From Komagataeibacter oboediens (lineage in GTDB: Bacteria > Pseudomonadota > Alphaproteobacteria > Acetobacterales > Acetobacteraceae), in the NCBI RefSeq assembly GCF_003207815.1, contig NZ_NKTX01000001.1, positions 62,001-126,000 of the forward strand: a stretch of DNA of 64,000 bases. The letters run 5' to 3'. Every line of letters starts with the position of its first letter. The stretch's first letter is position 1. Position numbers and translations under genes: made by a program. Of this stretch, positions 1 to 64,000 are shown piece by piece. Below the pieces are notes generated by a model. It saw only the letters and a list, made by a program, of their open reading frames with translations. It was not told the origin of the DNA and searched no databases.

Positions 1-1
1 C

Positions 2-376
2 AGTCGCCTGCCGGTCACGCTGGAATCCAGCCACGCGGCAGCGATCATGGCGGGGGACAATACCGCCCTGCCGCGCATCATCTTCTATCCTCAGGACAAT
101 GCCCCGATCGAGGGCGAGCGTGTCGTGACCAACGGGGAAATCGAAAGTCTGCCCGCCGGCCTGCCGGTGGGGCATGTGCATTACCTGCGCCCGGGACAGC
201 CGGTTGTGGTGCCGGCCGCCGCGCTGGACCATGTCGATATCCTGCGGATATTCGATTACGAGGACAGCGTATCCCCGCCGGATGCGCCGGGGCGCGTGCC
301 GCTGCCGTCCGTCGGGCGCACGCTGTCCCTGCCGTCACAGTTCCAGTCTCACCCTGATCAGGGGCTGCATGGATGA
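2..376 (+). CDS. mreC: Rod shape-determining protein MreC (C-terminal part; 5' end outside window)
   Basis: Only the last ~124 codons are present; the frame is open from the first bases of the window. MreC is a bitopic periplasmic scaffold of the elongasome that links MreB and MreD to PBP2. The visible part carries the conserved MreC beta-domain pattern: MAGDNTALPRIIFYPQD, then RVVTNGEIESLPAGLPVG. Family members show the same arrangement of a 'damned' AGDNS block followed by a 'GDRVVTSG..FPPGLPVG' block. The stop overlaps the mreD start (ATGA), so translation is probably coupled. The family is clear from the motifs and from the mreD-mrdA-rodA context. Nothing can be said about the N-terminus or promoter. 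Confidence 0.9.
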   Translation, partial: SRLPVTLESSHAAAIMAGDNTALPRIIFYPQDNAPIEGERVVTNGEIESLPAGLPVGHVHYLRPGQPVVVPAAALDHVDILRIFDYEDSVSPPDAPGRVPLPSVGRTLSLPSQFQSHPDQGLHG

Positions 377-939
377 AAAACTTCACGCCGCCCCCCATCC
401 GGCCCGGCATCCACCCGCGTTCGGGGCTGGGTTACCTGATCGACAACGGCGTGCGCAGCAGCATACCGTGCCTGTTCGTGTTTTTCGTGACGCTGGTGCT
501 GTCGGCACCGCTGAACCTGCCGGGGCAGGTGGAACTGATGCCGGCCATCATCATGGCCACCATTTTCCTGTGGTCGGTCTTTGTTCCCGCCTTCATGCCG
601 TCGCTTGCGGTGTTCGTGCTGGGAATATGGGCGGATATCCTCAGCTTCGGGCCTGCCGGGGTCATGCTGCTGATGATGCTGATCGTGCACGGGGTCGCGC
701 TGTCGGGACGCTATACGCTGGCACGGGTCAATTTTTTTGTACTCTGGTTTGTGTTTGGCGTGGTGATGGTGGGCGTTACGGCGCTACAATGGGTGCTGTG
801 TTCCGCACTGGCATTGCATATTGTGGAGTTTCTACCCTTTGTTTTCGAGACAGTCCTGGCCATCGGCAGTTTTCCTGTCCTGTATACAGGGTTTGTCTGG
901 ACCTACCGTTTTGTCGTCAATAACGCGGATCCTTCCTGA
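373..939 (+). CDS. mreD: Rod shape-determining protein MreD
   Basis: 188-residue integral membrane protein with about five hydrophobic segments (residues ~30-50, 55-75, 78-95, 100-120, 125-180) and a short hydrophilic head. This matches MreD in length and topology. MreD sequences are poorly conserved, so the call rests mainly on position between mreC and the PBP2/RodA genes and on the membrane profile. Its start overlaps the mreC stop. It is part of the cell-elongation complex that positions peptidoglycan synthesis along the lateral wall. Confidence 0.85.
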   Translation: MKNFTPPPIRPGIHPRSGLGYLIDNGVRSSIPCLFVFFVTLVLSAPLNLPGQVELMPAIIMATIFLWSVFVPAFMPSLAVFVLGIWADILSFGPAGVMLLMMLIVHGVALSGRYTLARVNFFVLWFVFGVVMVGVTALQWVLCSALALHIVEFLPFVFETVLAIGSFPVLYTGFVWTYRFVVNNADPS

Positions 940-975
940 AGCGGATGCGATAGTGCGCCCGTGCCGGATAAATGA

Positions 976-2895
976 ATGAAGTTTCGTAAGAAGAAATCCG
1001 GCAACCGGCTCATGTCCCGTCCCGAGGAAGGCAAGAATCCTTCCCGTGGCGTATTCACCCGCCGTGCCCTTTTGCTCATGGCAGCGCAGGGCGCGGTGCT
1101 GGGTGCATTGGGGGAACGTCTGTACGGGCTTCAGGTTCTCAATGGCAGTCATTATGCGAAGCTTGCGGAAAACAACCGCCTGAGCAAACGCTTCTTCGCG
1201 CCGCCGCGCGGGCGGATCACGGACCGGTTCGGCATTTCGGTTGCATCCAACCGCATCAACTGGCGCGCGCTGCTGCTGGCGGAAGAAACCACCGATATTC
1301 CCGGCACGCTGGAACGCTTTGCCCAGCTTGTGCCGCTGGAACCGCGTGACCTGACGCGTATCGAACACGAATTGCGTCACAAGCGGCGGTTCATCCCGAT
1401 CATGCTGCGTGATTTCCTGTCATGGGATGACATGGCGCGGCTGGAACTGAACATGCCCTCGCTGCCCGGCGTGCTGATCGACGTGGGCACCACGCGCGTC
1501 TATCCCTTTGGTCCGCTGCTGGCGCATGTGGTGGGATATGTCGCTCCGCCTGCGGAAAAGGACGTCGTGCATAATGCCGAGCTTGCGCTGCCGGGCATGC
1601 GTGTCGGTCGTTCAGGGATCGAGCAGACGCAGGACAGCAGCCTGCGCGGGCAGGTCGGCTCCGTCGAGATGGAGGTCAACGCCGTTGGCCGCGTCATGGC
1701 CGAACTCGACCGTGACGAGGGGCTGGCGGGTGACGAGATCGCGCTGACGATCGACAGCGGCCTGCAGCAGCAGGTGCTGGGCCGTATTGCCGACCAGTCG
1801 GCCAGTGCCGTGGTGATGGACTGCCGTAATGGTGAGGTGCTGGCCATGGTCAGCAACCCGTCCTTTGATCCCTCCCTGTTCGATAGTGGCGTAAGCCAGG
1901 CCCAGTGGATCGAATGGACCAACAACAGCCAGACCCCGCTGATCAACAAGGCGGTGTCGGGGCTGTATCCCCCCGGTTCCACCTTCAAGCCCGCCGTGGC
2001 CATGGCGGCGCTGCGCGCGGGCACGCTGTCACCGTCCGACAGGATCAGCTGCCCCGGTTACATTGACGTGGGCGGCACGCGGTTCCACTGCTGGTCGCGC
2101 TACGGGCATGGGTCGATCAACCTGCGCCAGGGGCTCAAGTATTCCTGCGACGTCTTCTTTTACGAAGTCGCGCGCCGGACGGGGATGGATGCGATCGCGG
2201 CCACGTCCGAACTGTTCGGGCTGGGGGCGAAACTGCCGGATATCGAACTGCCCCATGTGCGGCAGGGCCTGATCCCCACGCCAACGTGGCGGCGCAAGCA
2301 TGGGCATCACTGGAATGGTGGCGATACCATTGTCAGTGGCATCGGGCAGGGCTTCGTGCAGGTCACCCCGCTGCAACTGGCGACCTACGCATCGCGCATT
2401 GCCACGGGGCGGGACGTGCAGCCGCACCTGATCCGGTCCATCGCGGGACGCACGGCGGCGCTGGCCGATCTTGGCCATGCGTCGGGCATGGATATGCCGG
2501 ATCATTTCTTTCAGGACATCCGTGCGGGCATGTACGCAGTGGTGAATGAAGAAGGCGGCACGGCGCCCAAGGCCCGGCTGGATATTCCGGGCGTGCAGAT
2601 GGCGGGCAAGACCGGCTCGGCGCAGGTGCGTCGCGTGTCCCGCGCGATGCGTGAAAGCGGCCACTTCAATTCCGCCAACCTGCCATGGGAGTACCGCCCC
2701 CATGCGCTGTTCATCTGCTATGCCCCGTATGACGCGCCGCGTTACGCCACGGCGGTGGTGATCGAACATGGCAATGCGGGCGCTGATGTCGCGGCCCCCC
2801 TTGCGCGTGATATCATGACCGATACCCTGCGCCGCGACCCGGTCAACCACCGTGAACCGCCGGGACAGGAAGTGGCGCAGGCCGAAGTGGATTGA
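976..2895 (+). CDS. mrdA: Penicillin-binding protein 2 (peptidoglycan DD-transpeptidase MrdA)
   Basis: 639 residues, the usual PBP2 length. A basic N-terminus is followed by one membrane anchor (about residues 30-50, ending GERLYGLQV), then the PBP dimerisation domain (PPRGRITDRFG near 80) and the transpeptidase domain. The catalytic motifs are all present: STFK with the acylated Ser at ~335, SCD at ~390 (the PBP2 form of SxN) and KTGS at ~545. The protein cross-links peptidoglycan during elongation together with RodA, encoded directly downstream. The first ATG is at 976; a second Met at codon 13 is possible but has no better ribosome-binding site. No residue is missing that would suggest inactivity or a known resistance change. 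Confidence 0.97.
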   Translation: MKFRKKKSGNRLMSRPEEGKNPSRGVFTRRALLLMAAQGAVLGALGERLYGLQVLNGSHYAKLAENNRLSKRFFAPPRGRITDRFGISVASNRINWRALLLAEETTDIPGTLERFAQLVPLEPRDLTRIEHELRHKRRFIPIMLRDFLSWDDMARLELNMPSLPGVLIDVGTTRVYPFGPLLAHVVGYVAPPAEKDVVHNAELALPGMRVGRSGIEQTQDSSLRGQVGSVEMEVNAVGRVMAELDRDEGLAGDEIALTIDSGLQQQVLGRIADQSASAVVMDCRNGEVLAMVSNPSFDPSLFDSGVSQAQWIEWTNNSQTPLINKAVSGLYPPGSTFKPAVAMAALRAGTLSPSDRISCPGYIDVGGTRFHCWSRYGHGSINLRQGLKYSCDVFFYEVARRTGMDAIAATSELFGLGAKLPDIELPHVRQGLIPTPTWRRKHGHHWNGGDTIVSGIGQGFVQVTPLQLATYASRIATGRDVQPHLIRSIAGRTAALADLGHASGMDMPDHFFQDIRAGMYAVVNEEGGTAPKARLDIPGVQMAGKTGSAQVRRVSRAMRESGHFNSANLPWEYRPHALFICYAPYDAPRYATAVVIEHGNAGADVAAPLARDIMTDTLRRDPVNHREPPGQEVAQAEVD

Positions 2896-2957
2896 CCTGC
2901 CCCCAGGCACCTCCTGGGGCCAGCCATGCCATTGCCGTGCCAGATGTGGAGAATGGA

Positions 2958-4112
2958 ATGAAATTCCAGAAGCGCCTTCTGCGTGCCGAACCCAATTTCC
3001 AGATCCTGACCAAGCTGTGGCAGGTCAACTGGCTGTACGTGCTGCTGATCTGCGCGCTGGCGGTAGTGGGATATGGGGCGCTTTATTCAGCGGGCGGCGG
3101 TACGTCGCGGCCGTTCGCGGGGCCACAGTCCATCCGCTTCTGCTTTGGTGTGGTCATGATGCTGGGCATTTCGTTGATGAGCCCGGCCATTCTGGTACGC
3201 ATGGCGTGGCCGCTCTATATATTCTCCCTCATCCTGCTTGTGGCCGTGCTGCGCATGGGGCACGTGGGCAAGGGGGCGGAGCGATGGCTCATGCTGGGTG
3301 GCCTGCAGGTGCAGCCATCGGAACTGGCGAAGATTGCCCTTGTCCTGATGCTGGCGGCGTGGTTTCACAAGATCAGTTACCGCCGCATGGGCAATCCGCT
3401 GCTGCTGGTGCCCCCTGCCATCATGGTGCTGGTGCCGGTTGCCCTTGTGCTCAAGGAACCCAATCTTGGCACCGCCGTTATTATCGGGACGGTGGGGGCC
3501 TGCATGTTTTTCGCCGCCGGCATGCGGCTGTGGCAGATCGCGCTGCTGATCCTGCCCATGCCGTTTCTGGCCAAGATTGCCTATGGCCACCTGCATGATT
3601 ACCAGAAGGCGCGGGTCACGACCTTCCTGCACCCTGAAAGCGACCCACTGGGGGCGGGCTACAATATCATCCAGTCCAAGATTGCGCTGGGTTCGGGGGG
3701 CATGTGGGGGCAGGGATACCTGCATGGTACGCAGGGGCAGCTGAACTTCCTGCCTGAAAAGCAGACCGACTTCATTTTCACCATGATTGCCGAGGAATGG
3801 GGCTATGTCGGCGGCATTACCGTTATCGGCATGCTGCTGCTGCTGGTCTTTGGCGGCATGCTGATTTCCATGCGCAGCCGCAACCAGTTCGGGCGGCTGC
3901 TGGGGCTGGGTATTTCAGTCAACTTCTTTCTCTACTGCGCAGTCAACCTGTCCATGGTGATGGGGGCGATCCCGGTGGGTGGCGTGCCGCTGCCGCTGAT
4001 TTCCTATGGCGGGTCGGCCATGCTCATGGTCATGTTCGGTTTCGGGCTGCTCATGTCCGCCTGGGTGCACCGGAATGATACCTTTGGTGAAACGGCGGAC
4101 AAGAAGGACTGA
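2958..4112 (+). CDS. rodA: Peptidoglycan glycosyltransferase RodA (SEDS family)
   Basis: 384 residues from the ATG at 2958, preceded by a purine-rich GGAGAATGGA. The frame stays open upstream to a TTG that overlaps the mrdA stop, but the family alignment begins near the ATG. Around ten membrane segments are visible. Diagnostic SEDS motifs are PEKQTDFIFTMIAEEWG in the large loop (with the catalytic acidic residue of the family) and PLPLISYGGSAML near the C-terminus. RodA polymerises lipid II into glycan strands and works as a complex with PBP2. Order mreC-mreD-mrdA-rodA is the classic elongation operon. The stop overlaps the next gene (TGATG). Confidence 0.97.
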   Translation: MKFQKRLLRAEPNFQILTKLWQVNWLYVLLICALAVVGYGALYSAGGGTSRPFAGPQSIRFCFGVVMMLGISLMSPAILVRMAWPLYIFSLILLVAVLRMGHVGKGAERWLMLGGLQVQPSELAKIALVLMLAAWFHKISYRRMGNPLLLVPPAIMVLVPVALVLKEPNLGTAVIIGTVGACMFFAAGMRLWQIALLILPMPFLAKIAYGHLHDYQKARVTTFLHPESDPLGAGYNIIQSKIALGSGGMWGQGYLHGTQGQLNFLPEKQTDFIFTMIAEEWGYVGGITVIGMLLLLVFGGMLISMRSRNQFGRLLGLGISVNFFLYCAVNLSMVMGAIPVGGVPLPLISYGGSAMLMVMFGFGLLMSAWVHRNDTFGETADKKD

Positions 4113-4504
4113 TGGCAGGTATCCTTCCCCCGACCGTCGCCGTTCACCGCGCCTATCGGCTGAGTACCTACCATGTGCCCGGCCTGCCGGTCATCCGCAT
4201 TGGCCACAGGCCGCGCTGGCGCGGTCGGGCGCCAGAAGGGGATATCGTGCTGCTGAGCGCATGCAACCCCGGCGGCAGGCTGTATGCGGATGGCTGGAAC
4301 CGGCGGATGATGCATGCGCTGGCGCAGTACCTGCGCGACGTACCCCATGCATTGGGGAAGGGGCGGCTGGGCCGGTGGTCCGAACCATTATATGCGGTGC
4401 AGGTGCCGCTGGCACGCGGGCTGCGTCTTGCACGGCTGTTCCGGCAGAACGCGGTGGTCGTGCTGCATGGTGCGCGGCGCGCGCGGCTGGTGTATCTGGC
4501 CTGA
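4112..4504 (+). CDS. DUF3293-like small protein at the end of the rod operon
   Basis: 130 residues, with its start overlapping the rodA stop (TGATG). The sequence resembles DUF3293 proteins: an N-terminal 'YRLSTYHVPGLPVIRIG' strand, a short 'LLSACNPGG' turn (family form: TAxNPxG) and an amphipathic, Arg-rich C-terminal half with no signal peptide or membrane segment. Function is unknown. Translational coupling to rodA suggests co-expression with the elongation machinery but does not prove a shared role. It is followed at once by a strong inverted repeat, so it is probably the last gene of the transcript. Confidence 0.6.
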   Translation: MAGILPPTVAVHRAYRLSTYHVPGLPVIRIGHRPRWRGRAPEGDIVLLSACNPGGRLYADGWNRRMMHALAQYLRDVPHALGKGRLGRWSEPLYAVQVPLARGLRLARLFRQNAVVVLHGARRARLVYLA

Positions 4505-4534
4505 GACCTGCGGACAGGCCGCAGTATCTTTCAG

Positions 4535-4583
4535 AAGTTTTTGGGTGCCGCTTTTTTTTTAAAAAGGTGGCACCCAAAAACTT
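4535..4583. repeat. Palindromic intergenic element, copy 1 (probable bidirectional terminator)
   Basis: A perfect 15-bp inverted repeat, AAGTTTTTGGGTGCC (4535-4549) and GGCACCCAAAAACTT (4569-4583), encloses a T-run followed by an A-run. It sits between the convergent ends of the DUF3293 gene and glyS. The outer arms recur in at least four other gaps of this window (near 9.3, 27.6, 37.55 and 48.2 kb). This is a compact version lacking the second inner hairpin. Confidence 0.8.
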
Positions 4584-4598
4584 TTATCAGCAGGCTGT

Positions 4599-6659
4599 TC
4601 AGCCCTCGATCTGGCTGAAATCGGCGATCAGCACCGTCATGCGGCGCAGTTCCGACAGAAGCCGCAGGCGGTTCGCGCGCACGGCGGGATCAGCGTCATT
4701 CACCGTGACCTTGTCAAAGAACTGGTCAAGGGCGGGACGCAGGGCGGCCACGTCACGCATTGCGTCTTCGTAGCGTTCCTGTGCGATGGCCTGCTCAACT
4801 GCCGGAATGGTTTTCTGAAGCTGGTCAGCCAGCGCCTTTTCCTCGGGCTGGGTATACAGTGCGGGGTTGGGCGTGCCTTCATGCGGGCCGTCCTTGCGGT
4901 CCTCGATGCGTAGGATATTGGCCGCGCGCTTGGTCGCCGCCAGCATGTTGCGCCCGTCCCCGGTTTCCAGCATGTCGGCAATGGCCTTCGCACGCGCCAG
5001 CAGGCGCACGATGTCCGTATCCGTATTGCCAACCGATACGGCGGCCAGGATGTCATGCCGCGCGCCTTCGCCACGTAGCTGCACGCGCAGGCGGTCGGCC
5101 ACGAATTCCGGCAACACGTCAAGGTCGGGGGCAAGGCGCATGGCTTCGGGCAGGCCCTGTGCCGCTTCCCAGAACACCTTGGCCAGATCCAGCCGCAGCC
5201 CGTTTTCGCGGATGATGCGGATAACCCCAAGGGCTGCACGACGCAGGGCGTAAGGATCGCCCGATCCACCCGGCTTTTCGCCCACGGCGAAGAAGGCGAC
5301 CAGCATGTCGATTTTGTCCGCCAGCGCCACCGTGACCGAAACCGGGGCATGGGGCACGTCATCGTGCGGCCCGCGTGGCATATAATGCGCGCCAATGGCA
5401 TCGGCCACGGCGTCGGGTTCGCCATCGTGGCGGGCGTAATAGGCCCCCATGACGCCCTGAAGTTCAGGGAACTCGCCTACCATGCCGGTGGTCAGATCTG
5501 CCTTGCACAGCAGGGCCGCACGTTCGGCCTGTGCCGTGTCCGCACCCGTCAGCGGGGCCAGCAGGCCGGCAAGACGGACAATGCGCCGCACGCGCGCGCC
5601 CTGGCTGCCAAGCGATGCGTGGAACACGATCCTGTCCAGCGCGGGCACGCGGCTTTCCAGCGTGCGGGCGCGGTCAAGGTCCCAGAAATGGCGGGCATCG
5701 GCAAAGCGGGCGCGCAACACGCGTTCATTGCCTGCAATGGTCAGCGCGCCGCCGTCGCTGGGCACCAGGTTGGCGACGAAGGCAAAGCGGGGTGCGGCCG
5801 ATCCATCGGCATTGCGCAGCGCGAAATATCGCTGGTTCACGCGCATGGACACCTGCATCACCTCGGGCGGCAGGGTCATGAATTCGTCGTCGATCTGGCC
5901 AAGGAAGGGCACCGGCCATTCGGTCAGTCCCGCCACTTCGTCAATCAGGCCGGGATCAGCCACGGCGCTCAGCCCTTCCTCGGCCGCCAGGCCTGCCACA
6001 CCTTCGGCAATGGTGGTGCGGCGCGCGGCGGCGTCGGGTTCGACCTGGTGTGCGCGCAGGCCATCCAGCCATTCCTTCGTGCCGGTTACGGCAAACGCGC
6101 CCGGGGCGGTGAAGCGGTGGCCTTCGGTCAGGTTGCCGGATTTCAGGCCATGGCCGTTATCCTCGCCTTCCGCCAGCGTGAAGTCCACGACCACGCCATC
6201 AAGGATGCATACGATCCGGCGCAGGGGCCGCACCCATGTAAAGGCGCTGCCAACACCCCAGCGCATGGATTTGGGCCACGGAAAGCGGCGCAGCAGGCCG
6301 GGCAGGACGGCTGCGATCTGCTGTGCCGCGGGAATGGCGGGAATATCCCGGTGCAGTACCCAGAATCCGTTTTCCGCCACCAGCGCATCACGCTCCACCC
6401 CATGCTTGCGCATGAAGCCGGCCAGCGCCTTTTCCGGCGCACTTTCACGCGGGCCGCGTTCATTCACCGTGCCGCCGGGCACCATGGCATCCACCGTAAG
6501 CGACAGCGCGATGCGGCGCGGGCCTGCGAATGCCGTGGCATCGCGCGGGTTCAGCGGGGCGAGTGCCTCGCACACCAGGCGTTCAAGGTCCTGCGCCCCG
6601 CGCGCCTGCATGCGGGCGGGGATTTCCTCGGAAAAGAGTTCGATAAGAAGTTCGGGCAT
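4599..6659 (-). CDS. glyS: Glycyl-tRNA synthetase beta subunit
   Basis: 686 residues from the ATG at 6659. That ATG sits 7 nt after the glyQ stop with a GAGGA inside the end of glyQ, so I reject the upstream in-frame start. The N-terminus MPELLIELFSEEIPARMQ is the hallmark of bacterial GlyS. The C-terminal part has the helical anticodon-binding-like domain. GlyS binds the tRNA in the alpha2beta2 enzyme that charges tRNA-Gly; catalysis resides in GlyQ. Length is normal (E. coli ~690). It ends next to a palindromic element shared with the convergent upstream gene. Confidence 0.97.
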   Translation of the reverse strand: MPELLIELFSEEIPARMQARGAQDLERLVCEALAPLNPRDATAFAGPRRIALSLTVDAMVPGGTVNERGPRESAPEKALAGFMRKHGVERDALVAENGFWVLHRDIPAIPAAQQIAAVLPGLLRRFPWPKSMRWGVGSAFTWVRPLRRIVCILDGVVVDFTLAEGEDNGHGLKSGNLTEGHRFTAPGAFAVTGTKEWLDGLRAHQVEPDAAARRTTIAEGVAGLAAEEGLSAVADPGLIDEVAGLTEWPVPFLGQIDDEFMTLPPEVMQVSMRVNQRYFALRNADGSAAPRFAFVANLVPSDGGALTIAGNERVLRARFADARHFWDLDRARTLESRVPALDRIVFHASLGSQGARVRRIVRLAGLLAPLTGADTAQAERAALLCKADLTTGMVGEFPELQGVMGAYYARHDGEPDAVADAIGAHYMPRGPHDDVPHAPVSVTVALADKIDMLVAFFAVGEKPGGSGDPYALRRAALGVIRIIRENGLRLDLAKVFWEAAQGLPEAMRLAPDLDVLPEFVADRLRVQLRGEGARHDILAAVSVGNTDTDIVRLLARAKAIADMLETGDGRNMLAATKRAANILRIEDRKDGPHEGTPNPALYTQPEEKALADQLQKTIPAVEQAIAQERYEDAMRDVAALRPALDQFFDKVTVNDADPAVRANRLRLLSELRRMTVLIADFSQIEG

Positions 6660-6666
6660 GTTCTTT

Positions 6667-7557
6667 TTATTCCTCGCCCGCCAGCCACGCTTCGCAGCAG
6701 CGTTTGGCCAGCGTGCGGACGCGGCCGATATAGGATGCACGCTCGCTGACGCTGATCACGCCGCGTGCGTCAAGCAGGTTGAACAGGTGGCTGGCCTTCA
6801 GGCACTGGTCATAGGCGGGCTGGGCCAGGCCCGCTTCGGCAAGGGCGGTGGATTCGCGCTCGGCATCGATGAAGTGGCGGTGCAGCATCTCCACGTCCGC
6901 CACCTCGAAGTTGTGGCGGGAATAATCCTGCTCCGCGCGCAGGAACACGTCGCCGTATTTCAGGCCCTGGCCGTTGAAATCGAGGTCATAGACATTCTCG
7001 ATTCCCTGCACGTACATCGCCAGGCGCTCCAGCCCGTAGGTCAGTTCGGTCGAGGGCATGACGGTGGGAATGCCGCCCACCTGCTGGAAGTAGGTGAACT
7101 GCGTCACCTCCATCCCGTCGCACCAGACTTCCCACCCAAGGCCCCATGCGCCGATGGTGGGGTTTTCCCAGTCATCCTCGACAAAGCGGATGTCGTGTTC
7201 CAGCGGGTCGATGCCGATGGCGCGATAGCTGTCCAGCAGCAGCTTCTGGCTGTCTTCTGGCGTGGGCTTGAGCAGTACCTGATACTGGTAATAGTGCTGC
7301 AGCCGATTCGGGTTTTCGCCATAGCGCCCATCGGACGGGCGGCGGCAGGGCTGGACATAGGCCGCTTTCCACGGCTTCGATCCCAGCGCGCGCAGCGTGG
7401 TATGCGGCGACAGCGTGCCCGCGCCCACTTCCGTGTCATAGGGCTGGAGGATGGCGCAGCCCTGATCGGACCAGAACTGGTGCAGTTTCAGGATCAGCCC
7501 CTGAAACGACAGCGGGCGGGAGGATGTAGGTGATCGGGGCACGGGGGCCGGGTCCAT
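6667..7557 (-). CDS. glyQ: Glycyl-tRNA synthetase alpha subunit
   Basis: 296 residues from the ATG at 7557, which has GGAG ten bases upstream; a TTG six codons earlier is less likely. The protein carries the class II core blocks of Gly[45 protein letters not shown] and [18 protein letters not shown]. It activates glycine and, with GlyS, charges tRNA-Gly. It is co-transcribed with glyS (7-bp gap). The roughly 190 bp upstream of the start, up to the divergent DUF2076 gene, should hold both promoters. No T-box or other leader is evident. Confidence 0.97.
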
Positions 7558-7767
7558 GAACAAGATGCTCCGCAAAACGGGGACAGGTATGCACCATCTG
7601 GCGCAAAATCGCCGGACAGCATACCGTTATGCGGCCCCGACCGGAAGGTAGGGCGTGCCCTAAGCCCGGATCGGCCATGCATCGCCCGATCCGCCCTTGC
7701 TTATTGTGCCCGGACAAACCACATCGGCAGGGAAACGCTATCCCCAGCCCAAGGCAGGACAGACAGG

Positions 7768-8526
7768 ATGAATGACCAGGAACGTCAACTGATCACACAG
7801 TTTTTTGCCCGCGTCGGGGGCAGTGCCCCCGGCAGCGTGCCCCAGACGGCCAACGCCCTTCCGCCAATCGACCCGCAGGCCGACCAGTATATCGGGGAGA
7901 TGTTCCAGAAATATCCTGAAGCCCGCTATCGCATCACCCAGACCGCCGTGGTGCAGGAAGCGGCCCTGGCGGAGGCACAGAACCAGATTCGCCAGCTCCA
8001 GTGGCAGCTGCAGCAGGCGCAGCAGCAGATCCAGCAGCTTCAGCAGCAGCCTTCCCAGCCTTCGTCCGGTGGTGGCTTCCTTAGCGGTATGTTCGGTGGC
8101 GGGCAGCAGCGCGCGCAGGCTGCCCCGCCGCCGGGCTGGGGTGCAGCCGCACCGTCCGCCCCGCCGCCGCAGCCGGTCTACCCGCCGGGCATGCAGCCGG
8201 GCATGTTCCCCGCGCGTGGTTCGGGGTTCCTTGGCTCGGCCCTGACCACGGCGGCGGGTGTCGCCGGTGGCATGATGATGGGCAATGCGCTGACGGGCCT
8301 GTTCAGCGGCCATCATGACGCGGGCGGATTCGCCAGCGGCATGCCGCAGCCGGGTAGCGAGACGGTCAACAACTACTACGGTGACAGCGCAGCACCCGCT
8401 GCTGGCGCCGATCCGTTTGCCGGTGGTGGCACCAGCGCCGATTCCGGCTTTGACGCCGGTGGTGGCGATGATGGTGGTGGCTTCGACGGCGGCGGTTTCG
8501 ACGCAGGCGACGATAACAGCTTCTGA
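7768..8526 (+). CDS. DUF2076 domain protein with Gln-rich coiled coil and Gly/Asp-rich tail
   Basis: 252 residues. The first ~75 match the DUF2076 start (MNDQERQLITQFFARV, then DPQADQYIGEMF and YRITQTAVVQEAAL). A Gln-rich coiled coil follows (about 70-92), then a Pro-rich linker, a short hydrophobic Gly/Ala/Met stretch (about 150-175) and a low-complexity tail rich in Gly, Asp and Phe. No signal peptide is visible at the N-terminus despite older 'periplasmic' labels for the family. Function is unknown; the tail looks disordered. The gene is monocistronic, with an intrinsic terminator directly after it. Confidence 0.75.
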   Translation: MNDQERQLITQFFARVGGSAPGSVPQTANALPPIDPQADQYIGEMFQKYPEARYRITQTAVVQEAALAEAQNQIRQLQWQLQQAQQQIQQLQQQPSQPSSGGGFLSGMFGGGQQRAQAAPPPGWGAAAPSAPPPQPVYPPGMQPGMFPARGSGFLGSALTTAAGVAGGMMMGNALTGLFSGHHDAGGFASGMPQPGSETVNNYYGDSAAPAAGADPFAGGGTSADSGFDAGGGDDGGGFDGGGFDAGDDNSF

Positions 8527-8552
8527 TCGGCCCCACGGCATGTCAGGGAAAG

Positions 8553-8578
8553 GGGCACCCATCATGGGTGCCCTTTTT
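8553..8578 (+). terminator. Intrinsic terminator after the DUF2076 gene
   Basis: Stem GGGCACCC / GGGTGCCC with an ATCAT loop, followed directly by five T. Confidence 0.9.
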
Positions 8579-8601
8579 CGTTTGGGGGAAGGGATCGCAC
8601 C

Positions 8602-9255
8602 ATGATGCAGCACGAATTCATGCTTGATCCGCCACCATATGCGCACTCGCCGGAGGTGCTGGATACGGGGGCATGCGTACTGCGTGGCCATGCCGCGGGC
8701 CACGCGGCCGGCATGATTGCCGGGATCAGGGATATCGCGCGGGCCATGCCATTCCGCCGCATGGCGACACCCGGCGGGGGACGGATGTCAGTCGCCATGA
8801 CCGCATGCGGGGCAGGCGGATGGTGGAGCGACGAACGCGGCTATCGTTATGTCGCCCGGGATCCGGAAACCGGCAGGCCATGGCCCGCCATGCCGGATGC
8901 ATGGCGCGATTTCGCCACTGAAGCTGCGCGACAGGCAGGGTATGGGGGATTCGTGCCCGATGTCTGCCTGATCAACGGCTACCGCCCCGGTGCCCGCATG
9001 GGGCTGCATCAGGACCGGGATGAACGGCTGGACGCGCCGGTGGTGTCGGTTTCCTTTGGCCTGCCTGCAATATTCCAGTGGGGTGGGCTGCGACGTACGG
9101 ACCCGCTGCGTCGTGTGCCGCTACGGCATGGGGATGTGGTCGTGTGGGGTGGCCCATCGCGACTTGTCTTCCACGGTGTGGCGGTCCTGCGGGCGGGCGA
9201 TCACGCCGTGACGGGGCCATGCCGGTATAACCTGACATTCCGTCGGGTGGGGTAA
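8602..9255 (+). CDS. alkB: AlkB-family DNA oxidative demethylase
   Basis: 217 residues, a normal AlkB length. This is an Fe(II)/2-oxoglutarate dioxygenase that repairs 1-methyladenine and 3-methylcytosine. Iron ligands are visible as H136-x-D138 (in GLHQDRDE) and H191 (in LVFHGV). The 2-oxoglutarate-binding pattern RxNxTxR is at 208-214 (RYNLTFR). The AlkB-specific block LINGYRPGARMGLHQD is intact. ATG is at 8602 with a GAAGGG upstream; a second ATG follows directly. It is not next to ada, and no obvious regulatory site is seen. Confidence 0.93.
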   Translation: MMQHEFMLDPPPYAHSPEVLDTGACVLRGHAAGHAAGMIAGIRDIARAMPFRRMATPGGGRMSVAMTACGAGGWWSDERGYRYVARDPETGRPWPAMPDAWRDFATEAARQAGYGGFVPDVCLINGYRPGARMGLHQDRDERLDAPVVSVSFGLPAIFQWGGLRRTDPLRRVPLRHGDVVVWGGPSRLVFHGVAVLRAGDHAVTGPCRYNLTFRRVG

Positions 9256-9289
9256 CCGGTCATCCGGTGTTGAATATTGGGCGGGCATG

Positions 9290-9377
9290 AAAGTCTTTGG
9301 GTGCCGCCTTCATTTTAAAAAGGCGACATTTTCCGAAACTTTTTGCAAAAAGCTTCGCCAAAAACTTTCATCATCTG
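9290..9377. repeat. Palindromic intergenic element, copy 2 (long form)
   Basis: About 88 bp between convergent alkB and eda. The left arm AAAGTCTTTGGGTGCCGCC pairs with the right arm GCCAAAAACTTT. Inner parts are a GCCGCCTT/AAAAAGGCG hairpin and a TTTTTGCAAAAA palindrome. Compared with copy 5 (48.2 kb) it is the same orientation and nearly the same length. Confidence 0.75.
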
Positions 9378-9421
9378 CCTGCATGTCCCGGCGGGGCTGG
9401 CCTGCCGGGTGTATGAAGGCG

Positions 9422-10036
9422 TCAGGCCGCGAGGGATGCAGCCTGCTTCGCGCGGGCCGTAATGGCCGCGACATCCGGCGTGCCTGCGGGCACCAGCCAT
9501 GATCCACCCACGCACAGGACGGACGGCAGGCCCAGCCAGTCCGCGGCCGTATCGGCCTTGATGCCGCCGGTAGGGCAGAAACGCGCCTGACCAAACGGGG
9601 CGGACAGGGCCTTCAGCGCCGGGATGCCGCCTGCGGCGGTAGCCGGGAAAAACTTGAAATGCGTCAGCCCAAGGTCCAGCCCGCGCATGATGTCGCTGGC
9701 ATTGGCCGTGCCGGGCAGCAGCGGGACTTCGCACGCATTCGCGGCATGGGCCACATTGGCGGTCAGGCCGGGGCTGACGATAAAGCGCGCGCCCGCGTCC
9801 ACCGAACTTTTCAGGTCATCGCCGTTCAGTACGGTGCCAGCGCCGACCACGGCGCCTTCCACCTTGGACATTTCGGCAATGACCTCCAGCGCGCATTCGG
9901 TGCGCAGGGTGACTTCCAGCGCGCGCAGGCCACCGGCCACAAGGGCCTCGGCCACCGGGCGGGCATGGGCGGGGTCGTGAATGACCAGCACCGGTATAAC
10001 CGGGGCAAGGGTCATGATGTCTTCAATGCGGGCCAT
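9422..10036 (-). CDS. eda: 2-dehydro-3-deoxy-6-phosphogluconate (KDPG) aldolase
   Basis: 204 residues. It cleaves KDPG to pyruvate and glyceraldehyde-3-phosphate, the last step specific to the Entner-Doudoroff pathway. The TIM-barrel signature is intact: EVTLRT with the general-base Glu at 41, GAGTV, FIVSPG, and FKFFPA with the Schiff-base Lys at 128, followed by PTGGI and GGSWL. It lies 45 bp downstream of edd on the same strand, so the two form the usual edd-eda operon. The palindromic element beyond its stop probably ends the transcript. Confidence 0.96.
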   Translation of the reverse strand: MARIEDIMTLAPVIPVLVIHDPAHARPVAEALVAGGLRALEVTLRTECALEVIAEMSKVEGAVVGAGTVLNGDDLKSSVDAGARFIVSPGLTANVAHAANACEVPLLPGTANASDIMRGLDLGLTHFKFFPATAAGGIPALKALSAPFGQARFCPTGGIKADTAADWLGLPSVLCVGGSWLVPAGTPDVAAITARAKQAASLAA

Positions 10037-10081
10037 GTCAGCCTTCCTTTTTCACAACGGTTCGCGGCGCGTGCGCCGGGG

Positions 10082-11920
10082 TCAGGCGTCTTCTTGTGCG
10101 GCCATGTGGTCCATGGAGGCAAGGATGGCCGATGCCCCCTGTTCGGGCATGTCCACATTCCCGCGCATGAGCGCGAACAATTCGCGCCCCGTGCCGAACT
10201 GCGGCGCGGGCGGACGGGAGGGGGTACGGTTCGCCAGCTCGGTGGCTGAAACCAGTGTCTCGACGCTGCCCGTCCGGGCGCATACACGCACGACATCCCC
10301 GTCACGCAGCAGCGACAGCGGCCCGCCGACATAGGCTTCGGGACCGATATGGATGGCGGCGGGCACCTTGCCGCTGGCACCCGACATGCGGCCATCGGTC
10401 ACCAGGGCCACCTTGTGCCCCCGGTCCTGCAGCACCGCCAGCGTGGGCGTCAGCTTGTGCAGTTCGGGCATGCCATTGGCGGCGGGGCCCTGGAAGCGCA
10501 CGACAACCACCACGTCCCGGTCCAGCCTGCCATCACGGAAGGCTTTCAGCACGTCTTCCTGATGGTCGAACACGGCGGCCGGGGCCTCGATCGTCCAACG
10601 TTCGGGGGCGACGGAACTGGTCTTGTAAATGCCGCGTCCCAGGTTGCCTTCCATCACCTTCATGCCGCCATCGGCACGGAAGGGGTTGGCCGGTGCGCGC
10701 AGGATGGTGTCGTCGGTGGACGGACCGGCGTCTTCCCATGTCAATGCGTCATCGTGCATGCAGGGCTTCTTGCGGTATTCGGCAAAGCCGCCACGGGCCA
10801 CGGTCATGATATCGGGATGCAGCAGTCCCGCATCCAGCAGCGAACCGATCAGGCTGGGCATGCCACCCACGGCGTGGAAGGCGTTCACGTCCTCGGACCC
10901 GTTGGGATAGACACGGGTCAGCTGCGGCACGATGGAGGACAGCTGGTCCAGGTCGTTCCAGTCGATCACGATCCCCGCCGCCCGCGCCATGGCCGGCAGG
11001 TGGATGGCAAGGTTGGTGGAACCGCCCGTAGCCAGCAGGCCCACGGCGGCATTGACGATGGCGCGTTCATCCACGCACAGGCCCAGCGGACGGTAGTCGT
11101 CGCCACGCGCCCCGATCTCGTTCAGCCGGTGGATGGCGGCACGTGTCAGTTCCTGCCGCAGCTTTGTGTTGGGCGGCACGAAGGATGAGCCGGGCAGGTG
11201 CAGCCCCATCACTTCCATCAGCATCTGGTTGGTGTTGGCCGTGCCATAGAAGGTGCAGGTGCCCGCCGCATGGTAGGAATCGGATTCCGCATCCATCAGG
11301 CGGTCCTTGCCCACCTTGCCTTCGGCATAAAGCTGGCGGATGCGCTGCTTCTCGCTATTGGGCAGGCCTGAGGGCATCGGGCCGGACGGGATCAGGATGG
11401 CGGGCAGGTGGCCAAAGCGCAGGGCGCCGATCAGCAGGCCGGGCACGATCTTGTCACAGATGCCCAGCATCGCGACCCCTTCATACATGCCGTGGCTCAG
11501 CCCTACCGCCGTGGACATGGCGATCACGTCCCGGCTGAACAGGGAAATTTCCATGCCCGGCTGTCCCTGCGTCACGCCGTCGCACATGGCGGGCGTCGCC
11601 CCCGCCACCTGTGCCGTGCCGCCTGCTTCGCGCGCGAACAGCTTGATCTGGTCCGGGTAACGGCCATAGGGCTGATGGGCGGACAGCATGTCGTTGTAGG
11701 ACGTGATGATCCCGATATTCATGCCGCGTGCCGAACGCAGGCCCGCCTTGTCATCCCCGGATGCCGCGATGGCATGGGCCAGATTGCCGCAGGCCAGACG
11801 GGGGCGGCTGATGCCGTTTTCACGCTCACGCGCGATCAGTTCCAGATACGCCTTGCGGGTGCGGGCCGAACGGGAAATGACCCGTTCGGTCACGGCGGTC
11901 AGGACGGGATGCAGGGTCAT
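10082..11920 (-). CDS. edd: Phosphogluconate dehydratase
   Basis: 612 residues, the normal Edd length. The IlvD/Edd-family dehydratase uses a [4Fe-4S] cluster to convert 6-phosphogluconate to KDPG. Family blocks seen are [33 protein letters not shown] (cluster Cys), [17 protein letters not shown] (cluster Cys), [16 protein letters not shown] and [18 protein letters not shown]. With eda it supplies the Entner-Doudoroff route, the main phosphorylative sugar pathway in many acetic acid bacteria. The upstream ~470 bp region is AT-rich and probably contains its promoter. Confidence 0.97.
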
Positions 11921-12389
11921 GGACTCTCACAGACATTGGTAAGCCTGCCCATACATGCGGGGCGGGCGCGTTCGCCATCCATTGCACCGGCAACGATAGC
12001 GGGTTTAAAAGCGGCCGGAATGTGCGAATATCCTGTAACCGCATGGCGAAGGGTCATTTATTTGAAAAAATAGGCCAAGAGCAAGACATAAAATTATAAA
12101 ATTAATCACAAATAGATAACTTAATTATTAAATCGAACATTCATAAACCTGCTGCATGGGTTGCAGGTTCCCGTTATCCCTTATGGCAGGCTGGATTCAG
12201 GCTGCGATTTTCCCATGCATTTGCCGCCTGGGCAGGCCATAAATCATTCTATTTCAATATTTTGGGCTATAGATGTCCCCGGTTCGCATACCCACGCGCG
12301 AACGCACCCGCCCCGGTAACCGATGCCCGGACAGAAGACATGACCCCAAGGGGGAATGGCAGCATTGTATGAAAGGGGGAAGCAGGGAA
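11921..12389. other. Gene-free region between edd and tRNA-Lys, with an AT-rich core
   Basis: No convincing ORF on either strand. Positions ~12050-12150 are strikingly AT-rich against the GC-rich background, with runs such as TAAAATTATAAAATTAATC. An ACCTGC...GCAGGT inverted repeat lies near 12150. The edd promoter and any operator probably lie here. I found no duplicated tRNA 3' end, which would have marked an integration remnant. Confidence 0.5.
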
Positions 12390-12465
12390 TGGTGAGCCGG
12401 GTGGGGTTCGAACCCACGACCATTCGATTAAAAGTCGAATGCTCTACCGACTGAGCTACCGGCTC
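12390..12465 (-). tRNA. tRNA-Lys (anticodon TTT)
   Basis: 76 nt with the CCA encoded. Reading the minus strand, the acceptor stem GAGCCGG pairs with CCGGCTC and is followed by ACCA. The D arm is AGCTCAGTCGGTAGAGC. The anticodon arm has loop CTTTTAA, giving anticodon UUU. The T arm contains GTTCGAACC. All four arms fold without mismatch in the acceptor stem. Confidence 0.98.
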
Positions 12466-12601
12466 ACATCACCTGTATGAAGGGGCCAGCAACAGGGAAA
12501 AACCCGTGATGCGACGCCTTGGGCAGGTCTCTAAACATCCCCGGCGGGGGTGTCAACCTGTGCATGGCACGATCAGGCCAGCAAAACATGCTGTCGTGCC
12601 A

Positions 12602-12629
12602 GCCACCTGCCTTCGTAAAGGCAGGTGGC
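12602..12629. terminator. Strong hairpin downstream of ppiB (possible terminator)
   Basis: Perfect 12-bp stem GCCACCTGCCTT / AAGGCAGGTGGC with a 4-base loop, about 60 bp past the ppiB stop. No T-run follows on either strand, so the terminator role is inferred. Confidence 0.5.
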
Positions 12630-12690
12630 CGGATACAGGCCACTGACCGGGCAGGACGCCAAGGGGCGCCTGTCCGGTCATGGGTATCAA

Positions 12691-13182
12691 TCAGGCTTCA
12701 GCGTCAGCAGGGCGCATCTTGATGATACGGTCGGGTTCCTGAACCATGCCGCTCTGGCCCGCGCCGCGCTTGATCTGGTCGATGTGGTCCATGCCTTCGA
12801 TCACCTGGCCCACGATGGTGTACTGGCCATCAAGGTGCGGGGAGGGCTCGAACATGATGAAGAACTGGCTGTTCGCGCTGTCGGGGTTCATGGTGCGCGC
12901 CATGCCGACCGTGCCGCGTTCGAACTTGGCCTTATTGGTGAATTCGGCCTTCAGGTCCGGCAGCTTGCTGCCCGACGTACCGGTGCCCGTCGGGTCGCCG
13001 CCCTGCGCCATGAAGCCGTGGATCACGCGATGGAAGGGAGTATTGTCGTAAAACCCTTCCGCCGCCAGCGTGCGGATACGCTCGGCCGCAAGCGGGGCAA
13101 TGTCGGGACGCAGGCGGATCACCACCCGCCCTGTCTTGAGATCCATGTTGATCAGGTCGGACTTGTTTTCTGTAGCAGACAT
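12691..13182 (-). CDS. ppiB: Peptidyl-prolyl cis-trans isomerase, cyclophilin type
   Basis: 163 residues with the complete bacterial cyclophilin core: FHRVIHGFMAQGGDPTGTG, GTVGMART, SANSQFFI and LDGQYTIVGQV. The catalytic Arg (FHR) and the FMAQGG pocket are present. There is no signal peptide, so this is the cytoplasmic form. It catalyses proline isomerisation during folding. It follows coaD on the same strand with a 66-bp gap, so it may belong to the gyrA-coaD-ppiB transcript. Confidence 0.93.
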   Translation of the reverse strand: MSATENKSDLINMDLKTGRVVIRLRPDIAPLAAERIRTLAAEGFYDNTPFHRVIHGFMAQGGDPTGTGTSGSKLPDLKAEFTNKAKFERGTVGMARTMNPDSANSQFFIMFEPSPHLDGQYTIVGQVIEGMDHIDQIKRGAGQSGMVQEPDRIIKMRPADAEA

Positions 13183-13248
13183 TGTGATCCGTTTCGTAAA
13201 GTGAAGGGGGTGGAAGAACGGGACCGGTCCATGTGGTCCCGGTCTATC

Positions 13249-13753
13249 TCAGCCACGCAGGCGGCTCAGGATATGCCTGCGGGTAAAGGGGGGGACAAAA
13301 CCGGAAATGTCCCCATCCAGCCGGGCGATTTCCTTGACCAGCCGGGAGGAGATGTACTGATGCCCCTCCCGCGCCATCAGGAACAGCGCGTCAATGTCCG
13401 GTGCCATATGCTGGTTCATACCAAACATCTGGTTCTCGTATTCAAAATCTGCAACCGCCCGCAGCCCGCGAATGATTGCATGCGCCCCATGCGTACGGGC
13501 CGCATGCACCACCAGCCCGGTAAAACCGACCACGGTAATGGGGATGGCGCGCCCGGCATTCAGCGGTTCGATGTCGGTGCGCAGGCACACAAGCCGTTCC
13601 TCCAGCGGGAGGAGGGGGTGCTTGTCACGGTTTTCCGCAACCCCGATCACCAGCCGGTCTACCAGCCCCGCCGCACGTTCGATGATATCCATGTGGCCAC
13701 TGGTCACAGGATCGAACGTGCCGGGGTAGAACCCCGTGCGCAGGGTCGTGGCC

Positions 13754-13761
<8 letters not shown>
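13249..13761 (-). CDS. coaD: Phosphopantetheine adenylyltransferase
   Basis: 170 residues from the ATG at 13761 (a directly preceding ATG at 13764 is equally in frame). Its start lies inside the last codons of gyrA. The nucleotidyltransferase signature [14 protein letters not shown] and the later FEYENQM and ISSRLVKE blocks are typical of CoaD. It transfers AMP to 4'-phosphopantetheine in coenzyme A synthesis. The first committed enzyme, CoaA, is encoded elsewhere in this window (49.8 kb). Overlap with gyrA implies coupled translation. Confidence 0.95.
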
Positions 13762-16552
<2,791 letters not shown>

Positions 16553-16712
16553 GGCAGTTCCGTCATGTCAGGGTTATCCACCCCCGTGGCCGTTTGGGCA
16601 CGCGGGTGGAACGGAAGGCAGGCATGGCGCAGGTCGCGGCCATCATGTCCCTGCGTGATGTATAGCATGGACCACCCCCGCAGCGAAGCGCCACGCGGGG
16701 GGCGGGACAGCG

Positions 16713-17270
16713 CTAGAACGGGATTTCGTCGTCCAGGTCGCTGCCGCCGGCGGGCGCATCCCAGCCGCCGCCATTACCGCCGCCGCCCGTGGCGGGGCGT
16801 TCGGTGCGCTGGGGCTGGCTTCGGGCGGGTGCACTGTAGCTGCCGCCACCGCTGCCGCCACCATAGCCACCGCCATAACCGCCACCCATGTCGTCGCCAC
16901 CACCGGCGTCACCGCCACGGTTGCTGTCCAGCAGGACAAGGTCGCCACGGAAGCGGTCCACCACCACTTCGGTCGTGTACCGGTCCTGGCCGCTCTGGTC
17001 GGTCCATTTGCGGGTCTGCAGCGAACCTTCCAGATAGACCTTGCGGCCCTTGCGCAGGAAACGTTCGGCCACGTCACCAATGCGTTCGTTGAAGATGACG
17101 ACACGGTGCCATTCCGTGCGTTCGCGCCGTTCGCCCGACGCGCGGTCATTCCATGTATCGCTTGTGGCCAATGTCAGCGAGACGATCTTCGCCCCGCTCT
17201 GGCTGGTGCGGACTTCGGGGTCCTTGCCCAGATTGCCCACCAGAATGACCTTGTTGACGCTGCCCGCCAT
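16713..17270 (-). CDS. ssb: Single-stranded DNA-binding protein
   Basis: 185 residues from the ATG at 17270; the longer open frame upstream is not supported. The OB-fold domain (residues 1-~110) starts [21 protein letters not shown] and includes TEWHRVVIF and [18 protein letters not shown] Gly-rich flexible linker follows and ends with the acidic tip DDEIPF, which docks repair and replication partners. It binds ssDNA as a tetramer. It diverges from uvrA, a common and SOS-linked arrangement in proteobacteria. Confidence 0.97.
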
Positions 17271-17583
17271 ATGCTGTCCTGCTGCAGTTCGAGTATGGGA
17301 CCGGCGGGGCTGAACCGCCACCGGCTGCCGCCACACATCGCCGGACGGCGACAGTGGCGGAATAGATGCGGCGATCTTACCGGATGGCCGCACAAAATGC
17401 GAGTGTGCGGACGATGTCGCCATCAACCCCGGGGCAGGTCGCCAGATGGGGCGGGTGCGCCGCGTTGTCCGGGTCGCCATGGTGCGGCCCTTGTCGGAAT
17501 GGACCGTCAGGACCAGATATGGGGTGGCCCGAAATGGCGGCCGGTATCCGCTTTCCCTTACGGGAACGGAACAGGGAGAGTTC
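17271..17583. promoter_or_regulatory. Divergent ssb-uvrA intergenic region
   Basis: 313 bp with no convincing gene. It must carry promoters for both ssb and uvrA. A GAAC-N7-GTTC inverted pair (~17569-17583) overlaps the uvrA ribosome-binding site. This is not the alphaproteobacterial LexA consensus, a GTTC-N7-GTTC direct repeat, so SOS control is not shown. Confidence 0.4.
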
Positions 17584-20500
17584 ATGAGCGTTTCTTCGCG
17601 TCCGGAACAGGTTCCGGCGGCACAGCATGTCAGCCCGCAATCCATCCGTGTGCGCGGGGCACGGGCGCATAACCTGAAAAATGTCGATATCGACATACCG
17701 CGTGATGCGTTGACGGTCATGACCGGCCTGTCGGGATCGGGCAAGTCGTCACTGGCGTTCGACACCGTCTATGCCGAAGGGCAGCGGCGGTATGTGGAAA
17801 GCCTGTCGGCCTACGCGCGGCAGTTCCTGGAACTGATGGGCAAGCCCGATGTCGATTCGATCGAGGGGCTGTCGCCCGCGATTTCCATCGAGCAGAAGAC
17901 GACATCGAAGAATCCCCGCTCCACCGTCGGTACCGTTACCGAGGTGCATGACTACATGCGCCTGCTGTGGGCGCGCGCGGGCGTGCCGTATTCCCCCGCC
18001 ACCGGCCTGCCGATCGAGGCGCAGACGATCAGCCAGATGGTCGATCGCGTCATGGCAATGCCCGAGGGCACGCGCCTCATGCTGCTTGCCCCGGTACTGC
18101 GCGACCGCAAGGGGGAATGCAAAAAGGAACTGGCCGAACTCCAGCGCAAGGGCTTCACCCGCGTGAAGGTGGACGGCACGCTGTATACTATTGACGAGGT
18201 GCCCGAACTCAACCGCCGTCTGCGCCATACGGTCGAGGCAGTGGTGGACCGCATCGTGGTCAAGGAAGGCATCGAAAGCCGCCTTGCCGACAGTTTCGAG
18301 ACAGCGCTCGGCCTGTCCGACGGGCTGGTCTATGCGGAAGAGGTGGTGAAAAACCTGCCTGAGGGGGAAGAGGCCCCGCGCACGGTGTTTTCCTCGCGCT
18401 TTGCCTGCCCGGTCAGCGGTTTTACGCTGGAGGAGGTCGAACCCCGCCTGTTTTCCTTCAACGCGCCGCAGGGCGCGTGCCCGGCCTGTGATGGTATCGG
18501 GCAGGAGACATTTTTCGATCCCCGTCTGATCGTGCCCGACGAATCGCTCTCGCTGGCGGGCGGGGCCATCGCCCCGTGGCGTAACAGCCAGAGCCCCTAT
18601 TACACCCAGACGCTGGCCTCCATCGCGAAGCATTATGGCGTATCGATGGATACGCCGTGGGAGGATCTGCCCGAAGGCGTGCGCGATGTGATCCTGGAGG
18701 GGGGGAAGGACCCGATCGAGTTTACCTACCGCGACGACCGCCGCGCCTACAGCCTGACCAAACCGTTCGAGGGCGTGGTCAGGAACCTGCGCCGCCGCAT
18801 GGCGGAAACCGACAGCGTATGGGTGCGTGAGGAACTGTCGCGCTACCAGTCCGAAAAGCCCTGCCATGTCTGCGATGGCGCGCGCCTGCGGCCCGAAGCC
18901 CTGTCGGTGAAGGTTGCGGGGCTGAACATTGCGCAGGCCTCTGACATGCCCATCCGCCGGGCGCTGGACTGGTTCGGCACGGTGGAGGCGACGCTGACGC
19001 CGCAGCGCGCCGAGATCGCACACCGCATATTGCGTGAAATCCTTGACCGCCTGCGTTTTCTTGATGACGTGGGGCTGGATTACCTGACGCTGTCACGCGG
19101 GTCGGCCACGCTGTCGGGCGGCGAAAGCCAGCGCATCCGGCTGGCCAGCCAGATCGGGTCGGGGCTGACAGGCGTGCTGTATGTACTCGACGAACCCTCC
19201 ATTGGGTTGCACCAGCGCGACAATGAACGTCTGCTGGGTACGCTGGACCGGCTGAAGAAGCTGGGCAACACCCTGATCGTGGTCGAGCATGACGAGGACG
19301 CGATCCGCGCCGCCGACTGGCTGATCGACATGGGGCCGGGTGCCGGCGTGAATGGCGGCACGGTCGTGGCTGCGGGTACGCCGCAGGAAGTGGCCGAAAA
19401 TCCCAACAGCCTGACGGGCGCCTACCTGTCGGGGCGCAAATGCATTCCCGTGCCGGAAAAGCGCCGGAAGATCGACCCGAAGCGCGAACTGGTGCTGCGT
19501 GGGGCGACGGGCAACAACCTGAAGGACGTGACGGCCCGGTTCCCGCTGGGCACGTTCACCTGCGTGACCGGGGTGTCGGGCGGCGGCAAGTCCACGCTGG
19601 TGATCGACACGCTGTACAAGGCCCTGTCGCGCAGGCTTATGGGATCAGGCCAGAACCCGGCCCCCTATGCGGCGATCGACGGGCTGGACCAGCTCGACAA
19701 GATCATCGACATCGACCAGTCGCCCATTGGCCGTACGCCGCGTTCCAACCCTGCGACCTATACCGACCTGTTCGGCCCCATCCGCGACTGGTTTGCCGAA
19801 CTGCCCGAAAGCAAGGCGCGGGGGTACAAGCCCGGACGCTTTTCCTTCAACGTCAAGGGCGGGCGATGCGAAGCGTGCCAGGGCGACGGTGTGCTGAAGA
19901 TCGAGATGCACTTCCTGCCCGATGTGTTCGTGACCTGCGACACCTGCAAGGGGGCCCGCTACAACCGCGAGACGCTGGATGTGAAGTTCCGGGGCAAGTC
20001 GATTGCCGACGTGCTGGCCATGTCGGTGGATGAGGCGCTGCCCTATTTCTCCGCCGTGCCGCGTATCCGCGACCGGCTGGCCATACTGCAGAAGGTGGGG
20101 CTGGGCTATGTCGCCCTCGGCCAGCAGGCCACCACCCTGTCGGGGGGCGAGGCGCAGCGCGTGAAGCTGTCCAAGGAACTGGCGCGCCGGGCCACGGGTC
20201 GTACGCTCTATATCCTCGATGAACCGACCACCGGGCTGCATACCGAAGACGTGCGCAAGCTGCTGGAGGTGCTGCACGCGCTGGTGGACCAGGGCAACAC
20301 CGTCGTGGTGATCGAGCATAACCTGGAGGTCATCAAGACCGCCGACTGGGTGATCGACATGGGACCGGAGGGTGGTGACGGTGGTGGCCGGATCGTGGCC
20401 TGCGGCACGCCTGAACAGGTGGCCGCCAGTCCCGACAGCCATACGGGCCGATTCCTGCGTCCACTGCTGGAACACAGGCCGCTGGTGCCGGTTCCCGAAC

Positions 20501-20622
20501 CGGTGGAAAAGCCTGCGGGCAAGGGCAGGGCACGCGGCAAAAAAGCCACAGTGGCCAAAGGGCCGGACAGTTCCAGAAATGGTGGGAAACTGGCGAAAGC
20601 GAAGCGGAAACCCGCAAAATAG
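17584..20622 (+). CDS. uvrA: Excinuclease ABC subunit A
   Basis: 1012 residues from the ATG at 17584, with GGGAGAG six bases upstream. This is the damage-recognition ATPase of nucleotide excision repair. Two ABC modules are complete: Walker [10 protein letters not shown] and GVSGGGKST, signatures [12 protein letters not shown] and [11 protein letters not shown], and Walker B LDEPS/LDEPT. Zinc-module cysteines are visible as [25 protein letters not shown] and CDTCKGARY. The last ~40 residues form a Lys/Arg/Ala-rich tail beyond the usual end of the family, possibly an extra DNA-binding extension. Confidence 0.98.
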
Positions 20623-20664
20623 ACGCGACTTTGCGCGGATGGGGCCGGTGGGTATGCAAAAAAC

Positions 20665-20683
20665 TTTTCGCAGGCTGCGAAAA
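20665..20683. repeat. Short hairpin after uvrA, weakly related to the intergenic palindrome
   Basis: Stem TTTTCGCA / TGCGAAAA with a 3-base loop, inside AAAAAACTTTT...AAAACACTT. The flanks resemble the CTTTTTGCAAAAAG part of the palindromic element family, but the similarity is short and may be chance. It could act as a terminator for uvrA. Confidence 0.4.
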
Positions 20684-20781
20684 ACACTTGCAACACGAGG
20701 CCCGCAGGCCCTATCAGCGCCTCTCTTGGCCCAAGGGGGCAATCTTGCCCAACAGGCTGTCTACTGGTTTGGGGGTACGTG

Positions 20782-21246
20782 ATGAACGCACTTGCTCAAC
20801 TGGGGATGGTCTCGGAACACCCGAGCGATAACCAGATCTCTTCAGCGCCGTTTTCGTCCGAGGACGACCGGAAAGATTACTTCGTCGAAAAAGACGGGAT
20901 GAAGTTTGCGGGAACGCATCTTCTTGTCGATCTTTGGGACGCCCGGAATCTTGATGATCCCGAGCAGATCGACCGTACCCTGTGCGAAGCCGCGGTGACG
21001 GCCGGGGCGACGATCCTGCACAGCCACTTCCACCACTTCACGCCCAATGGCGGCGTGTCGGGCGTGGTCGTGCTGGCGGAAAGCCATATCTCGATCCATA
21101 CATGGCCCGAGCGGAACTTTGCCGCCGTGGATATTTTCATGTGTGGGGCGTGTGATCCGCATCTTGCGATCCCCGTCATGCAGCGCCTGTTCCAGGCCGG
21201 TCGTATCGAGGTGGATGAACAGCGTCGCGGGCGCGTGCAGCTTTAA
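20782..21246 (+). CDS. speD: S-adenosylmethionine decarboxylase proenzyme
   Basis: 154 residues from the ATG at 20782 (a GTG directly precedes it). The proenzyme self-cleaves between E100 and S101 in LAESHISIHTWPE, turning Ser101 into the catalytic pyruvoyl group. H106 and C121 (FMCGACDPH) match the processing/catalytic His and Cys of the class 1B enzymes. A ~35-residue hydrophilic N-terminal extension precedes the conserved KFAGTHLLVDLW start. It supplies decarboxylated SAM to SpeE, encoded directly downstream after a hairpin. Confidence 0.96.
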   Translation: MNALAQLGMVSEHPSDNQISSAPFSSEDDRKDYFVEKDGMKFAGTHLLVDLWDARNLDDPEQIDRTLCEAAVTAGATILHSHFHHFTPNGGVSGVVVLAESHISIHTWPERNFAAVDIFMCGACDPHLAIPVMQRLFQAGRIEVDEQRRGRVQL

Positions 21247-21312
21247 CCGGCTGTGGCCGGGGCGTGCGGGTTCATGCCCCGGGGCATCTTTCACGAAAAA
21301 GAACAGAAGTGC

Positions 21313-21344
21313 CGGGCCGGATTGATTTCCGGCCCGCGCTTTTT
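21313..21344 (+). terminator. Intrinsic terminator or attenuator between speD and speE
   Basis: Nine-base-pair GC stem CGGGCCGGA / TCCGGCCCG followed by CGC and five T. It lies between two genes of one pathway, so it probably lowers read-through into speE rather than separating unrelated units. Confidence 0.8.
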
Positions 21345-21380
21345 CATGTGCATTGATTAGGACGGAAAAGGGGGATCGCA

Positions 21381-22241
21381 ATGTCCCGTGAGTGGATCAG
21401 CGAAGGTCTGTACGAAGGCTGGCGGCAGGAACTGCGTGTGGACCGGATGCTGGCGCGCAGGAAAAGCGCGTTTCAGGATATCGCCGTGTTCGAGAACGTC
21501 GATCTCGGTCGCGTGCTGATGCTTGATGGCGTGGTCCAGATCACGGAACGCGATGAGTTCGTCTATCAGGAAATGCTGACCCATGTACCCCTGCTGGAAC
21601 ATGGCGATGCGAAGCGCGTGCTGATCATTGGCGCGGGCGACGGCGGCGTGCTGCGGCGCGTGCTGGAACATAGCACCGTGGAAAAGGCCGTGATGGTCGA
21701 AATCGACGGGGACGTGATCGCGCTGTCGAAGGAATTCCTGCCCTCCATTGCGGGGGATGCCTGGAACGACCCGCGTGCCGACGTGATCGTGGGCGACGGG
21801 ATCGAATACGTGACCAACGCGGCGGATGGGTCGTTTGATGTCATCATCGTAGACAGCACCGATCCGATTGGCGTGGGCGAAGTGCTGTTTACCGATTCGT
21901 TCTACAGACACTGCGCGCGTATCCTGACGGCGAACGGCATTATCGTGAACCAGTGCGGCGTGCCGTTCATGCAGGCGGACGAACTGCGTGACACCAGCGC
22001 GCGGCGTGCGCAGTTCTTTGACCATGTTTCGGCCTATGTCGCCGCCGTTCCGACCTATGTTGGCGGGTTCATGACGCTGGGTGTCGCCGCCAAGGGGCGC
22101 GTGCCGGGCCAGCAGCCGGTCGATGTGATCCGCGCGCGCGCGCACAAAGCGGGCATTACGGGCACGCGGTACTGGACGCCGGAAATGCACGTCGCATCCT
22201 TTACCCTGCCGCCCTACATCGCGCAGAACCTGCCGCGCTGA
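21381..22241 (+). CDS. speE: Polyamine aminopropyltransferase (spermidine synthase)
   Basis: 286 residues, the usual length. It transfers the aminopropyl group from decarboxylated SAM to putrescine. Rossmann-fold motifs are LIIGAGDGGVLRRVL, MVEIDGDVI, VGDGIEYV and IIVDSTDPIGVGEVLF, with the catalytic Asp in the last one. An N-terminal beta domain carries DIAVFENVDLGRVLMLDG. An AAGGGGGAT ribosome-binding site precedes the ATG. Operon partner is speD, and a bidirectional terminator follows. Confidence 0.97.
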   Translation: MSREWISEGLYEGWRQELRVDRMLARRKSAFQDIAVFENVDLGRVLMLDGVVQITERDEFVYQEMLTHVPLLEHGDAKRVLIIGAGDGGVLRRVLEHSTVEKAVMVEIDGDVIALSKEFLPSIAGDAWNDPRADVIVGDGIEYVTNAADGSFDVIIVDSTDPIGVGEVLFTDSFYRHCARILTANGIIVNQCGVPFMQADELRDTSARRAQFFDHVSAYVAAVPTYVGGFMTLGVAAKGRVPGQQPVDVIRARAHKAGITGTRYWTPEMHVASFTLPPYIAQNLPR

Positions 22242-22310
22242 GCATAAGGGCCTTCCTGCCGCATCACCGACATATGCGGGGTGTGCCGTGGCAGGCTTCT
22301 GACGTTGTGT

Positions 22311-22347
22311 AAAAAAAGGCCGGGGAACATGATGTTCCCCGGCCTTT
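22311..22347. terminator. Bidirectional intrinsic terminator
   Basis: Stem GGCCGGGGAACAT / ATGTTCCCCGGCC flanked by an A-run on the left and TTT on the right, between convergent speE and the monooxygenase-like gene. It should serve both strands. Confidence 0.9.
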
Positions 22348-22363
22348 CTGCTATCTGCCGTAA

Positions 22364-22675
22364 TCAGGCCGCGGGGGCCACGCGCACGGTCTTGCGCAGG
22401 CTGATCAACTGGGCACCCAGTTCCTTTACCCCCGCATCGAACACCTTGAAGTGAGGCGTGGCGAGATGGGTCTCGAAAGCGGCCTCGTTATCGTACACTT
22501 CAACCAGGATGATCGTCTGGGCATCGTCCAGCGGGCTGACGGCCTCGAAGCGCTGGCAACCGTCTTCATCCGCTACCGAACGTTCGCTGTCATAGGCGCA
22601 CAGTTCCAGAAAACGCGCGCGGTTTTCAGCAGGAACGCGGAATTCGGCCACGATGGTAAGGGGGCGTGAGGGCAT
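22364..22675 (-). CDS. Antibiotic-biosynthesis-monooxygenase-like (ABM, YgiN-type) protein
   Basis: 103 residues from the ATG at 22675. The small ferredoxin-like ABM domain is recognisable: LTIVAEFRVPAENRARFLEL, then EDGCQRFEAV, IILVEVYDNEAAFETHLAT and PHFKVF. YgiN-type members act as quinol monooxygenases or unassigned cofactor-free oxidoreductases; the substrate here is unknown. It diverges from the glycine riboswitch/gcv operon. There is no direct sequence evidence of a link to glycine metabolism. Confidence 0.8.
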   Translation of the reverse strand: MPSRPLTIVAEFRVPAENRARFLELCAYDSERSVADEDGCQRFEAVSPLDDAQTIILVEVYDNEAAFETHLATPHFKVFDAGVKELGAQLISLRKTVRVAPAA

Positions 22676-22804
22676 GGGAATCAATCCTTGTCTAAGCTGC
22701 CGTTCCACAACGGAATGGGTGCCGGACGTGCTTCCGGGCATCCTGAAGCCAGCATGGTTTTCATGGATTGACTTGGCGCATCCGGTCATGTCAAGTCAGC
22801 TTGT

Positions 22805-22965
22805 CGACACGGGAGAGACTGGCTTCACGCCAGCGCCGAAGGAGCAACCGCCCCGGAAACTCTCAGGCCAAAGGACCGGTCGGCCAAGACTTCTGGAAAG
22901 AGGTATCCGCAACCCGGATACCCGCCGACGGGATAGCGATCTCAGGCACATGCGACAGAAGGGGC
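22805..22965 (+). promoter_or_regulatory. Tandem glycine riboswitch
   Basis: Two adjacent glycine aptamers. The first (~22809-22880) shows GGGAGAGACTGG, CGCCGAAGGAGCAA and AAACTCTCAGGC. The second (~22888-22963) shows TTCTGGAAAGAGG, CGCCGACGGG, ATCTCAGGCACA and the closing CAGAAGG. The spacing between them is only a few bases, as in cooperative tandem glycine riboswitches. It leads the gcvT-H-P operon and should switch expression on when glycine is high. A GAATCC/GGATTC hairpin (22971-22986) directly before the GGAG of the next ORF is the likely expression platform, suggesting translational control. Confidence 0.93.
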
Positions 22966-23000
22966 ACTTGGAATCCGACAGGATTCAACAGGAGTCCCGC

Positions 23001-23141
23001 ATGTCCACGCCTTCCGCTGTCTTCACGCCCCTGTTTCCCATTTTCCGTTCCGCTGGCGCGTATCGTGCCCTGTCGCCCGCATGCCATGCATGTGGGGTTG
23101 CGTGCGTGCATGCGGACCTGAACAAGGCCCAGCCCGCATGA
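23001..23141 (+). CDS. Small ORF (46 aa) between glycine riboswitch and gcvT; possible leader peptide
   Basis: Starts MSTPSAVFTPLFPIFR and contains CHACGVACVHAD. It has an ideal ribosome-binding site (GGAG at 22991-22994, six bases before the ATG), far better than that of gcvT. Its stop overlaps the gcvT start (ATGA), so ribosomes finishing it could re-initiate at gcvT. It has no recognisable domain; a weak hydrophobic stretch and three Cys are the only features. It is either a coupled leader peptide through which the riboswitch acts, or a small protein of its own. Similar-length overlapping frames can arise by chance in GC-rich DNA, so confidence is moderate. Confidence 0.5.
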   Translation: MSTPSAVFTPLFPIFRSAGAYRALSPACHACGVACVHADLNKAQPA

Positions 23142-24271
23142 ACCCGCCCCTGCTGCGTACGCCGCTGTACGACCTTCATCTTGAACTTGGTGCCCGGATG
23201 GTGCCGTTCGCGGGCTATGACATGCCGGTGCAGTATTCCGCCGGTGTCATGGCAGAACACCTGCATACCCGCGCAAAGGCGGGCCTGTTCGATGTCTCGC
23301 ACATGGGGCAGGTGCGTCTTTGCGCCAGATCCGGCCTGCTTGCGGACGCCGCCCGTGCGCTGGAAGCGCTGGTGCCCGCCGATATTGTCAGCCTGAAACC
23401 CGGCCGGCAGCGTTATGCCCTGTTTACCACGGCGGATGGCGGCATAAGCGATGATCTGATGGTGGCCAACATGGGTGACTGGCTGCTGCTGGTGGTCAAT
23501 GCCGCGTGCAAGGATGCTGATTTCGCGCATGTGCGTGATGCGCTGGGTGCGACCTGTGATGTGGACATGCTGGCCGATCGTGCCCTGATCGCGGTGCAGG
23601 GCCCCGCAGCGGAAGCAGCCCTTGCGGGCCTGAACCCCCGGGCCGCCGGCATGCGCTTCATGGATGTGGCGGAACTGGAACTGGCGGGTGTGGCCTGCAT
23701 CGTTTCACGGTCCGGCTATACCGGTGAGGACGGATTTGAGATCGGCATGGCGGCCGGTGGCGCCGTCACCGTGGCCCGCGCCCTGCTGGCCCACCCCGAT
23801 GTCGCGCCCGCGGGACTTGGCGCGCGCGACAGCCTGCGGCTGGAAGCCGGATTATGCCTGTATGGGTCTGATATCGACCTGACCACGACCCCGGTCGAGG
23901 CAGCACTTGAATGGTCCATCCAGAAAAGCCGCAGGCCCGGCGGTGCGCGCGCGGGCGGCTATCCCGGGGCTGCGATCGTGGCGGATCAGCTGGCCGATGG
24001 TACGACGCGTCGCCGCGTGGGCCTGCGCGCGCATGGCCGTGCGCCGGTGCGTGGCGGGGCTGACCTGTTTGCGGATGAAGCGGGCACGCAACCGGCAGGC
24101 CGCGTGACGTCGGGCGCGTTTGGTCCCAGCGTTGGTGGTCCCGTCGCCATGGGGTACGTGGCGGCAGATCATGCAACGACCGGCACGCCCCTGTTCGCCA
24201 GCGTGCGTGGCCGGCTGCTGCCGGTGACGGTAACGGCGATGCCCTTCGTGGCGCCGACCTTCAGACGCTAG
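23138..24271 (+). CDS. gcvT: Glycine cleavage system T protein (aminomethyltransferase)
   Basis: 377 residues from ATG 23138. It transfers the methylene group from the aminomethyl-lipoyl H protein to tetrahydrofolate, releasing ammonia. Family blocks are MVPFAGYDMPVQYSAG, GLFDVSHMGQV, SRSGYTGEDGFEI and LGARDSLRLEAGLCLYG; the catalytic Asp lies in the FDVSHMG block. First of the gcvT-gcvH-gcvP order, under the glycine riboswitch. Its own Shine-Dalgarno (AAGG, about ten bases upstream) is weak, and its start overlaps the small upstream ORF. Confidence 0.96.
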   Translation: MNPPLLRTPLYDLHLELGARMVPFAGYDMPVQYSAGVMAEHLHTRAKAGLFDVSHMGQVRLCARSGLLADAARALEALVPADIVSLKPGRQRYALFTTADGGISDDLMVANMGDWLLLVVNAACKDADFAHVRDALGATCDVDMLADRALIAVQGPAAEAALAGLNPRAAGMRFMDVAELELAGVACIVSRSGYTGEDGFEIGMAAGGAVTVARALLAHPDVAPAGLGARDSLRLEAGLCLYGSDIDLTTTPVEAALEWSIQKSRRPGGARAGGYPGAAIVADQLADGTTRRRVGLRAHGRAPVRGGADLFADEAGTQPAGRVTSGAFGPSVGGPVAMGYVAADHATTGTPLFASVRGRLLPVTVTAMPFVAPTFRR

Positions 24272-24318
24272 GTTTTCCCCTGTTTTTCAAACGTATTTCA
24301 AAGTGATGGAGCACGGAT

Positions 24319-24684
24319 ATGACCGTTTATTACACCAAGGAACATGAATGGCTGCGTGTCGAGGGCAATGTCGCTGTTGTCGGCATTACGGCCCACGCGG
24401 CGAACGAACTGGGCGAACTGGTCTTTGCCGAAGCCCGCGACCCCGGCACCACGGTGGAGCAGGGTGACAGCGTGGCCGTGGTGGAATCGGTCAAGGCGGC
24501 GTCCGACATCTATGCGCCGGTAACGGGGGATGTGCTGGCGTTCAACGACGTGCTGACGGATGACGCCGCCCTGGTCAATCGCGACCCCGAAGGCGAAGGC
24601 TGGATCGTGCGCATGACCATTGCGGATGCAGGCCAGCTTGAGGGCCTGATGGACAAGGCCACCTATACCGCGCTGGTTGGCTGA
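24319..24684 (+). CDS. gcvH: Glycine cleavage system H protein
   Basis: 121 residues with the lipoyl-domain fold. The lipoylated Lys is K59 in VVESVKAASDIYAP, and the N-terminal YYTKEHEWLRVEG is typical. It shuttles the aminomethyl intermediate from GcvP to GcvT. It lies 47 bp downstream of gcvT and 30 bp upstream of gcvP in one operon. Confidence 0.97.
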   Translation: MTVYYTKEHEWLRVEGNVAVVGITAHAANELGELVFAEARDPGTTVEQGDSVAVVESVKAASDIYAPVTGDVLAFNDVLTDDAALVNRDPEGEGWIVRMTIADAGQLEGLMDKATYTALVG

Positions 24685-24714
24685 TTTTCCTGAACGTCCC
24701 TTTCTTTACGGAGT

Positions 24715-27609
<2,895 letters not shown>

Positions 27610-27621
27610 GAATTTTAAAAA

Positions 27622-27690
27622 ATAACCGGGCACCGCCTTTTTTCGACAAAGGCGGTGTTCCCCTGACACTTTTTGCAGAAAACCTGTTGC
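27622..27690. repeat. Palindromic intergenic element, copy 3 (diverged)
   Basis: Stem CACCGCCTTT / AAAGGCGGTG, then CTTTTTGCAGAAAA, matching the inner hairpins of the longer copies. The outer AAGTTTTTGG arms are degraded. It follows gcvP and precedes a gene on the same strand, so here it may end the gcv transcript. Confidence 0.65.
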
Positions 27691-27763
27691 ATTTTCAGGG
27701 CATGTCCGGGGGCGGGCTGGTGGAACCGGTCCCTTTTGGGCTGATTGTGTCCCGGTGGTTCGT

Positions 27764-27788
27764 GTATATATCTGTTTCGATATAATAC
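27764..27788 (+). promoter_or_regulatory. Candidate promoter with overlapping palindromic operator for the ABC importer
   Basis: A perfect TATAAT -10 hexamer (~27781-27786) sits 31 bases before the GTG start. It overlaps the inverted repeat TATATC-N6-GATATA (27767-27784), which extends outward as GTATATATC / GATATAATAC. No good -35 is visible. A metal-responsive repressor site is plausible for an iron-type importer, but the repeat does not match a Fur box I know. Confidence 0.45.
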
Positions 27789-27816
27789 ATTGGGCCATGA
27801 GTAAGGGGACAGCACG

Positions 27817-28872
27817 GTGAATTGGGGCAGACGCAGGCTGAACATCGGGGCACTGGCGGGCATGGTTGTGGCGGGTGCGTCCGTCCTGTCGCCCGCCATG
27901 GCGCGGGAGGTGACGGACATGGCCGGCGTGACCCAGTCCGTGCCCGACCACCCGGCGCGGATTGCCGACCTGTGGTTCGCCCATAATGAACTGGTGCTGA
28001 TGCTGGGCGGGGCAAGGCAGATCGTCATGACCGTGGATCGCCCGCAGGCGCGGCCATGGATGTATAAAGTCTTTCCTTCCCTGTATCAGGCCCGTGTGGT
28101 CAACGGTCCGCAGGTCAATGCCGAAACCCTGCTGCAGGACCATGTCGACCTTGTCTTCGTGCCCGATGCTACGGCCGCCATTGCGTCATTCCGGGGGGTG
28201 GGGGTGCCAACCCTTGTCGCCTCTTTCCGGGATGTCGATGGACTGCTGCGGGTGGTGGACATGACGGCAGGCGCACTGGGCACGGAACAGGCCCATGCGA
28301 CCGCCACCCATTACCGCACCATGATGCGGCAGACCGTCAATGACGTGCATGACCGGCTGTCCGGCCTGACGGATGCGCAGCGCCCGCGCGTGCTGCATAT
28401 CCAGTCGCTGCATCCCCTGAAGGTGGACGGGGCGGACAGCATTGTCGATGAATGGATCACCCTTGCCGGTGGCCGCAACGCGGTACAGGGCGTAAGCGGG
28501 AACATGAAGCCGGTTTCGGTTGAGCAGGTGGCGGCGTGGGATCCTGATGTCATCATCCTCGGCCCGGATTGCGGCACGCTGGACCCGGCAGCCAATGGCG
28601 GAATATGGCAACGCCTGCGCGCGGTGCGCGAGGGCAGGGTGCATAACAATCCGTCGGGTGTTTTCACGTGGGACCGCTACGGCAGCGAACTGCCGCTGCA
28701 GATCAGCTGGGCTGCGAAAACCCTGCATCCCGACCGGTTTGGCGATGTGGACCTGCTGACGCTGACACGCGATTTCTACCGCACCTATTTCCACTATGAC
28801 CTGAATGCGGATGATGCCGGACGCATCCTTGCGGGCCAGCCACCACAGCCGGTGGCGGACAGGGTGCAGTGA
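27817..28872 (+). CDS. Periplasmic substrate-binding protein of a FecCD-type ABC importer
   Basis: 351 residues from a GTG with AAGGGGAC upstream. The N-terminus is a signal peptide (basic NWGRRR, hydrophobic core, cleavage after SPAMA). The mature protein follows the FecB/BtuF/TroA two-lobe pattern: REVTDMAGVTQSVPDHPARI, VDLVFVPDATA, GADSIVDEWITLAGGRNAV and PDVIILGPDCG. Such proteins deliver ferric siderophores, heme or cobalamin; the ligand cannot be told from sequence. The stop overlaps the permease start (GTGA). No cobalamin riboswitch is seen upstream and no TonB receptor is adjacent. Confidence 0.85.
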   Translation: MNWGRRRLNIGALAGMVVAGASVLSPAMAREVTDMAGVTQSVPDHPARIADLWFAHNELVLMLGGARQIVMTVDRPQARPWMYKVFPSLYQARVVNGPQVNAETLLQDHVDLVFVPDATAAIASFRGVGVPTLVASFRDVDGLLRVVDMTAGALGTEQAHATATHYRTMMRQTVNDVHDRLSGLTDAQRPRVLHIQSLHPLKVDGADSIVDEWITLAGGRNAVQGVSGNMKPVSVEQVAAWDPDVIILGPDCGTLDPAANGGIWQRLRAVREGRVHNNPSGVFTWDRYGSELPLQISWAAKTLHPDRFGDVDLLTLTRDFYRTYFHYDLNADDAGRILAGQPPQPVADRVQ

Positions 28873-29876
28873 CCCTGCGCGGTAGCGTGGTCGGATGCCT
28901 GTGTGCTGCCGGTCTCTTAGTGCTGTCGGTGCTGTCGGCCTGTCTCGGGCGGTTTGCGCTGCAGCCGGGGCAGGTGCTGCATGCCCTGCTGACGGTGGGG
29001 CACGCCCCGGCAGGTGGCGACATGGTGCATACCGTCCTGTTCGGCGCGCGCCTGCCGCGGATCGGGGGGGCGATCTGCGTGGGGGCGGCGCTGTCGGTGG
29101 CGGGGGCTGCGTATCAGGCGGTGTTCCGTAACCCGCTGGTGTCCCCTGGTCTGCTGGGCGTGCTGGCGGGTGCGGGCACGGGTGCTGCGCTGGGCATTGT
29201 ATGGGGTATGGGGCATGCGGGTGTGGCGGCCCTGTCCTTTCTGGGGGGGCTGGCGGCGGTGGCATTCGGTGTGGGCGTGGCGCAGATGTTCGATGCCGCA
29301 TCCATGCTGATGCTGATATTCGGCGGGCTGATCAGTTCGGCGCTGTTTACGGCGTTCCTGTCGCTGCTGAAATACGTGGCGGACCCGCAGAACCAGTTGC
29401 CCGATATCGTCTTCTGGCTGCTGGGCAGCCTGACGCAGGTGACGCCGCAGGCACTGGGCGTGCTGGTGGGGCCGGTTGTGGTGGGGATCGTGCTGCTGTC
29501 GGCCTGCGGGCGGATGCTCGATGGCCTTGCCATGGGGGATGAGGAAGCGCGCACGCTGGGCATTCCGGTCATGGCGCTGCGATACGGGGTAATTGGCGGG
29601 GCTACGGTGCTGGCGGCCATGACGGTCGCGGTGGCGGGCATGATCGGCTGGATCGGGCTGGTGGTCCCCCATGTCGCGCGCCTGCTGGTCGGGCCATGCA
29701 ACATGCGGGTGCTGCCGGTCAGTGCGTGCGTGGGGGGGATGTTCCTGCTGGCATGTGATGACCTGGCGCGCACCCTGTCGGCGGAGGAAATTCCCGTGGG
29801 CCTGATTGCCGACCTGCTGGGGGTGGTGGTGTTTGTCGCCGTCCTGCCGCTGCTGCGGCGCGGATGGCGGGCATGA
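28869..29876 (+). CDS. FecCD-family ABC importer permease
   Basis: 335 residues, GTG start inside the stop of the binding-protein gene. About ten membrane segments. The FecCD signatures are present: RLPRIGGAICVGAALSVAG, AYQAVFRNPLVSPGLLGVLAGAG and GMIGWIGLVVPHVARLLVG. The DEEARTLGIPV block matches the coupling-helix region. It forms the membrane channel of an iron-complex or cobalamin importer with the flanking genes. The stop overlaps the ATPase start (ATGA). Confidence 0.93.
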   Translation: MTLRGSVVGCLCAAGLLVLSVLSACLGRFALQPGQVLHALLTVGHAPAGGDMVHTVLFGARLPRIGGAICVGAALSVAGAAYQAVFRNPLVSPGLLGVLAGAGTGAALGIVWGMGHAGVAALSFLGGLAAVAFGVGVAQMFDAASMLMLIFGGLISSALFTAFLSLLKYVADPQNQLPDIVFWLLGSLTQVTPQALGVLVGPVVVGIVLLSACGRMLDGLAMGDEEARTLGIPVMALRYGVIGGATVLAAMTVAVAGMIGWIGLVVPHVARLLVGPCNMRVLPVSACVGGMFLLACDDLARTLSAEEIPVGLIADLLGVVVFVAVLPLLRRGWRA

Positions 29877-30619
29877 ACGGGTCGCAGCCAGTCCTGCGGC
29901 TGGACCACGTGGGCTTCCACCGGGGGCGGCGTGCGGTGCTGCATGATGTCTCGCTGGGTGTCCGCACGGGTGAGATGACCGCCCTGCTGGGGCCCAATGG
30001 CGCGGGCAAGACCACGTTGCTGCGCCTGCTGCTGGGCCTTGCGCGCCCGGATTCAGGGCAGGTCTGGCTGGATGGGCAGCCCATGGCGCACTGGTCCCGG
30101 CGCGAGGTCGCGCGGCGCATTGCCTACGTGCCGCAGGGCCATGCGCCGCTGTTTCCCTACAGCGTGCGCGATATTGTGGGCATGGGACGACTGGCGGAGG
30201 CGCCGTTCGCCCCCCGTCTGCGCGAAAGGGACCGTGATGCGGTGGCGCATGCGCTGGCGGAACTGTCCATTACACACCTGGCCGCGCGCCCCTATACCGA
30301 ACTGTCGGGGGGGGAACGCCAGGCGGTGCTGCTGGCGCGCGCGCTGGCGCAGGGCGGGCATATCCTGATTCTGGATGAACCGGAAACAGGGCTGGATTAC
30401 GGACAGAAACAGCGGCTGTACGCCCTGCTGCGCCGGCTGGCACAACGGGGACACGCCATTGTCGCCACCACCCATGACCCGGTTCAGGCGGCCCGGATAT
30501 TCGACCGCGCCATCCTGCTGCGTCATGGACGCGTCATGGAAGACGGGCCCGCAGCCGCCCTGCTGGTCCCGGTCATGCTGGACCGGCTGTATGCCCCACA
30601 GGGGGGATCTGAGGAATAG
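29873..30619 (+). CDS. ABC importer ATP-binding protein (FepC/BtuD type)
   Basis: 248 residues from the ATG overlapping the permease stop; an ATG nine bases earlier is also possible. The nucleotide-binding domain is complete: Walker A GPNGAGKTT, Q-loop YVPQGHA, signature LSGGERQ, Walker B ILILDEPETGLD and switch His in ATTHDP. It powers the upstream permease. The gene ends only 7 bp from the convergent small exported-protein gene, so no independent terminator fits between them. Confidence 0.95.
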   Translation: MNGSQPVLRLDHVGFHRGRRAVLHDVSLGVRTGEMTALLGPNGAGKTTLLRLLLGLARPDSGQVWLDGQPMAHWSRREVARRIAYVPQGHAPLFPYSVRDIVGMGRLAEAPFAPRLRERDRDAVAHALAELSITHLAARPYTELSGGERQAVLLARALAQGGHILILDEPETGLDYGQKQRLYALLRRLAQRGHAIVATTHDPVQAARIFDRAILLRHGRVMEDGPAAALLVPVMLDRLYAPQGGSEE

Positions 30620-30626
30620 GGGTGGT

Positions 30627-30998
30627 CTAGCGGTTGTAGGGGTTTGTATCGACGCGTACGGCCTTGCCGGTGCGGTCATAATACAGGATGGCGTTGCCGC
30701 GTTTTTCGGCATAGCCATCGGGTTCCCCCGTGGGCGTCCAGAACAGCAGCCGGTTCACGTCCGGCTGTTCCTTTATCTTGTCGCCCGGCGGGATGAAGCG
30801 GTACTGGCTGTAGTCCATGTGCAGCCGGGGCAGGGGGGGGCGCTTGGACAGCTGGTGCATGGAGAAATGGCGTTGCGAGGCCTCGCCGGGGTCTTCATTG
30901 CCCGCATTGGCATGCCCGCCGTCAGCCATCGCCACACCCGGCACGACAGGGGCGCATAGTATGCCCAGCAGAACCACGTGCCGTAACCTGATTGACAT
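30627..30998 (-). CDS. Small exported protein of unknown function
   Basis: 123 residues from the ATG at 30998, which has AGGGAAAGG upstream; an ATG seven codons earlier has a poorer site. Signal peptide MSIRLRHVVLLGILCAPVVP is followed by a cleavage site after VAMA. The mature part (about 95 residues) is rich in charged and aromatic residues, with a dense block near YSQYRFIPPGDKIKEQP and RGNAILYYDRTGKAVR; the second stretch looks like a beta hairpin. I recognise no family. It is 86 bp downstream of the porin-like gene on the same strand, so the two may form one transcript and act together at the outer membrane. Confidence 0.7.
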   Translation of the reverse strand: MSIRLRHVVLLGILCAPVVPGVAMADGGHANAGNEDPGEASQRHFSMHQLSKRPPLPRLHMDYSQYRFIPPGDKIKEQPDVNRLLFWTPTGEPDGYAEKRGNAILYYDRTGKAVRVDTNPYNR

Positions 30999-31084
30999 AA
31001 GCGCTGGCCTTTCCCTCATTCCCGATCCCGGTCACCATCCTCCTTTTCCATGCCGGACGCAATATCCGCCACCGGATGGCGGGA

Positions 31085-32968
31085 TTACTGGAATGGCAGG
31101 TAACGGAAATCGAAGAAGATTTCGCTCAGGCTGGTCGTGGGCGCGCCACCCATACCGCCCCATGTATGCACGCGCGAATAGGCCAACTGCGTGCCCGCCT
31201 GCACCGTGCCGTACTGGCCGTGAATGAAGCGGTACCATGCGCCGATGGTGAATTCCTCCACCGAACGGATGTTGGCGGTGCAGTTATTCAGCGTTGCGCT
31301 GACCGCATCTGATGTTTCCGTCTCGCATCCGGTATTGTTGGCCATGGGGTTGCCATAGCCATAAGTCTGCCCATTCGAATCAAAATAGCTGCGCCCCGAA
31401 CGCTGCATGCCGAAATAGCCATAGACATCGATCACCTTGTTCGGGTGCGCGATCACGCCCGCAGTTGTCTGCGCGCTGGACAGCAGGGCGGGCGCGCCAT
31501 TGGCCCGCAACGTGGCATCAGGCAGCAGGACCGAGCCGTAGCGGCCGATGCCCCGGCCCGCCAGTCCCGCCAGCCGCACTTCCAGCCGGTGCGGAATGAT
31601 CGGCAGGATCATCGACCCGCCCGCGCCCCATGCAATGGCGGTATGGTTTTCGCCCACGCCGTTGATGACGGACCGATCGTGCGGGAAGTGCAGCAGCCCC
31701 TCGATTTCGTAATGGCCCCATGTCGGGTCCCATGCCACCTTGCCGATGATATCCGGGGCGATTTCGTTGGAATAGTTGGTGGTGTTGCTGCTCAGCCCCA
31801 CGCCGTTCGAACCAACCTTGGCATAGTTGCTGCCGTTGCCAGGCAGGGCGTATTCCCCATTGTCGCCTGCAGTGGAAAACCCGGTGGTGTCATAGATCGT
31901 CGCGGGATTTTCAATCGAGAAACCCGTCCAGACACGGTGGTGCATGAAATCCTTGACCACGCGCAGCTGCCACTGCCGCGACCATGTCTGCCCCGCGAGG
32001 ATGGAGGATTCGATCGTTTCCGGCAGGCTTTCCTGTCGTGGCACGATGCCCACGCGGTCGGGTGTCAGCATGGTCCATGCCTGACCGATCAGGAAATGCA
32101 TGTCGGCGCGTGAATCATCCAGCGTCAGGTACGCCTGCCGCAGCCGGGGCACGTAGGAATTGCTTTCATACGGGTTGGTGGTTTCGGCACTGGCACCAAA
32201 ATCCGTTTCCACGAACCCCGCCACCGTCAGGTGCGGGTTCAGCTGCCCCCGCGCCATGAGCGAGAAGCGCGAATACCGCGCATCGCCATTGAAGTTGGTG
32301 GTGTGGAAATTTGAACTGTTACGGAAGGGAATGGCGTTCCAGTAGTTGAAGATGCCCGACGAAACCTGCCGGTTTTCCACCAGTGCCGCTGCATCGAAGA
32401 AACCGCCGAGGATGATGGAGACGGGGCCAAGGTGGAACACCTTGCTGCCCAGCGCACCCGCAGACTGCGCGCCCACCGTTTCGCGGTTGTGGGGGCCGAC
32501 ATTGTTGTTGGCCATGTGGGAAATCAGGTCTTCCTCACGGTGTGCCACCACGGATTCATAGGTCGGCTGATCGCCCAGTTCTGAAACCGGATCGGAATGG
32601 CCGCCGATGCGCGGACGCGCCATGTGTTCGCCCTCCGCCATCTGGGAAGATGCGGGGGTGTGTCCTTCCACCGGGGTCCAGCCGCCATGCACATGCCCGC
32701 CCGAACCCGTGACCGCCAGCGGGTGGCCGCCATGGGTCGCGGTGCCGCCCATCTGGGCGCGGTGCTGGATGATCTGCTGGCGCATGGCCTGCAGGCTTTT
32801 CTGCAGCGCCATCTGCTGCTGCTGCAGCTGCTCCATCTGGCGTTCCATGATATCCAGCGATTCCGGATCTTCATCCGCCCATGCGGGCAGGGGGGCCAGA
32901 ACGGAACACACCATCAGCGCCCGCGCGAAACGCACTGGCCGGGTTATGGAAAAGGACGGAATCCGCAT
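31085..32968 (-). CDS. Outer-membrane porin-like beta-barrel protein with N-terminal coiled coil (DcaP-like)
   Basis: 627 residues. A signal peptide (cleavage after PAWA) precedes a short coiled coil (about 35-70, IMERQMEQLQQQQMALQ...), a His/Gly-rich linker of about 90 residues, and then a long segment of alternating amphipathic strands. Motifs resembling the trimeric DcaP-type porins are ILGGFFDAAALVE, GDARYSRFSLMARGQ, VPRLRQAYLTLDD and FLIGQAWTML. The last residues (EIFFDFRYLPFQ) fit a barrel strand, although the usual terminal Phe is followed by Gln. It probably forms a channel; the substrate is unknown. It is unusual for the His-rich linker (GGTATHGGHP...GGHVHGG). Confidence 0.65.
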   Translation of the reverse strand: MRIPSFSITRPVRFARALMVCSVLAPLPAWADEDPESLDIMERQMEQLQQQQMALQKSLQAMRQQIIQHRAQMGGTATHGGHPLAVTGSGGHVHGGWTPVEGHTPASSQMAEGEHMARPRIGGHSDPVSELGDQPTYESVVAHREEDLISHMANNNVGPHNRETVGAQSAGALGSKVFHLGPVSIILGGFFDAAALVENRQVSSGIFNYWNAIPFRNSSNFHTTNFNGDARYSRFSLMARGQLNPHLTVAGFVETDFGASAETTNPYESNSYVPRLRQAYLTLDDSRADMHFLIGQAWTMLTPDRVGIVPRQESLPETIESSILAGQTWSRQWQLRVVKDFMHHRVWTGFSIENPATIYDTTGFSTAGDNGEYALPGNGSNYAKVGSNGVGLSSNTTNYSNEIAPDIIGKVAWDPTWGHYEIEGLLHFPHDRSVINGVGENHTAIAWGAGGSMILPIIPHRLEVRLAGLAGRGIGRYGSVLLPDATLRANGAPALLSSAQTTAGVIAHPNKVIDVYGYFGMQRSGRSYFDSNGQTYGYGNPMANNTGCETETSDAVSATLNNCTANIRSVEEFTIGAWYRFIHGQYGTVQAGTQLAYSRVHTWGGMGGAPTTSLSEIFFDFRYLPFQ

Positions 32969-33130
32969 GTATGGTCAGGAGGCCCCAAACTAGGTTTTGA
33001 ACAATAATATGTCAAAACATGTCTAAAAGAAGGGGTAAATGATAATTTCTTTTAATATGTGACAGTGCGGCAACCCGTGCCGTGCATCCCGTCATAATAC
33101 GCCGAAGCGGGCGGTAGTATTTGCCCAATG

Positions 33131-33778
33131 TTACAAAATGTCAGGACGGCGCGCCGTCATGGCATGCACGGCGTCATGCCAGAACAGGTCTTCAGGCGCC
33201 GGGGTAACATTGCCATTGTCCACCGGGCCGAAACCGGCGCTCTGCAGCAGCACCGACAGCATGCGGCGGCGGTCCCCCTCATCATCCAGCGCCTGCCACA
33301 GCGCCGTGGCCTTCTGGGGAATGAAGCGGTCCCCGAATGTGATGACGATCAGGCCGCCGGGCTGCAGCACCCGGGCGATTTCACGAAAGATGGCGACGGG
33401 CTGGCGCAGGTAGGGCACCACGTCGCATAGCAGGGCGGCGTCCATGCTTTCATCGGCCAGCGGGATGTCGGGGGTTTCGTTCATGTCCTCCACCACGCGG
33501 TCGGTCAGCCGCGGGTTGCTGTCCAGTGCCTGTGCATTGACCCCGATGCCGATCACGCTGTCGAATTCCATGTCGGGCGGCAGGTGGCTGTCGGGTCCGG
33601 CCATGACATCAAGGATATTGCCATCTTCGGGCAGCAGCGTACGGTACAGCGCGGTAATGGCCGTAAGCGCGCCCTGGTCCAGCATGGGCCCTGCAGGCCT
33701 GCGGGAATAGAAGAGCGTATCGGATTCAGCCGAGGCCGCCGTGAAGGAATGCGGGTGAAACCCGTGCAGGTCGTTCAT
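33131..33778 (-). CDS. SAM-dependent methyltransferase (Methyltransf_11-like)
   Basis: 215 residues from the ATG at 33778. The class I fold is suggested by ILDVMAGPDSHLP (motif I, in a form without the usual GxGxG), FDSVIGIGVNA, DAALLCDVVPYLRQP and ARVLQPGGLIVITFGDR. The last is typical of Methyltransf_11 post-motif strands. The substrate is unknown. It is divergently transcribed from the glyoxalase-like gene with ~90 bp between starts. Because motif I is unusual, cofactor binding should not be taken for granted. Confidence 0.75.
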   Translation of the reverse strand: MNDLHGFHPHSFTAASAESDTLFYSRRPAGPMLDQGALTAITALYRTLLPEDGNILDVMAGPDSHLPPDMEFDSVIGIGVNAQALDSNPRLTDRVVEDMNETPDIPLADESMDAALLCDVVPYLRQPVAIFREIARVLQPGGLIVITFGDRFIPQKATALWQALDDEGDRRRMLSVLLQSAGFGPVDNGNVTPAPEDLFWHDAVHAMTARRPDIL

Positions 33779-33867
33779 GAATGTGCCAGACAGTACGGAA
33801 GTAACAACGCCATATGCGGTGGGCGTATTATCATGCGCGCCCCCGTAGGGAACAGGAGAAAAGCAGA

Positions 33868-34269
33868 ATGGCCCGTATGATCCATTCGATGATCCGCGTG
33901 CGTGATGAAGCCGCAAGCCTTGCATTCTATGACACGGCCTTTGGCCTGAAAGTGGCCGACCGGCTTGTTTTTGACACCTTCACCCTTATCTACCTGTCCA
34001 ATGACGAACAGACATTCGAACTGGAACTGACCATCAACCATGACCGCACCACCCCCTATGACCTGGGGAACGGGTATGGCCACCTGGCGGTATCGGTTGC
34101 GGATGTGGATGCGGAACATGCCCGGCTGACGGCTGCGGGCCTGTCGCCGCTGGCGATAAAGGACATGTCGTGCGGGGAGCGGTTCGTGGGCCGGTTTTTC
34201 TTCATGACCGACCCCGATGGCTACAGGATCGAGGTGCTGCAGCGCGGCAGGCCGGGGCGTTTTCTCTGA
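33868..34269 (+). CDS. VOC-family glyoxalase I-like protein (probable lactoylglutathione lyase)
   Basis: 133 residues from the ATG at 33868, with AGGAG upstream. Two beta-alpha-beta-beta-beta modules are visible. Metal-ligand positions of glyoxalase I are all present: His in MIHSMIRV, Glu in FELELT, His in GYGHLAV and Glu in YRIEVLQR. The pattern YDTAFGLKV near the N-terminus is typical of GloA (family form FYxxxLGM). It would isomerise the methylglyoxal-glutathione hemithioacetal. Other VOC activities cannot be excluded. Confidence 0.8.
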   Translation: MARMIHSMIRVRDEAASLAFYDTAFGLKVADRLVFDTFTLIYLSNDEQTFELELTINHDRTTPYDLGNGYGHLAVSVADVDAEHARLTAAGLSPLAIKDMSCGERFVGRFFFMTDPDGYRIEVLQRGRPGRFL

Positions 34270-34345
34270 TCAGGCTTGCAAGGCCGCGCGTGGGGTGCCA
34301 TCCCGCTCCTTCATATGGGCGGGTTCCCTCTATACAGGACGGATG

Positions 34346-35167
34346 ATGACCGGGTTTCTCAAGATGCATGGGCTGGGCAATGACTTTGTGGTGGTGGATG
34401 AACGCGTCCACCGCCATGACCTGACGCCTGCCCGGATCGCTGCATTATGTGACCGGCATACCGGCATTGGCTGCGACCAGTTCGTGACCCTGCGCCCTGC
34501 CTGTGCGGAGGGGGCGGACGTGTTCGTGCGGTTCTTCAATGCCGATGGGTCGGAATCGGGGGCATGCGGCAATGCGTCGCGCTGCATTGCCGATCTTGTG
34601 GCGCGTGAGACGGGACAGGAGCATGTCGGGCTACAGACCCGTGCGGGCGTGCTGCACGCCACCATTATCCGCCCCGGCTTGGTCACGGTGGATATGGGAA
34701 CACCCGCGCAGGACTGGGCGGACGTGCCGCTGGCGGAAGCAATGGACACGCTGCACCTGCCAGTCGCGGGCGACCCTGCCGCCGTGTCCATGGGCAACCC
34801 GCATGCGACCTTTTTCCTGTCCATGCCAGATGCCATGGACCCATGCGTGGCGGGACCGGTACTGGAACATCATCCACTGTTTCCCCATCGCGCCAATATC
34901 GGCTTTGCCCATGTCACGGCACCCGATGCCATGCGCCTGCGCGTGTGGGAACGCGGCAGCGGCCTGACGCGGGCCTGCGGGTCAGGTGCGTGCGCCGCCG
35001 TGGTCAACGCCGTGCGGCGCGGGCTGGTGGAACGCACCTGCACGGTGGAAATGGATGGTGGCGAACTGACCATTACATGGCGCGAAGGCGACGGCCATGT
35101 GCTGATGACCGGACCCGCGACAACCAGTTTCATGGGCACATTCAACCCGGAAGACTACCCCCGATGA
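34346..35167 (+). CDS. dapF: Diaminopimelate epimerase
   Basis: 273 residues (the first of two adjacent ATGs, 34343, is an alternative). It converts LL- to meso-diaminopimelate for peptidoglycan and lysine. The two catalytic Cys are in NADGSESGACGNASRC (C74) and RACGSGACA. The N-terminal KMHGLGNDFVV is diagnostic. The stop overlaps mtaB (ATGA), which is followed two bases later by ftsY: a dapF-mtaB-ftsY operon, an order often seen in alphaproteobacteria. Confidence 0.97.
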   Translation: MTGFLKMHGLGNDFVVVDERVHRHDLTPARIAALCDRHTGIGCDQFVTLRPACAEGADVFVRFFNADGSESGACGNASRCIADLVARETGQEHVGLQTRAGVLHATIIRPGLVTVDMGTPAQDWADVPLAEAMDTLHLPVAGDPAAVSMGNPHATFFLSMPDAMDPCVAGPVLEHHPLFPHRANIGFAHVTAPDAMRLRVWERGSGLTRACGSGACAAVVNAVRRGLVERTCTVEMDGGELTITWREGDGHVLMTGPATTSFMGTFNPEDYPR

Positions 35168-36411
35168 AGAAGCCGGAAATCCTGACCTTCGGCTGTCGCC
35201 TCAATACGTATGAAAGCGAGGTGATGCGCAATCACGCGGCCGCGCTGGACAACGTGGTGATCGTGAACACCTGCGCGGTGACGGGGGAGGCGGAGCGGCA
35301 GGCCCGGCAGGCAGTGCGCCGCGCCCACCGCGAACGGCCCGACGCCCGGATCGTGGTCACCGGCTGCGCCGCCCAGATCGACCCCGACCGTTGGGCGGCA
35401 CTGCCTGGCGTGACCCGCGTGCTGGGTAACCGTGAAAAGCTGGACGCCGCAAGCTGGAGCGAGATGGCCATGGGGCAGGGCAACGCCGTGTCCGACATCA
35501 TGGCCGCGCGCGAGACGGCGCCGCATCTGGTCACTGAATTCGCCGGCCGCACCCGCGCATTTGTGGAGGTGCAGCAGGGCTGCGACCATCGCTGCACTTT
35601 CTGCATCATTCCCTTCGGGCGGGGGCCCTCGCGCTCGGTACCCGTGGGCGCCGTGGTGGAGCAGGTGCGCGCGCTTGTGCAGTCAGGCTACCGCGAAGTG
35701 GTGCTGACGGGTGTGGACATTACCTCATGGGGAGATGACCTGCCGGGCAGGCCGGCGCTGGGGCAGTTGTGCCGCAGGCTGCTGGCCCTTGTGCCCGAAC
35801 TGGAGCGGCTGCGCCTGTCCTCGGTCGATCCGGTGGAAATCGATGAGGACATATGGAAGCTGCTGGAACACGAACCACGCTTCATGCCCTACCTGCACCT
35901 GTCGCTGCAGGCGGGGTGTGACATCATCCTCAAGCGCATGAAGCGCCGGCACCTGACGGCAGATGCGGCCGCGGTGGTGGCGCGGGCACGGACGCTGCGG
36001 CCCGATATTGGCATCGGGGCGGACATCATCGCCGGTTTCCCGACCGAGGATGAGGGCCTGTTTGAACAGACGCTCGATTTCGTGCGCACGCACGCCCTGC
36101 CTTACCTGCATGTGTTTCCCTATAGTGAGCGCCCGGGCACGCCCGCGGCCCGCATGCCCGCCATTGCCGTACCCGCGCGCAAGGAGCGCGCGGCCCGGCT
36201 GCGGGCGGCAGGTGCGCAGGCGGCGCGTGATTTCCACGAACGGCTTATGGGCCGCACGCTGCGGGTGCTGATGGAAACGGACACCTCGGGACATAGCGAG
36301 GAATTCGCCCCGGTAAGGCTGGTGGATGGCGGGATGTCCGTGGTCGGGCGCATCGAAACGGTGCGGCCGGTGGCGGTTGACGATAACGGACTGGTTGCGG
36401 AAATTCTCTGA
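35164..36411 (+). CDS. mtaB: tRNA t6A37 methylthiotransferase MtaB
   Basis: 415 residues. It is a radical-SAM enzyme that adds a methylthio group to t6A37 of tRNA. The N-terminal MTTase domain has its cluster Cys at 11 (FGCRLN), 37 (NTCAVT) and 68 (TGCAAQ). The radical-SAM motif CxxxCxxC is at 140-147 (GCDHRCTFC). A C-terminal TRAM-like domain covers the last ~60 residues. The FGCRLNTYE start is the MtaB rather than the MiaB or RimO version. The start overlaps the dapF stop. Confidence 0.93.
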   Translation: MKKPEILTFGCRLNTYESEVMRNHAAALDNVVIVNTCAVTGEAERQARQAVRRAHRERPDARIVVTGCAAQIDPDRWAALPGVTRVLGNREKLDAASWSEMAMGQGNAVSDIMAARETAPHLVTEFAGRTRAFVEVQQGCDHRCTFCIIPFGRGPSRSVPVGAVVEQVRALVQSGYREVVLTGVDITSWGDDLPGRPALGQLCRRLLALVPELERLRLSSVDPVEIDEDIWKLLEHEPRFMPYLHLSLQAGCDIILKRMKRRHLTADAAAVVARARTLRPDIGIGADIIAGFPTEDEGLFEQTLDFVRTHALPYLHVFPYSERPGTPAARMPAIAVPARKERAARLRAAGAQAARDFHERLMGRTLRVLMETDTSGHSEEFAPVRLVDGGMSVVGRIETVRPVAVDDNGLVAEIL

Positions 36412-36412
36412 T

Positions 36413-37429
36413 ATGGCACTTGGTTTCTTCTCACGTCTCAAGGCGGGGCTTTCGCGCTCCACACAGAAGCTTAGCGGCGGGCTGAGCGCCGTCTTCACCC
36501 GGCGCAAGCTGGATGATCAGGCGCTGGAGGATCTGGAAGACCTGCTGATCTCCGCCGACCTTGGCCCGAGCGTGGCGGAAAAGGTGATCGAGTCCTTCCG
36601 CCGGTCCAAATTCGGCAAGGAAGTGACGGATGAGGAAGTGCGTCAGGCACTGGCGGAGGAAATTGCCACCATCCTCCAGCCGGTCGCCATTCCGTTTGAA
36701 CCCGACCCCAAGCACAAGCCGCATGTGGTGCTGGTGGTTGGCGTCAACGGCACCGGCAAGACCACCACCATTGGCAAGATGGCCCGTTTTTATGGCGAGC
36801 AGGGCAAGAAGGTGATGATGGTGGCGGGCGATACCTTCCGCGCCGCTGCCGTCGAACAGTTGCAGGTATGGGGCGAACGCGTGGGCGCGCCCGTCATTTC
36901 CGGCAAACCCAATGCCGATGCGGCGGGTCTGGCGTTCGAAGCGCTCAAGCGCGCCACGGCGGAAAAAGCCGACCTGCTGCTGGTCGATACCGCGGGCCGC
37001 CTGCATAACAAGAGCGCGCTGATGGAGGAACTGGCCAAGATCATCCGCGTCATGCGCAAATTTGACGAAACCGCGCCCCATTCTGTGCTGCTGGTGCTGG
37101 ACGCCACCACCGGGCAGAACGCGGTGGAGCAGGTGCGCGTGTTCAAGGAACTGGTCAACGTGACCGGGCTGGTCGTGACCAAGCTGGATGGCTCGGCGCG
37201 CGGGGGGATCGTGGTGGCGCTGGCCGATGCCTTCGGCCTGCCGGTGCATCTGGTGGGCGTGGGGGAACAGGCCGATGACCTGCGTCCCTTCTCCGCCGAG
37301 GCATTTGCCAAAGGGCTGGTCGGGGACTCGATCAAGGTCATTGAACGCGACGGCATGCCCGCCGAAGGGCAGGCGGAAGATGCCGAAGCGCCTCCGCCCG
37401 AGGCGGAACACCCGCCGCAGCAGGGCTGA
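36413..37429 (+). CDS. ftsY: Signal recognition particle receptor FtsY
   Basis: 338 residues, starting 2 bp after mtaB. The SRP-GTPase NG domain is complete: N-domain helices, then GVNGTGKTTTIGKMA (P-loop), DTFRAAAVEQL, DTAGRLHNK and TKLDGSARGG. The long acidic A domain of E. coli FtsY is missing, as is usual in alphaproteobacteria. Instead there is a short Ala/Glu/Pro-rich C-terminal tail. It targets membrane proteins to SecYEG with Ffh and 4.5S RNA. A strong terminator follows. Confidence 0.97.
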   Translation: MALGFFSRLKAGLSRSTQKLSGGLSAVFTRRKLDDQALEDLEDLLISADLGPSVAEKVIESFRRSKFGKEVTDEEVRQALAEEIATILQPVAIPFEPDPKHKPHVVLVVGVNGTGKTTTIGKMARFYGEQGKKVMMVAGDTFRAAAVEQLQVWGERVGAPVISGKPNADAAGLAFEALKRATAEKADLLLVDTAGRLHNKSALMEELAKIIRVMRKFDETAPHSVLLVLDATTGQNAVEQVRVFKELVNVTGLVVTKLDGSARGGIVVALADAFGLPVHLVGVGEQADDLRPFSAEAFAKGLVGDSIKVIERDGMPAEGQAEDAEAPPPEAEHPPQQG

Positions 37430-37451
37430 TCCCGCACGACCGTTCAGGTAT

Positions 37452-37486
37452 AAAAAAGGGACCATCCCGGGGGATGGTCCCTTTTT
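37452..37486 (+). terminator. Intrinsic terminator after ftsY
   Basis: Stem GGGACCATCCC / GGGATGGTCCC with A-run before and five T after; it could work in both directions. Confidence 0.92.
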
Positions 37487-37512
37487 CGTTTCAGTCCGGG
37501 ACTGTATGGAAA

Positions 37513-37600
37513 ACAGGGAAAAGTTTCTGGCGAAGCTTTTTTTAAAGCCTCGAAGAACGCAGCCTTTCTGAAAAAAGGCTGCGCCCAAAAACTTTTATGA
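37513..37600. repeat. Palindromic intergenic element, copy 4 (inverted orientation)
   Basis: About 88 bp between convergent ftsY and pgk. Read on the minus strand it aligns with copy 5: AAGTTTTTGGGCGCAGCC, TTTTTTCAGAAAGGCTGCG and GTTCTTCGAGG, then GCTTCGCCAGAAACTTT. The inner stem is GCAGCC/GGCTGC where copy 5 has GCCGCC/GGCGGC, a compensatory change that preserves pairing. Confidence 0.78.
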
Positions 37601-37607
37601 CCTGTCT

Positions 37608-38831
37608 TCAGATCGGCATGGCACGTTCAAAGATGTTTTCCAGCGCCATGATGCCCGGCAGCGTCTTGCCTTCCATCCATTCAAGGAAAGCCCCGCCCGC
37701 GCTGGAAATATAGGAGATATGCTTCTCCACCCCCGCATGGCGCAGGGCCGAAACCGTGTCTCCACCGCCCGCGATGCTTTTCAGTGCGCCGGAATCGGTC
37801 AGGCGGGCGACGTCGCGCGCTACGGCATTGGTTGCCGCGTCGAACGGCGTGATCTCGAACGCGCCCAGCGGGCCGTTCCAGACCAGCGTCTTCAGTGTCG
37901 CGATCTTCTGCTCGATCAGCTTCACCGTTTCCGGCCCGACATCCAGCATCATGGCATCAGCAGGAATGGCGTTGACGGGCACGGTGCGGGTCGGGACATT
38001 GGCCTGGAAGTCGGTTGCGGTCACGGCATCAACCGGCAGTACGATCTCGCAGCCCTTTTCCTTTGCTTTCGCAAGGATGTCGCGCGCGGTGTCGTGCATC
38101 TCCGCTTCCTGCAGCGACCGGCCCACATTCACCCCCTGTGCCGCAAGGAACGTGTTGGCCATGGCGCCACCAATGATCAGCATGTCCACTTTTGCCAGCA
38201 GGTTGCCGATCAGGTCCAGCTTGGTGGAAATCTTGGCCCCCCCCACGATGGCCCCGACCGGGCGGGCAGGGTTTTCCAGCGCGATGTTCAGCGCGTTGAG
38301 TTCCGTTTCCATCAGCCGCCCGGCAAAGGACGGCAGCAGGCGGGCCACGCCTTCGGTCGAGGCATGGGCGCGGTGGGCGGCGGAAAACGCGTCATTGACG
38401 TAATAATCGGCCAGCGACGCGAACTCCTTCGCCAGCGCGGGGTCGTTCTGCTCCTCCCCGGGGTAGAAGCGGGTGTTTTCCAGCACCACCACATCGCCAT
38501 CCTGCATGGCGTCCACCGCCTGCCGGGCCTTCGGGCCGATACAGTCATCGACAAAGGTGACCGGGCGGCCCAGCGCATCTCCCAGCGCATCGGCAATCGG
38601 GCCAAGCGACATTTCCGGCACGGGCCTGCCCTTGGGGCGGTCGAAGTGACTGACGACAATCACCTTCGCACCCTTCTGGGCCAGTTCCTGAATGGTGGGC
38701 AGCAGGCGCAGGATGCGCGTGGCGTCGGTGATCTGGGCATTGCGGACCGGAACGTTCAGATCGGCGCGCAGGAGGACCTTCTTGCCAGTGGCGTCGAGGT
38801 CATCCAGCGTCTTGAAGGATGTGGCGCCCAT
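37608..38831 (-). CDS. pgk: Phosphoglycerate kinase
   Basis: 407 residues from the ATG at 38831, which shares one base with the gap stop (TAATG). Typical PGK blocks are [71 protein letters not shown] and the ATP-site [12 protein letters not shown]. It transfers phosphate between 1,3-bisphosphoglycerate and ADP. It is the third gene in a transketolase-like-gap-pgk operon and is coupled to gap. Confidence 0.97.
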
Positions 38832-39853
38832 TACAGTGCCCCGAATACGGCCGCCGTGTCGGCCATGCGGTTGGAGAAGCCCCATTCATTGTCATACCAG
38901 CTGCAGATGCGCACCAGCCTGCCACCGTCGATCACGGCGGTCTGGGTCGCATCAAACGTGGATGACGCGGGGCAGTGATTGAAATCCGTGCTGACCAGCG
39001 GCGCGGTGCTGTAGGCGAGGATGCCCTTCAGCGGGCCGGATTCGGATGCCTTGCGCAGTGCTTCGTTCACCTCCTCGACCGAGGCCGGGGCCTTCTTCGG
39101 CACGAAGTCGAGCGAGACGAGCGAGACATTGGGCGTGGGCACGCGAATCGCGGTGCCATCCAGGCGGCCCTTGAGGTGCGGCAGCACCAGCCCCACGGCG
39201 CGCGCGGCCCCGGTGGAGGTCGGGATCATGTTCAGCGCCGCCCCGCGTGCGCGGCGCAGGTCCTTGTGCAGGGTATCCACCGTGCGCTGGTCGCCGGTGT
39301 AGGAATGGATGGTGACCATGTAGCCGCATTCGATGCCGAACGTGTCATCCAGCACCTTGGCCACCGGGGCCAGGCAGTTGGTGGTGCACGATGCGTTGGA
39401 AATGACGGTCATGTCGGGCGTCAGCACATCCTGGTTCACGCCGAACACGATGGTGGCGTCCACGCCCGATGCGGGGGCGGACACGATCACCTTGCGCGCG
39501 CCGGCCTTGATCAGCTGGGCGGCCTTTTCCTTGTCGGTGAAGCGGCCGGTGCATTCCAGCGCCACGTCCACGCCCTGGAACGGCACCTTCGTCGGGTCGG
39601 CCTCGGCCGAGACGGTGATGGGGTCGTAGGTGCGGCCGTTGGCGGTAATGATGATCTGATTGCCATCCACCTTCACATCGGCGGGGAAGCGACCGTGCAC
39701 GCTGTCATAGGACAGAAGGTGTGCGTTGTCTGCCACGCTGCCGAGGTCATTGATGGCGACGGGCACGACATCGGTACGCCCGCTTTCGATAATGCCACGC
39801 AGCACAAGGCGACCAATGCGACCGAAACCGTTTATTGCGACTTTAACAGCCAT
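38831..39853 (-). CDS. gap: Glyceraldehyde-3-phosphate dehydrogenase
   Basis: 340 residues. The NAD-binding Rossmann start [16 protein letters not shown], catalytic C156 in SNASCTTNC, the His in [10 protein letters not shown] and the C-terminal [12 protein letters not shown] are all intact. The AINDLG segment carries the Asp typical of NAD-preferring enzymes. It feeds the lower trunk of glycolysis and receives Entner-Doudoroff triose phosphate. A GGAG lies about 11 bases before the start. It follows the transketolase-like gene by 30 bp and overlaps pgk. Confidence 0.97.
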
Positions 39854-39883
39854 TTTCTTATTTTCTCCGTAAGGTCAGACATT

Positions 39884-41821
39884 TCACACACTGACATCGG
39901 CCGATGTCATCCCGGGCGGCGCGCCGTTTCCTCCCGCCGGTTCAGTCAGGGTATCGGACAGGGGACGGACCAGACGCAGCGCGTCGCGGCAGATCCGTTC
40001 CGGCGTGATGTCAGTCGCGCTGTCCGGCTGGTCCGGGGCGGCCGTCCCGAACCCGTCAATGCCAACAAACAGCCCGTCTGTCCCAAGCCAGCGTTCCCAT
40101 CCAAACCCTGACGCGGCTTCAATGCCGATCCGGGGTGCCGTTCCCAGCACGGCGGCACGATACGTCATTTTTTGCGCGGCGAACAGTTCCCAGCATGGAA
40201 GGGATACGACAGCCGCCGCAACCCCTGCGTCCTTCAACAGTTTGCGTGCCGCCAGCGCCAGTATCGCCTCGTGCCCCGTGGCGACCAGCGTGACCTGCCG
40301 CGTCCCTTCGGCTTCCGCCAGGACGTAGCCGCCGCGCGCGCACAGGTTGGTCAGCCCGTGCTGTTCGCGTTCCGGGGCGCCCGCCGTCGCCATCGCAGGG
40401 GCGGATTCCAGTGTCAGCAGGCTGGGGCCGCTGGTCCGCCGCAGCGCCAGTTCCATGCATTCCATCGTCTCGCGGTGGTCTGCAGGGCGGAAAACCGCCA
40501 CGTTTGGCATGGCGCGCAGGCTGGCCAGCTGTTCCACCGGCTGGTCGCCCGCTGCGCCGTCGCCGCTCAGCAGGTCGTCATCGGTCAGCAGGTAGATCAC
40601 CTGCAGGTCCGTCATGGCGGCATAGCGCAGGGCGGGGCGCATGCGGTCCACCGCGATGATGGTCGATGTGCCCGCCGCCAGCAGTCCGTCATGCATGGCG
40701 ATGCCATTGAGCAGGGCCGCCATGCCATGCACCTGCGTTCCGCATGACAGGTCCGCCTCGCCGCCGTTGCGGCGGTTCGTGGGCAGGTCGGCCAGCATGC
40801 CCCGGCGCGAGCGCAGGCAGGTCAGTTCCGGCAGGAGTTCATGCAGCGTCTCGAGTCCCCTCCGGGCCGCGAACGTGGGGGCGACACGGGCGATGGCGCT
40901 TCCGTGTTCGCGCCATGACCGTTGCCAGTCGGGCTGCCAGAAGGCGGGGCGCTGGTTGTGGGCCATGCGTTCGAATTCGGCCTTCTGCCGGTCCTTGAGC
41001 AGCCGGCGTAGCCACGAGCGCCGCGCGCTGGCCCCACGCCGTGCGGCGCCCGCCCACAGGCCCGGATCATCGACAAAAGGGGGCGGCGGGTCGATTTCCG
41101 GTGAGGCGATGCATGCGATCAGGCAGGGCTTGTGCGTGCGCTGTGACGACGTGATGGCGGCAGCGATCTGTTCGGGGCTGTCGGCGTCCACCTTCCGCAC
41201 TGACCAGCCCGATGCGCTGTAGCGCGGCAGGATGGCGTCCACGGCCTCGCGCTCGCTTGTCCACAGGCCGACGACCAGCGTGACCCGGTCCAGCCCCATC
41301 TGGCCCGCAAGCGCCGCACTTTCCAGCGCGACGCCGGTGGACAGTTCGGTCCAGCAGCCCAGCCCCCATATCCGGTGGTTGACCAGTGATCGTCCAAACC
41401 GTGCCGCCAGCGTCTGTTCCGCCAGCGCCATGCCGATCGCGGCCCCCAGCCCCTGCCCGCTGGGGCCGCAGGCCTGACGGTCATGCGGCGGGGCGGGGTG
41501 GTCACCCACGCGTGGTGGAAGCGGCGCCTGTCCCGACAGTTCGGCCATGATGCGCGGCAGCACGCGATAGCGGGGGGAGGACACCACGAAGCGGTCCCGG
41601 TCCGGCCACTCCGGGCTGGCGGGATCGAAGCGCAGGAAACGACTCCACAATACCGCGCAGAAACACGACATGACCCGGGCATGGGGGGCATAGCGGCGAT
41701 TGGGTTCATGGATGCCGATGGCATGGCGGATGGCCGTCGTCAGCCGCTGCGGCATGCTGGGGGCCGCGGCTGGCAGCGTGGCGGGCGGGGTCATGCTGAT
41801 CTGGTCTGTTGGCATCGGCAT
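39884..41821 (-). CDS. Transketolase-like protein lacking catalytic and cofactor residues (probable pseudoenzyme)
   Basis: 645 residues and collinear with transketolase over the whole length, e.g. WPDRDRFVVSS, GPSGQGLGAAIGMALAEQTL, GMAALLNGIAMHDG, DQPVEQLASLRAMPN and ARGGYVLAE. By alignment with remembered E. coli TktA, H26 becomes Y44, H66 R84, the metal-binding D of GDG becomes L154, N185 W187, the catalytic E411 V364 and H473 D414. The spacer between domains is also shortened. It therefore almost certainly cannot bind or use thiamine diphosphate in the normal way. It occupies the tkt position of a tkt-gap-pgk operon and has no internal stop, so it is probably expressed. A regulatory or scaffolding role is speculative. 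Confidence 0.8.
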   Translation of the reverse strand: MPMPTDQISMTPPATLPAAAPSMPQRLTTAIRHAIGIHEPNRRYAPHARVMSCFCAVLWSRFLRFDPASPEWPDRDRFVVSSPRYRVLPRIMAELSGQAPLPPRVGDHPAPPHDRQACGPSGQGLGAAIGMALAEQTLAARFGRSLVNHRIWGLGCWTELSTGVALESAALAGQMGLDRVTLVVGLWTSEREAVDAILPRYSASGWSVRKVDADSPEQIAAAITSSQRTHKPCLIACIASPEIDPPPPFVDDPGLWAGAARRGASARRSWLRRLLKDRQKAEFERMAHNQRPAFWQPDWQRSWREHGSAIARVAPTFAARRGLETLHELLPELTCLRSRRGMLADLPTNRRNGGEADLSCGTQVHGMAALLNGIAMHDGLLAAGTSTIIAVDRMRPALRYAAMTDLQVIYLLTDDDLLSGDGAAGDQPVEQLASLRAMPNVAVFRPADHRETMECMELALRRTSGPSLLTLESAPAMATAGAPEREQHGLTNLCARGGYVLAEAEGTRQVTLVATGHEAILALAARKLLKDAGVAAAVVSLPCWELFAAQKMTYRAAVLGTAPRIGIEAASGFGWERWLGTDGLFVGIDGFGTAAPDQPDSATDITPERICRDALRLVRPLSDTLTEPAGGNGAPPGMTSADVSV

Positions 41822-41949
41822 CGTCCTGGGGTCGGGGAATGATCGGTCGGGGCCGTTTCCGCATGACTACTGCGCTGCGCGGGCGGCGGCAATATTGCGC
41901 TATTGTCCCACTATGCCACGTGGGGGGGATACTGTATCGGTATGGGGTC

Positions 41950-42414
41950 ATGTCCCGTCCGTTCCCGCGCCCCGTCCGCCGTGCCGTCCTTGCCGCCGCA
42001 GCCTGCCTGCCGGTGCTGGGCGGGTGCGCGCTGGTCAGCCAGAAAACATTCAACCGCCATGCGGGCGACCCGCCACAACTGCCGCAGCGCCCGCCGCCAC
42101 CGGTGCCCGGCATGGACCGTCCCGCGCTGGTCACGATCGTGGCCGGGACGCCGGAAACACAGTGGAAACCCGCCGTCCGCGCCGCCGTGGCCGATGCCCT
42201 GTCGCGCAAGCCCAATGCGCTGTTCACCATCGTGGTCAGCGTGCCCGAGCGCGCCGATGGCAGCCTGCCGGACATGCCGAAGGTGGTGGATGCGGATGGC
42301 CAGCCTGTCCTGCAGGCGGTGATGGATGCCGGCGCGGGCGGGGGACAGACGGAAATGGACGCCCGCAGCGTGCCCGCGAACAGCGCAACGCAGGTCTGCA
42401 TTTACGCGGAGTAG
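41950..42414 (+). CDS. Small lipoprotein of unknown function
   Basis: 154 residues from the ATG at 41950. The N-terminus RPVRRAVLAAAACLPVLGGC is a lipoprotein signal with lipobox LGGC. A Pro-rich linker (PPQLPQRPPPPVPG) leads to a domain of about 95 residues beginning PALVTIVAGTPE. The domain contains AAVADALSRKPNALFTIVVSV and ends in CIYAE. It may span the periplasm from the outer membrane. I recognise no family. It diverges from the transketolase-like gene; the starts are about 130 bp apart. Confidence 0.65.
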   Translation: MSRPFPRPVRRAVLAAAACLPVLGGCALVSQKTFNRHAGDPPQLPQRPPPPVPGMDRPALVTIVAGTPETQWKPAVRAAVADALSRKPNALFTIVVSVPERADGSLPDMPKVVDADGQPVLQAVMDAGAGGGQTEMDARSVPANSATQVCIYAE

Positions 42415-42598
42415 TTCAATGCGCTTTTGCAATCTCCGCCTCCATCATGCCATAAAGGGTGGTCCGCTGGCGGTTAACCCTCGGCGGTAGCGCCGCGTGA
42501 GGGGAGCATCATCCCCCCGGCGCGGGTCATCCGTAATGGTGACCGTAATGAATGAAGGCCCCGTGAACAGACCGGGGCGTGCATGGAGAAAAGCAGCA

Positions 42599-43879
42599 GT
42601 GTCCAGTAATCAAGTGGATGGGCATCCGTTCTTCCGGTTCTGCCGGACGGCGCTGGAGAATATACGCGCGCAGGGTCGCTACCGGCAGTTCACCCCACTG
42701 GCACGCCAGGCCGAGCGTTATCCCCTGTATGACCAGCCGGAAACACAGGCCACTCCGTCAACTCCCGCCTGCCCGCAGGACCGGGAAGTGGTTGTCTGGT
42801 CCTCCAATGACTATCTGGGCATGGGGGTCGATCCCGCCGTGGTCGAAGCCGCCATTCAGGCGATCCATGAACATGGCGCGGGGGCCGGCGGCACGCGCAA
42901 TATCGCGGGTACCAGCCCTGTCCATACCGCGCTGGAAGCCGAAATGGCCGACCTGCACGGCAAGGAGGCTGGGCTGCTGTTCGTCTCCGGCTATGTTTCC
43001 AACCAGGCAACCCTGCAGACGATCCTGAGCAGCATGCCCGGCTGGATCTGCTTTTCCGACCGGCTGAACCATGCCTCCATGATCGCGGGCATCAAGGGTG
43101 CGCGCGGTTCGACCACGGTCATCTACGAACATAACGACCTTGCCGACCTGGAAGCCAAGCTGGCCGCCGCCCCCAAGGATGCGCCCAAGCTGATCGCGTT
43201 TGAAAGCGTGTATTCCATGGACGGCGACATATCCGACATTGCCGGGACATGCGCGCTGGCGCGCAAATATGGCGCCATGACCTATCTGGATGAAGTGCAT
43301 GCCGTGGGCCTGTATGGCGATCAGGGTGGCGGCGTGTCCGAACGCGATGGCGTGGCCGATCAGGTGGACATCATCGAAGGCACGCTGGCCAAGGGGTTTG
43401 GCGTGCATGGCGGCTATATCACCGCACGCAGCGATATTGTCGAATACCTGCGTCTTGCGGCGTCGGGCTTCATCTTCACCACGGCGCTGCCGCCTGCGGT
43501 GGTGGCCGCGGCGCTGGCCAGCGTGCGGCTGGTGCGCAAGGATGGCTGGCGTCGCGAGCGCATGTTCGAACGCGTCAATACCTTCCGCGACAAGCTGCGC
43601 AAGGCGGGCATTCCCTTCACCATGACACCCAGCCACATTGTCCCGATACCGGTGGGTGATGCCCAGCGCTGCCGGGAACTGAGTGACCGGCTGCTCAATG
43701 ATTACGGGATTTACGCCACCCCCATCAACTATCCCACCGTGCCGCGTGGCACCGAACGCCTGCGCCTGACGCCGGGGCCGTTCCATACGGACGAGATGAT
43801 GGACGACATGGTGACGGCCCTGTCCCGCCTGCTGCGCATCAACGATCTTGCCGCGCAGCCTGTCGCCGCCATGGCCTGA
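42599..43879 (+). CDS. hemA: 5-aminolevulinate synthase (C4 pathway)
   Basis: 426 residues from the GTG at 42599, chosen because GGAGA lies ten bases upstream and the family alignment starts there; an in-frame ATG at 42548 is the alternative. This PLP enzyme of the alpha-oxoamine synthase family condenses glycine and succinyl-CoA. Seen: [52 protein letters not shown] and the PLP Lys in [15 protein letters not shown]. The [17 protein letters not shown] end separates it from KBL and BioF. C4 heme synthesis is an alphaproteobacterial trait. Confidence 0.96.
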
Positions 43880-43885
43880 GCCACC

Positions 43886-43915
43886 GCCCGCGCCCGGCAT
43901 GGCCGGGACGCGGGC
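43886..43915. terminator. GC-rich hairpin between convergent hemA and dsbA-like genes
   Basis: Stem GCCCGCG-CCCGGC / GCCGGG-a-CGCGGGC with a single-base bulge. No T-run follows, so it is a probable rather than certain terminator. Confidence 0.5.
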
Positions 43916-43939
43916 TGGCCCGTCTGGCGGTGCCCGGGG

Positions 43940-44740
43940 TCAACGGCTCTGCGCTATGGCCTTTTTCAGGTCGTCATAGCTGACGGCGCCGGGAATGATC
44001 TGCCGGGCGTTGAAGACAAAGGTGGGCGTGCCATCCAGCCCGATGGCGCGGGCAAGTTCCATGTTCGCCTGCAGGATGGACGTGACCTTGGTGCCGTTCA
44101 TGTCACTGGCCAGCATGCCGGCGTTCAGCCCGGACTGGGTGGCCAGCGTGCGCATCCGGTCGGCGGTGGGGGTGACGGAATCATTCATGATGGCCGCCTG
44201 CATGCGGAAATACGCCGCCTGTCCCCCCTGCACGAATGCCGCCACCAGCGCCTGCGACGCGATCAGGCTGCTCTGTCCCAGAACGGGAATGACCTTTTCA
44301 ACAATCCGCAGGTCCTTGTCCTCCTTTACCAGGCGGTCAAGGTCAGGCAGCACCTTGCGGCAGTAGGGGCAGCGCGGGTCATAGAATTCCACCACCGTGG
44401 TATGACCCGTGGCATTGCCCAGTATCGCATCGGTGGCCGCCGGGGTCAGCAGGTCGGTACGGTGGGAGTCCAGCGCATTGCGGGCCGCGTTCTGCTGGGC
44501 CGCGTTGGCGCTGTTGCGCAGGGCCGCGATTGCATCGGACAGGATGGTGGGGTCGGTTTTCAGCGCATTGCGCATGATGTCCACGATTTCCTGCCGCTGC
44601 GCGGGGGTGAAACTGCTGCTGGCGGCAGTTGCGGCGTGGCCCGCGCCGGGCATGGTGGCTGTCGCGGTCATCATTGCCCCCGCGGCCAGCAGGGCGTTCA
44701 GCAGGCGCGGACGGTGCCGGCGGGGGGAAATGAATGTCAC
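43940..44740 (-). CDS. DsbA-family periplasmic thiol-disulfide oxidoreductase (ScsC-like)
   Basis: 266 residues from a GTG with GGAG seven bases upstream. Signal peptide ends near GAGHA. An Ala-rich helical N-terminal domain (FTPAQRQEIVDIMRNALKTD...) precedes the thioredoxin fold, as in ScsC/Com1-type DsbA proteins. The active site is C124-P-Y-C127 and the cis-Pro loop is GTPTFVF. It could introduce or isomerise disulfides; the extra N-terminal domain may oligomerise. No DsbB or DsbD partner is adjacent. Confidence 0.85.
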   Translation of the reverse strand: MTFISPRRHRPRLLNALLAAGAMMTATATMPGAGHAATAASSSFTPAQRQEIVDIMRNALKTDPTILSDAIAALRNSANAAQQNAARNALDSHRTDLLTPAATDAILGNATGHTTVVEFYDPRCPYCRKVLPDLDRLVKEDKDLRIVEKVIPVLGQSSLIASQALVAAFVQGGQAAYFRMQAAIMNDSVTPTADRMRTLATQSGLNAGMLASDMNGTKVTSILQANMELARAIGLDGTPTFVFNARQIIPGAVSYDDLKKAIAQSR

Positions 44741-44946
44741 GGGTTTGCTCCGTTGTCATGTCGGGATAATGTGTCTGTAAATGATCGGGCACGGGAAAGG
44801 AATGGGCCATGGCGGCGGACAGGGCGGCCTGACCTGTTGCCGACGGCCCGTAAGGCCGTTAAGTCGTGATGGGTCTGCCATGATCGCGCGGTCGTGCGGA
44901 ATCCGTTGAGTTTATCAAAGCCGACTGCCCATTGGAGAAGCGTTGC

Positions 44947-46407
44947 GTGCCTGAGCCTTCGATCACCCCTGTTGCCCGTCGGTACATGCGTACGGCGCTT
45001 TCGGCCGTTCTGGCAATTTCGGTTGCTGGGTGCGCCGGTCATCGTTATTCGCCCATGCGGCTTGTCTCGCACATGTTCGGTCCGTCGCCCGGGCCGCTGA
45101 TCGGTACGGTTTCGTCGGACGAACCGCAGGCGACGCTGGTGGGACGTGATATCCTGCAACGCGGTGGCAACGCGGCTGATGCGGCCACGGCCATGGGGCT
45201 GGCGCTGTCGGTCACGCTGCCGTCGCGTGCATCACTGGGGGCGGGCGGGGCGTGCCTTGCCTATCGTCCGGGTGACCAGAATGGCGGGCGTGCCTTCATG
45301 TTCCTGCCCACCGCGGGGACGGTGGCGGCCCCCGACATGCCGCATGCCGACCGTCCGGCCGCGGTCCCGATGCTGGCGCGGGGGCTGTACCTCATGCACC
45401 TGCAGTACGGGTCGGCTGCATTTTCGGAACTGGTGCCCGATGCGATCGCGCTGGCGGCCAATGGCATCAATGTCAGCCGGCAGCTGGCCAGCGACCTTGC
45501 CGCCGTTCAGGTGCCGCTACTGGCTGATGCGGGCATCCGCGCGGTGTTCAGCCGTTCGGACGGCAAGGCGCTGGCGGAAGGCGATGCGCTGGTCCAGACC
45601 CATCTGTCCGGTGCGCTGGACCAGATCCGCAGCATGGGCGTGGGCGACCTGTATAATGGCGCGCTGGGGCAGTCCTTTGTCGCGGGCAGTCAGGCCGCCG
45701 GCGGCGGGTTGCAGATGACGGACCTGCGTCATGCCATTCCGTCCGAACGCCTGCCCATCAGCCTGACCAGCGGGGAAACGCAGATCGCCTTCCTGCCGCC
45801 GCCTGCTGATGGCGGCCTGGGCAGCGCCGTTGCATTCCGCGCCGGATCCTCGTCCGATGCGGCGACGCGCGCGCAGTCCAGCATCGCGGCATGGCGGGCG
45901 CAGAATGGCAACCACGCCTCGGGTACGGGGGACGACCTGACGGCGCGCGCACAGACATTCGTCAACAGCGGCGGAGGAAGTGGCGGCGGGCTGCCTTCGC
46001 TTCCGGCGTCCACCTCGTTCACCGTGGTTGATCATTCGGGCATGGCCGTGGCGTGCAGCCTGAGTATGGACAACCTGTTTGGCACCGGGCGTATGGCGGG
46101 CAATACCGGCATCGTGCTGGGGGCATCGCCTGCGCGCCTGCCGCTGCCGCTGTTTACCGCCGCCATCGCCAGCCAGGGCCGCGCCTTCCGTGCCGCGGTT
46201 GCCGGTTCGGGGCAGAATGATGCCGCTGCCGCCGTGGGTATCGCCATGCGGCAGATCATGGCGGGACAGACGCCCGACGCCCATCCCGTCACGGCCCAGG
46301 GCCGGGTCAATGCCGTGTCCTGCCCGCATGGCCTGCCGGGTGACGCCAGCACCTGCACCGCCGCGACCGATCCGCGTGGCGCGGGACTGGCCATGGGGCC
46401 GCGCTAG
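44947..46407 (+). CDS. Gamma-glutamyltransferase-like lipoprotein with altered active site
   Basis: 486 residues from the GTG at 44947, with GGAGAAG upstream; a TTG five codons earlier is also open. The N-terminus has a lipobox (AISVAGC). The body matches GGT: DEPQATLVGRDILQRGGNAADAA, PSRASLGAGGACL and SFTVVDHSGMAVACSLSMDN, then GTGRMAGNTGIVLG. At the autoprocessing site the usual TTH triad reads S355-T-S. The substrate-binding PGGSR segment is AGSGQND. The post-cleavage subunit is short (~130 residues). It may be a processed Ntn hydrolase with Ser as nucleophile, or inactive. Confidence 0.75.
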   Translation: MPEPSITPVARRYMRTALSAVLAISVAGCAGHRYSPMRLVSHMFGPSPGPLIGTVSSDEPQATLVGRDILQRGGNAADAATAMGLALSVTLPSRASLGAGGACLAYRPGDQNGGRAFMFLPTAGTVAAPDMPHADRPAAVPMLARGLYLMHLQYGSAAFSELVPDAIALAANGINVSRQLASDLAAVQVPLLADAGIRAVFSRSDGKALAEGDALVQTHLSGALDQIRSMGVGDLYNGALGQSFVAGSQAAGGGLQMTDLRHAIPSERLPISLTSGETQIAFLPPPADGGLGSAVAFRAGSSSDAATRAQSSIAAWRAQNGNHASGTGDDLTARAQTFVNSGGGSGGGLPSLPASTSFTVVDHSGMAVACSLSMDNLFGTGRMAGNTGIVLGASPARLPLPLFTAAIASQGRAFRAAVAGSGQNDAAAAVGIAMRQIMAGQTPDAHPVTAQGRVNAVSCPHGLPGDASTCTAATDPRGAGLAMGPR

Positions 46408-46471
46408 GCTACGGGCCCGGGCCTGCCGGGCGGTATTATTCCGGACGGGCAGGCATGGGGCCATTGTAAAT

Positions 46472-46486
46472 GATCCTGTTTTGTTC
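46472..46486 (+). promoter_or_regulatory. Candidate LexA (SOS) box upstream of recA
   Basis: GATC-CTGTTTT-GTTC, one mismatch from the alphaproteobacterial consensus GTTC-N7-GTTC, with the T-rich spacer usual for these sites. It lies about 100 bp before the recA start. Confidence 0.6.
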
Positions 46487-46583
46487 CATATTGCACTGCA
46501 TGACCTGCCACCTGTTGCGGCAGGGGCGCAGGGCAGGATGCCCGGTCTTGGTTTTTTCTTCTCAAACGTCAGGGTAGGCAGCA

Positions 46584-47630
<1,047 letters not shown>

Positions 47631-47734
47631 TCCCCTTGGCCTGTCCCGTTATGGCAGGCTATCGTTTTCCACCCGTGCGTTATCGTATCGGCGCATGGTG
47701 TGGAAACTGAAAAACGGGGATGAGGGCAGCCGGC

Positions 47735-48124
47735 ATGAAACCGCGTCTTGCAATGATCGGATTGCTGGCGTGCCTTGCGGCCTGTAGCGCGGGGCACGAC
47801 GACAATAATGATCCAGCCGATGTGGATGAGTCCCCGCCCCCGCTGGGTTCCCATGGGGGCGTACGCAGCAGTGCCGCCCATGCCCGCGATGTCCTGCGCC
47901 CGCTGTCGCGGCACCTGCCCAGACCGCCCGATCCCACCGATGAAACCGGCACCGAAGCCTATCACACCCCGCCTGATTCAGCGGCGATGCAGATGATCTC
48001 GTCAGGCTATGACCCCAATCAGGCCGGGGATGATGATAACGGGTCTGACAGTGATGATGGCAAGCACTTTGTCGTGCCCGATACGCAGGTCAGCTACGGC
48101 AGGCAGGGGCAGGGCAGCCACTGA
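47735..48124 (+). CDS. Small acidic lipoprotein of unknown function
   Basis: 129 residues from the ATG at 47735, with GAGGG upstream. Lipoprotein signal MKPRLAMIGLLACLAACS has lipobox LAAC. The mature protein is very acidic and looks disordered (HDDNNDPADVDE near the start, DDDNGSDSDDGKHF near the end), with a few Pro/His segments. I recognise no family. It sits about 100 bp downstream of recA on the same strand and is followed by a palindromic element. Confidence 0.6.
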   Translation: MKPRLAMIGLLACLAACSAGHDDNNDPADVDESPPPLGSHGGVRSSAAHARDVLRPLSRHLPRPPDPTDETGTEAYHTPPDSAAMQMISSGYDPNQAGDDDNGSDSDDGKHFVVPDTQVSYGRQGQGSH

Positions 48125-48140
48125 AGCGCATATAGAAATC

Positions 48141-48222
48141 AGCAGAAGTTTTTGGGTGCCGCCTTTTTTCAGAAAGGCGGCGTTCTTTGGCGTTTTCTGC
48201 AAAAAGCGTCACCAAAAACCCC
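48141..48222. repeat. Palindromic intergenic element, copy 5 (reference copy)
   Basis: Between the lipoprotein gene and convergent glycerate kinase. Arms AAGTTTTTGGGTGCCGCC... and ...CACCAAAAACCCC enclose a GCCGCCTTTTTT/AAAGGCGGC hairpin and a TTTTCTGCAAAAAGCG palindrome. It aligns over most of its length with copies 2 and 4. Confidence 0.8.
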
Positions 48223-48223
48223 T

Positions 48224-49549
48224 TTAGACGACCAGCACCGCCCGGATATCGTTCACGTTGGTCAGGGTCGGACCGGTCATGACCAGGTCGCCCGTCTGCT
48301 GGAACAGGGTGTAGCTGTCGTGCGCACGCAGGCACGCGCGCGGGTCACACCCCAGCGCGCGGGCGCGGGACAGGGTGGTGGAGGTGATGATCGCGCCTGC
48401 CGCGTCCTCGGTTCCGTCAATTCCGTCGCTATCGGCGGCAATGGCCCATATCCCCTCGTGCCCCTGCAGGGTGTTGGCCATGGACAGCAGGAATTCCGTA
48501 TTGCGGCCGCCATGCCCCGGCGTGGGCTGGTCGGGTCTGATGGTGACCGTCGTCTCGCCGCCTGACAGCAGCACGGCGGGGCCTGCCACCGGCATGCCAT
48601 GCTGACGGGCGGACAGGGCGATGCCCGCCATCAACGTGCCCGCATCCCGGCTTTCCCCTTCCAGCGCGTCACCCAGCACCAGGGGCGTCAGCCCGTATTC
48701 GCGCGCGACGCTGGCGGCGGCCTGCAACGCCATGAACGGCGTGGAAACAAGGGTGTAGCGATTGCGCGGCGACAGGGTGCCATTGACCGGCGGCTGCATG
48801 AGCACACGCCGCACCGCATCGGATACGGTAATGCCATAATGTGCGACGATGGACCGGGCATCGGCAGCGGTGGTGGGGTCGGCCACGGTCGGGCCGCTGG
48901 CAATGGTCAGCGGATCATCGCCCGGCACATCGCTTATGGCCAGCGTGACCACGCGTGCGGGGCTGGCCGCCGCCGCGAGGCCACCGCCCTTTATGGCCGA
49001 CAGGTGGCGACGCACGACATTCATGTCGCGGATGCTGGCCCCGGAATGCAGCAGGGCGCGGTTGACCGCGCGGATGTCATCCAGCGTCAGGCCATCCTTG
49101 GGCAGTTCCAGCAGCGCCGAACCCCCGCCGGAGATCAGGGCGATGACAAGGTCGTCCTGGCCCAGCCCCGCAACTTCGGACATCATGGCACGGGCGGCAG
49201 CCTCGCTGCGGCTGTCGGGGACGGGGTGGGCCGCTTCCAGCACGCGGATGCGGCGCGTGGGGGCCATATGTCCGTCGCGCGTGACCACGCACCCGGTCAG
49301 GTCGACATCCGGCCATGCCTGTTCCAGTGCCGCGGCCATGGACGCCGCCGCCTTTCCCGCGCCCACCACCACGCATCTGCCCTTTGGCCGGGGTGGCAGG
49401 TAGCGCGCCAGAACCACATCGGGCATGGCGCTGCGGATGGCGGCGTCCAGTATGCCCCTCAGGGTCGTGCGTGCGCGACCGTCCGTCCAGTCCGTGGCCG
49501 TGGTGGTACGGGCTGTAGCGGAAAACGGATGGATGGTGGTGTCGTTCAT
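48224..49549 (-). CDS. Glycerate 2-kinase (MOFRL family; GckA/TtuD type)
   Basis: 441 residues from the ATG at 49549. Family blocks are CVVVGAGKAAASMAAALE, GCVVTRDGHM, AHPVPDSRSEAAA, ALISGGGSALLELP, VVRRHLSAIKGGGLA, ISDVPGDDPLTIASGPTV and the MOFRL-domain LLSGGETTVTI...GGRNTEFLL. It phosphorylates glycerate at C2 using ATP, bringing glycerate into lower glycolysis. No tartronate semialdehyde reductase or hydroxypyruvate reductase is adjacent, so its pathway here is unclear. Confidence 0.92.
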   Translation of the reverse strand: MNDTTIHPFSATARTTTATDWTDGRARTTLRGILDAAIRSAMPDVVLARYLPPRPKGRCVVVGAGKAAASMAAALEQAWPDVDLTGCVVTRDGHMAPTRRIRVLEAAHPVPDSRSEAAARAMMSEVAGLGQDDLVIALISGGGSALLELPKDGLTLDDIRAVNRALLHSGASIRDMNVVRRHLSAIKGGGLAAAASPARVVTLAISDVPGDDPLTIASGPTVADPTTAADARSIVAHYGITVSDAVRRVLMQPPVNGTLSPRNRYTLVSTPFMALQAAASVAREYGLTPLVLGDALEGESRDAGTLMAGIALSARQHGMPVAGPAVLLSGGETTVTIRPDQPTPGHGGRNTEFLLSMANTLQGHEGIWAIAADSDGIDGTEDAAGAIITSTTLSRARALGCDPRACLRAHDSYTLFQQTGDLVMTGPTLTNVNDIRAVLVV

Positions 49550-49843
49550 TACAGTATCCAGATCCTTCAGGCATGCGTCGGCACGCGGGCCGGGTTCATA
49601 CCGTAACGCGCGGTGCGTGGATGGGATGCACGCTGGCCCTTGCGCCCGGTCCATATCATCCATGCGGTGGCGGACAGTGTGTCACAATTATCACGTCTCT
49701 ATCAGGATGGGGGGAAAGTCCCGGCCCATGGGCGTTGCACACGCTAATTTGGGGGGCGAGTGTATGGATTGGTATGGGTGATGGTGATACGCGGCAGATG
49801 GCCTGCACCAGTGGGCAGGCGCCACAGCAGAAAGGACAAGGGC

Positions 49844-50821
49844 ATGGAGAACTGTGTGCTGGACGCGCGTCCCGTTCCCTCCGCGCAGTCACCCCATGGC
49901 GTGGTGCAGCCTTATCTGATCTTTCCCCGACCTGAATGGGCGGCGTTGCGTGCGAATGTGCTCCAGTCGCTGGGGGAGGCGGACATCGCGTCGCTGCGCG
50001 GGCATAACGAGCCGGTTTCGCTGGAAGACATCACCGAGATCTACCTGCCGCTGTCGCGTCTGCTCAACCTGCATGTCATGGCGACGCGCAGCATGAACAA
50101 CATGGTCAAGAGTGCCTTTATCGGCGCCCCGGCCGTGACCACGCCGTTCGTGATCGGCATTGCGGGCAGCGTGGGAGTGGGGAAAAGTACGTTTGCGCGC
50201 CTGCTGCAGGCGGTGCTGGCGCGCTGGCCGGACCACCCGAACGTGGCGCTGGTCACCACGGACGGCTTCCTGCATTCCACGCGGGAACTGGAACGGCGCA
50301 GGCTCATGCACCGCAAGGGCTTTCCCGAAAGTTACGACCTGCGGCACATGATCGCGTTCCTTGCCGCGCTGAAGGCGGGCGAGCGTAACCTGAAGGTGCC
50401 GGTCTATTCCCACGAAGCCTATGACATCGTGCCGGATCGCTATCAGGTCATTGACCAGCCTGACATCCTGATATTCGAAGGGCTGAACGTGTTGCAGACC
50501 GTATCCGAACAGCCGTTCATGGCGTCTGACTTCTTTGACTTTTCCATCTATCTCGATGCGGATACGCAGGTGATCGAGGATTGGTACGTCAGACGTTTCC
50601 TGTCGCTGCAGCAGACGGCATTCCGCAAGCCTACGTCCTACTTCCATCACTGCGCCGACCTGACCCGGGATGAGGCGGAACGCATGGCGCGTGACATCTG
50701 GCGGCGCATCAACCTGCCCAACCTGCAGCAGAACATCCTGCCCACGCGCGAACGTGCCCGCGTGGTCATGCACAAAAGCCCGAGCCACGCGGTCGATACG
50801 GTGTGGATGCGCCAGATCTGA
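49844..50821 (+). CDS. coaA: Pantothenate kinase, type I
   Basis: 325 residues from the ATG at 49844, with AAAGGACAAGG upstream. It phosphorylates pantothenate, the first step of coenzyme A synthesis. The P-loop GIAGSVGVGKSTFAR, VTTDGFLHSTRELE, RKGFPESYD, YSHEAYDIVPDRY and IFEGLNVLQ are all CoaA type I hallmarks. An aromatic-rich C-terminal part holds the pantothenate site (TSYFHHCADL). The ~290 bp upstream of the start hold no other gene and should contain its promoter. The second-to-last CoA enzyme, CoaD, is at 13.7 kb. Confidence 0.96.
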   Translation: MENCVLDARPVPSAQSPHGVVQPYLIFPRPEWAALRANVLQSLGEADIASLRGHNEPVSLEDITEIYLPLSRLLNLHVMATRSMNNMVKSAFIGAPAVTTPFVIGIAGSVGVGKSTFARLLQAVLARWPDHPNVALVTTDGFLHSTRELERRRLMHRKGFPESYDLRHMIAFLAALKAGERNLKVPVYSHEAYDIVPDRYQVIDQPDILIFEGLNVLQTVSEQPFMASDFFDFSIYLDADTQVIEDWYVRRFLSLQQTAFRKPTSYFHHCADLTRDEAERMARDIWRRINLPNLQQNILPTRERARVVMHKSPSHAVDTVWMRQI

Positions 50822-50884
50822 ATGCACCCTGAATTCCAGCCGGTATGCGTATCAGCGCCCGGTGGCATGAGATCGACAGAAGGG

Positions 50885-50932
50885 AACGGTTTCCGCGTGC
50901 CACCTTTTCTAAAAGTGTCACCAGAAACGTTG
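50885..50932. repeat. Palindromic intergenic element, copy 6 (diverged, short)
   Basis: ACGGTTTCCGCGTGCCACC and GTGTCACCAGAAACGTT flank CTTTTCTAAAAG. Arms correspond to AGTTTTTGGGTGCCACC/GTGGCACCCAAAAACT of copy 1 with several changes. Found between convergent coaA and the aldehyde dehydrogenase gene. Confidence 0.55.
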
Positions 50933-50987
50933 TCATTGTCCCCGTACCATCACGGGGCGGTCCATCCGGTCCTCCTGAACAGGGCAT

Positions 50988-51021
50988 AAAAAAAGGCGGC
51001 CCGACATCATGTCGGGCCGCC
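50988..51021 (-). terminator. Intrinsic terminator of the aldehyde dehydrogenase gene
   Basis: On the minus strand, a GGCGGCCCGACAT / ATGTCGGGCCGCC stem is followed by seven T. Confidence 0.92.
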
Positions 51022-51041
51022 CTGTCGCCGGAAGTCGGTCT

Positions 51042-52490
51042 TTATGCGTTCAGGTAAACGGTCTTGGTATCGACATAGGCTTCCAGGCCGTACTGGCCGT
51101 CCTCCCCGCCAATGCCGCTATCGCCATAGCCATGATGGAAGCCCTGTGCTGCCTCACCACCTTCACGATTGACGTAGATCTCACCGAAGTTGAGTTCGTT
51201 GGTCATGCGCATGATGTTTTTCAGGTCCTGCGTGAACATGTAGGCCGACAGGCCGTAGCGCGAGTTGTTGGCCTGCGTGATGGCGTCGTCAAAATCCTTG
51301 ACGCGGATCAGCGACAGCACGGGGCCGAACACTTCGTTCTGCACGATGTCCATGTCGCCCTTCACGTTGGTCAGCAGCGTGGGGGCATAGAAATTGCCCC
51401 TGTCATACGCACCGCCTGTCAGGCGCTTGCCACCCAGTTCGACCTTCGCCCCCTGTTCCACGGCCTTGCGGACCATGGCATCGACCTTTTCAAGTTCCTG
51501 CGCGCTGATCTTCGGTCCCATGTCGGTGTCTTCATTCAGCGGGTTGCCGGTTTTCAGGGCCTCGACCTTCGTGCGCAGGCGCTTGAGGAACTCGTCATAG
51601 ACCGCCATATGGACATAGGTGCGTTCATTGGCGGTGCAGACCTGGCCACAGTTCATGAAGCGCGCGGCAACGGCGGCATTGACGGCAGCATCGATATCCG
51701 CGTCCTCCATGACAATGAACGGGGCCTTGCCACCCAGTTCCAGCCGGACTTCCTTCAGCCCTTCGGATGCTGCAGCCATGATCTTGCGGCCTGCGGGCGT
51801 GCTGCCCGTCATGGTGATCAGCCTGGTGATCGGGTTGGTCACCAGCGCATTGCCCACCGTTACCCCGCCGCCGGTGACGACATTGAAGATCCCCTTCGGG
51901 AAACCGGCCTCAACCGACAGTTCCGCCAGCGCGAGGGTGGAAAGGGGGGTCAGTTCATGCGGCTTGATGACAAAGGTATTGCCCGCGGCCAGCGCCGGAC
52001 CCAGCTTGCGCGCCGTCAGGGCAAGCGGGAAGTTCCATGCTGAAATGCCGGCCACGACGCCGTGGGGGATCTTTTCAATCAGGATCTTCTCGCCCGGGCG
52101 GCTGCCGGGAATGATGTTGCCTTCCAGCCGACGGACATTTTCGGCGGCGAAGCGGATCAGCTGGATGGCAAAATTGACCTCGATCCGGGCTTCCTTCAGC
52201 GGCTTGCCGTTTTCAGAGGTAATGATACGGGCCAGCTTTTCCGTATCGCGGCGGATCAGTTCAATCAGTCGGTACAGGTAATCCGCCCGGTCGGTCGCAA
52301 TCAGGCCGCGCCACGCGGGAAAGGCGTCCTGTGCGGTCTGCAGGGCACGCTTGACATCGCTTTCGCCCGCGACGGCCACATGGGCCAGCACGTCCCCCGT
52401 TGCCGGATTGCGGATGGTGTCGCGTTCGGTGTTGTCAGCCTTGGACCATTCGCCACCAATGAACAGGTCATGGGTTGTCGGCTTGGTCAT
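51042..52490 (-). CDS. aldA: Aldehyde dehydrogenase, AldA-like (lactaldehyde/glycolaldehyde type)
   Basis: 482 residues, typical for NAD(P)-dependent ALDH. Motifs: GVVAGISAWNFPLALTARKLG, VIKPHELTP, TMTGSTPAGRKIM, catalytic Glu in RLELGGKAPF and catalytic Cys in FMNCGQVCTANER. The C-terminal stretch QGFHHGYGDSGIGGEDGQYG is the form seen in AldA. It would oxidise glycolaldehyde, lactaldehyde or similar aldehydes to the acids; the exact substrate is not provable. Its own terminator follows, and a GntR regulator lies 1 kb away beyond the ferritin remnant. Confidence 0.85.
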   Translation of the reverse strand: MTKPTTHDLFIGGEWSKADNTERDTIRNPATGDVLAHVAVAGESDVKRALQTAQDAFPAWRGLIATDRADYLYRLIELIRRDTEKLARIITSENGKPLKEARIEVNFAIQLIRFAAENVRRLEGNIIPGSRPGEKILIEKIPHGVVAGISAWNFPLALTARKLGPALAAGNTFVIKPHELTPLSTLALAELSVEAGFPKGIFNVVTGGGVTVGNALVTNPITRLITMTGSTPAGRKIMAAASEGLKEVRLELGGKAPFIVMEDADIDAAVNAAVAARFMNCGQVCTANERTYVHMAVYDEFLKRLRTKVEALKTGNPLNEDTDMGPKISAQELEKVDAMVRKAVEQGAKVELGGKRLTGGAYDRGNFYAPTLLTNVKGDMDIVQNEVFGPVLSLIRVKDFDDAITQANNSRYGLSAYMFTQDLKNIMRMTNELNFGEIYVNREGGEAAQGFHHGYGDSGIGGEDGQYGLEAYVDTKTVYLNA

Positions 52491-52652
52491 GGGGTACTCT
52501 CCGTTTTCAGGCTGTTCTATGGATTGCCCGCCATATGGTAGGACGCCACGCGCGGCCGTGCCACCCGCCCCGGTCAGCTCCGGGGCAGGATGGGCACGTG
52601 CATGGGTCTCAGGCAGAGGCAGGCGAAAGGGGAATGGAGAAGAAGAAGGCCG

Positions 52653-53220
52653 TCAGGATGCGAGGAAGGGCCGGCCTTCGTGGGCGACCAGCAGGTCATG
52701 CATGTCGGTCGCGTGGTCTTCTTCTTCCGCAAGGATCTTTTCAAGCATGATCCGCGTTGTCGGATCATGGTCGGCAAAATACCGGATCAGTTCGCGATAA
52801 TGTTCAATGACCAGACGTTCGGCCACCAGGTTCTGGCGCACCATTTCCACCAGGTTGCCGCCATCGCCGTATTCGGTGGCGGAACGGGTGGCCAGTCCTT
52901 CGGGTGACAGATTGGGCACGCCGCCAAGCTGGTCGATGCGGTCGGCCGCCCACATCATATGGGCGCGTTCTTCCTTGGCGTGGGTCGCGAATTCCCTGGC
53001 CACGCTTTCGCTGGTAATACCCGTTACGGAAATGGAGTGCATGGTATAGCGCAGTACACAGACCAGTTCGGTCGCCACCACAGTCTGCAGCAGGTCGATT
53101 GCGGTCTGGACATTGGCCCTGGTACGCGGGGGTCACGGCGCCCTTTTCAATCGATTTCTTCGCGCGTTCCCGCAGGGTCTGCACATCGGTCAGGAACGTA
53201 TTTTCGCCTGCATCGGCCAT
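52653..53220 (-). pseudogene. Ferritin-like (bacterioferritin/Dps-like) gene with a single-base frameshift
   Basis: The start is strong: ATG 53220 with AAGGAG. The first frame gives MADAGENTFLTDVQTLRERA up to ...AVTPAYQ. It then breaks at a GGG run (53117-53119, CCC on the plus strand). Dropping one G restores NVQTAIDLLQTVVATELVCV and the rest of the protein to the stop at 52653. The rest has the ferritin metal motifs EERAHMMWAADRI and EEEDHATDMHDLL. The rejoined product (~188 aa) matches ferritin-like stress proteins in length. Either the gene is a recent pseudogene, or the base is a sequencing error, or it is read by frameshifting. Everything downstream of the break is well conserved. Confidence 0.8.
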
Positions 53221-53464
53221 GATGCTCTCCTTGTCTGTGGCGGGCATGCGGCGGGCTGCATGTCCGTTACGGATCGTTGCTGGTGTAACGGGCCGACGGG
53301 AAAGGGGTTCCCAAAAACCCGTGGCAGGGCGCAGGAGAGTCCGGCAACACTCTAAAATATGGCAAAAACGGGTTTTTCGTTGCCTCAGACGTTGCCATTC
53401 ACGTCCAGATGATTATTGATCAGCATTAATAAGACCTATTTGCATTAAGGATGAAGTAAACGGC

Positions 53465-54139
53465 ATGGTATCATTCAGCGCAGGCCAGTCTGACAAGCTT
53501 CCCCGCCGCGCGTTGAGCGACGACGCCTACGAGCACGTGCGTCGTGGGCTGATCCGCAGCCGTTATCGCTCTGGCGAACGGCTGGTGCTGCGACCGCTGG
53601 CGGCTGAACTGGGCCTCAGCCCCACCCCCGTGCGTGAGGCGCTGCTGCGCCTTGTGTCCGAACACGCGCTGGAACTCAACGACCGCAATACCGCCGTCGT
53701 ACCCGCCATGACCCAGCGCAGCTTTGCCGAAATCCATGACCTGCGCGTTGATCTGGAAATGCGCCTTGCCGCCGCCGCGGCCCAGCGTGCGTCCGACCAC
53801 GGGATCGAGGCGCTGGTCATCCTGCAGCAGCAGTTCATGAGTGCATCCCAGGCACGCGACGACGGGGGCATGGCGGCCTTCAACGCGGATTTCCATACCA
53901 CGGTGGCGACATTGGCCGAACTGCCGCTGACCGCCACGATCCTGAAAAACCTGTGGATGCGGATCGGGCCGATCTATGCCCTGTCACGCCCCATGATCCA
54001 GATGCAGCACGAGGGACGCACGCACCCGCATGATGACCTGATCATGGCATTGCGGCAGCGTGACGTGGCGGCTGCACAGGAGGCGGTCACGCGTGATTTC
54101 GAACATGCGCGCCGCTGGATCGAACCCCGTCTGTCCTGA
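53465..54139 (+). CDS. GntR-family transcriptional regulator (FCD/FadR subfamily)
   Basis: 224 residues. The N-terminal winged helix (about 18-75) contains LIRSRYRSGERLVLRPLAAELGLSPTPVREALLRL, typical of GntR proteins. The C-terminal all-helical FCD domain contains EIHDLRVDLEMRLAAAAA, DADFH-like NADFHTTVA and a final FEHARRWIEPRLS. Likely metal- or acid-ligand-binding His are in DFH and HDDLIMAL. Such proteins usually control nearby catabolic genes. The aldA-like gene and the ferritin remnant, transcribed divergently, are candidates. The ligand is unknown. Confidence 0.88.
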   Translation: MVSFSAGQSDKLPRRALSDDAYEHVRRGLIRSRYRSGERLVLRPLAAELGLSPTPVREALLRLVSEHALELNDRNTAVVPAMTQRSFAEIHDLRVDLEMRLAAAAAQRASDHGIEALVILQQQFMSASQARDDGGMAAFNADFHTTVATLAELPLTATILKNLWMRIGPIYALSRPMIQMQHEGRTHPHDDLIMALRQRDVAAAQEAVTRDFEHARRWIEPRLS

Positions 54140-54155
54140 CGGGGCGATCGGCAGT

Positions 54156-54178
54156 CGGGCCGCCCTAGCGGCGGCCCG
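54156..54178. terminator. GC-rich hairpin across the minE stop, between convergent gntR and minE
   Basis: Stem CGGGCCGCC / GGCGGCCCG with a five-base loop that contains the minE stop. No T-run on either side. Confidence 0.45.
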
Positions 54179-54440
54179 GTGACTTGATCTGCGGTACCTC
54201 GATATCGATTTCCAGCATCGAGACGGAATTGCCCCGGTCCAGCTTTACCTGCACCTTGTCCTGATCGACGGGGATATGCCGTTTGATGACCTCAAGGATT
54301 TCGGCATGCAGCTTGGACAGCAGGTCGGATTCGTCACCGTTGCTTGTGCGTTCATGCGCCAGAAGGATCTGGAGCCTGTCACGGGCGACAGGAGCGGACG
54401 TTTTCGTGCCGCGACCAAAAAGGGAGCCAAACAAGCTCAT
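54165..54440 (-). CDS. minE: Cell division topological specificity factor MinE
   Basis: 91 residues. The N-terminal amphipathic membrane-targeting segment [10 protein letters not shown], the MinD-contact helix ([14 protein letters not shown]) and the C-terminal dimer domain ([20 protein letters not shown]) are all typical. It stimulates MinD ATPase and drives pole-to-pole oscillation. Its start overlaps the minD stop (TGATG). A GC hairpin spans its stop codon. Confidence 0.97.
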
Positions 54441-55252
54441 CAGCTTTTCCCCTTGAACAGGCGGGCGAACAGGCCCTTGCGTTCGACCGGGACCGTGATC
54501 TCCAGCTTCTCGCCCTCCAGCCGGCGTGCGGCTTCGGCATAGGCGCGGGCAGGCGGGCTGTCGGGACTGCTTAACGTGACCGGCGCGCCCAGGTTCGAGG
54601 CGCGCAGCACTTCCTCGCTTTCGGGAATGATGCCCAGCAGCGGAATCGACAGGATTTCCAGAACATCCTCGATACGCAGCATTTCGCCACGCGCGGCGCG
54701 TGCGGGGTCATAGCGGGTCAGCAGCAGGTGCTTTTCGATCTTGCCGCCGCCCTTGGCCTTTTCGGTCGTGCTGTCCAGCATGCCGATGATCCGGTCGCTG
54801 TCGCGCACGGACGACACTTCGGGATTGGTGACCACGATGGCGTGGTCGGCATGGTACATGGCCAGCTGCGCGCCGCGTTCGATCCCGGCCGGGCTGTCAC
54901 AGATCACCCAGTCGAACTTTTCACGTAGTTCCTGCATGACGCGGGCGACGCCTTCGGCCGTCAGGGCGTCCTTGTCGCGGGTCTGGGACGCGGGCAGGAT
55001 GGACAGCGTTTCGATGCGCTTGTCACGGATCAGCGCCTGCGACAGCTTGGCGTCACCCTGAATCACGTTGATCAGGTCGAACACGACCCGCCGCTCGGCC
55101 CCCATCACCAGGTCGAGGTTGCGGAGGCCGACGTCAAAGTCAACAACGACGACATTCTGCCCGGTCTGTGCCAGTGCGGCGCCCAATGCGGCGGTCGACG
55201 TGGTCTTTCCGACGCCACCCTTGCCGGATGTGACAACCAGCACTTTTGCCAT
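54440..55252 (-). CDS. minD: Septum site-determining ATPase MinD
   Basis: 270 residues from the ATG at 55252 with AAGGAAG upstream; the longer open frame upstream is not supported. The deviant Walker A is [10 protein letters not shown] (K11, K16). Further blocks are [28 protein letters not shown] and [16 protein letters not shown]. The C-terminus ([14 protein letters not shown]) is the amphipathic membrane-targeting helix. It recruits MinC to the membrane and is displaced by MinE. Middle gene of minC-minD-minE, with a 114-bp gap to minC. Confidence 0.98.
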
Positions 55253-55366
55253 TGGGGTACTTCCTTGTCCGCTTTTAGGGGATGTTTTCTTGTTCATGAC
55301 CTGATGGATACGGTTGGATGGGTTGGCACGCGTAAGGAGCGCGACGGGGGACTGGAGAAGGCCTGC

Positions 55367-56101
55367 CTAGCTTTTACGCCCTGAAAAGGCAGGCGGCACA
55401 AGCGGCTGGACCACAAGTGTGTCATTACTGAGGATGATTTGCGCGGGTTTTTCAACGTAGCGCGGATCAATTTCCTCAGCCGTAATGTAATAACCGTCAA
55501 TGGCCAGCAGTTCCGCCTGCATGGAATGGGCGAATATGCGGGCGTCGGGCTGTCCGTTCATGCCGGCTATGGCGCGGCCACGCAGCGGACCATAGACATG
55601 GATCGACCCGCCAGCCGTCACTTCTGCCCCGGACCCGACCGAACCCACGATGATGATGTCGCCATCGGGGTTCATGATGACCTGCCCCGAGCGGATGGGC
55701 TGTTCGATGATCATGGAGGAAGCGCGTGGCGGCTGTGGCTGCACGGGGGCGGCATCATCGGGGATCTCGACCGCGCCGGACGCCCGGCCGCCCATGAAGC
55801 CTGCGGGCCAGTCCCATGCTGCGCAGGCGGGCCACGAGGCATCGCCGCCTTCTATGCCGATAATGCGGATGCCGCGCGCGCGCAGGGCCGGATACAGGTC
55901 GGCCAGCCCCTCGGTCGTGGCATCCAGCAGGGACAGGTCCAGAATGACCGGCTTGCCCGCGAAAAACGTGCTTGAGCGTGCGATCTGCGCATCCAGCCCC
56001 GCCAGCCAGTCGGCCAGAACGGGTTCGGGGGACAGCACCAGGGCAAGGAACGACCGGCCGCGTGCGCGGATTTTCGGTGTGGGACGCAGTTCGTCTGGCA
56101 A
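55367..56101 (-). CDS. minC: Septum site-determining protein MinC
   Basis: 244 residues from a TTG start preceded by AGGATAACG. The N-terminal domain (about 1-105: ARGRSFLALVLSP, then FAGKPVILDLSLLD) inhibits FtsZ. An Ala/Pro linker follows. The C-terminal beta-helix (SGQVIMNPDGDIIIVGSVGSG, AGGSIHVYGPLRGRAIAG) binds MinD. Together with MinD it blocks Z-rings away from mid-cell. First gene of the min operon. The rare TTG start may keep its level low. Confidence 0.94.
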   Translation of the reverse strand: MPDELRPTPKIRARGRSFLALVLSPEPVLADWLAGLDAQIARSSTFFAGKPVILDLSLLDATTEGLADLYPALRARGIRIIGIEGGDASWPACAAWDWPAGFMGGRASGAVEIPDDAAPVQPQPPRASSMIIEQPIRSGQVIMNPDGDIIIVGSVGSGAEVTAGGSIHVYGPLRGRAIAGMNGQPDARIFAHSMQAELLAIDGYYITAEEIDPRYVEKPAQIILSNDTLVVQPLVPPAFSGRKS

Positions 56102-56268
56102 CGTTATCCTGTCCTGTGTGGTGAATGGGGCGTGTTGTTTCCAGCTACCTTGCCATGCCGGAACTGTCGAGGGGAGGATGCCTTATTCATCCGTCATGCA
56201 TCCATACTTTTTCATGCCTGCGTACTGAGGGCTTGGCGAAGGGCGGGACAATGCAATAAAGCGGGATC

Positions 56269-56937
56269 ATGCGCATCCTGTACCATCTTCCCCTTTCGCC
56301 CTATTCCCGCAAGGTTCGCCTCGTGCTGGGGGAAAAGCGGCTGCCGTTCGAACTCAAGACCGAGCGTGTGTGGGAACGCCGCCCGGAATACCTTGACCGC
56401 AACCCTGCCGGCACGGTGCCCATGCTACAGGAAAGCAACGGGCTGTGCATTCCCGATTCGTGGGTCATCTGCGAATATCTGGAGGAAGCCTATCCCGACA
56501 CGCCCCTGCTTGGCCGCACGCTGGCCGAACGGGTGGAGGTGCGCAGGCTGGTGGTGTGGTTCGATGAGAAATTCGGCAGCGAGGTATCGCGCAACCTGCT
56601 TAATGAAAAGGTGATGAAGCGCATTTCGGGTAAGGGCAACCCCGATGGCGCTGCCCTGCGTGCGGGGTATGCGCATATCCGCACTCACCTGTCCTATATC
56701 GACTGGCTGGCGGAAACGCGGCAGTGGCTGGCGGGGAACATGCTGTCCATGGCGGATTTTGCCGCCGCCGCCCACCTGTCCTGCCTTGATTTCCTTGATG
56801 ACGTGGACTGGTCGCGCGCCCCCGCGGCCAAGGACTGGTATGCCCGCGTCAAGAGCCGTCCCTGCTTTCGCGCCCTGCTGCAGGACCGCATGACCGGTTT
56901 TAACCCGCCCGCCCATTACGCGGATCTGGATTTCTAG
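56269..56937 (+). CDS. fzlA: GST-fold protein, probable FtsZ-localised FzlA
   Basis: 222 residues with a thioredoxin-like N-domain (RILYHLPLSPYSRKVRLVLG, RNPAGTVPML) and an all-helical C-domain. Features I associate with the alphaproteobacterial FzlA branch rather than detoxifying GSTs are VWERRPEYL, EVRRLVVWFDEKF, LSCLDFLDDVDW and the C-terminal HYADLDF. FzlA binds FtsZ filaments and activates septal wall synthesis in Caulobacter. Location next to minCDE (divergent, ~170 bp) fits a division role. The catalytic Ser/Tyr/Cys of true GSTs is not obvious. The call rests on remembered motifs. Confidence 0.75.
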   Translation: MRILYHLPLSPYSRKVRLVLGEKRLPFELKTERVWERRPEYLDRNPAGTVPMLQESNGLCIPDSWVICEYLEEAYPDTPLLGRTLAERVEVRRLVVWFDEKFGSEVSRNLLNEKVMKRISGKGNPDGAALRAGYAHIRTHLSYIDWLAETRQWLAGNMLSMADFAAAAHLSCLDFLDDVDWSRAPAAKDWYARVKSRPCFRALLQDRMTGFNPPAHYADLDF

Positions 56938-56941
56938 GGAT

Positions 56942-58174
56942 ATGACTGCACGGACTGCCGGTTTCACCACCATCGTGCTGGGCGCGGGGGCGGCGGGCCT
57001 TATGGCGGCGGCAACGGCGGGGCAGGCGGGCGCACGCGTGCTGGTGCTGGACCATGGGCCCCATGTGGGCCGCAAGATCCTGATTTCCGGCGGCGGGCGG
57101 TGCAATTTCACCAATATGGACACCGGGGCAGGGCAGTTCCTGTCGGCCAACCCGCATTTCGCCAAATCGGCGCTGGCGCGGTACACGCCTGCCGATTTCC
57201 TCGCACTTGTGCAGCGGCATCGCATCCCGTGGCATGAAAAGGCGGCGGGCCAGCTGTTCTGTGACCGCTCGGCGCGGGATATCGTGGACATGTTGCGGCG
57301 TGAATGTGCGGCAGGACAGGTGGACGTGCGCGTGTCGCACCGGATCATCGACGTGACGCGCGACGGGGCGGGGCAGTACCGGGTGGAAACGGACCACGGC
57401 ATCTTCCATGCCCCCAACCTGATCGTCGCGACCGGCGGGCTGTCCATTCCCAAGCTGGGGGCGACGGGACTGGCCCACGACATCGCGCGCCGGTTCGGAC
57501 TGCGTATCGTCGCACCAGCACCCGCGCTGGTGCCGCTGACATTTGGCGCGCAGGACCGCGAATGGATGGAACCGCTGGCCGGGCTGTCGGTCACGGTGGG
57601 CATTACCTGCCATGAAGGGGAGGGACGGCAGGCGCGGCAGGCCACCTTCCGTGACGGCATGGTCTTTACCCACCGTGGCCTGTCCGGTCCCGCCATCCTG
57701 CAGGCCTCGTCCTACTGGCAGCCGGGGCAGGTGCTGGACATCGACCTGCTGCCCGGCATTGACGCCGGCCGTCGCCTGCTGGAGATCAAGCGCGACCGCC
57801 CGCGCGCGGGCGGCGTGGCCATGCTGTCCATGCTGCTGCCGCAGCGTCTGGCCCAGCTTATGGCGCAGGCCCACCTGCCTGACGGGCAGCTGGCGGGCAT
57901 GCCCGATGCGCTGCTGGCCAATGTCGGGCGTATCCTGTCGGGCTGGCGGCTCAACCCGCATGGCACCGAAGGCTACGTGAAGGCCGAGGTCACGCGTGGC
58001 GGGGTGGATACGGACTGCCTGTCGTCGCGTGACATGCAGGCGCGTGACGTGCCTGGCCTGTTCATGGTGGGTGAAGCGGTGGACGTAACCGGCTGGCTGG
58101 GTGGTTACAATTTCCAGTGGGCCTGGGCCAGCGGGCATGCGGCGGGGCAGGCGGTGGCGGAACGCGGCGGCTGA
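56942..58174 (+). CDS. BaiN/HI0933-family flavoprotein (NAD(P)/FAD-dependent oxidoreductase)
   Basis: 410 residues starting 4 bp after fzlA. The FAD Rossmann motif VLGAGAAGLMAA at the N-terminus and GRKILISGGGRCNFTN are the family hallmarks. Also seen are LIVATGGLSIPKLGATG, FTHRGLSGPAILQAS, GVDTDCLSSRDMQ and the C-terminal GWLGGYNFQWAWASG. The physiological reaction of most members (YhiN) is unknown. The stop overlaps the MBOAT gene (TGATG), so the two are co-translated. Confidence 0.9.
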   Translation: MTARTAGFTTIVLGAGAAGLMAAATAGQAGARVLVLDHGPHVGRKILISGGGRCNFTNMDTGAGQFLSANPHFAKSALARYTPADFLALVQRHRIPWHEKAAGQLFCDRSARDIVDMLRRECAAGQVDVRVSHRIIDVTRDGAGQYRVETDHGIFHAPNLIVATGGLSIPKLGATGLAHDIARRFGLRIVAPAPALVPLTFGAQDREWMEPLAGLSVTVGITCHEGEGRQARQATFRDGMVFTHRGLSGPAILQASSYWQPGQVLDIDLLPGIDAGRRLLEIKRDRPRAGGVAMLSMLLPQRLAQLMAQAHLPDGQLAGMPDALLANVGRILSGWRLNPHGTEGYVKAEVTRGGVDTDCLSSRDMQARDVPGLFMVGEAVDVTGWLGGYNFQWAWASGHAAGQAVAERGG

Positions 58175-59550
58175 TGCTGTTTGCGTGGCAGTCGTTCCTG
58201 ATTGTTTTCCTGCCGCTGGTTCTTGGACTGTACTACGCCGTGGGCGACAGCCGGGCCGCGCGACAGGGTGTGATCATCGCAGCCTCGGTGCTGTTCTACG
58301 GGTTGTGGGACTGGCGGTTTGTGCCGTTTCTGCTGGCAATGGTCGGGTTCAGTCAGACGGTCGCCATCATGTGGGGGCGGACACGCCGGCGCATCTGGCT
58401 GCGCGTGGGGATCGTGGGCAATCTTGCCGTGCTGTTCGGCTTCAAATACGCCGACTGGCTGGTGGGCTGTGTCCTGCGCTGGTCGGGGCGGGAGCATGCA
58501 GCGTGGTCCATCGTGCTGCCGCTGGGGCTGTCGTTTTTCGTGTTCCAGAAAATCTCCTACCTTGTCGATCTGGGACGGGGGCAGGCGCGGGTGTATCGGC
58601 TGGCGGATTTTATGGAATTCGTCACGTTCTTCCCGCAGATGGTGGCAGGACCCATCGTGCGGCATAACGAACTGGTCCCGCAGTTCGACCGCAGCCCGCG
58701 CAACGCCGCGATGTGGGAAAATCTTGGCCGTGGCGGGCTGCTGCTGCTGGTGGGGCTGGGCAAGAAGGTGGGGCTGGCCGATACGCTGGGTGGCCTGTGC
58801 GCCCCGGTGTTTGACGCGGCCCATGCAGGCCATGTGCCGGGCATGGGGGCGGCGTGGCTGGCGGCGGTGGCCTACATGCTGCAGATCTATTTCGATTTTT
58901 CGGGTTATTCCGACATGGCCATCGGCATGGCGCTAATGATGGGGATTCGCCTGCCCTTCAATTTCAACGCGCCCTATATGGCGGTGTCGGTACGCGATTT
59001 CTGGCGGCGGTGGCACATGACGCTGTCGCGTTTCCTGCGCGATTACATCTATATCCCGTTGGGCGGGAACCGCTGCGCGCCGCTGCGGCAGGCGGTCAAT
59101 GTCATGGTAACCATGGAACTGGCGGGTGTGTGGCATGGGGCCGGGTGGAATTTTGCCCTGTGGGGCCTGCTGCATGGCGCGGCACTGGCGGCAGCCCATG
59201 CGTGGGACCGGGCGGGCCGGGCCATGCCGCGCCCATGCGCGTACGTGCTGACCATGGGGTTCGTGCTTGTGACATGGGTGGTGTTCCGCGCGGCCGACCT
59301 TGCCACGGCGGGGCGGATGCTGGGGGCCATGGCGGGGCTGCATGGCATGGGCGCGACGGTCATCCACCACCCGGTCGTGCTGGGGCTGGCGGTGGTCGTG
59401 GCGGTAATGGGACCGTCATCGCAGCAGATGATACTGGACCGCGTGCGTCCTGCGCCATGGGTGGCGGTGGCGGCCGGTATCGCCTTCGTGCTGCTGGTGT
59501 TCCTGATCGGCGGGCGGCCGCCGGAACCTTTCATCTATTTCCAGTTCTGA
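58174..59550 (+). CDS. MBOAT-family O-acyltransferase (AlgI/DltB type)
   Basis: 458 residues with about eleven membrane segments. Its start overlaps the flavoprotein stop. Signature segments: LSFFVFQKISYLVDLGRG, FVTFFPQMVAGPIVRHNE, IYFDFSGYSDMAIGMALMMG, VRDFWRRWHMTLSRFLRDYI and the catalytic His in LAGVWHGAGWNF. AlgI-type enzymes move acyl groups across the membrane onto polysaccharides. The usual AlgX/AlgJ SGNH partner is absent here. The target could be a surface polysaccharide; this is inference only. Confidence 0.92.
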   Translation: MLFAWQSFLIVFLPLVLGLYYAVGDSRAARQGVIIAASVLFYGLWDWRFVPFLLAMVGFSQTVAIMWGRTRRRIWLRVGIVGNLAVLFGFKYADWLVGCVLRWSGREHAAWSIVLPLGLSFFVFQKISYLVDLGRGQARVYRLADFMEFVTFFPQMVAGPIVRHNELVPQFDRSPRNAAMWENLGRGGLLLLVGLGKKVGLADTLGGLCAPVFDAAHAGHVPGMGAAWLAAVAYMLQIYFDFSGYSDMAIGMALMMGIRLPFNFNAPYMAVSVRDFWRRWHMTLSRFLRDYIYIPLGGNRCAPLRQAVNVMVTMELAGVWHGAGWNFALWGLLHGAALAAAHAWDRAGRAMPRPCAYVLTMGFVLVTWVVFRAADLATAGRMLGAMAGLHGMGATVIHHPVVLGLAVVVAVMGPSSQQMILDRVRPAPWVAVAAGIAFVLLVFLIGGRPPEPFIYFQF

Positions 59551-59673
59551 CATCGCGTGTCTTTGCAGTATGGGGCATGTATTGTGCTGCCGACACTGGT
59601 ATTGAAGCGCAACACTTCCCAAATCCAGCAATGGTCCGTCACACGGGACCGCTATGATGACAGGCAGGGGTAT

Positions 59674-61062
59674 ATGGCAGGCAGGCGTGACAGTATGGAG
59701 AATGGCCCGGCGGACCTGTTCGGCGCGCCCCCGCCGCAGCAGGACAGGCGGAACCCGGTCCCGTTTCCTGCCCATGAACCCAAGGCCCCGCCACGTACCC
59801 AGCCACTGGCCGACCGGTTGCGCCCCGCAACCCTGGATGATGTGGTGGGACAGGATCACCTGCTGGGGCCGCAGGGCAGCCTGCGGCAGATGCTGGCGCG
59901 TGGCTCGCTGGCCAGCCTGATCCTGTGGGGCGGTCCGGGCGTTGGCAAGACCACCATCGCCCGCCTGCTGGCCGATGCGGCGGGCCTGCGCTTCGTGCAG
60001 CTTTCAGCGGTGTTTTCCGGCGTGGCGGACCTCAAGCGTGCGTTCGAGGACGCCCGGCGTACCAGTGCGAATGGCGGTGGCACGTTGCTGTTCGTGGATG
60101 AAATCCATCGCTTCAACCGCGCGCAGCAGGACGGTTTCCTGCCGGTGGTGGAAGATGGCACCGTGGTTCTGGTGGGGGCCACGACGGAAAACCCGTCCTT
60201 TGCGCTGAACAGTGCGCTGCTGTCACGGTGCCAGGTGCTGGTGCTGCACCGGCTGGATGATGCGGCGATGGAAAAGCTGCTGGAACGCGCGGAACTCGCG
60301 ACCGGTACGGCCCTGCCGCTGACACACGAGGCCCGCGCCACGCTGCGTGCCATGGCCGATGGGGACGGGCGCTACCTGCTGAACATGGTCGAGCAGCTTC
60401 TGGCCCTGCCACCGCAGAAGGCGGCGCTGGACCCTGCTGCCCTGTCCAGCCTGCTGGCGCGGCGCGCGGCGCTGTATGACAAGGACCGCGAGGAACATTA
60501 CAACCTGATTTCCGCGCTGCATAAGTCCATGCGCGGCTCGGACCCGGATGCGGCGCTGTACTGGTTCGCCCGTATGCTGGAAGGCGGCGAGGACCCGCGC
60601 TACATCGCCCGCCGCCTGACCCGCTTCGCCGCCGAGGACGTGGGCATGGCCGACCCGCAGGCCCTGCCGCTGGCGGTGGCGGCGTGGGAAACGTTCGAGC
60701 GGCTTGGCTCTCCAGAGGGGGAACTGGCGCTGGCGCAGCTTGTGGTGCATCTGGCCACCGCCCCCAAGTCCAACGCGGTATACAAGGGCTACAACATGGC
60801 CCGCCGGGCAGCGCGCGCCACCGGCAGCCTGATGCCGCCGGCCCATATCCTCAACGCGCCCACCACGCTCATGAAGGATATCGGCTACGGCAAGGGGTAC
60901 GAATATGACCATGATACGGAAGGGGGAATTTCGGGGCAGAACTACTTCCCCGATGGCATGCGCCGTCCGAAACTGTACCAGCCCACCGGGCGTGGATATG
61001 AACGTGAAGTGGCGCGACGGCTGGACAGTTGGAACAGAGTGCGCGAAAGCCGTGGGTCATGA
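59674..61062 (+). CDS. rarA: Replication-associated recombination ATPase RarA (MgsA)
   Basis: 462 residues from the ATG at 59674; an ATG seven codons later is possible. AAA+ domain: RPATLDDVVGQDHLLG, Walker A WGGPGVGKTTIAR, Walker B LLFVDEIHRF, sensor GATTENPSFALN. The C-terminal tetramerisation domain contains LISALHKSMRGSDPDAALYW, APKSNAVYKGYN and PAHILNAPTTLMKDIGYG. It acts at stalled replication forks. The stop overlaps rluC (ATGA). Confidence 0.95.
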   Translation: MAGRRDSMENGPADLFGAPPPQQDRRNPVPFPAHEPKAPPRTQPLADRLRPATLDDVVGQDHLLGPQGSLRQMLARGSLASLILWGGPGVGKTTIARLLADAAGLRFVQLSAVFSGVADLKRAFEDARRTSANGGGTLLFVDEIHRFNRAQQDGFLPVVEDGTVVLVGATTENPSFALNSALLSRCQVLVLHRLDDAAMEKLLERAELATGTALPLTHEARATLRAMADGDGRYLLNMVEQLLALPPQKAALDPAALSSLLARRAALYDKDREEHYNLISALHKSMRGSDPDAALYWFARMLEGGEDPRYIARRLTRFAAEDVGMADPQALPLAVAAWETFERLGSPEGELALAQLVVHLATAPKSNAVYKGYNMARRAARATGSLMPPAHILNAPTTLMKDIGYGKGYEYDHDTEGGISGQNYFPDGMRRPKLYQPTGRGYEREVARRLDSWNRVRESRGS

Positions 61063-62036
61063 GTGTCGTTACCCTTACCGTCAGTGATGACGAAGCCGAT
61101 ATCCGCCTCGACCGCTGGTTCCGCAGGCATTACCCCCATCTGACGCAGGGGGCGTTGCAGAAGCTGTGCCGCACGGGACAGGTGCGCGTGGATGGCAGGC
61201 GCGCCACCGCTGCCACCCGCCTTGCGCCGGGGCAGGCGGTGCGCGTGCCGCCCATACCCAATGCCAGCCGCCCGCCGCCGCTGGCCGTCAAGCCGCTGGA
61301 TGAGCGGCAGGTCCGTGAAATCAACAGGATGGTCGTCTATCGTGATGACCACGTGATCGTGCTGAACAAACCCGCAGGCATCGCGGTGCAGGGCGGGCCG
61401 GGCATCACGCACCATATCGACGCGCTGCTGGACGGGTTGCGGGAAAACCCCGATGATCCGCGTCCGCGCCTGGTCCACCGTATCGACCGTGACACGTCCG
61501 GCCTGCTGCTGGTCGCGCGCACGCCCGGTGTCGCGGCCAAGCTGGCGGCGGCGTTCCGCGGGCGGGATGTGCACAAGGTCTACTGGGCCGTGGTCGTGGG
61601 CCGTCCCAGCCCGGCCACGGGCATCATCGACCAGCCCCTGACCAAGCTGGGGGCTGGCGCAGGCGCGATCAGCGTCGTGGCCGAACGCGGGGATGCGGAT
61701 GCGGTGCATGCCCTGTCGGAATATGAAGTGCTGGATGCCGCGGGGCGCAAGCTGTCGTGGCTGGCGCTTTCGCCGCTGACGGGACGCACCCATCAGCTGC
61801 GCGTGCATTGTGAGGCACTGGGCAACCCCATACTGGGCGACCCGAAATATGGCGGTGACATAGCTCATGTCACGGGGTTTACGGATAAGCTACACCTGCA
61901 TGCCCGCAGGCTGGAACTGCCGCACCCGGCAGGTGGCACGCTGGTGGTCGAGGCGGACCTGCCCCCCCACATGCGTGAGACGTTCCGGCAGATCGGTTTT
62001 GTCGCACCCGCCACGGCGCAGCCCCGCCGCAGCTAA
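61059..62036 (+). CDS. rluC: 23S rRNA pseudouridine synthase RluC-type
   Basis: 325 residues. An N-terminal S4 RNA-binding domain (RLDRWFRRHYPHLTQGALQK) precedes the RluA/C/D catalytic domain. The catalytic Asp is in LVHRIDRDTSGLLL. The C-terminal LTGRTHQLRVHCEALGNPI is typical. Length and the S4 domain favour RluC (955/2504/2580) over RluD, but the two cannot be fully separated by eye. The start overlaps the rarA stop. Confidence 0.9.
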   Translation: MSVVTLTVSDDEADIRLDRWFRRHYPHLTQGALQKLCRTGQVRVDGRRATAATRLAPGQAVRVPPIPNASRPPPLAVKPLDERQVREINRMVVYRDDHVIVLNKPAGIAVQGGPGITHHIDALLDGLRENPDDPRPRLVHRIDRDTSGLLLVARTPGVAAKLAAAFRGRDVHKVYWAVVVGRPSPATGIIDQPLTKLGAGAGAISVVAERGDADAVHALSEYEVLDAAGRKLSWLALSPLTGRTHQLRVHCEALGNPILGDPKYGGDIAHVTGFTDKLHLHARRLELPHPAGGTLVVEADLPPHMRETFRQIGFVAPATAQPRRS

Positions 62037-62068
62037 CGCGGCCAGAATGGTACAGGACAGGAATTGAC

Positions 62069-64000
62069 ATGGCACACAACGGAAATGGACGGCGCATCCT
62101 TCTCGGCTCCGTCGCGGCGCTGGTGGTGATCGCGGGCGGGGCGGGGCTTGCGGTCAAGTCCATGCTGGACCCGGATGCGCTGCGCACGAAAGCCATTGCC
62201 GCGATCGAAAAGCAGACCGGACGCAAGGTGCGCATGGGCGCGCTGGAACTGCATGTCCTGCCCAGCCTGTCCCTGTCTGTCAGTGATGTCGGGTTGTCGG
62301 ACATGGCCGGTGGTGCCTATACCGACATGGTAACGGCGGACAGCCTGCAGGCCAGCATGGGGCTTATGGCGCTGCTGCACCATGAAATCCGCCTGGAGGA
62401 CCTGAAGCTGGTCCACCCTGTCGTCCATCTGGAGCGTACGGACAGGGGCGAGGCCAACTGGCGCCTGTCGCCCACCGGCGCACAGGCCACGGCCACGCCC
62501 GAAGGTGGTGCCACGCAGGCCGCGTCCGACTGGAAGGTGCAGATCGGCAGCATCCGCATAACCAATGCCGATCTTGACTGGGACGACCGGATGTCGGGCA
62601 GCCGGGGCAAGGTGGTGCTGGACCATATCAACCTGTCGGATGTTGATGGCGCGAAGCCCGAAATTGATGTGGCGGGTCATAACGACAGCGGCAGCTTTAC
62701 GCTGGCCGGGCATACCGGGGCGATCAACCTGACATCCACCGCGCGCGCCAGCTGGCCGGTTGCGCTGCAGGCGGCATTCAGGGCTGGCGGGCAGCAGGTG
62801 GGGCAGCTGGCGGTGGATGGCACCGTGGCTGATCCCGACCACATGAAGGGCTACAACATCAAACTGGATGGCAATATCGCCAGCCTGAAGGCGATCGAGG
62901 CTTTCGTGCCGGGGATGAGCCTGCCTGACGTGCGCCGCCTGTCGCTGAAAGCCAATGTGGTGGACGGTAATGCCGCGGACAAGGCAGGCAGCACGCCGCT
63001 GCTCAATTCCCTGCATCTGGATACGGGCGCGGTTGACGCGGGACAGTACCTGTCCGGCCTGACGCTGCAGGGGCTGTCGGTTGACGCGCCGGGGCCCAAG
63101 GACGCCGTGACCATCCGCAGTCAGGGTGCATGGCAGGGGCAGGGGCTGAAGCTGTCCGGCACGCTGGGATCACTGCAGCAGGTGGAACAGGCGGCGCTGT
63201 CGCATCTGGCCGATCCGCTGCCGCTGTCGCTGGACATGTCGGGTGATCCGGGCAGCCTGCGTATCGCGGGCACGCTGGGCGGGTCGCGCGCGGTGGTGAA
63301 TGTCAACGCGTCCGCAGGCAGGCTGCCGCTGCCCAATGGCGCGGTGATCGACCATCTGGACGCCTCGACCCATCTGGTCAGCGAGGATAACGGCGCGCAT
63401 TTCCAGCTTTCGGATATTGTGGTCAAGAGCACGCAGGTCTCCCTCAAGGGGGCGCTGGACCTGTCGGTTCACGGTGGGCATGCGGGCGTACCGCTGGTCA
63501 GTGGCGCGCTTGATGCAAGCTGGGTCAATGCCGATGCCCTGATGGGCAACGCCGCTGCCGGCAAGGCCGACGCCAGCACCACCACGCCTGCGAATGCCAG
63601 GGACAGCAATGACGCGCTGCCGTTTGACCGGCTGCGCAAGCTGGATGCGGACCTGCGCCTGACCGCGGCGCAGCTGGAATTCGAAGGCGATGAATACCAC
63701 AACGCCCTGAGCCATATCAGCCTGCGCAACGGGCTGCTGAAGGTTGACCCGCTACAGGCCGAAGGCACGGGCCGCCGCGTATCGGGACAGTTTGAGGTCG
63801 ATGCGTCGGGCAGCGTGCCCACCGTATCGGGTAAGATCGGCACGCTGGTGCTGCCGGCCACATGGCTGGAAAGCAAGGCGGGCCTGTCCAACATGGTGCA
63901 GGGGGCGCTGCAGGTTGTTGGTGAAGTGCGTTCGCAGGGGAATACCGCGGCCGAACTGCGCACCGGCATGACCGGACACCTTGGCGTGTCCATGGTCAAC
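62069..64000 (+). CDS. AsmA-family protein (3' end outside window)
   Basis: 644 codons are visible with no stop. ATG 62069 has AGGACAGGA upstream. The N-terminus has one membrane anchor (RILLGSVAALVVIAGGAGLAV). It is followed by the AsmA start pattern LDPDALRTKAIAAIEKQTGRKV, then repeated beta-rich segments (LELHVLPSLSLSVSDVGLSD, LDWDDRMSG...). AsmA/TamB-like proteins bridge the periplasm and are implicated in phospholipid transport to the outer membrane. It begins 32 bp after rluC, so it may be in the same transcript. Confidence 0.88.
   Translation, partial: MAHNGNGRRILLGSVAALVVIAGGAGLAVKSMLDPDALRTKAIAAIEKQTGRKVRMGALELHVLPSLSLSVSDVGLSDMAGGAYTDMVTADSLQASMGLMALLHHEIRLEDLKLVHPVVHLERTDRGEANWRLSPTGAQATATPEGGATQAASDWKVQIGSIRITNADLDWDDRMSGSRGKVVLDHINLSDVDGAKPEIDVAGHNDSGSFTLAGHTGAINLTSTARASWPVALQAAFRAGGQQVGQLAVDGTVADPDHMKGYNIKLDGNIASLKAIEAFVPGMSLPDVRRLSLKANVVDGNAADKAGSTPLLNSLHLDTGAVDAGQYLSGLTLQGLSVDAPGPKDAVTIRSQGAWQGQGLKLSGTLGSLQQVEQAALSHLADPLPLSLDMSGDPGSLRIAGTLGGSRAVVNVNASAGRLPLPNGAVIDHLDASTHLVSEDNGAHFQLSDIVVKSTQVSLKGALDLSVHGGHAGVPLVSGALDASWVNADALMGNAAAGKADASTTTPANARDSNDALPFDRLRKLDADLRLTAAQLEFEGDEYHNALSHISLRNGLLKVDPLQAEGTGRRVSGQFEVDASGSVPTVSGKIGTLVLPATWLESKAGLSNMVQGALQVVGEVRSQGNTAAELRTGMTGHLGVSMVN

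Follow-up and report, generated by a model that had tools for sequence, protein, structure and literature searches.

Evidence for a transketolase pseudoenzyme under selection in a tkt-gap-pgk operon of Komagataeibacter

The locus

The window, meaning the whole stretch of DNA analysed, comprises 64,000 nucleotides of Komagataeibacter oboediens (contig NZ_NKTX01000001.1). Its minus strand carries, in this order, a transketolase-like gene (pseudo-tkt), gap and pgk, with pseudo-tkt directly upstream of gap. The features referred to below are, in window coordinates:

39884..41821, minus strand: pseudo-transketolase gene, 645 codons, start possibly at 41815 (Met3)
41261..41356, minus strand: region of the former ThDP/Mg motif, residues 156-187; by alignment, W157 is at the site of the GDG Asp and W187 at that of the metal-binding Asn
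41036..41113, minus strand: shortened active-site loop, residues 237-262; 26 residues against 58 in intact copies, H261 lost
40721..40738, minus strand: TQVHGM, residues 362-367, in place of the REH block; Val364 is at the site of the catalytic Glu
40031..40333, minus strand: C-terminal transketolase domain, residues 497-597, where more ancestral residues are kept than in the other parts
39887..39961, minus strand: C-terminal tail, residues 621-645; near-neutral (omega 0.967 over 25 codons), used as an internal control
38831..39853, minus strand: gap (glyceraldehyde-3-phosphate dehydrogenase), starting 30 bases downstream of the pseudo-tkt stop
37608..38885, minus strand: pgk (phosphoglycerate kinase); the start of the open reading frame falls inside gap, and the true start is probably nearer 38830

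The original prediction placed a full-length transketolase pseudoenzyme at 39884..41821 and left the strand unstated; the span stands, and the gene sits on the minus strand. The frame, when re-read, is intact over its 645 codons, as had been claimed. Translation may begin at residue 3 (41815): of 18 further matches from the genus, 9 start there, and an AGGA lies 8 bases before Met3, against only 2 before Met1. The nearest named relative is K. intermedius TF2, whose version of the protein shows 98% identity. Upstream, on the plus strand at 41950-42414, is a small divergent gene whose product has a lipoprotein-like N-terminus; its matched stretch contains a stop at six named loci, which may only reflect a query taken from an upstream TTG (41809).

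Family membership and lost residues

A phmmer comparison with PDB transketolases gives the window protein a best E-value of 3.4e-68, and Pfam finds Transketolase_N (1.4e-24), Transket_pyr (6.1e-16) and Transketolase_C_1 (1.6e-30); with such values the match is not a chance one. The PP, Pyr and C-terminal domains follow in the usual order, with PF00456, PF02779 and PF22613/PF02780 all above their cut-offs. The NCBIfam equivalog model TIGR00232 scores the protein at 273.6 bits, below its cut-off of 682.25.

To read the residues, the protein was aligned with the genome's own intact Tkt (L001/L121), with E. coli numbering assigned by motif. Relative to the intact enzyme, the window protein has H26Y, H66R, D155W, N185W, E411V and H473D, and further changes are R410Q, F434A, Y440R and H461D. 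The predicted replacements of H26 by Tyr, H66 by Arg, the metal-binding Asn by Trp, E411 by Val and H473 by Asp are thus all seen, as is the reading of the REH/REF block as TQVHGM; the residue at the metal-binding Asp of GDG, given earlier as Leu, is Trp in the alignment. None of the seven cofactor and catalytic residues (the Mg/ThDP ligands, including the GDG Asp and the Asn, and the catalytic Glu and His) is kept, and the alignment places none of them elsewhere in the protein. A change absent from the original prediction concerns the H261-bearing loop, which lies between PP domain and linker: it is exactly 58 residues long in 26/26 intact reference copies and 26 residues long here. With this active-site loop excised, the protein is not quite of full length. 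As expected of a pseudoenzyme, it belongs by homology to an enzyme family but has lost the residues essential to that family.

Distribution in Acetobacteraceae

A search of 60 relatives found the dead copy in all 19 genomes of Komagataeibacter (in one of them split over two contigs), and all 13 named loci with a dead copy belong to this genus. E411, D155, N185 and H473 are lost in 19/19 Komagataeibacter copies, and His is still present at the H26 column in 7/19 rows.

The wider family search covered 397 genomes, at least 238 of them with a strong match. Together with follow-up fetches, it places degenerate copies in at least 76 genomes from at least 20 Acetobacteraceae genus codes; this lower bound includes partial copies, the early-stage copy L204 and three copies cut by contig ends (L021, L091 and L118). 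Over 73 degenerate rows, N185 and H261 are kept in none, H473 in 1, H66 in 4, D155 in 12, H26 in 14 and E411 in 21, and no row keeps more than 3 of the 7 residues. Among 13 intact rows, 12 have the complete set of seven and the remaining one is truncated at the N-terminus. The three degenerate copies beyond the 73 keep 0 (L210), 4 (L211) and 5 (L204). Loop length is 18-43 residues in 28 of 31 degenerate representatives; it is 57 in L204 and 58 in L211, and L118 is cut by a contig end.

Some copies are only partly degraded. L211 (G030:C20, genus g13) is an in-operon copy that keeps the full loop and H261 but is missing other residues, an order of loss unlike that of the rest. L204 (G191, genus g116), also in the operon, has its ThDP/Mg ligands but shows H261R, H473Y, F434Y and I189R and has lost one loop residue; the genome of G191 has two other tkt genes. 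Genus g116 as a whole ranges from an intact copy in G268, where it is the single tkt, through the early stage in G191 and partial copies in G133 and G298 to a heavily degraded one in G233.

Outside the family, a one-piece match at class level (G500) was considered as a further dead copy and rejected, the copy being intact; among the matches listed, where residues were left unread, there is no other one-piece match from outside.

Recurrence of the degeneration

For counting changes, we used a tree of gap and pgk from 61 loci (30 degenerate, 31 intact), which is independent of the fast-evolving Tkt; a tree based on Tkt itself, in which dead copies have long branches, was set aside for this purpose. 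On the gap+pgk tree, degenerate and intact copies are interleaved, with 9 changes on the best tree and 6 when partial copies are left out. A single origin of the degenerate copies is rejected (AU p 1.1e-39), a value to be read with the caution that 9/61 rows cover less than half of the columns, one of them only 14%, and that several of these are within-genus cases. The best supported recurrence is in g121: starred branches place the dead copies from G194 and G301 next to intact copies from G138 and G087. Many other nodes are open. Loss of the catalytic parts of the operon transketolase thus seems to have happened repeatedly and independently within the family.

Operon position and the second transketolase

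The position before gap is kept. Of the 70 degenerate loci (54 unnamed, 13 named and 3 more), 69 have gap downstream on the strand of the pseudo-tkt, no more than about 310 bases away. Only G158 (L076/L223) departs from this: its pseudo-tkt frame is intact, but the fetched stretch contains no gap. There, the gene lies at 6074-7999 of L223 (G158:C144), not adjoining gap; the long frames that come after it on that strand begin like an aconitase-type protein and the elongation factor LepA.

A second, canonical tkt, which the original prediction had proposed to look for, is present elsewhere in the K. oboediens genome, and every genome examined that has a degenerate copy contains another tkt (76/76, that is 73 plus 3). 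Its motifs were read and found in 30/30 cases, 27 by the first pattern and 3 with REHVM for REHAM, and the remaining 46 rest on score. Where the copy beside gap is intact, 23 of 31 genomes have no other tkt match at E 1e-60. These 31 are the intact-copy genomes of the gap+pgk tree; intactness was judged by residues for most and by score in eight (G033, G021, G130, G080, G068, G077, G065 and G076), and G365, G094 and G251 were left out as having no intact copy shown beside gap. On the tree, 9 independent pairs bear on the association of a second tkt with degeneration, and the 4 of them that are supported do not suffice for significance. The type of the other Tkt varies: its likeness to the query is 93-100% in Komagataeibacter and 45-48% in g121, g110, g123 and most of g78.

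Eleven genera have no tkt match within 1.5 kb upstream of gap (30 genomes tested), and in these the operon tkt seems to have been lost altogether, which indicates that the gene can be lost and any job it has is dispensable in some lineages. The tkt-less gap loci are L172-L179, L185, L191 and L192, many of them from small genomes; three more gap loci with no tkt match were set aside (a contig end, a short stretch and a distant gap paralogue). Pyruvate phosphate dikinase occurs in 26/30 dead-copy genomes versus 2/11 of those with no tkt upstream of gap (Fisher p 9e-5), and on the tree this link comes to 3 independent pairs, 1 of them on supported branches (40 of 41 genomes, with G158 dropped for want of gap in its locus). 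As a lead from very few independent events, the co-occurrence would fit a gluconeogenic role.

Selection on the dead copy

Codon models were fitted to 18 Komagataeibacter dead copies, leaving out the cut copy L021. Because all copies of the genus share the loss, their omega describes evolution after catalysis had gone. The overall value is 0.118, a one-ratio estimate that hides differences between sites; by region it is 0.098 in PP, 0.085 in the linker, 0.092 in Pyr and 0.144 in the C-terminal domain, against the 0.967 of the tail. Comparison genes give 0.047 (intact tkt), 0.030 (gap), 0.054 (pgk), 0.055 (kbl), 0.066 (ftsY), 0.088 (dsbA) and 0.009 (recA). The codon alignments lost rows to stops (1 in kbl, 6 in lipo) and others to short matches, and lipo was dropped from the comparison. 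By a simple count method, the median is 0.195 for the dead copy, 0.183 for dsbA and 0.045 for gap. Other degenerate groups are similar: 0.107 in g67, 0.104 in g97, 0.130 and 0.122 in g55, 0.081 in g78 and 0.197 in g121, from a short tree search with L076 (g55) and L096 (g78) left out; intact operon tkt copies give 0.081. Selection thus acts at the level of the protein. Constraint from an antisense gene was ruled out, each antisense frame having 1-14 stops at 12 of the 13 named loci (L044 was left out).

Could the gene simply be a slowly decaying pseudogene? The dead copy does evolve faster than intact tkt, and the gene is absent in some genera. From the inferred changes, though, about 64 nonsense changes would be expected in Komagataeibacter under neutrality, and no stop lies inside any of the 19 matches; stops, frameshifts and an omega near 1, the usual signs of a pseudogene, are not what is found. 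We give decay next to no credence, in agreement with the original argument that ordinary decay would have brought stops. Alternatively, the frame could be kept for reasons in cis, as protection of gap-pgk from polarity or as a signal for gap expression, and the presence of gap downstream of all but one copy would suit this. Such a role predicts an omega near 1; the observed values of 0.08-0.20 are alike over the four domain regions, with only the tail near neutrality, and moreover 11 genera have gap with no tkt within 1.5 kb, while G158 has kept the frame away from gap. We regard it as very improbable. The low omega in seven groups and the lack of stops make decay and a frame kept against polarity alone both unlikely. 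With selection, stop-free orthologues and an intact tkt elsewhere in the genome, the analysis supports the central claim of the original prediction, that the window gene encodes a transketolase pseudoenzyme kept in a tkt-gap-pgk operon.

What the dead copies retain

Of the columns conserved in intact copies, 25 degenerate representatives keep the largest fraction in the C-terminal domain (0.74), followed by the linker (0.61) and by PP and Pyr (0.47 each), the PP value including the deleted loop and one copy that is cut there. Within Komagataeibacter, the C-terminal domain is no more constrained than the rest (omega 0.144 vs 0.085-0.098).

The former pocket could have acquired a new activity, either catalytic and ThDP-free or ligand-binding. 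In the acetic-acid-bacterium clade, Arg393 (at the former pocket Tyr440) and Gln431 are each fixed in 12/12 representatives, which would suit such a change, but Arg393 is absent from most other degenerate lineages, where the column holds A, C, F, H, S, T, W or Tyr (R recurs in L095 and L071), and the 12 clade representatives show no conspicuous cluster of new catalytic-type residues. We consider a new activity improbable.

AlphaFold2 models, made from 13 close sequences, have mean pLDDT values of 42 and 51, which is low confidence, so folding is something that we still infer. A PDB search with the full model lists transketolases first, but with an rmsd near 20 and a TM of 0.3, and adds little beyond the sequence.

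The main rival explanation is that the dead copy serves as a regulatory subunit, forming mixed dimers with the intact Tkt and tuning its activity. In transketolase, the active sites are found where the two subunits of the dimer meet, an interface formed mostly by PP and Pyr, and a partner Tkt is available in every genome with a degenerate copy. Evolutionary rates over 24 genomes point the same way at first sight, the dead copy covarying weakly with intact Tkt, at a partial r of 0.36 (p 0.016). The same measure is higher for an unrelated neighbour, kbl (0.58, the strongest), so that rate covariation does not discriminate; pgk gives a weak 0.31 (p 0.038), and with gap (0.09) no link is seen across these genomes (dsbA and ftsY were dropped for missing taxa). 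Against mixed dimers, too, the domains that make up most of the interface are the least retained, and the type of the other Tkt differs by lineage. On the whole we find mixed dimers unlikely.

A proposed explanation

The product of pseudo-tkt is very probably a non-catalytic protein maintained by selection, judging from its residues and codon substitutions. It would descend from the transketolase that was originally in the tkt-gap-pgk operon and would still fold, but would no longer bind ThDP or act as a transketolase, that activity being supplied by the second tkt. We suppose that the operon transketolase had, besides catalysis, a job for which the protein scaffold suffices, above all that of the C-terminal domain. 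Once another tkt had taken over catalysis, the operon copy could have lost its active site and kept the second job, several times over. In its full form, this explanation, that pseudo-tkt is kept for a non-catalytic role which the operon copy already had, is one that we hold to be probable on the sequence evidence. Because the protein has been kept several times over, it is also somewhat likelier than not that this job is older than the loss of catalysis. Loss in the presence of a backup is also expected if the operon copy was merely free to change, and recurrence alone is no proof of an ancestral job.

What the job might be is a guess from synteny: the protein may bind the co-expressed Gap/Pgk step and modulate or scaffold it, the point at which, in these bacteria, triose phosphate passes between the pentose phosphate pathway and gluconeogenesis. 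We think this particular assignment fairly doubtful. A broader conjecture, somewhat short of even in our estimation, is that the Tkt of the alphaproteobacterial tkt-gap-pgk operon always had a second, non-catalytic function, probably in its C-terminal domain, as a scaffold or metabolite-gated regulator of Gap/Pgk, and that Acetobacteraceae expose it by stripping catalysis away time and again with the protein retained, g116 still showing the steps in between.

Relation to known systems

Compared with canonical transketolase (TktA/TktB, EC 2.2.1.1), the window protein has the same three-domain order, length, C-terminal domain and position before gap-pgk; what it lacks are the H261 loop and the residues for cofactor, metal and catalysis. 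Its closest known parallel is human TKTL1, likewise a transketolase relative with an active-site deletion. The 38-residue gap of TKTL1 reportedly lies in another part of the N-terminal domain. TKTL1 is a vertebrate paralogue, whereas pseudo-tkt is bacterial, operon-borne and recurrent and combines point losses with a loop deletion. A TKT delta-38 model of TKTL1 is reported to fold, with no specific ThDP binding and no detectable activity (PMC3485151), and the activity of TKTL1 itself is reportedly disputed (PMC6334435). Split-chain transketolases (PDB 6yaj/6yak) are a further non-standard transketolase architecture, but they are named as two chains of one enzyme, and pseudo-tkt is one chain with no active site. 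Searching the open-licence literature (subscription papers were outside its scope), we found neither a bacterial dead transketolase nor functional data on one. Two genome papers, in the sections available to us, list four tkt loci (PMC5908849) and two (PMC3751514), none of them flagged as inactive; these loci are not equated here with the dead copy.

The comparison suggests that pseudo-tkt is a bacterial variant of the pseudoenzyme theme, with a role that needs no catalysis. Annotation is affected, in that tkt genes are listed, as far as the sections of those papers go, with no inactive copy marked. To our knowledge, it is unsettled what the C-terminal domain of transketolase, a part outside the active site, does. 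A selected pseudoenzyme that arises repeatedly at one operon position amounts to a natural experiment separating catalysis from the other roles of transketolase, and pseudo-tkt genes open the role of the C-terminal domain to testing in vinegar and cellulose bacteria, which can be cultured and are genetically tractable.
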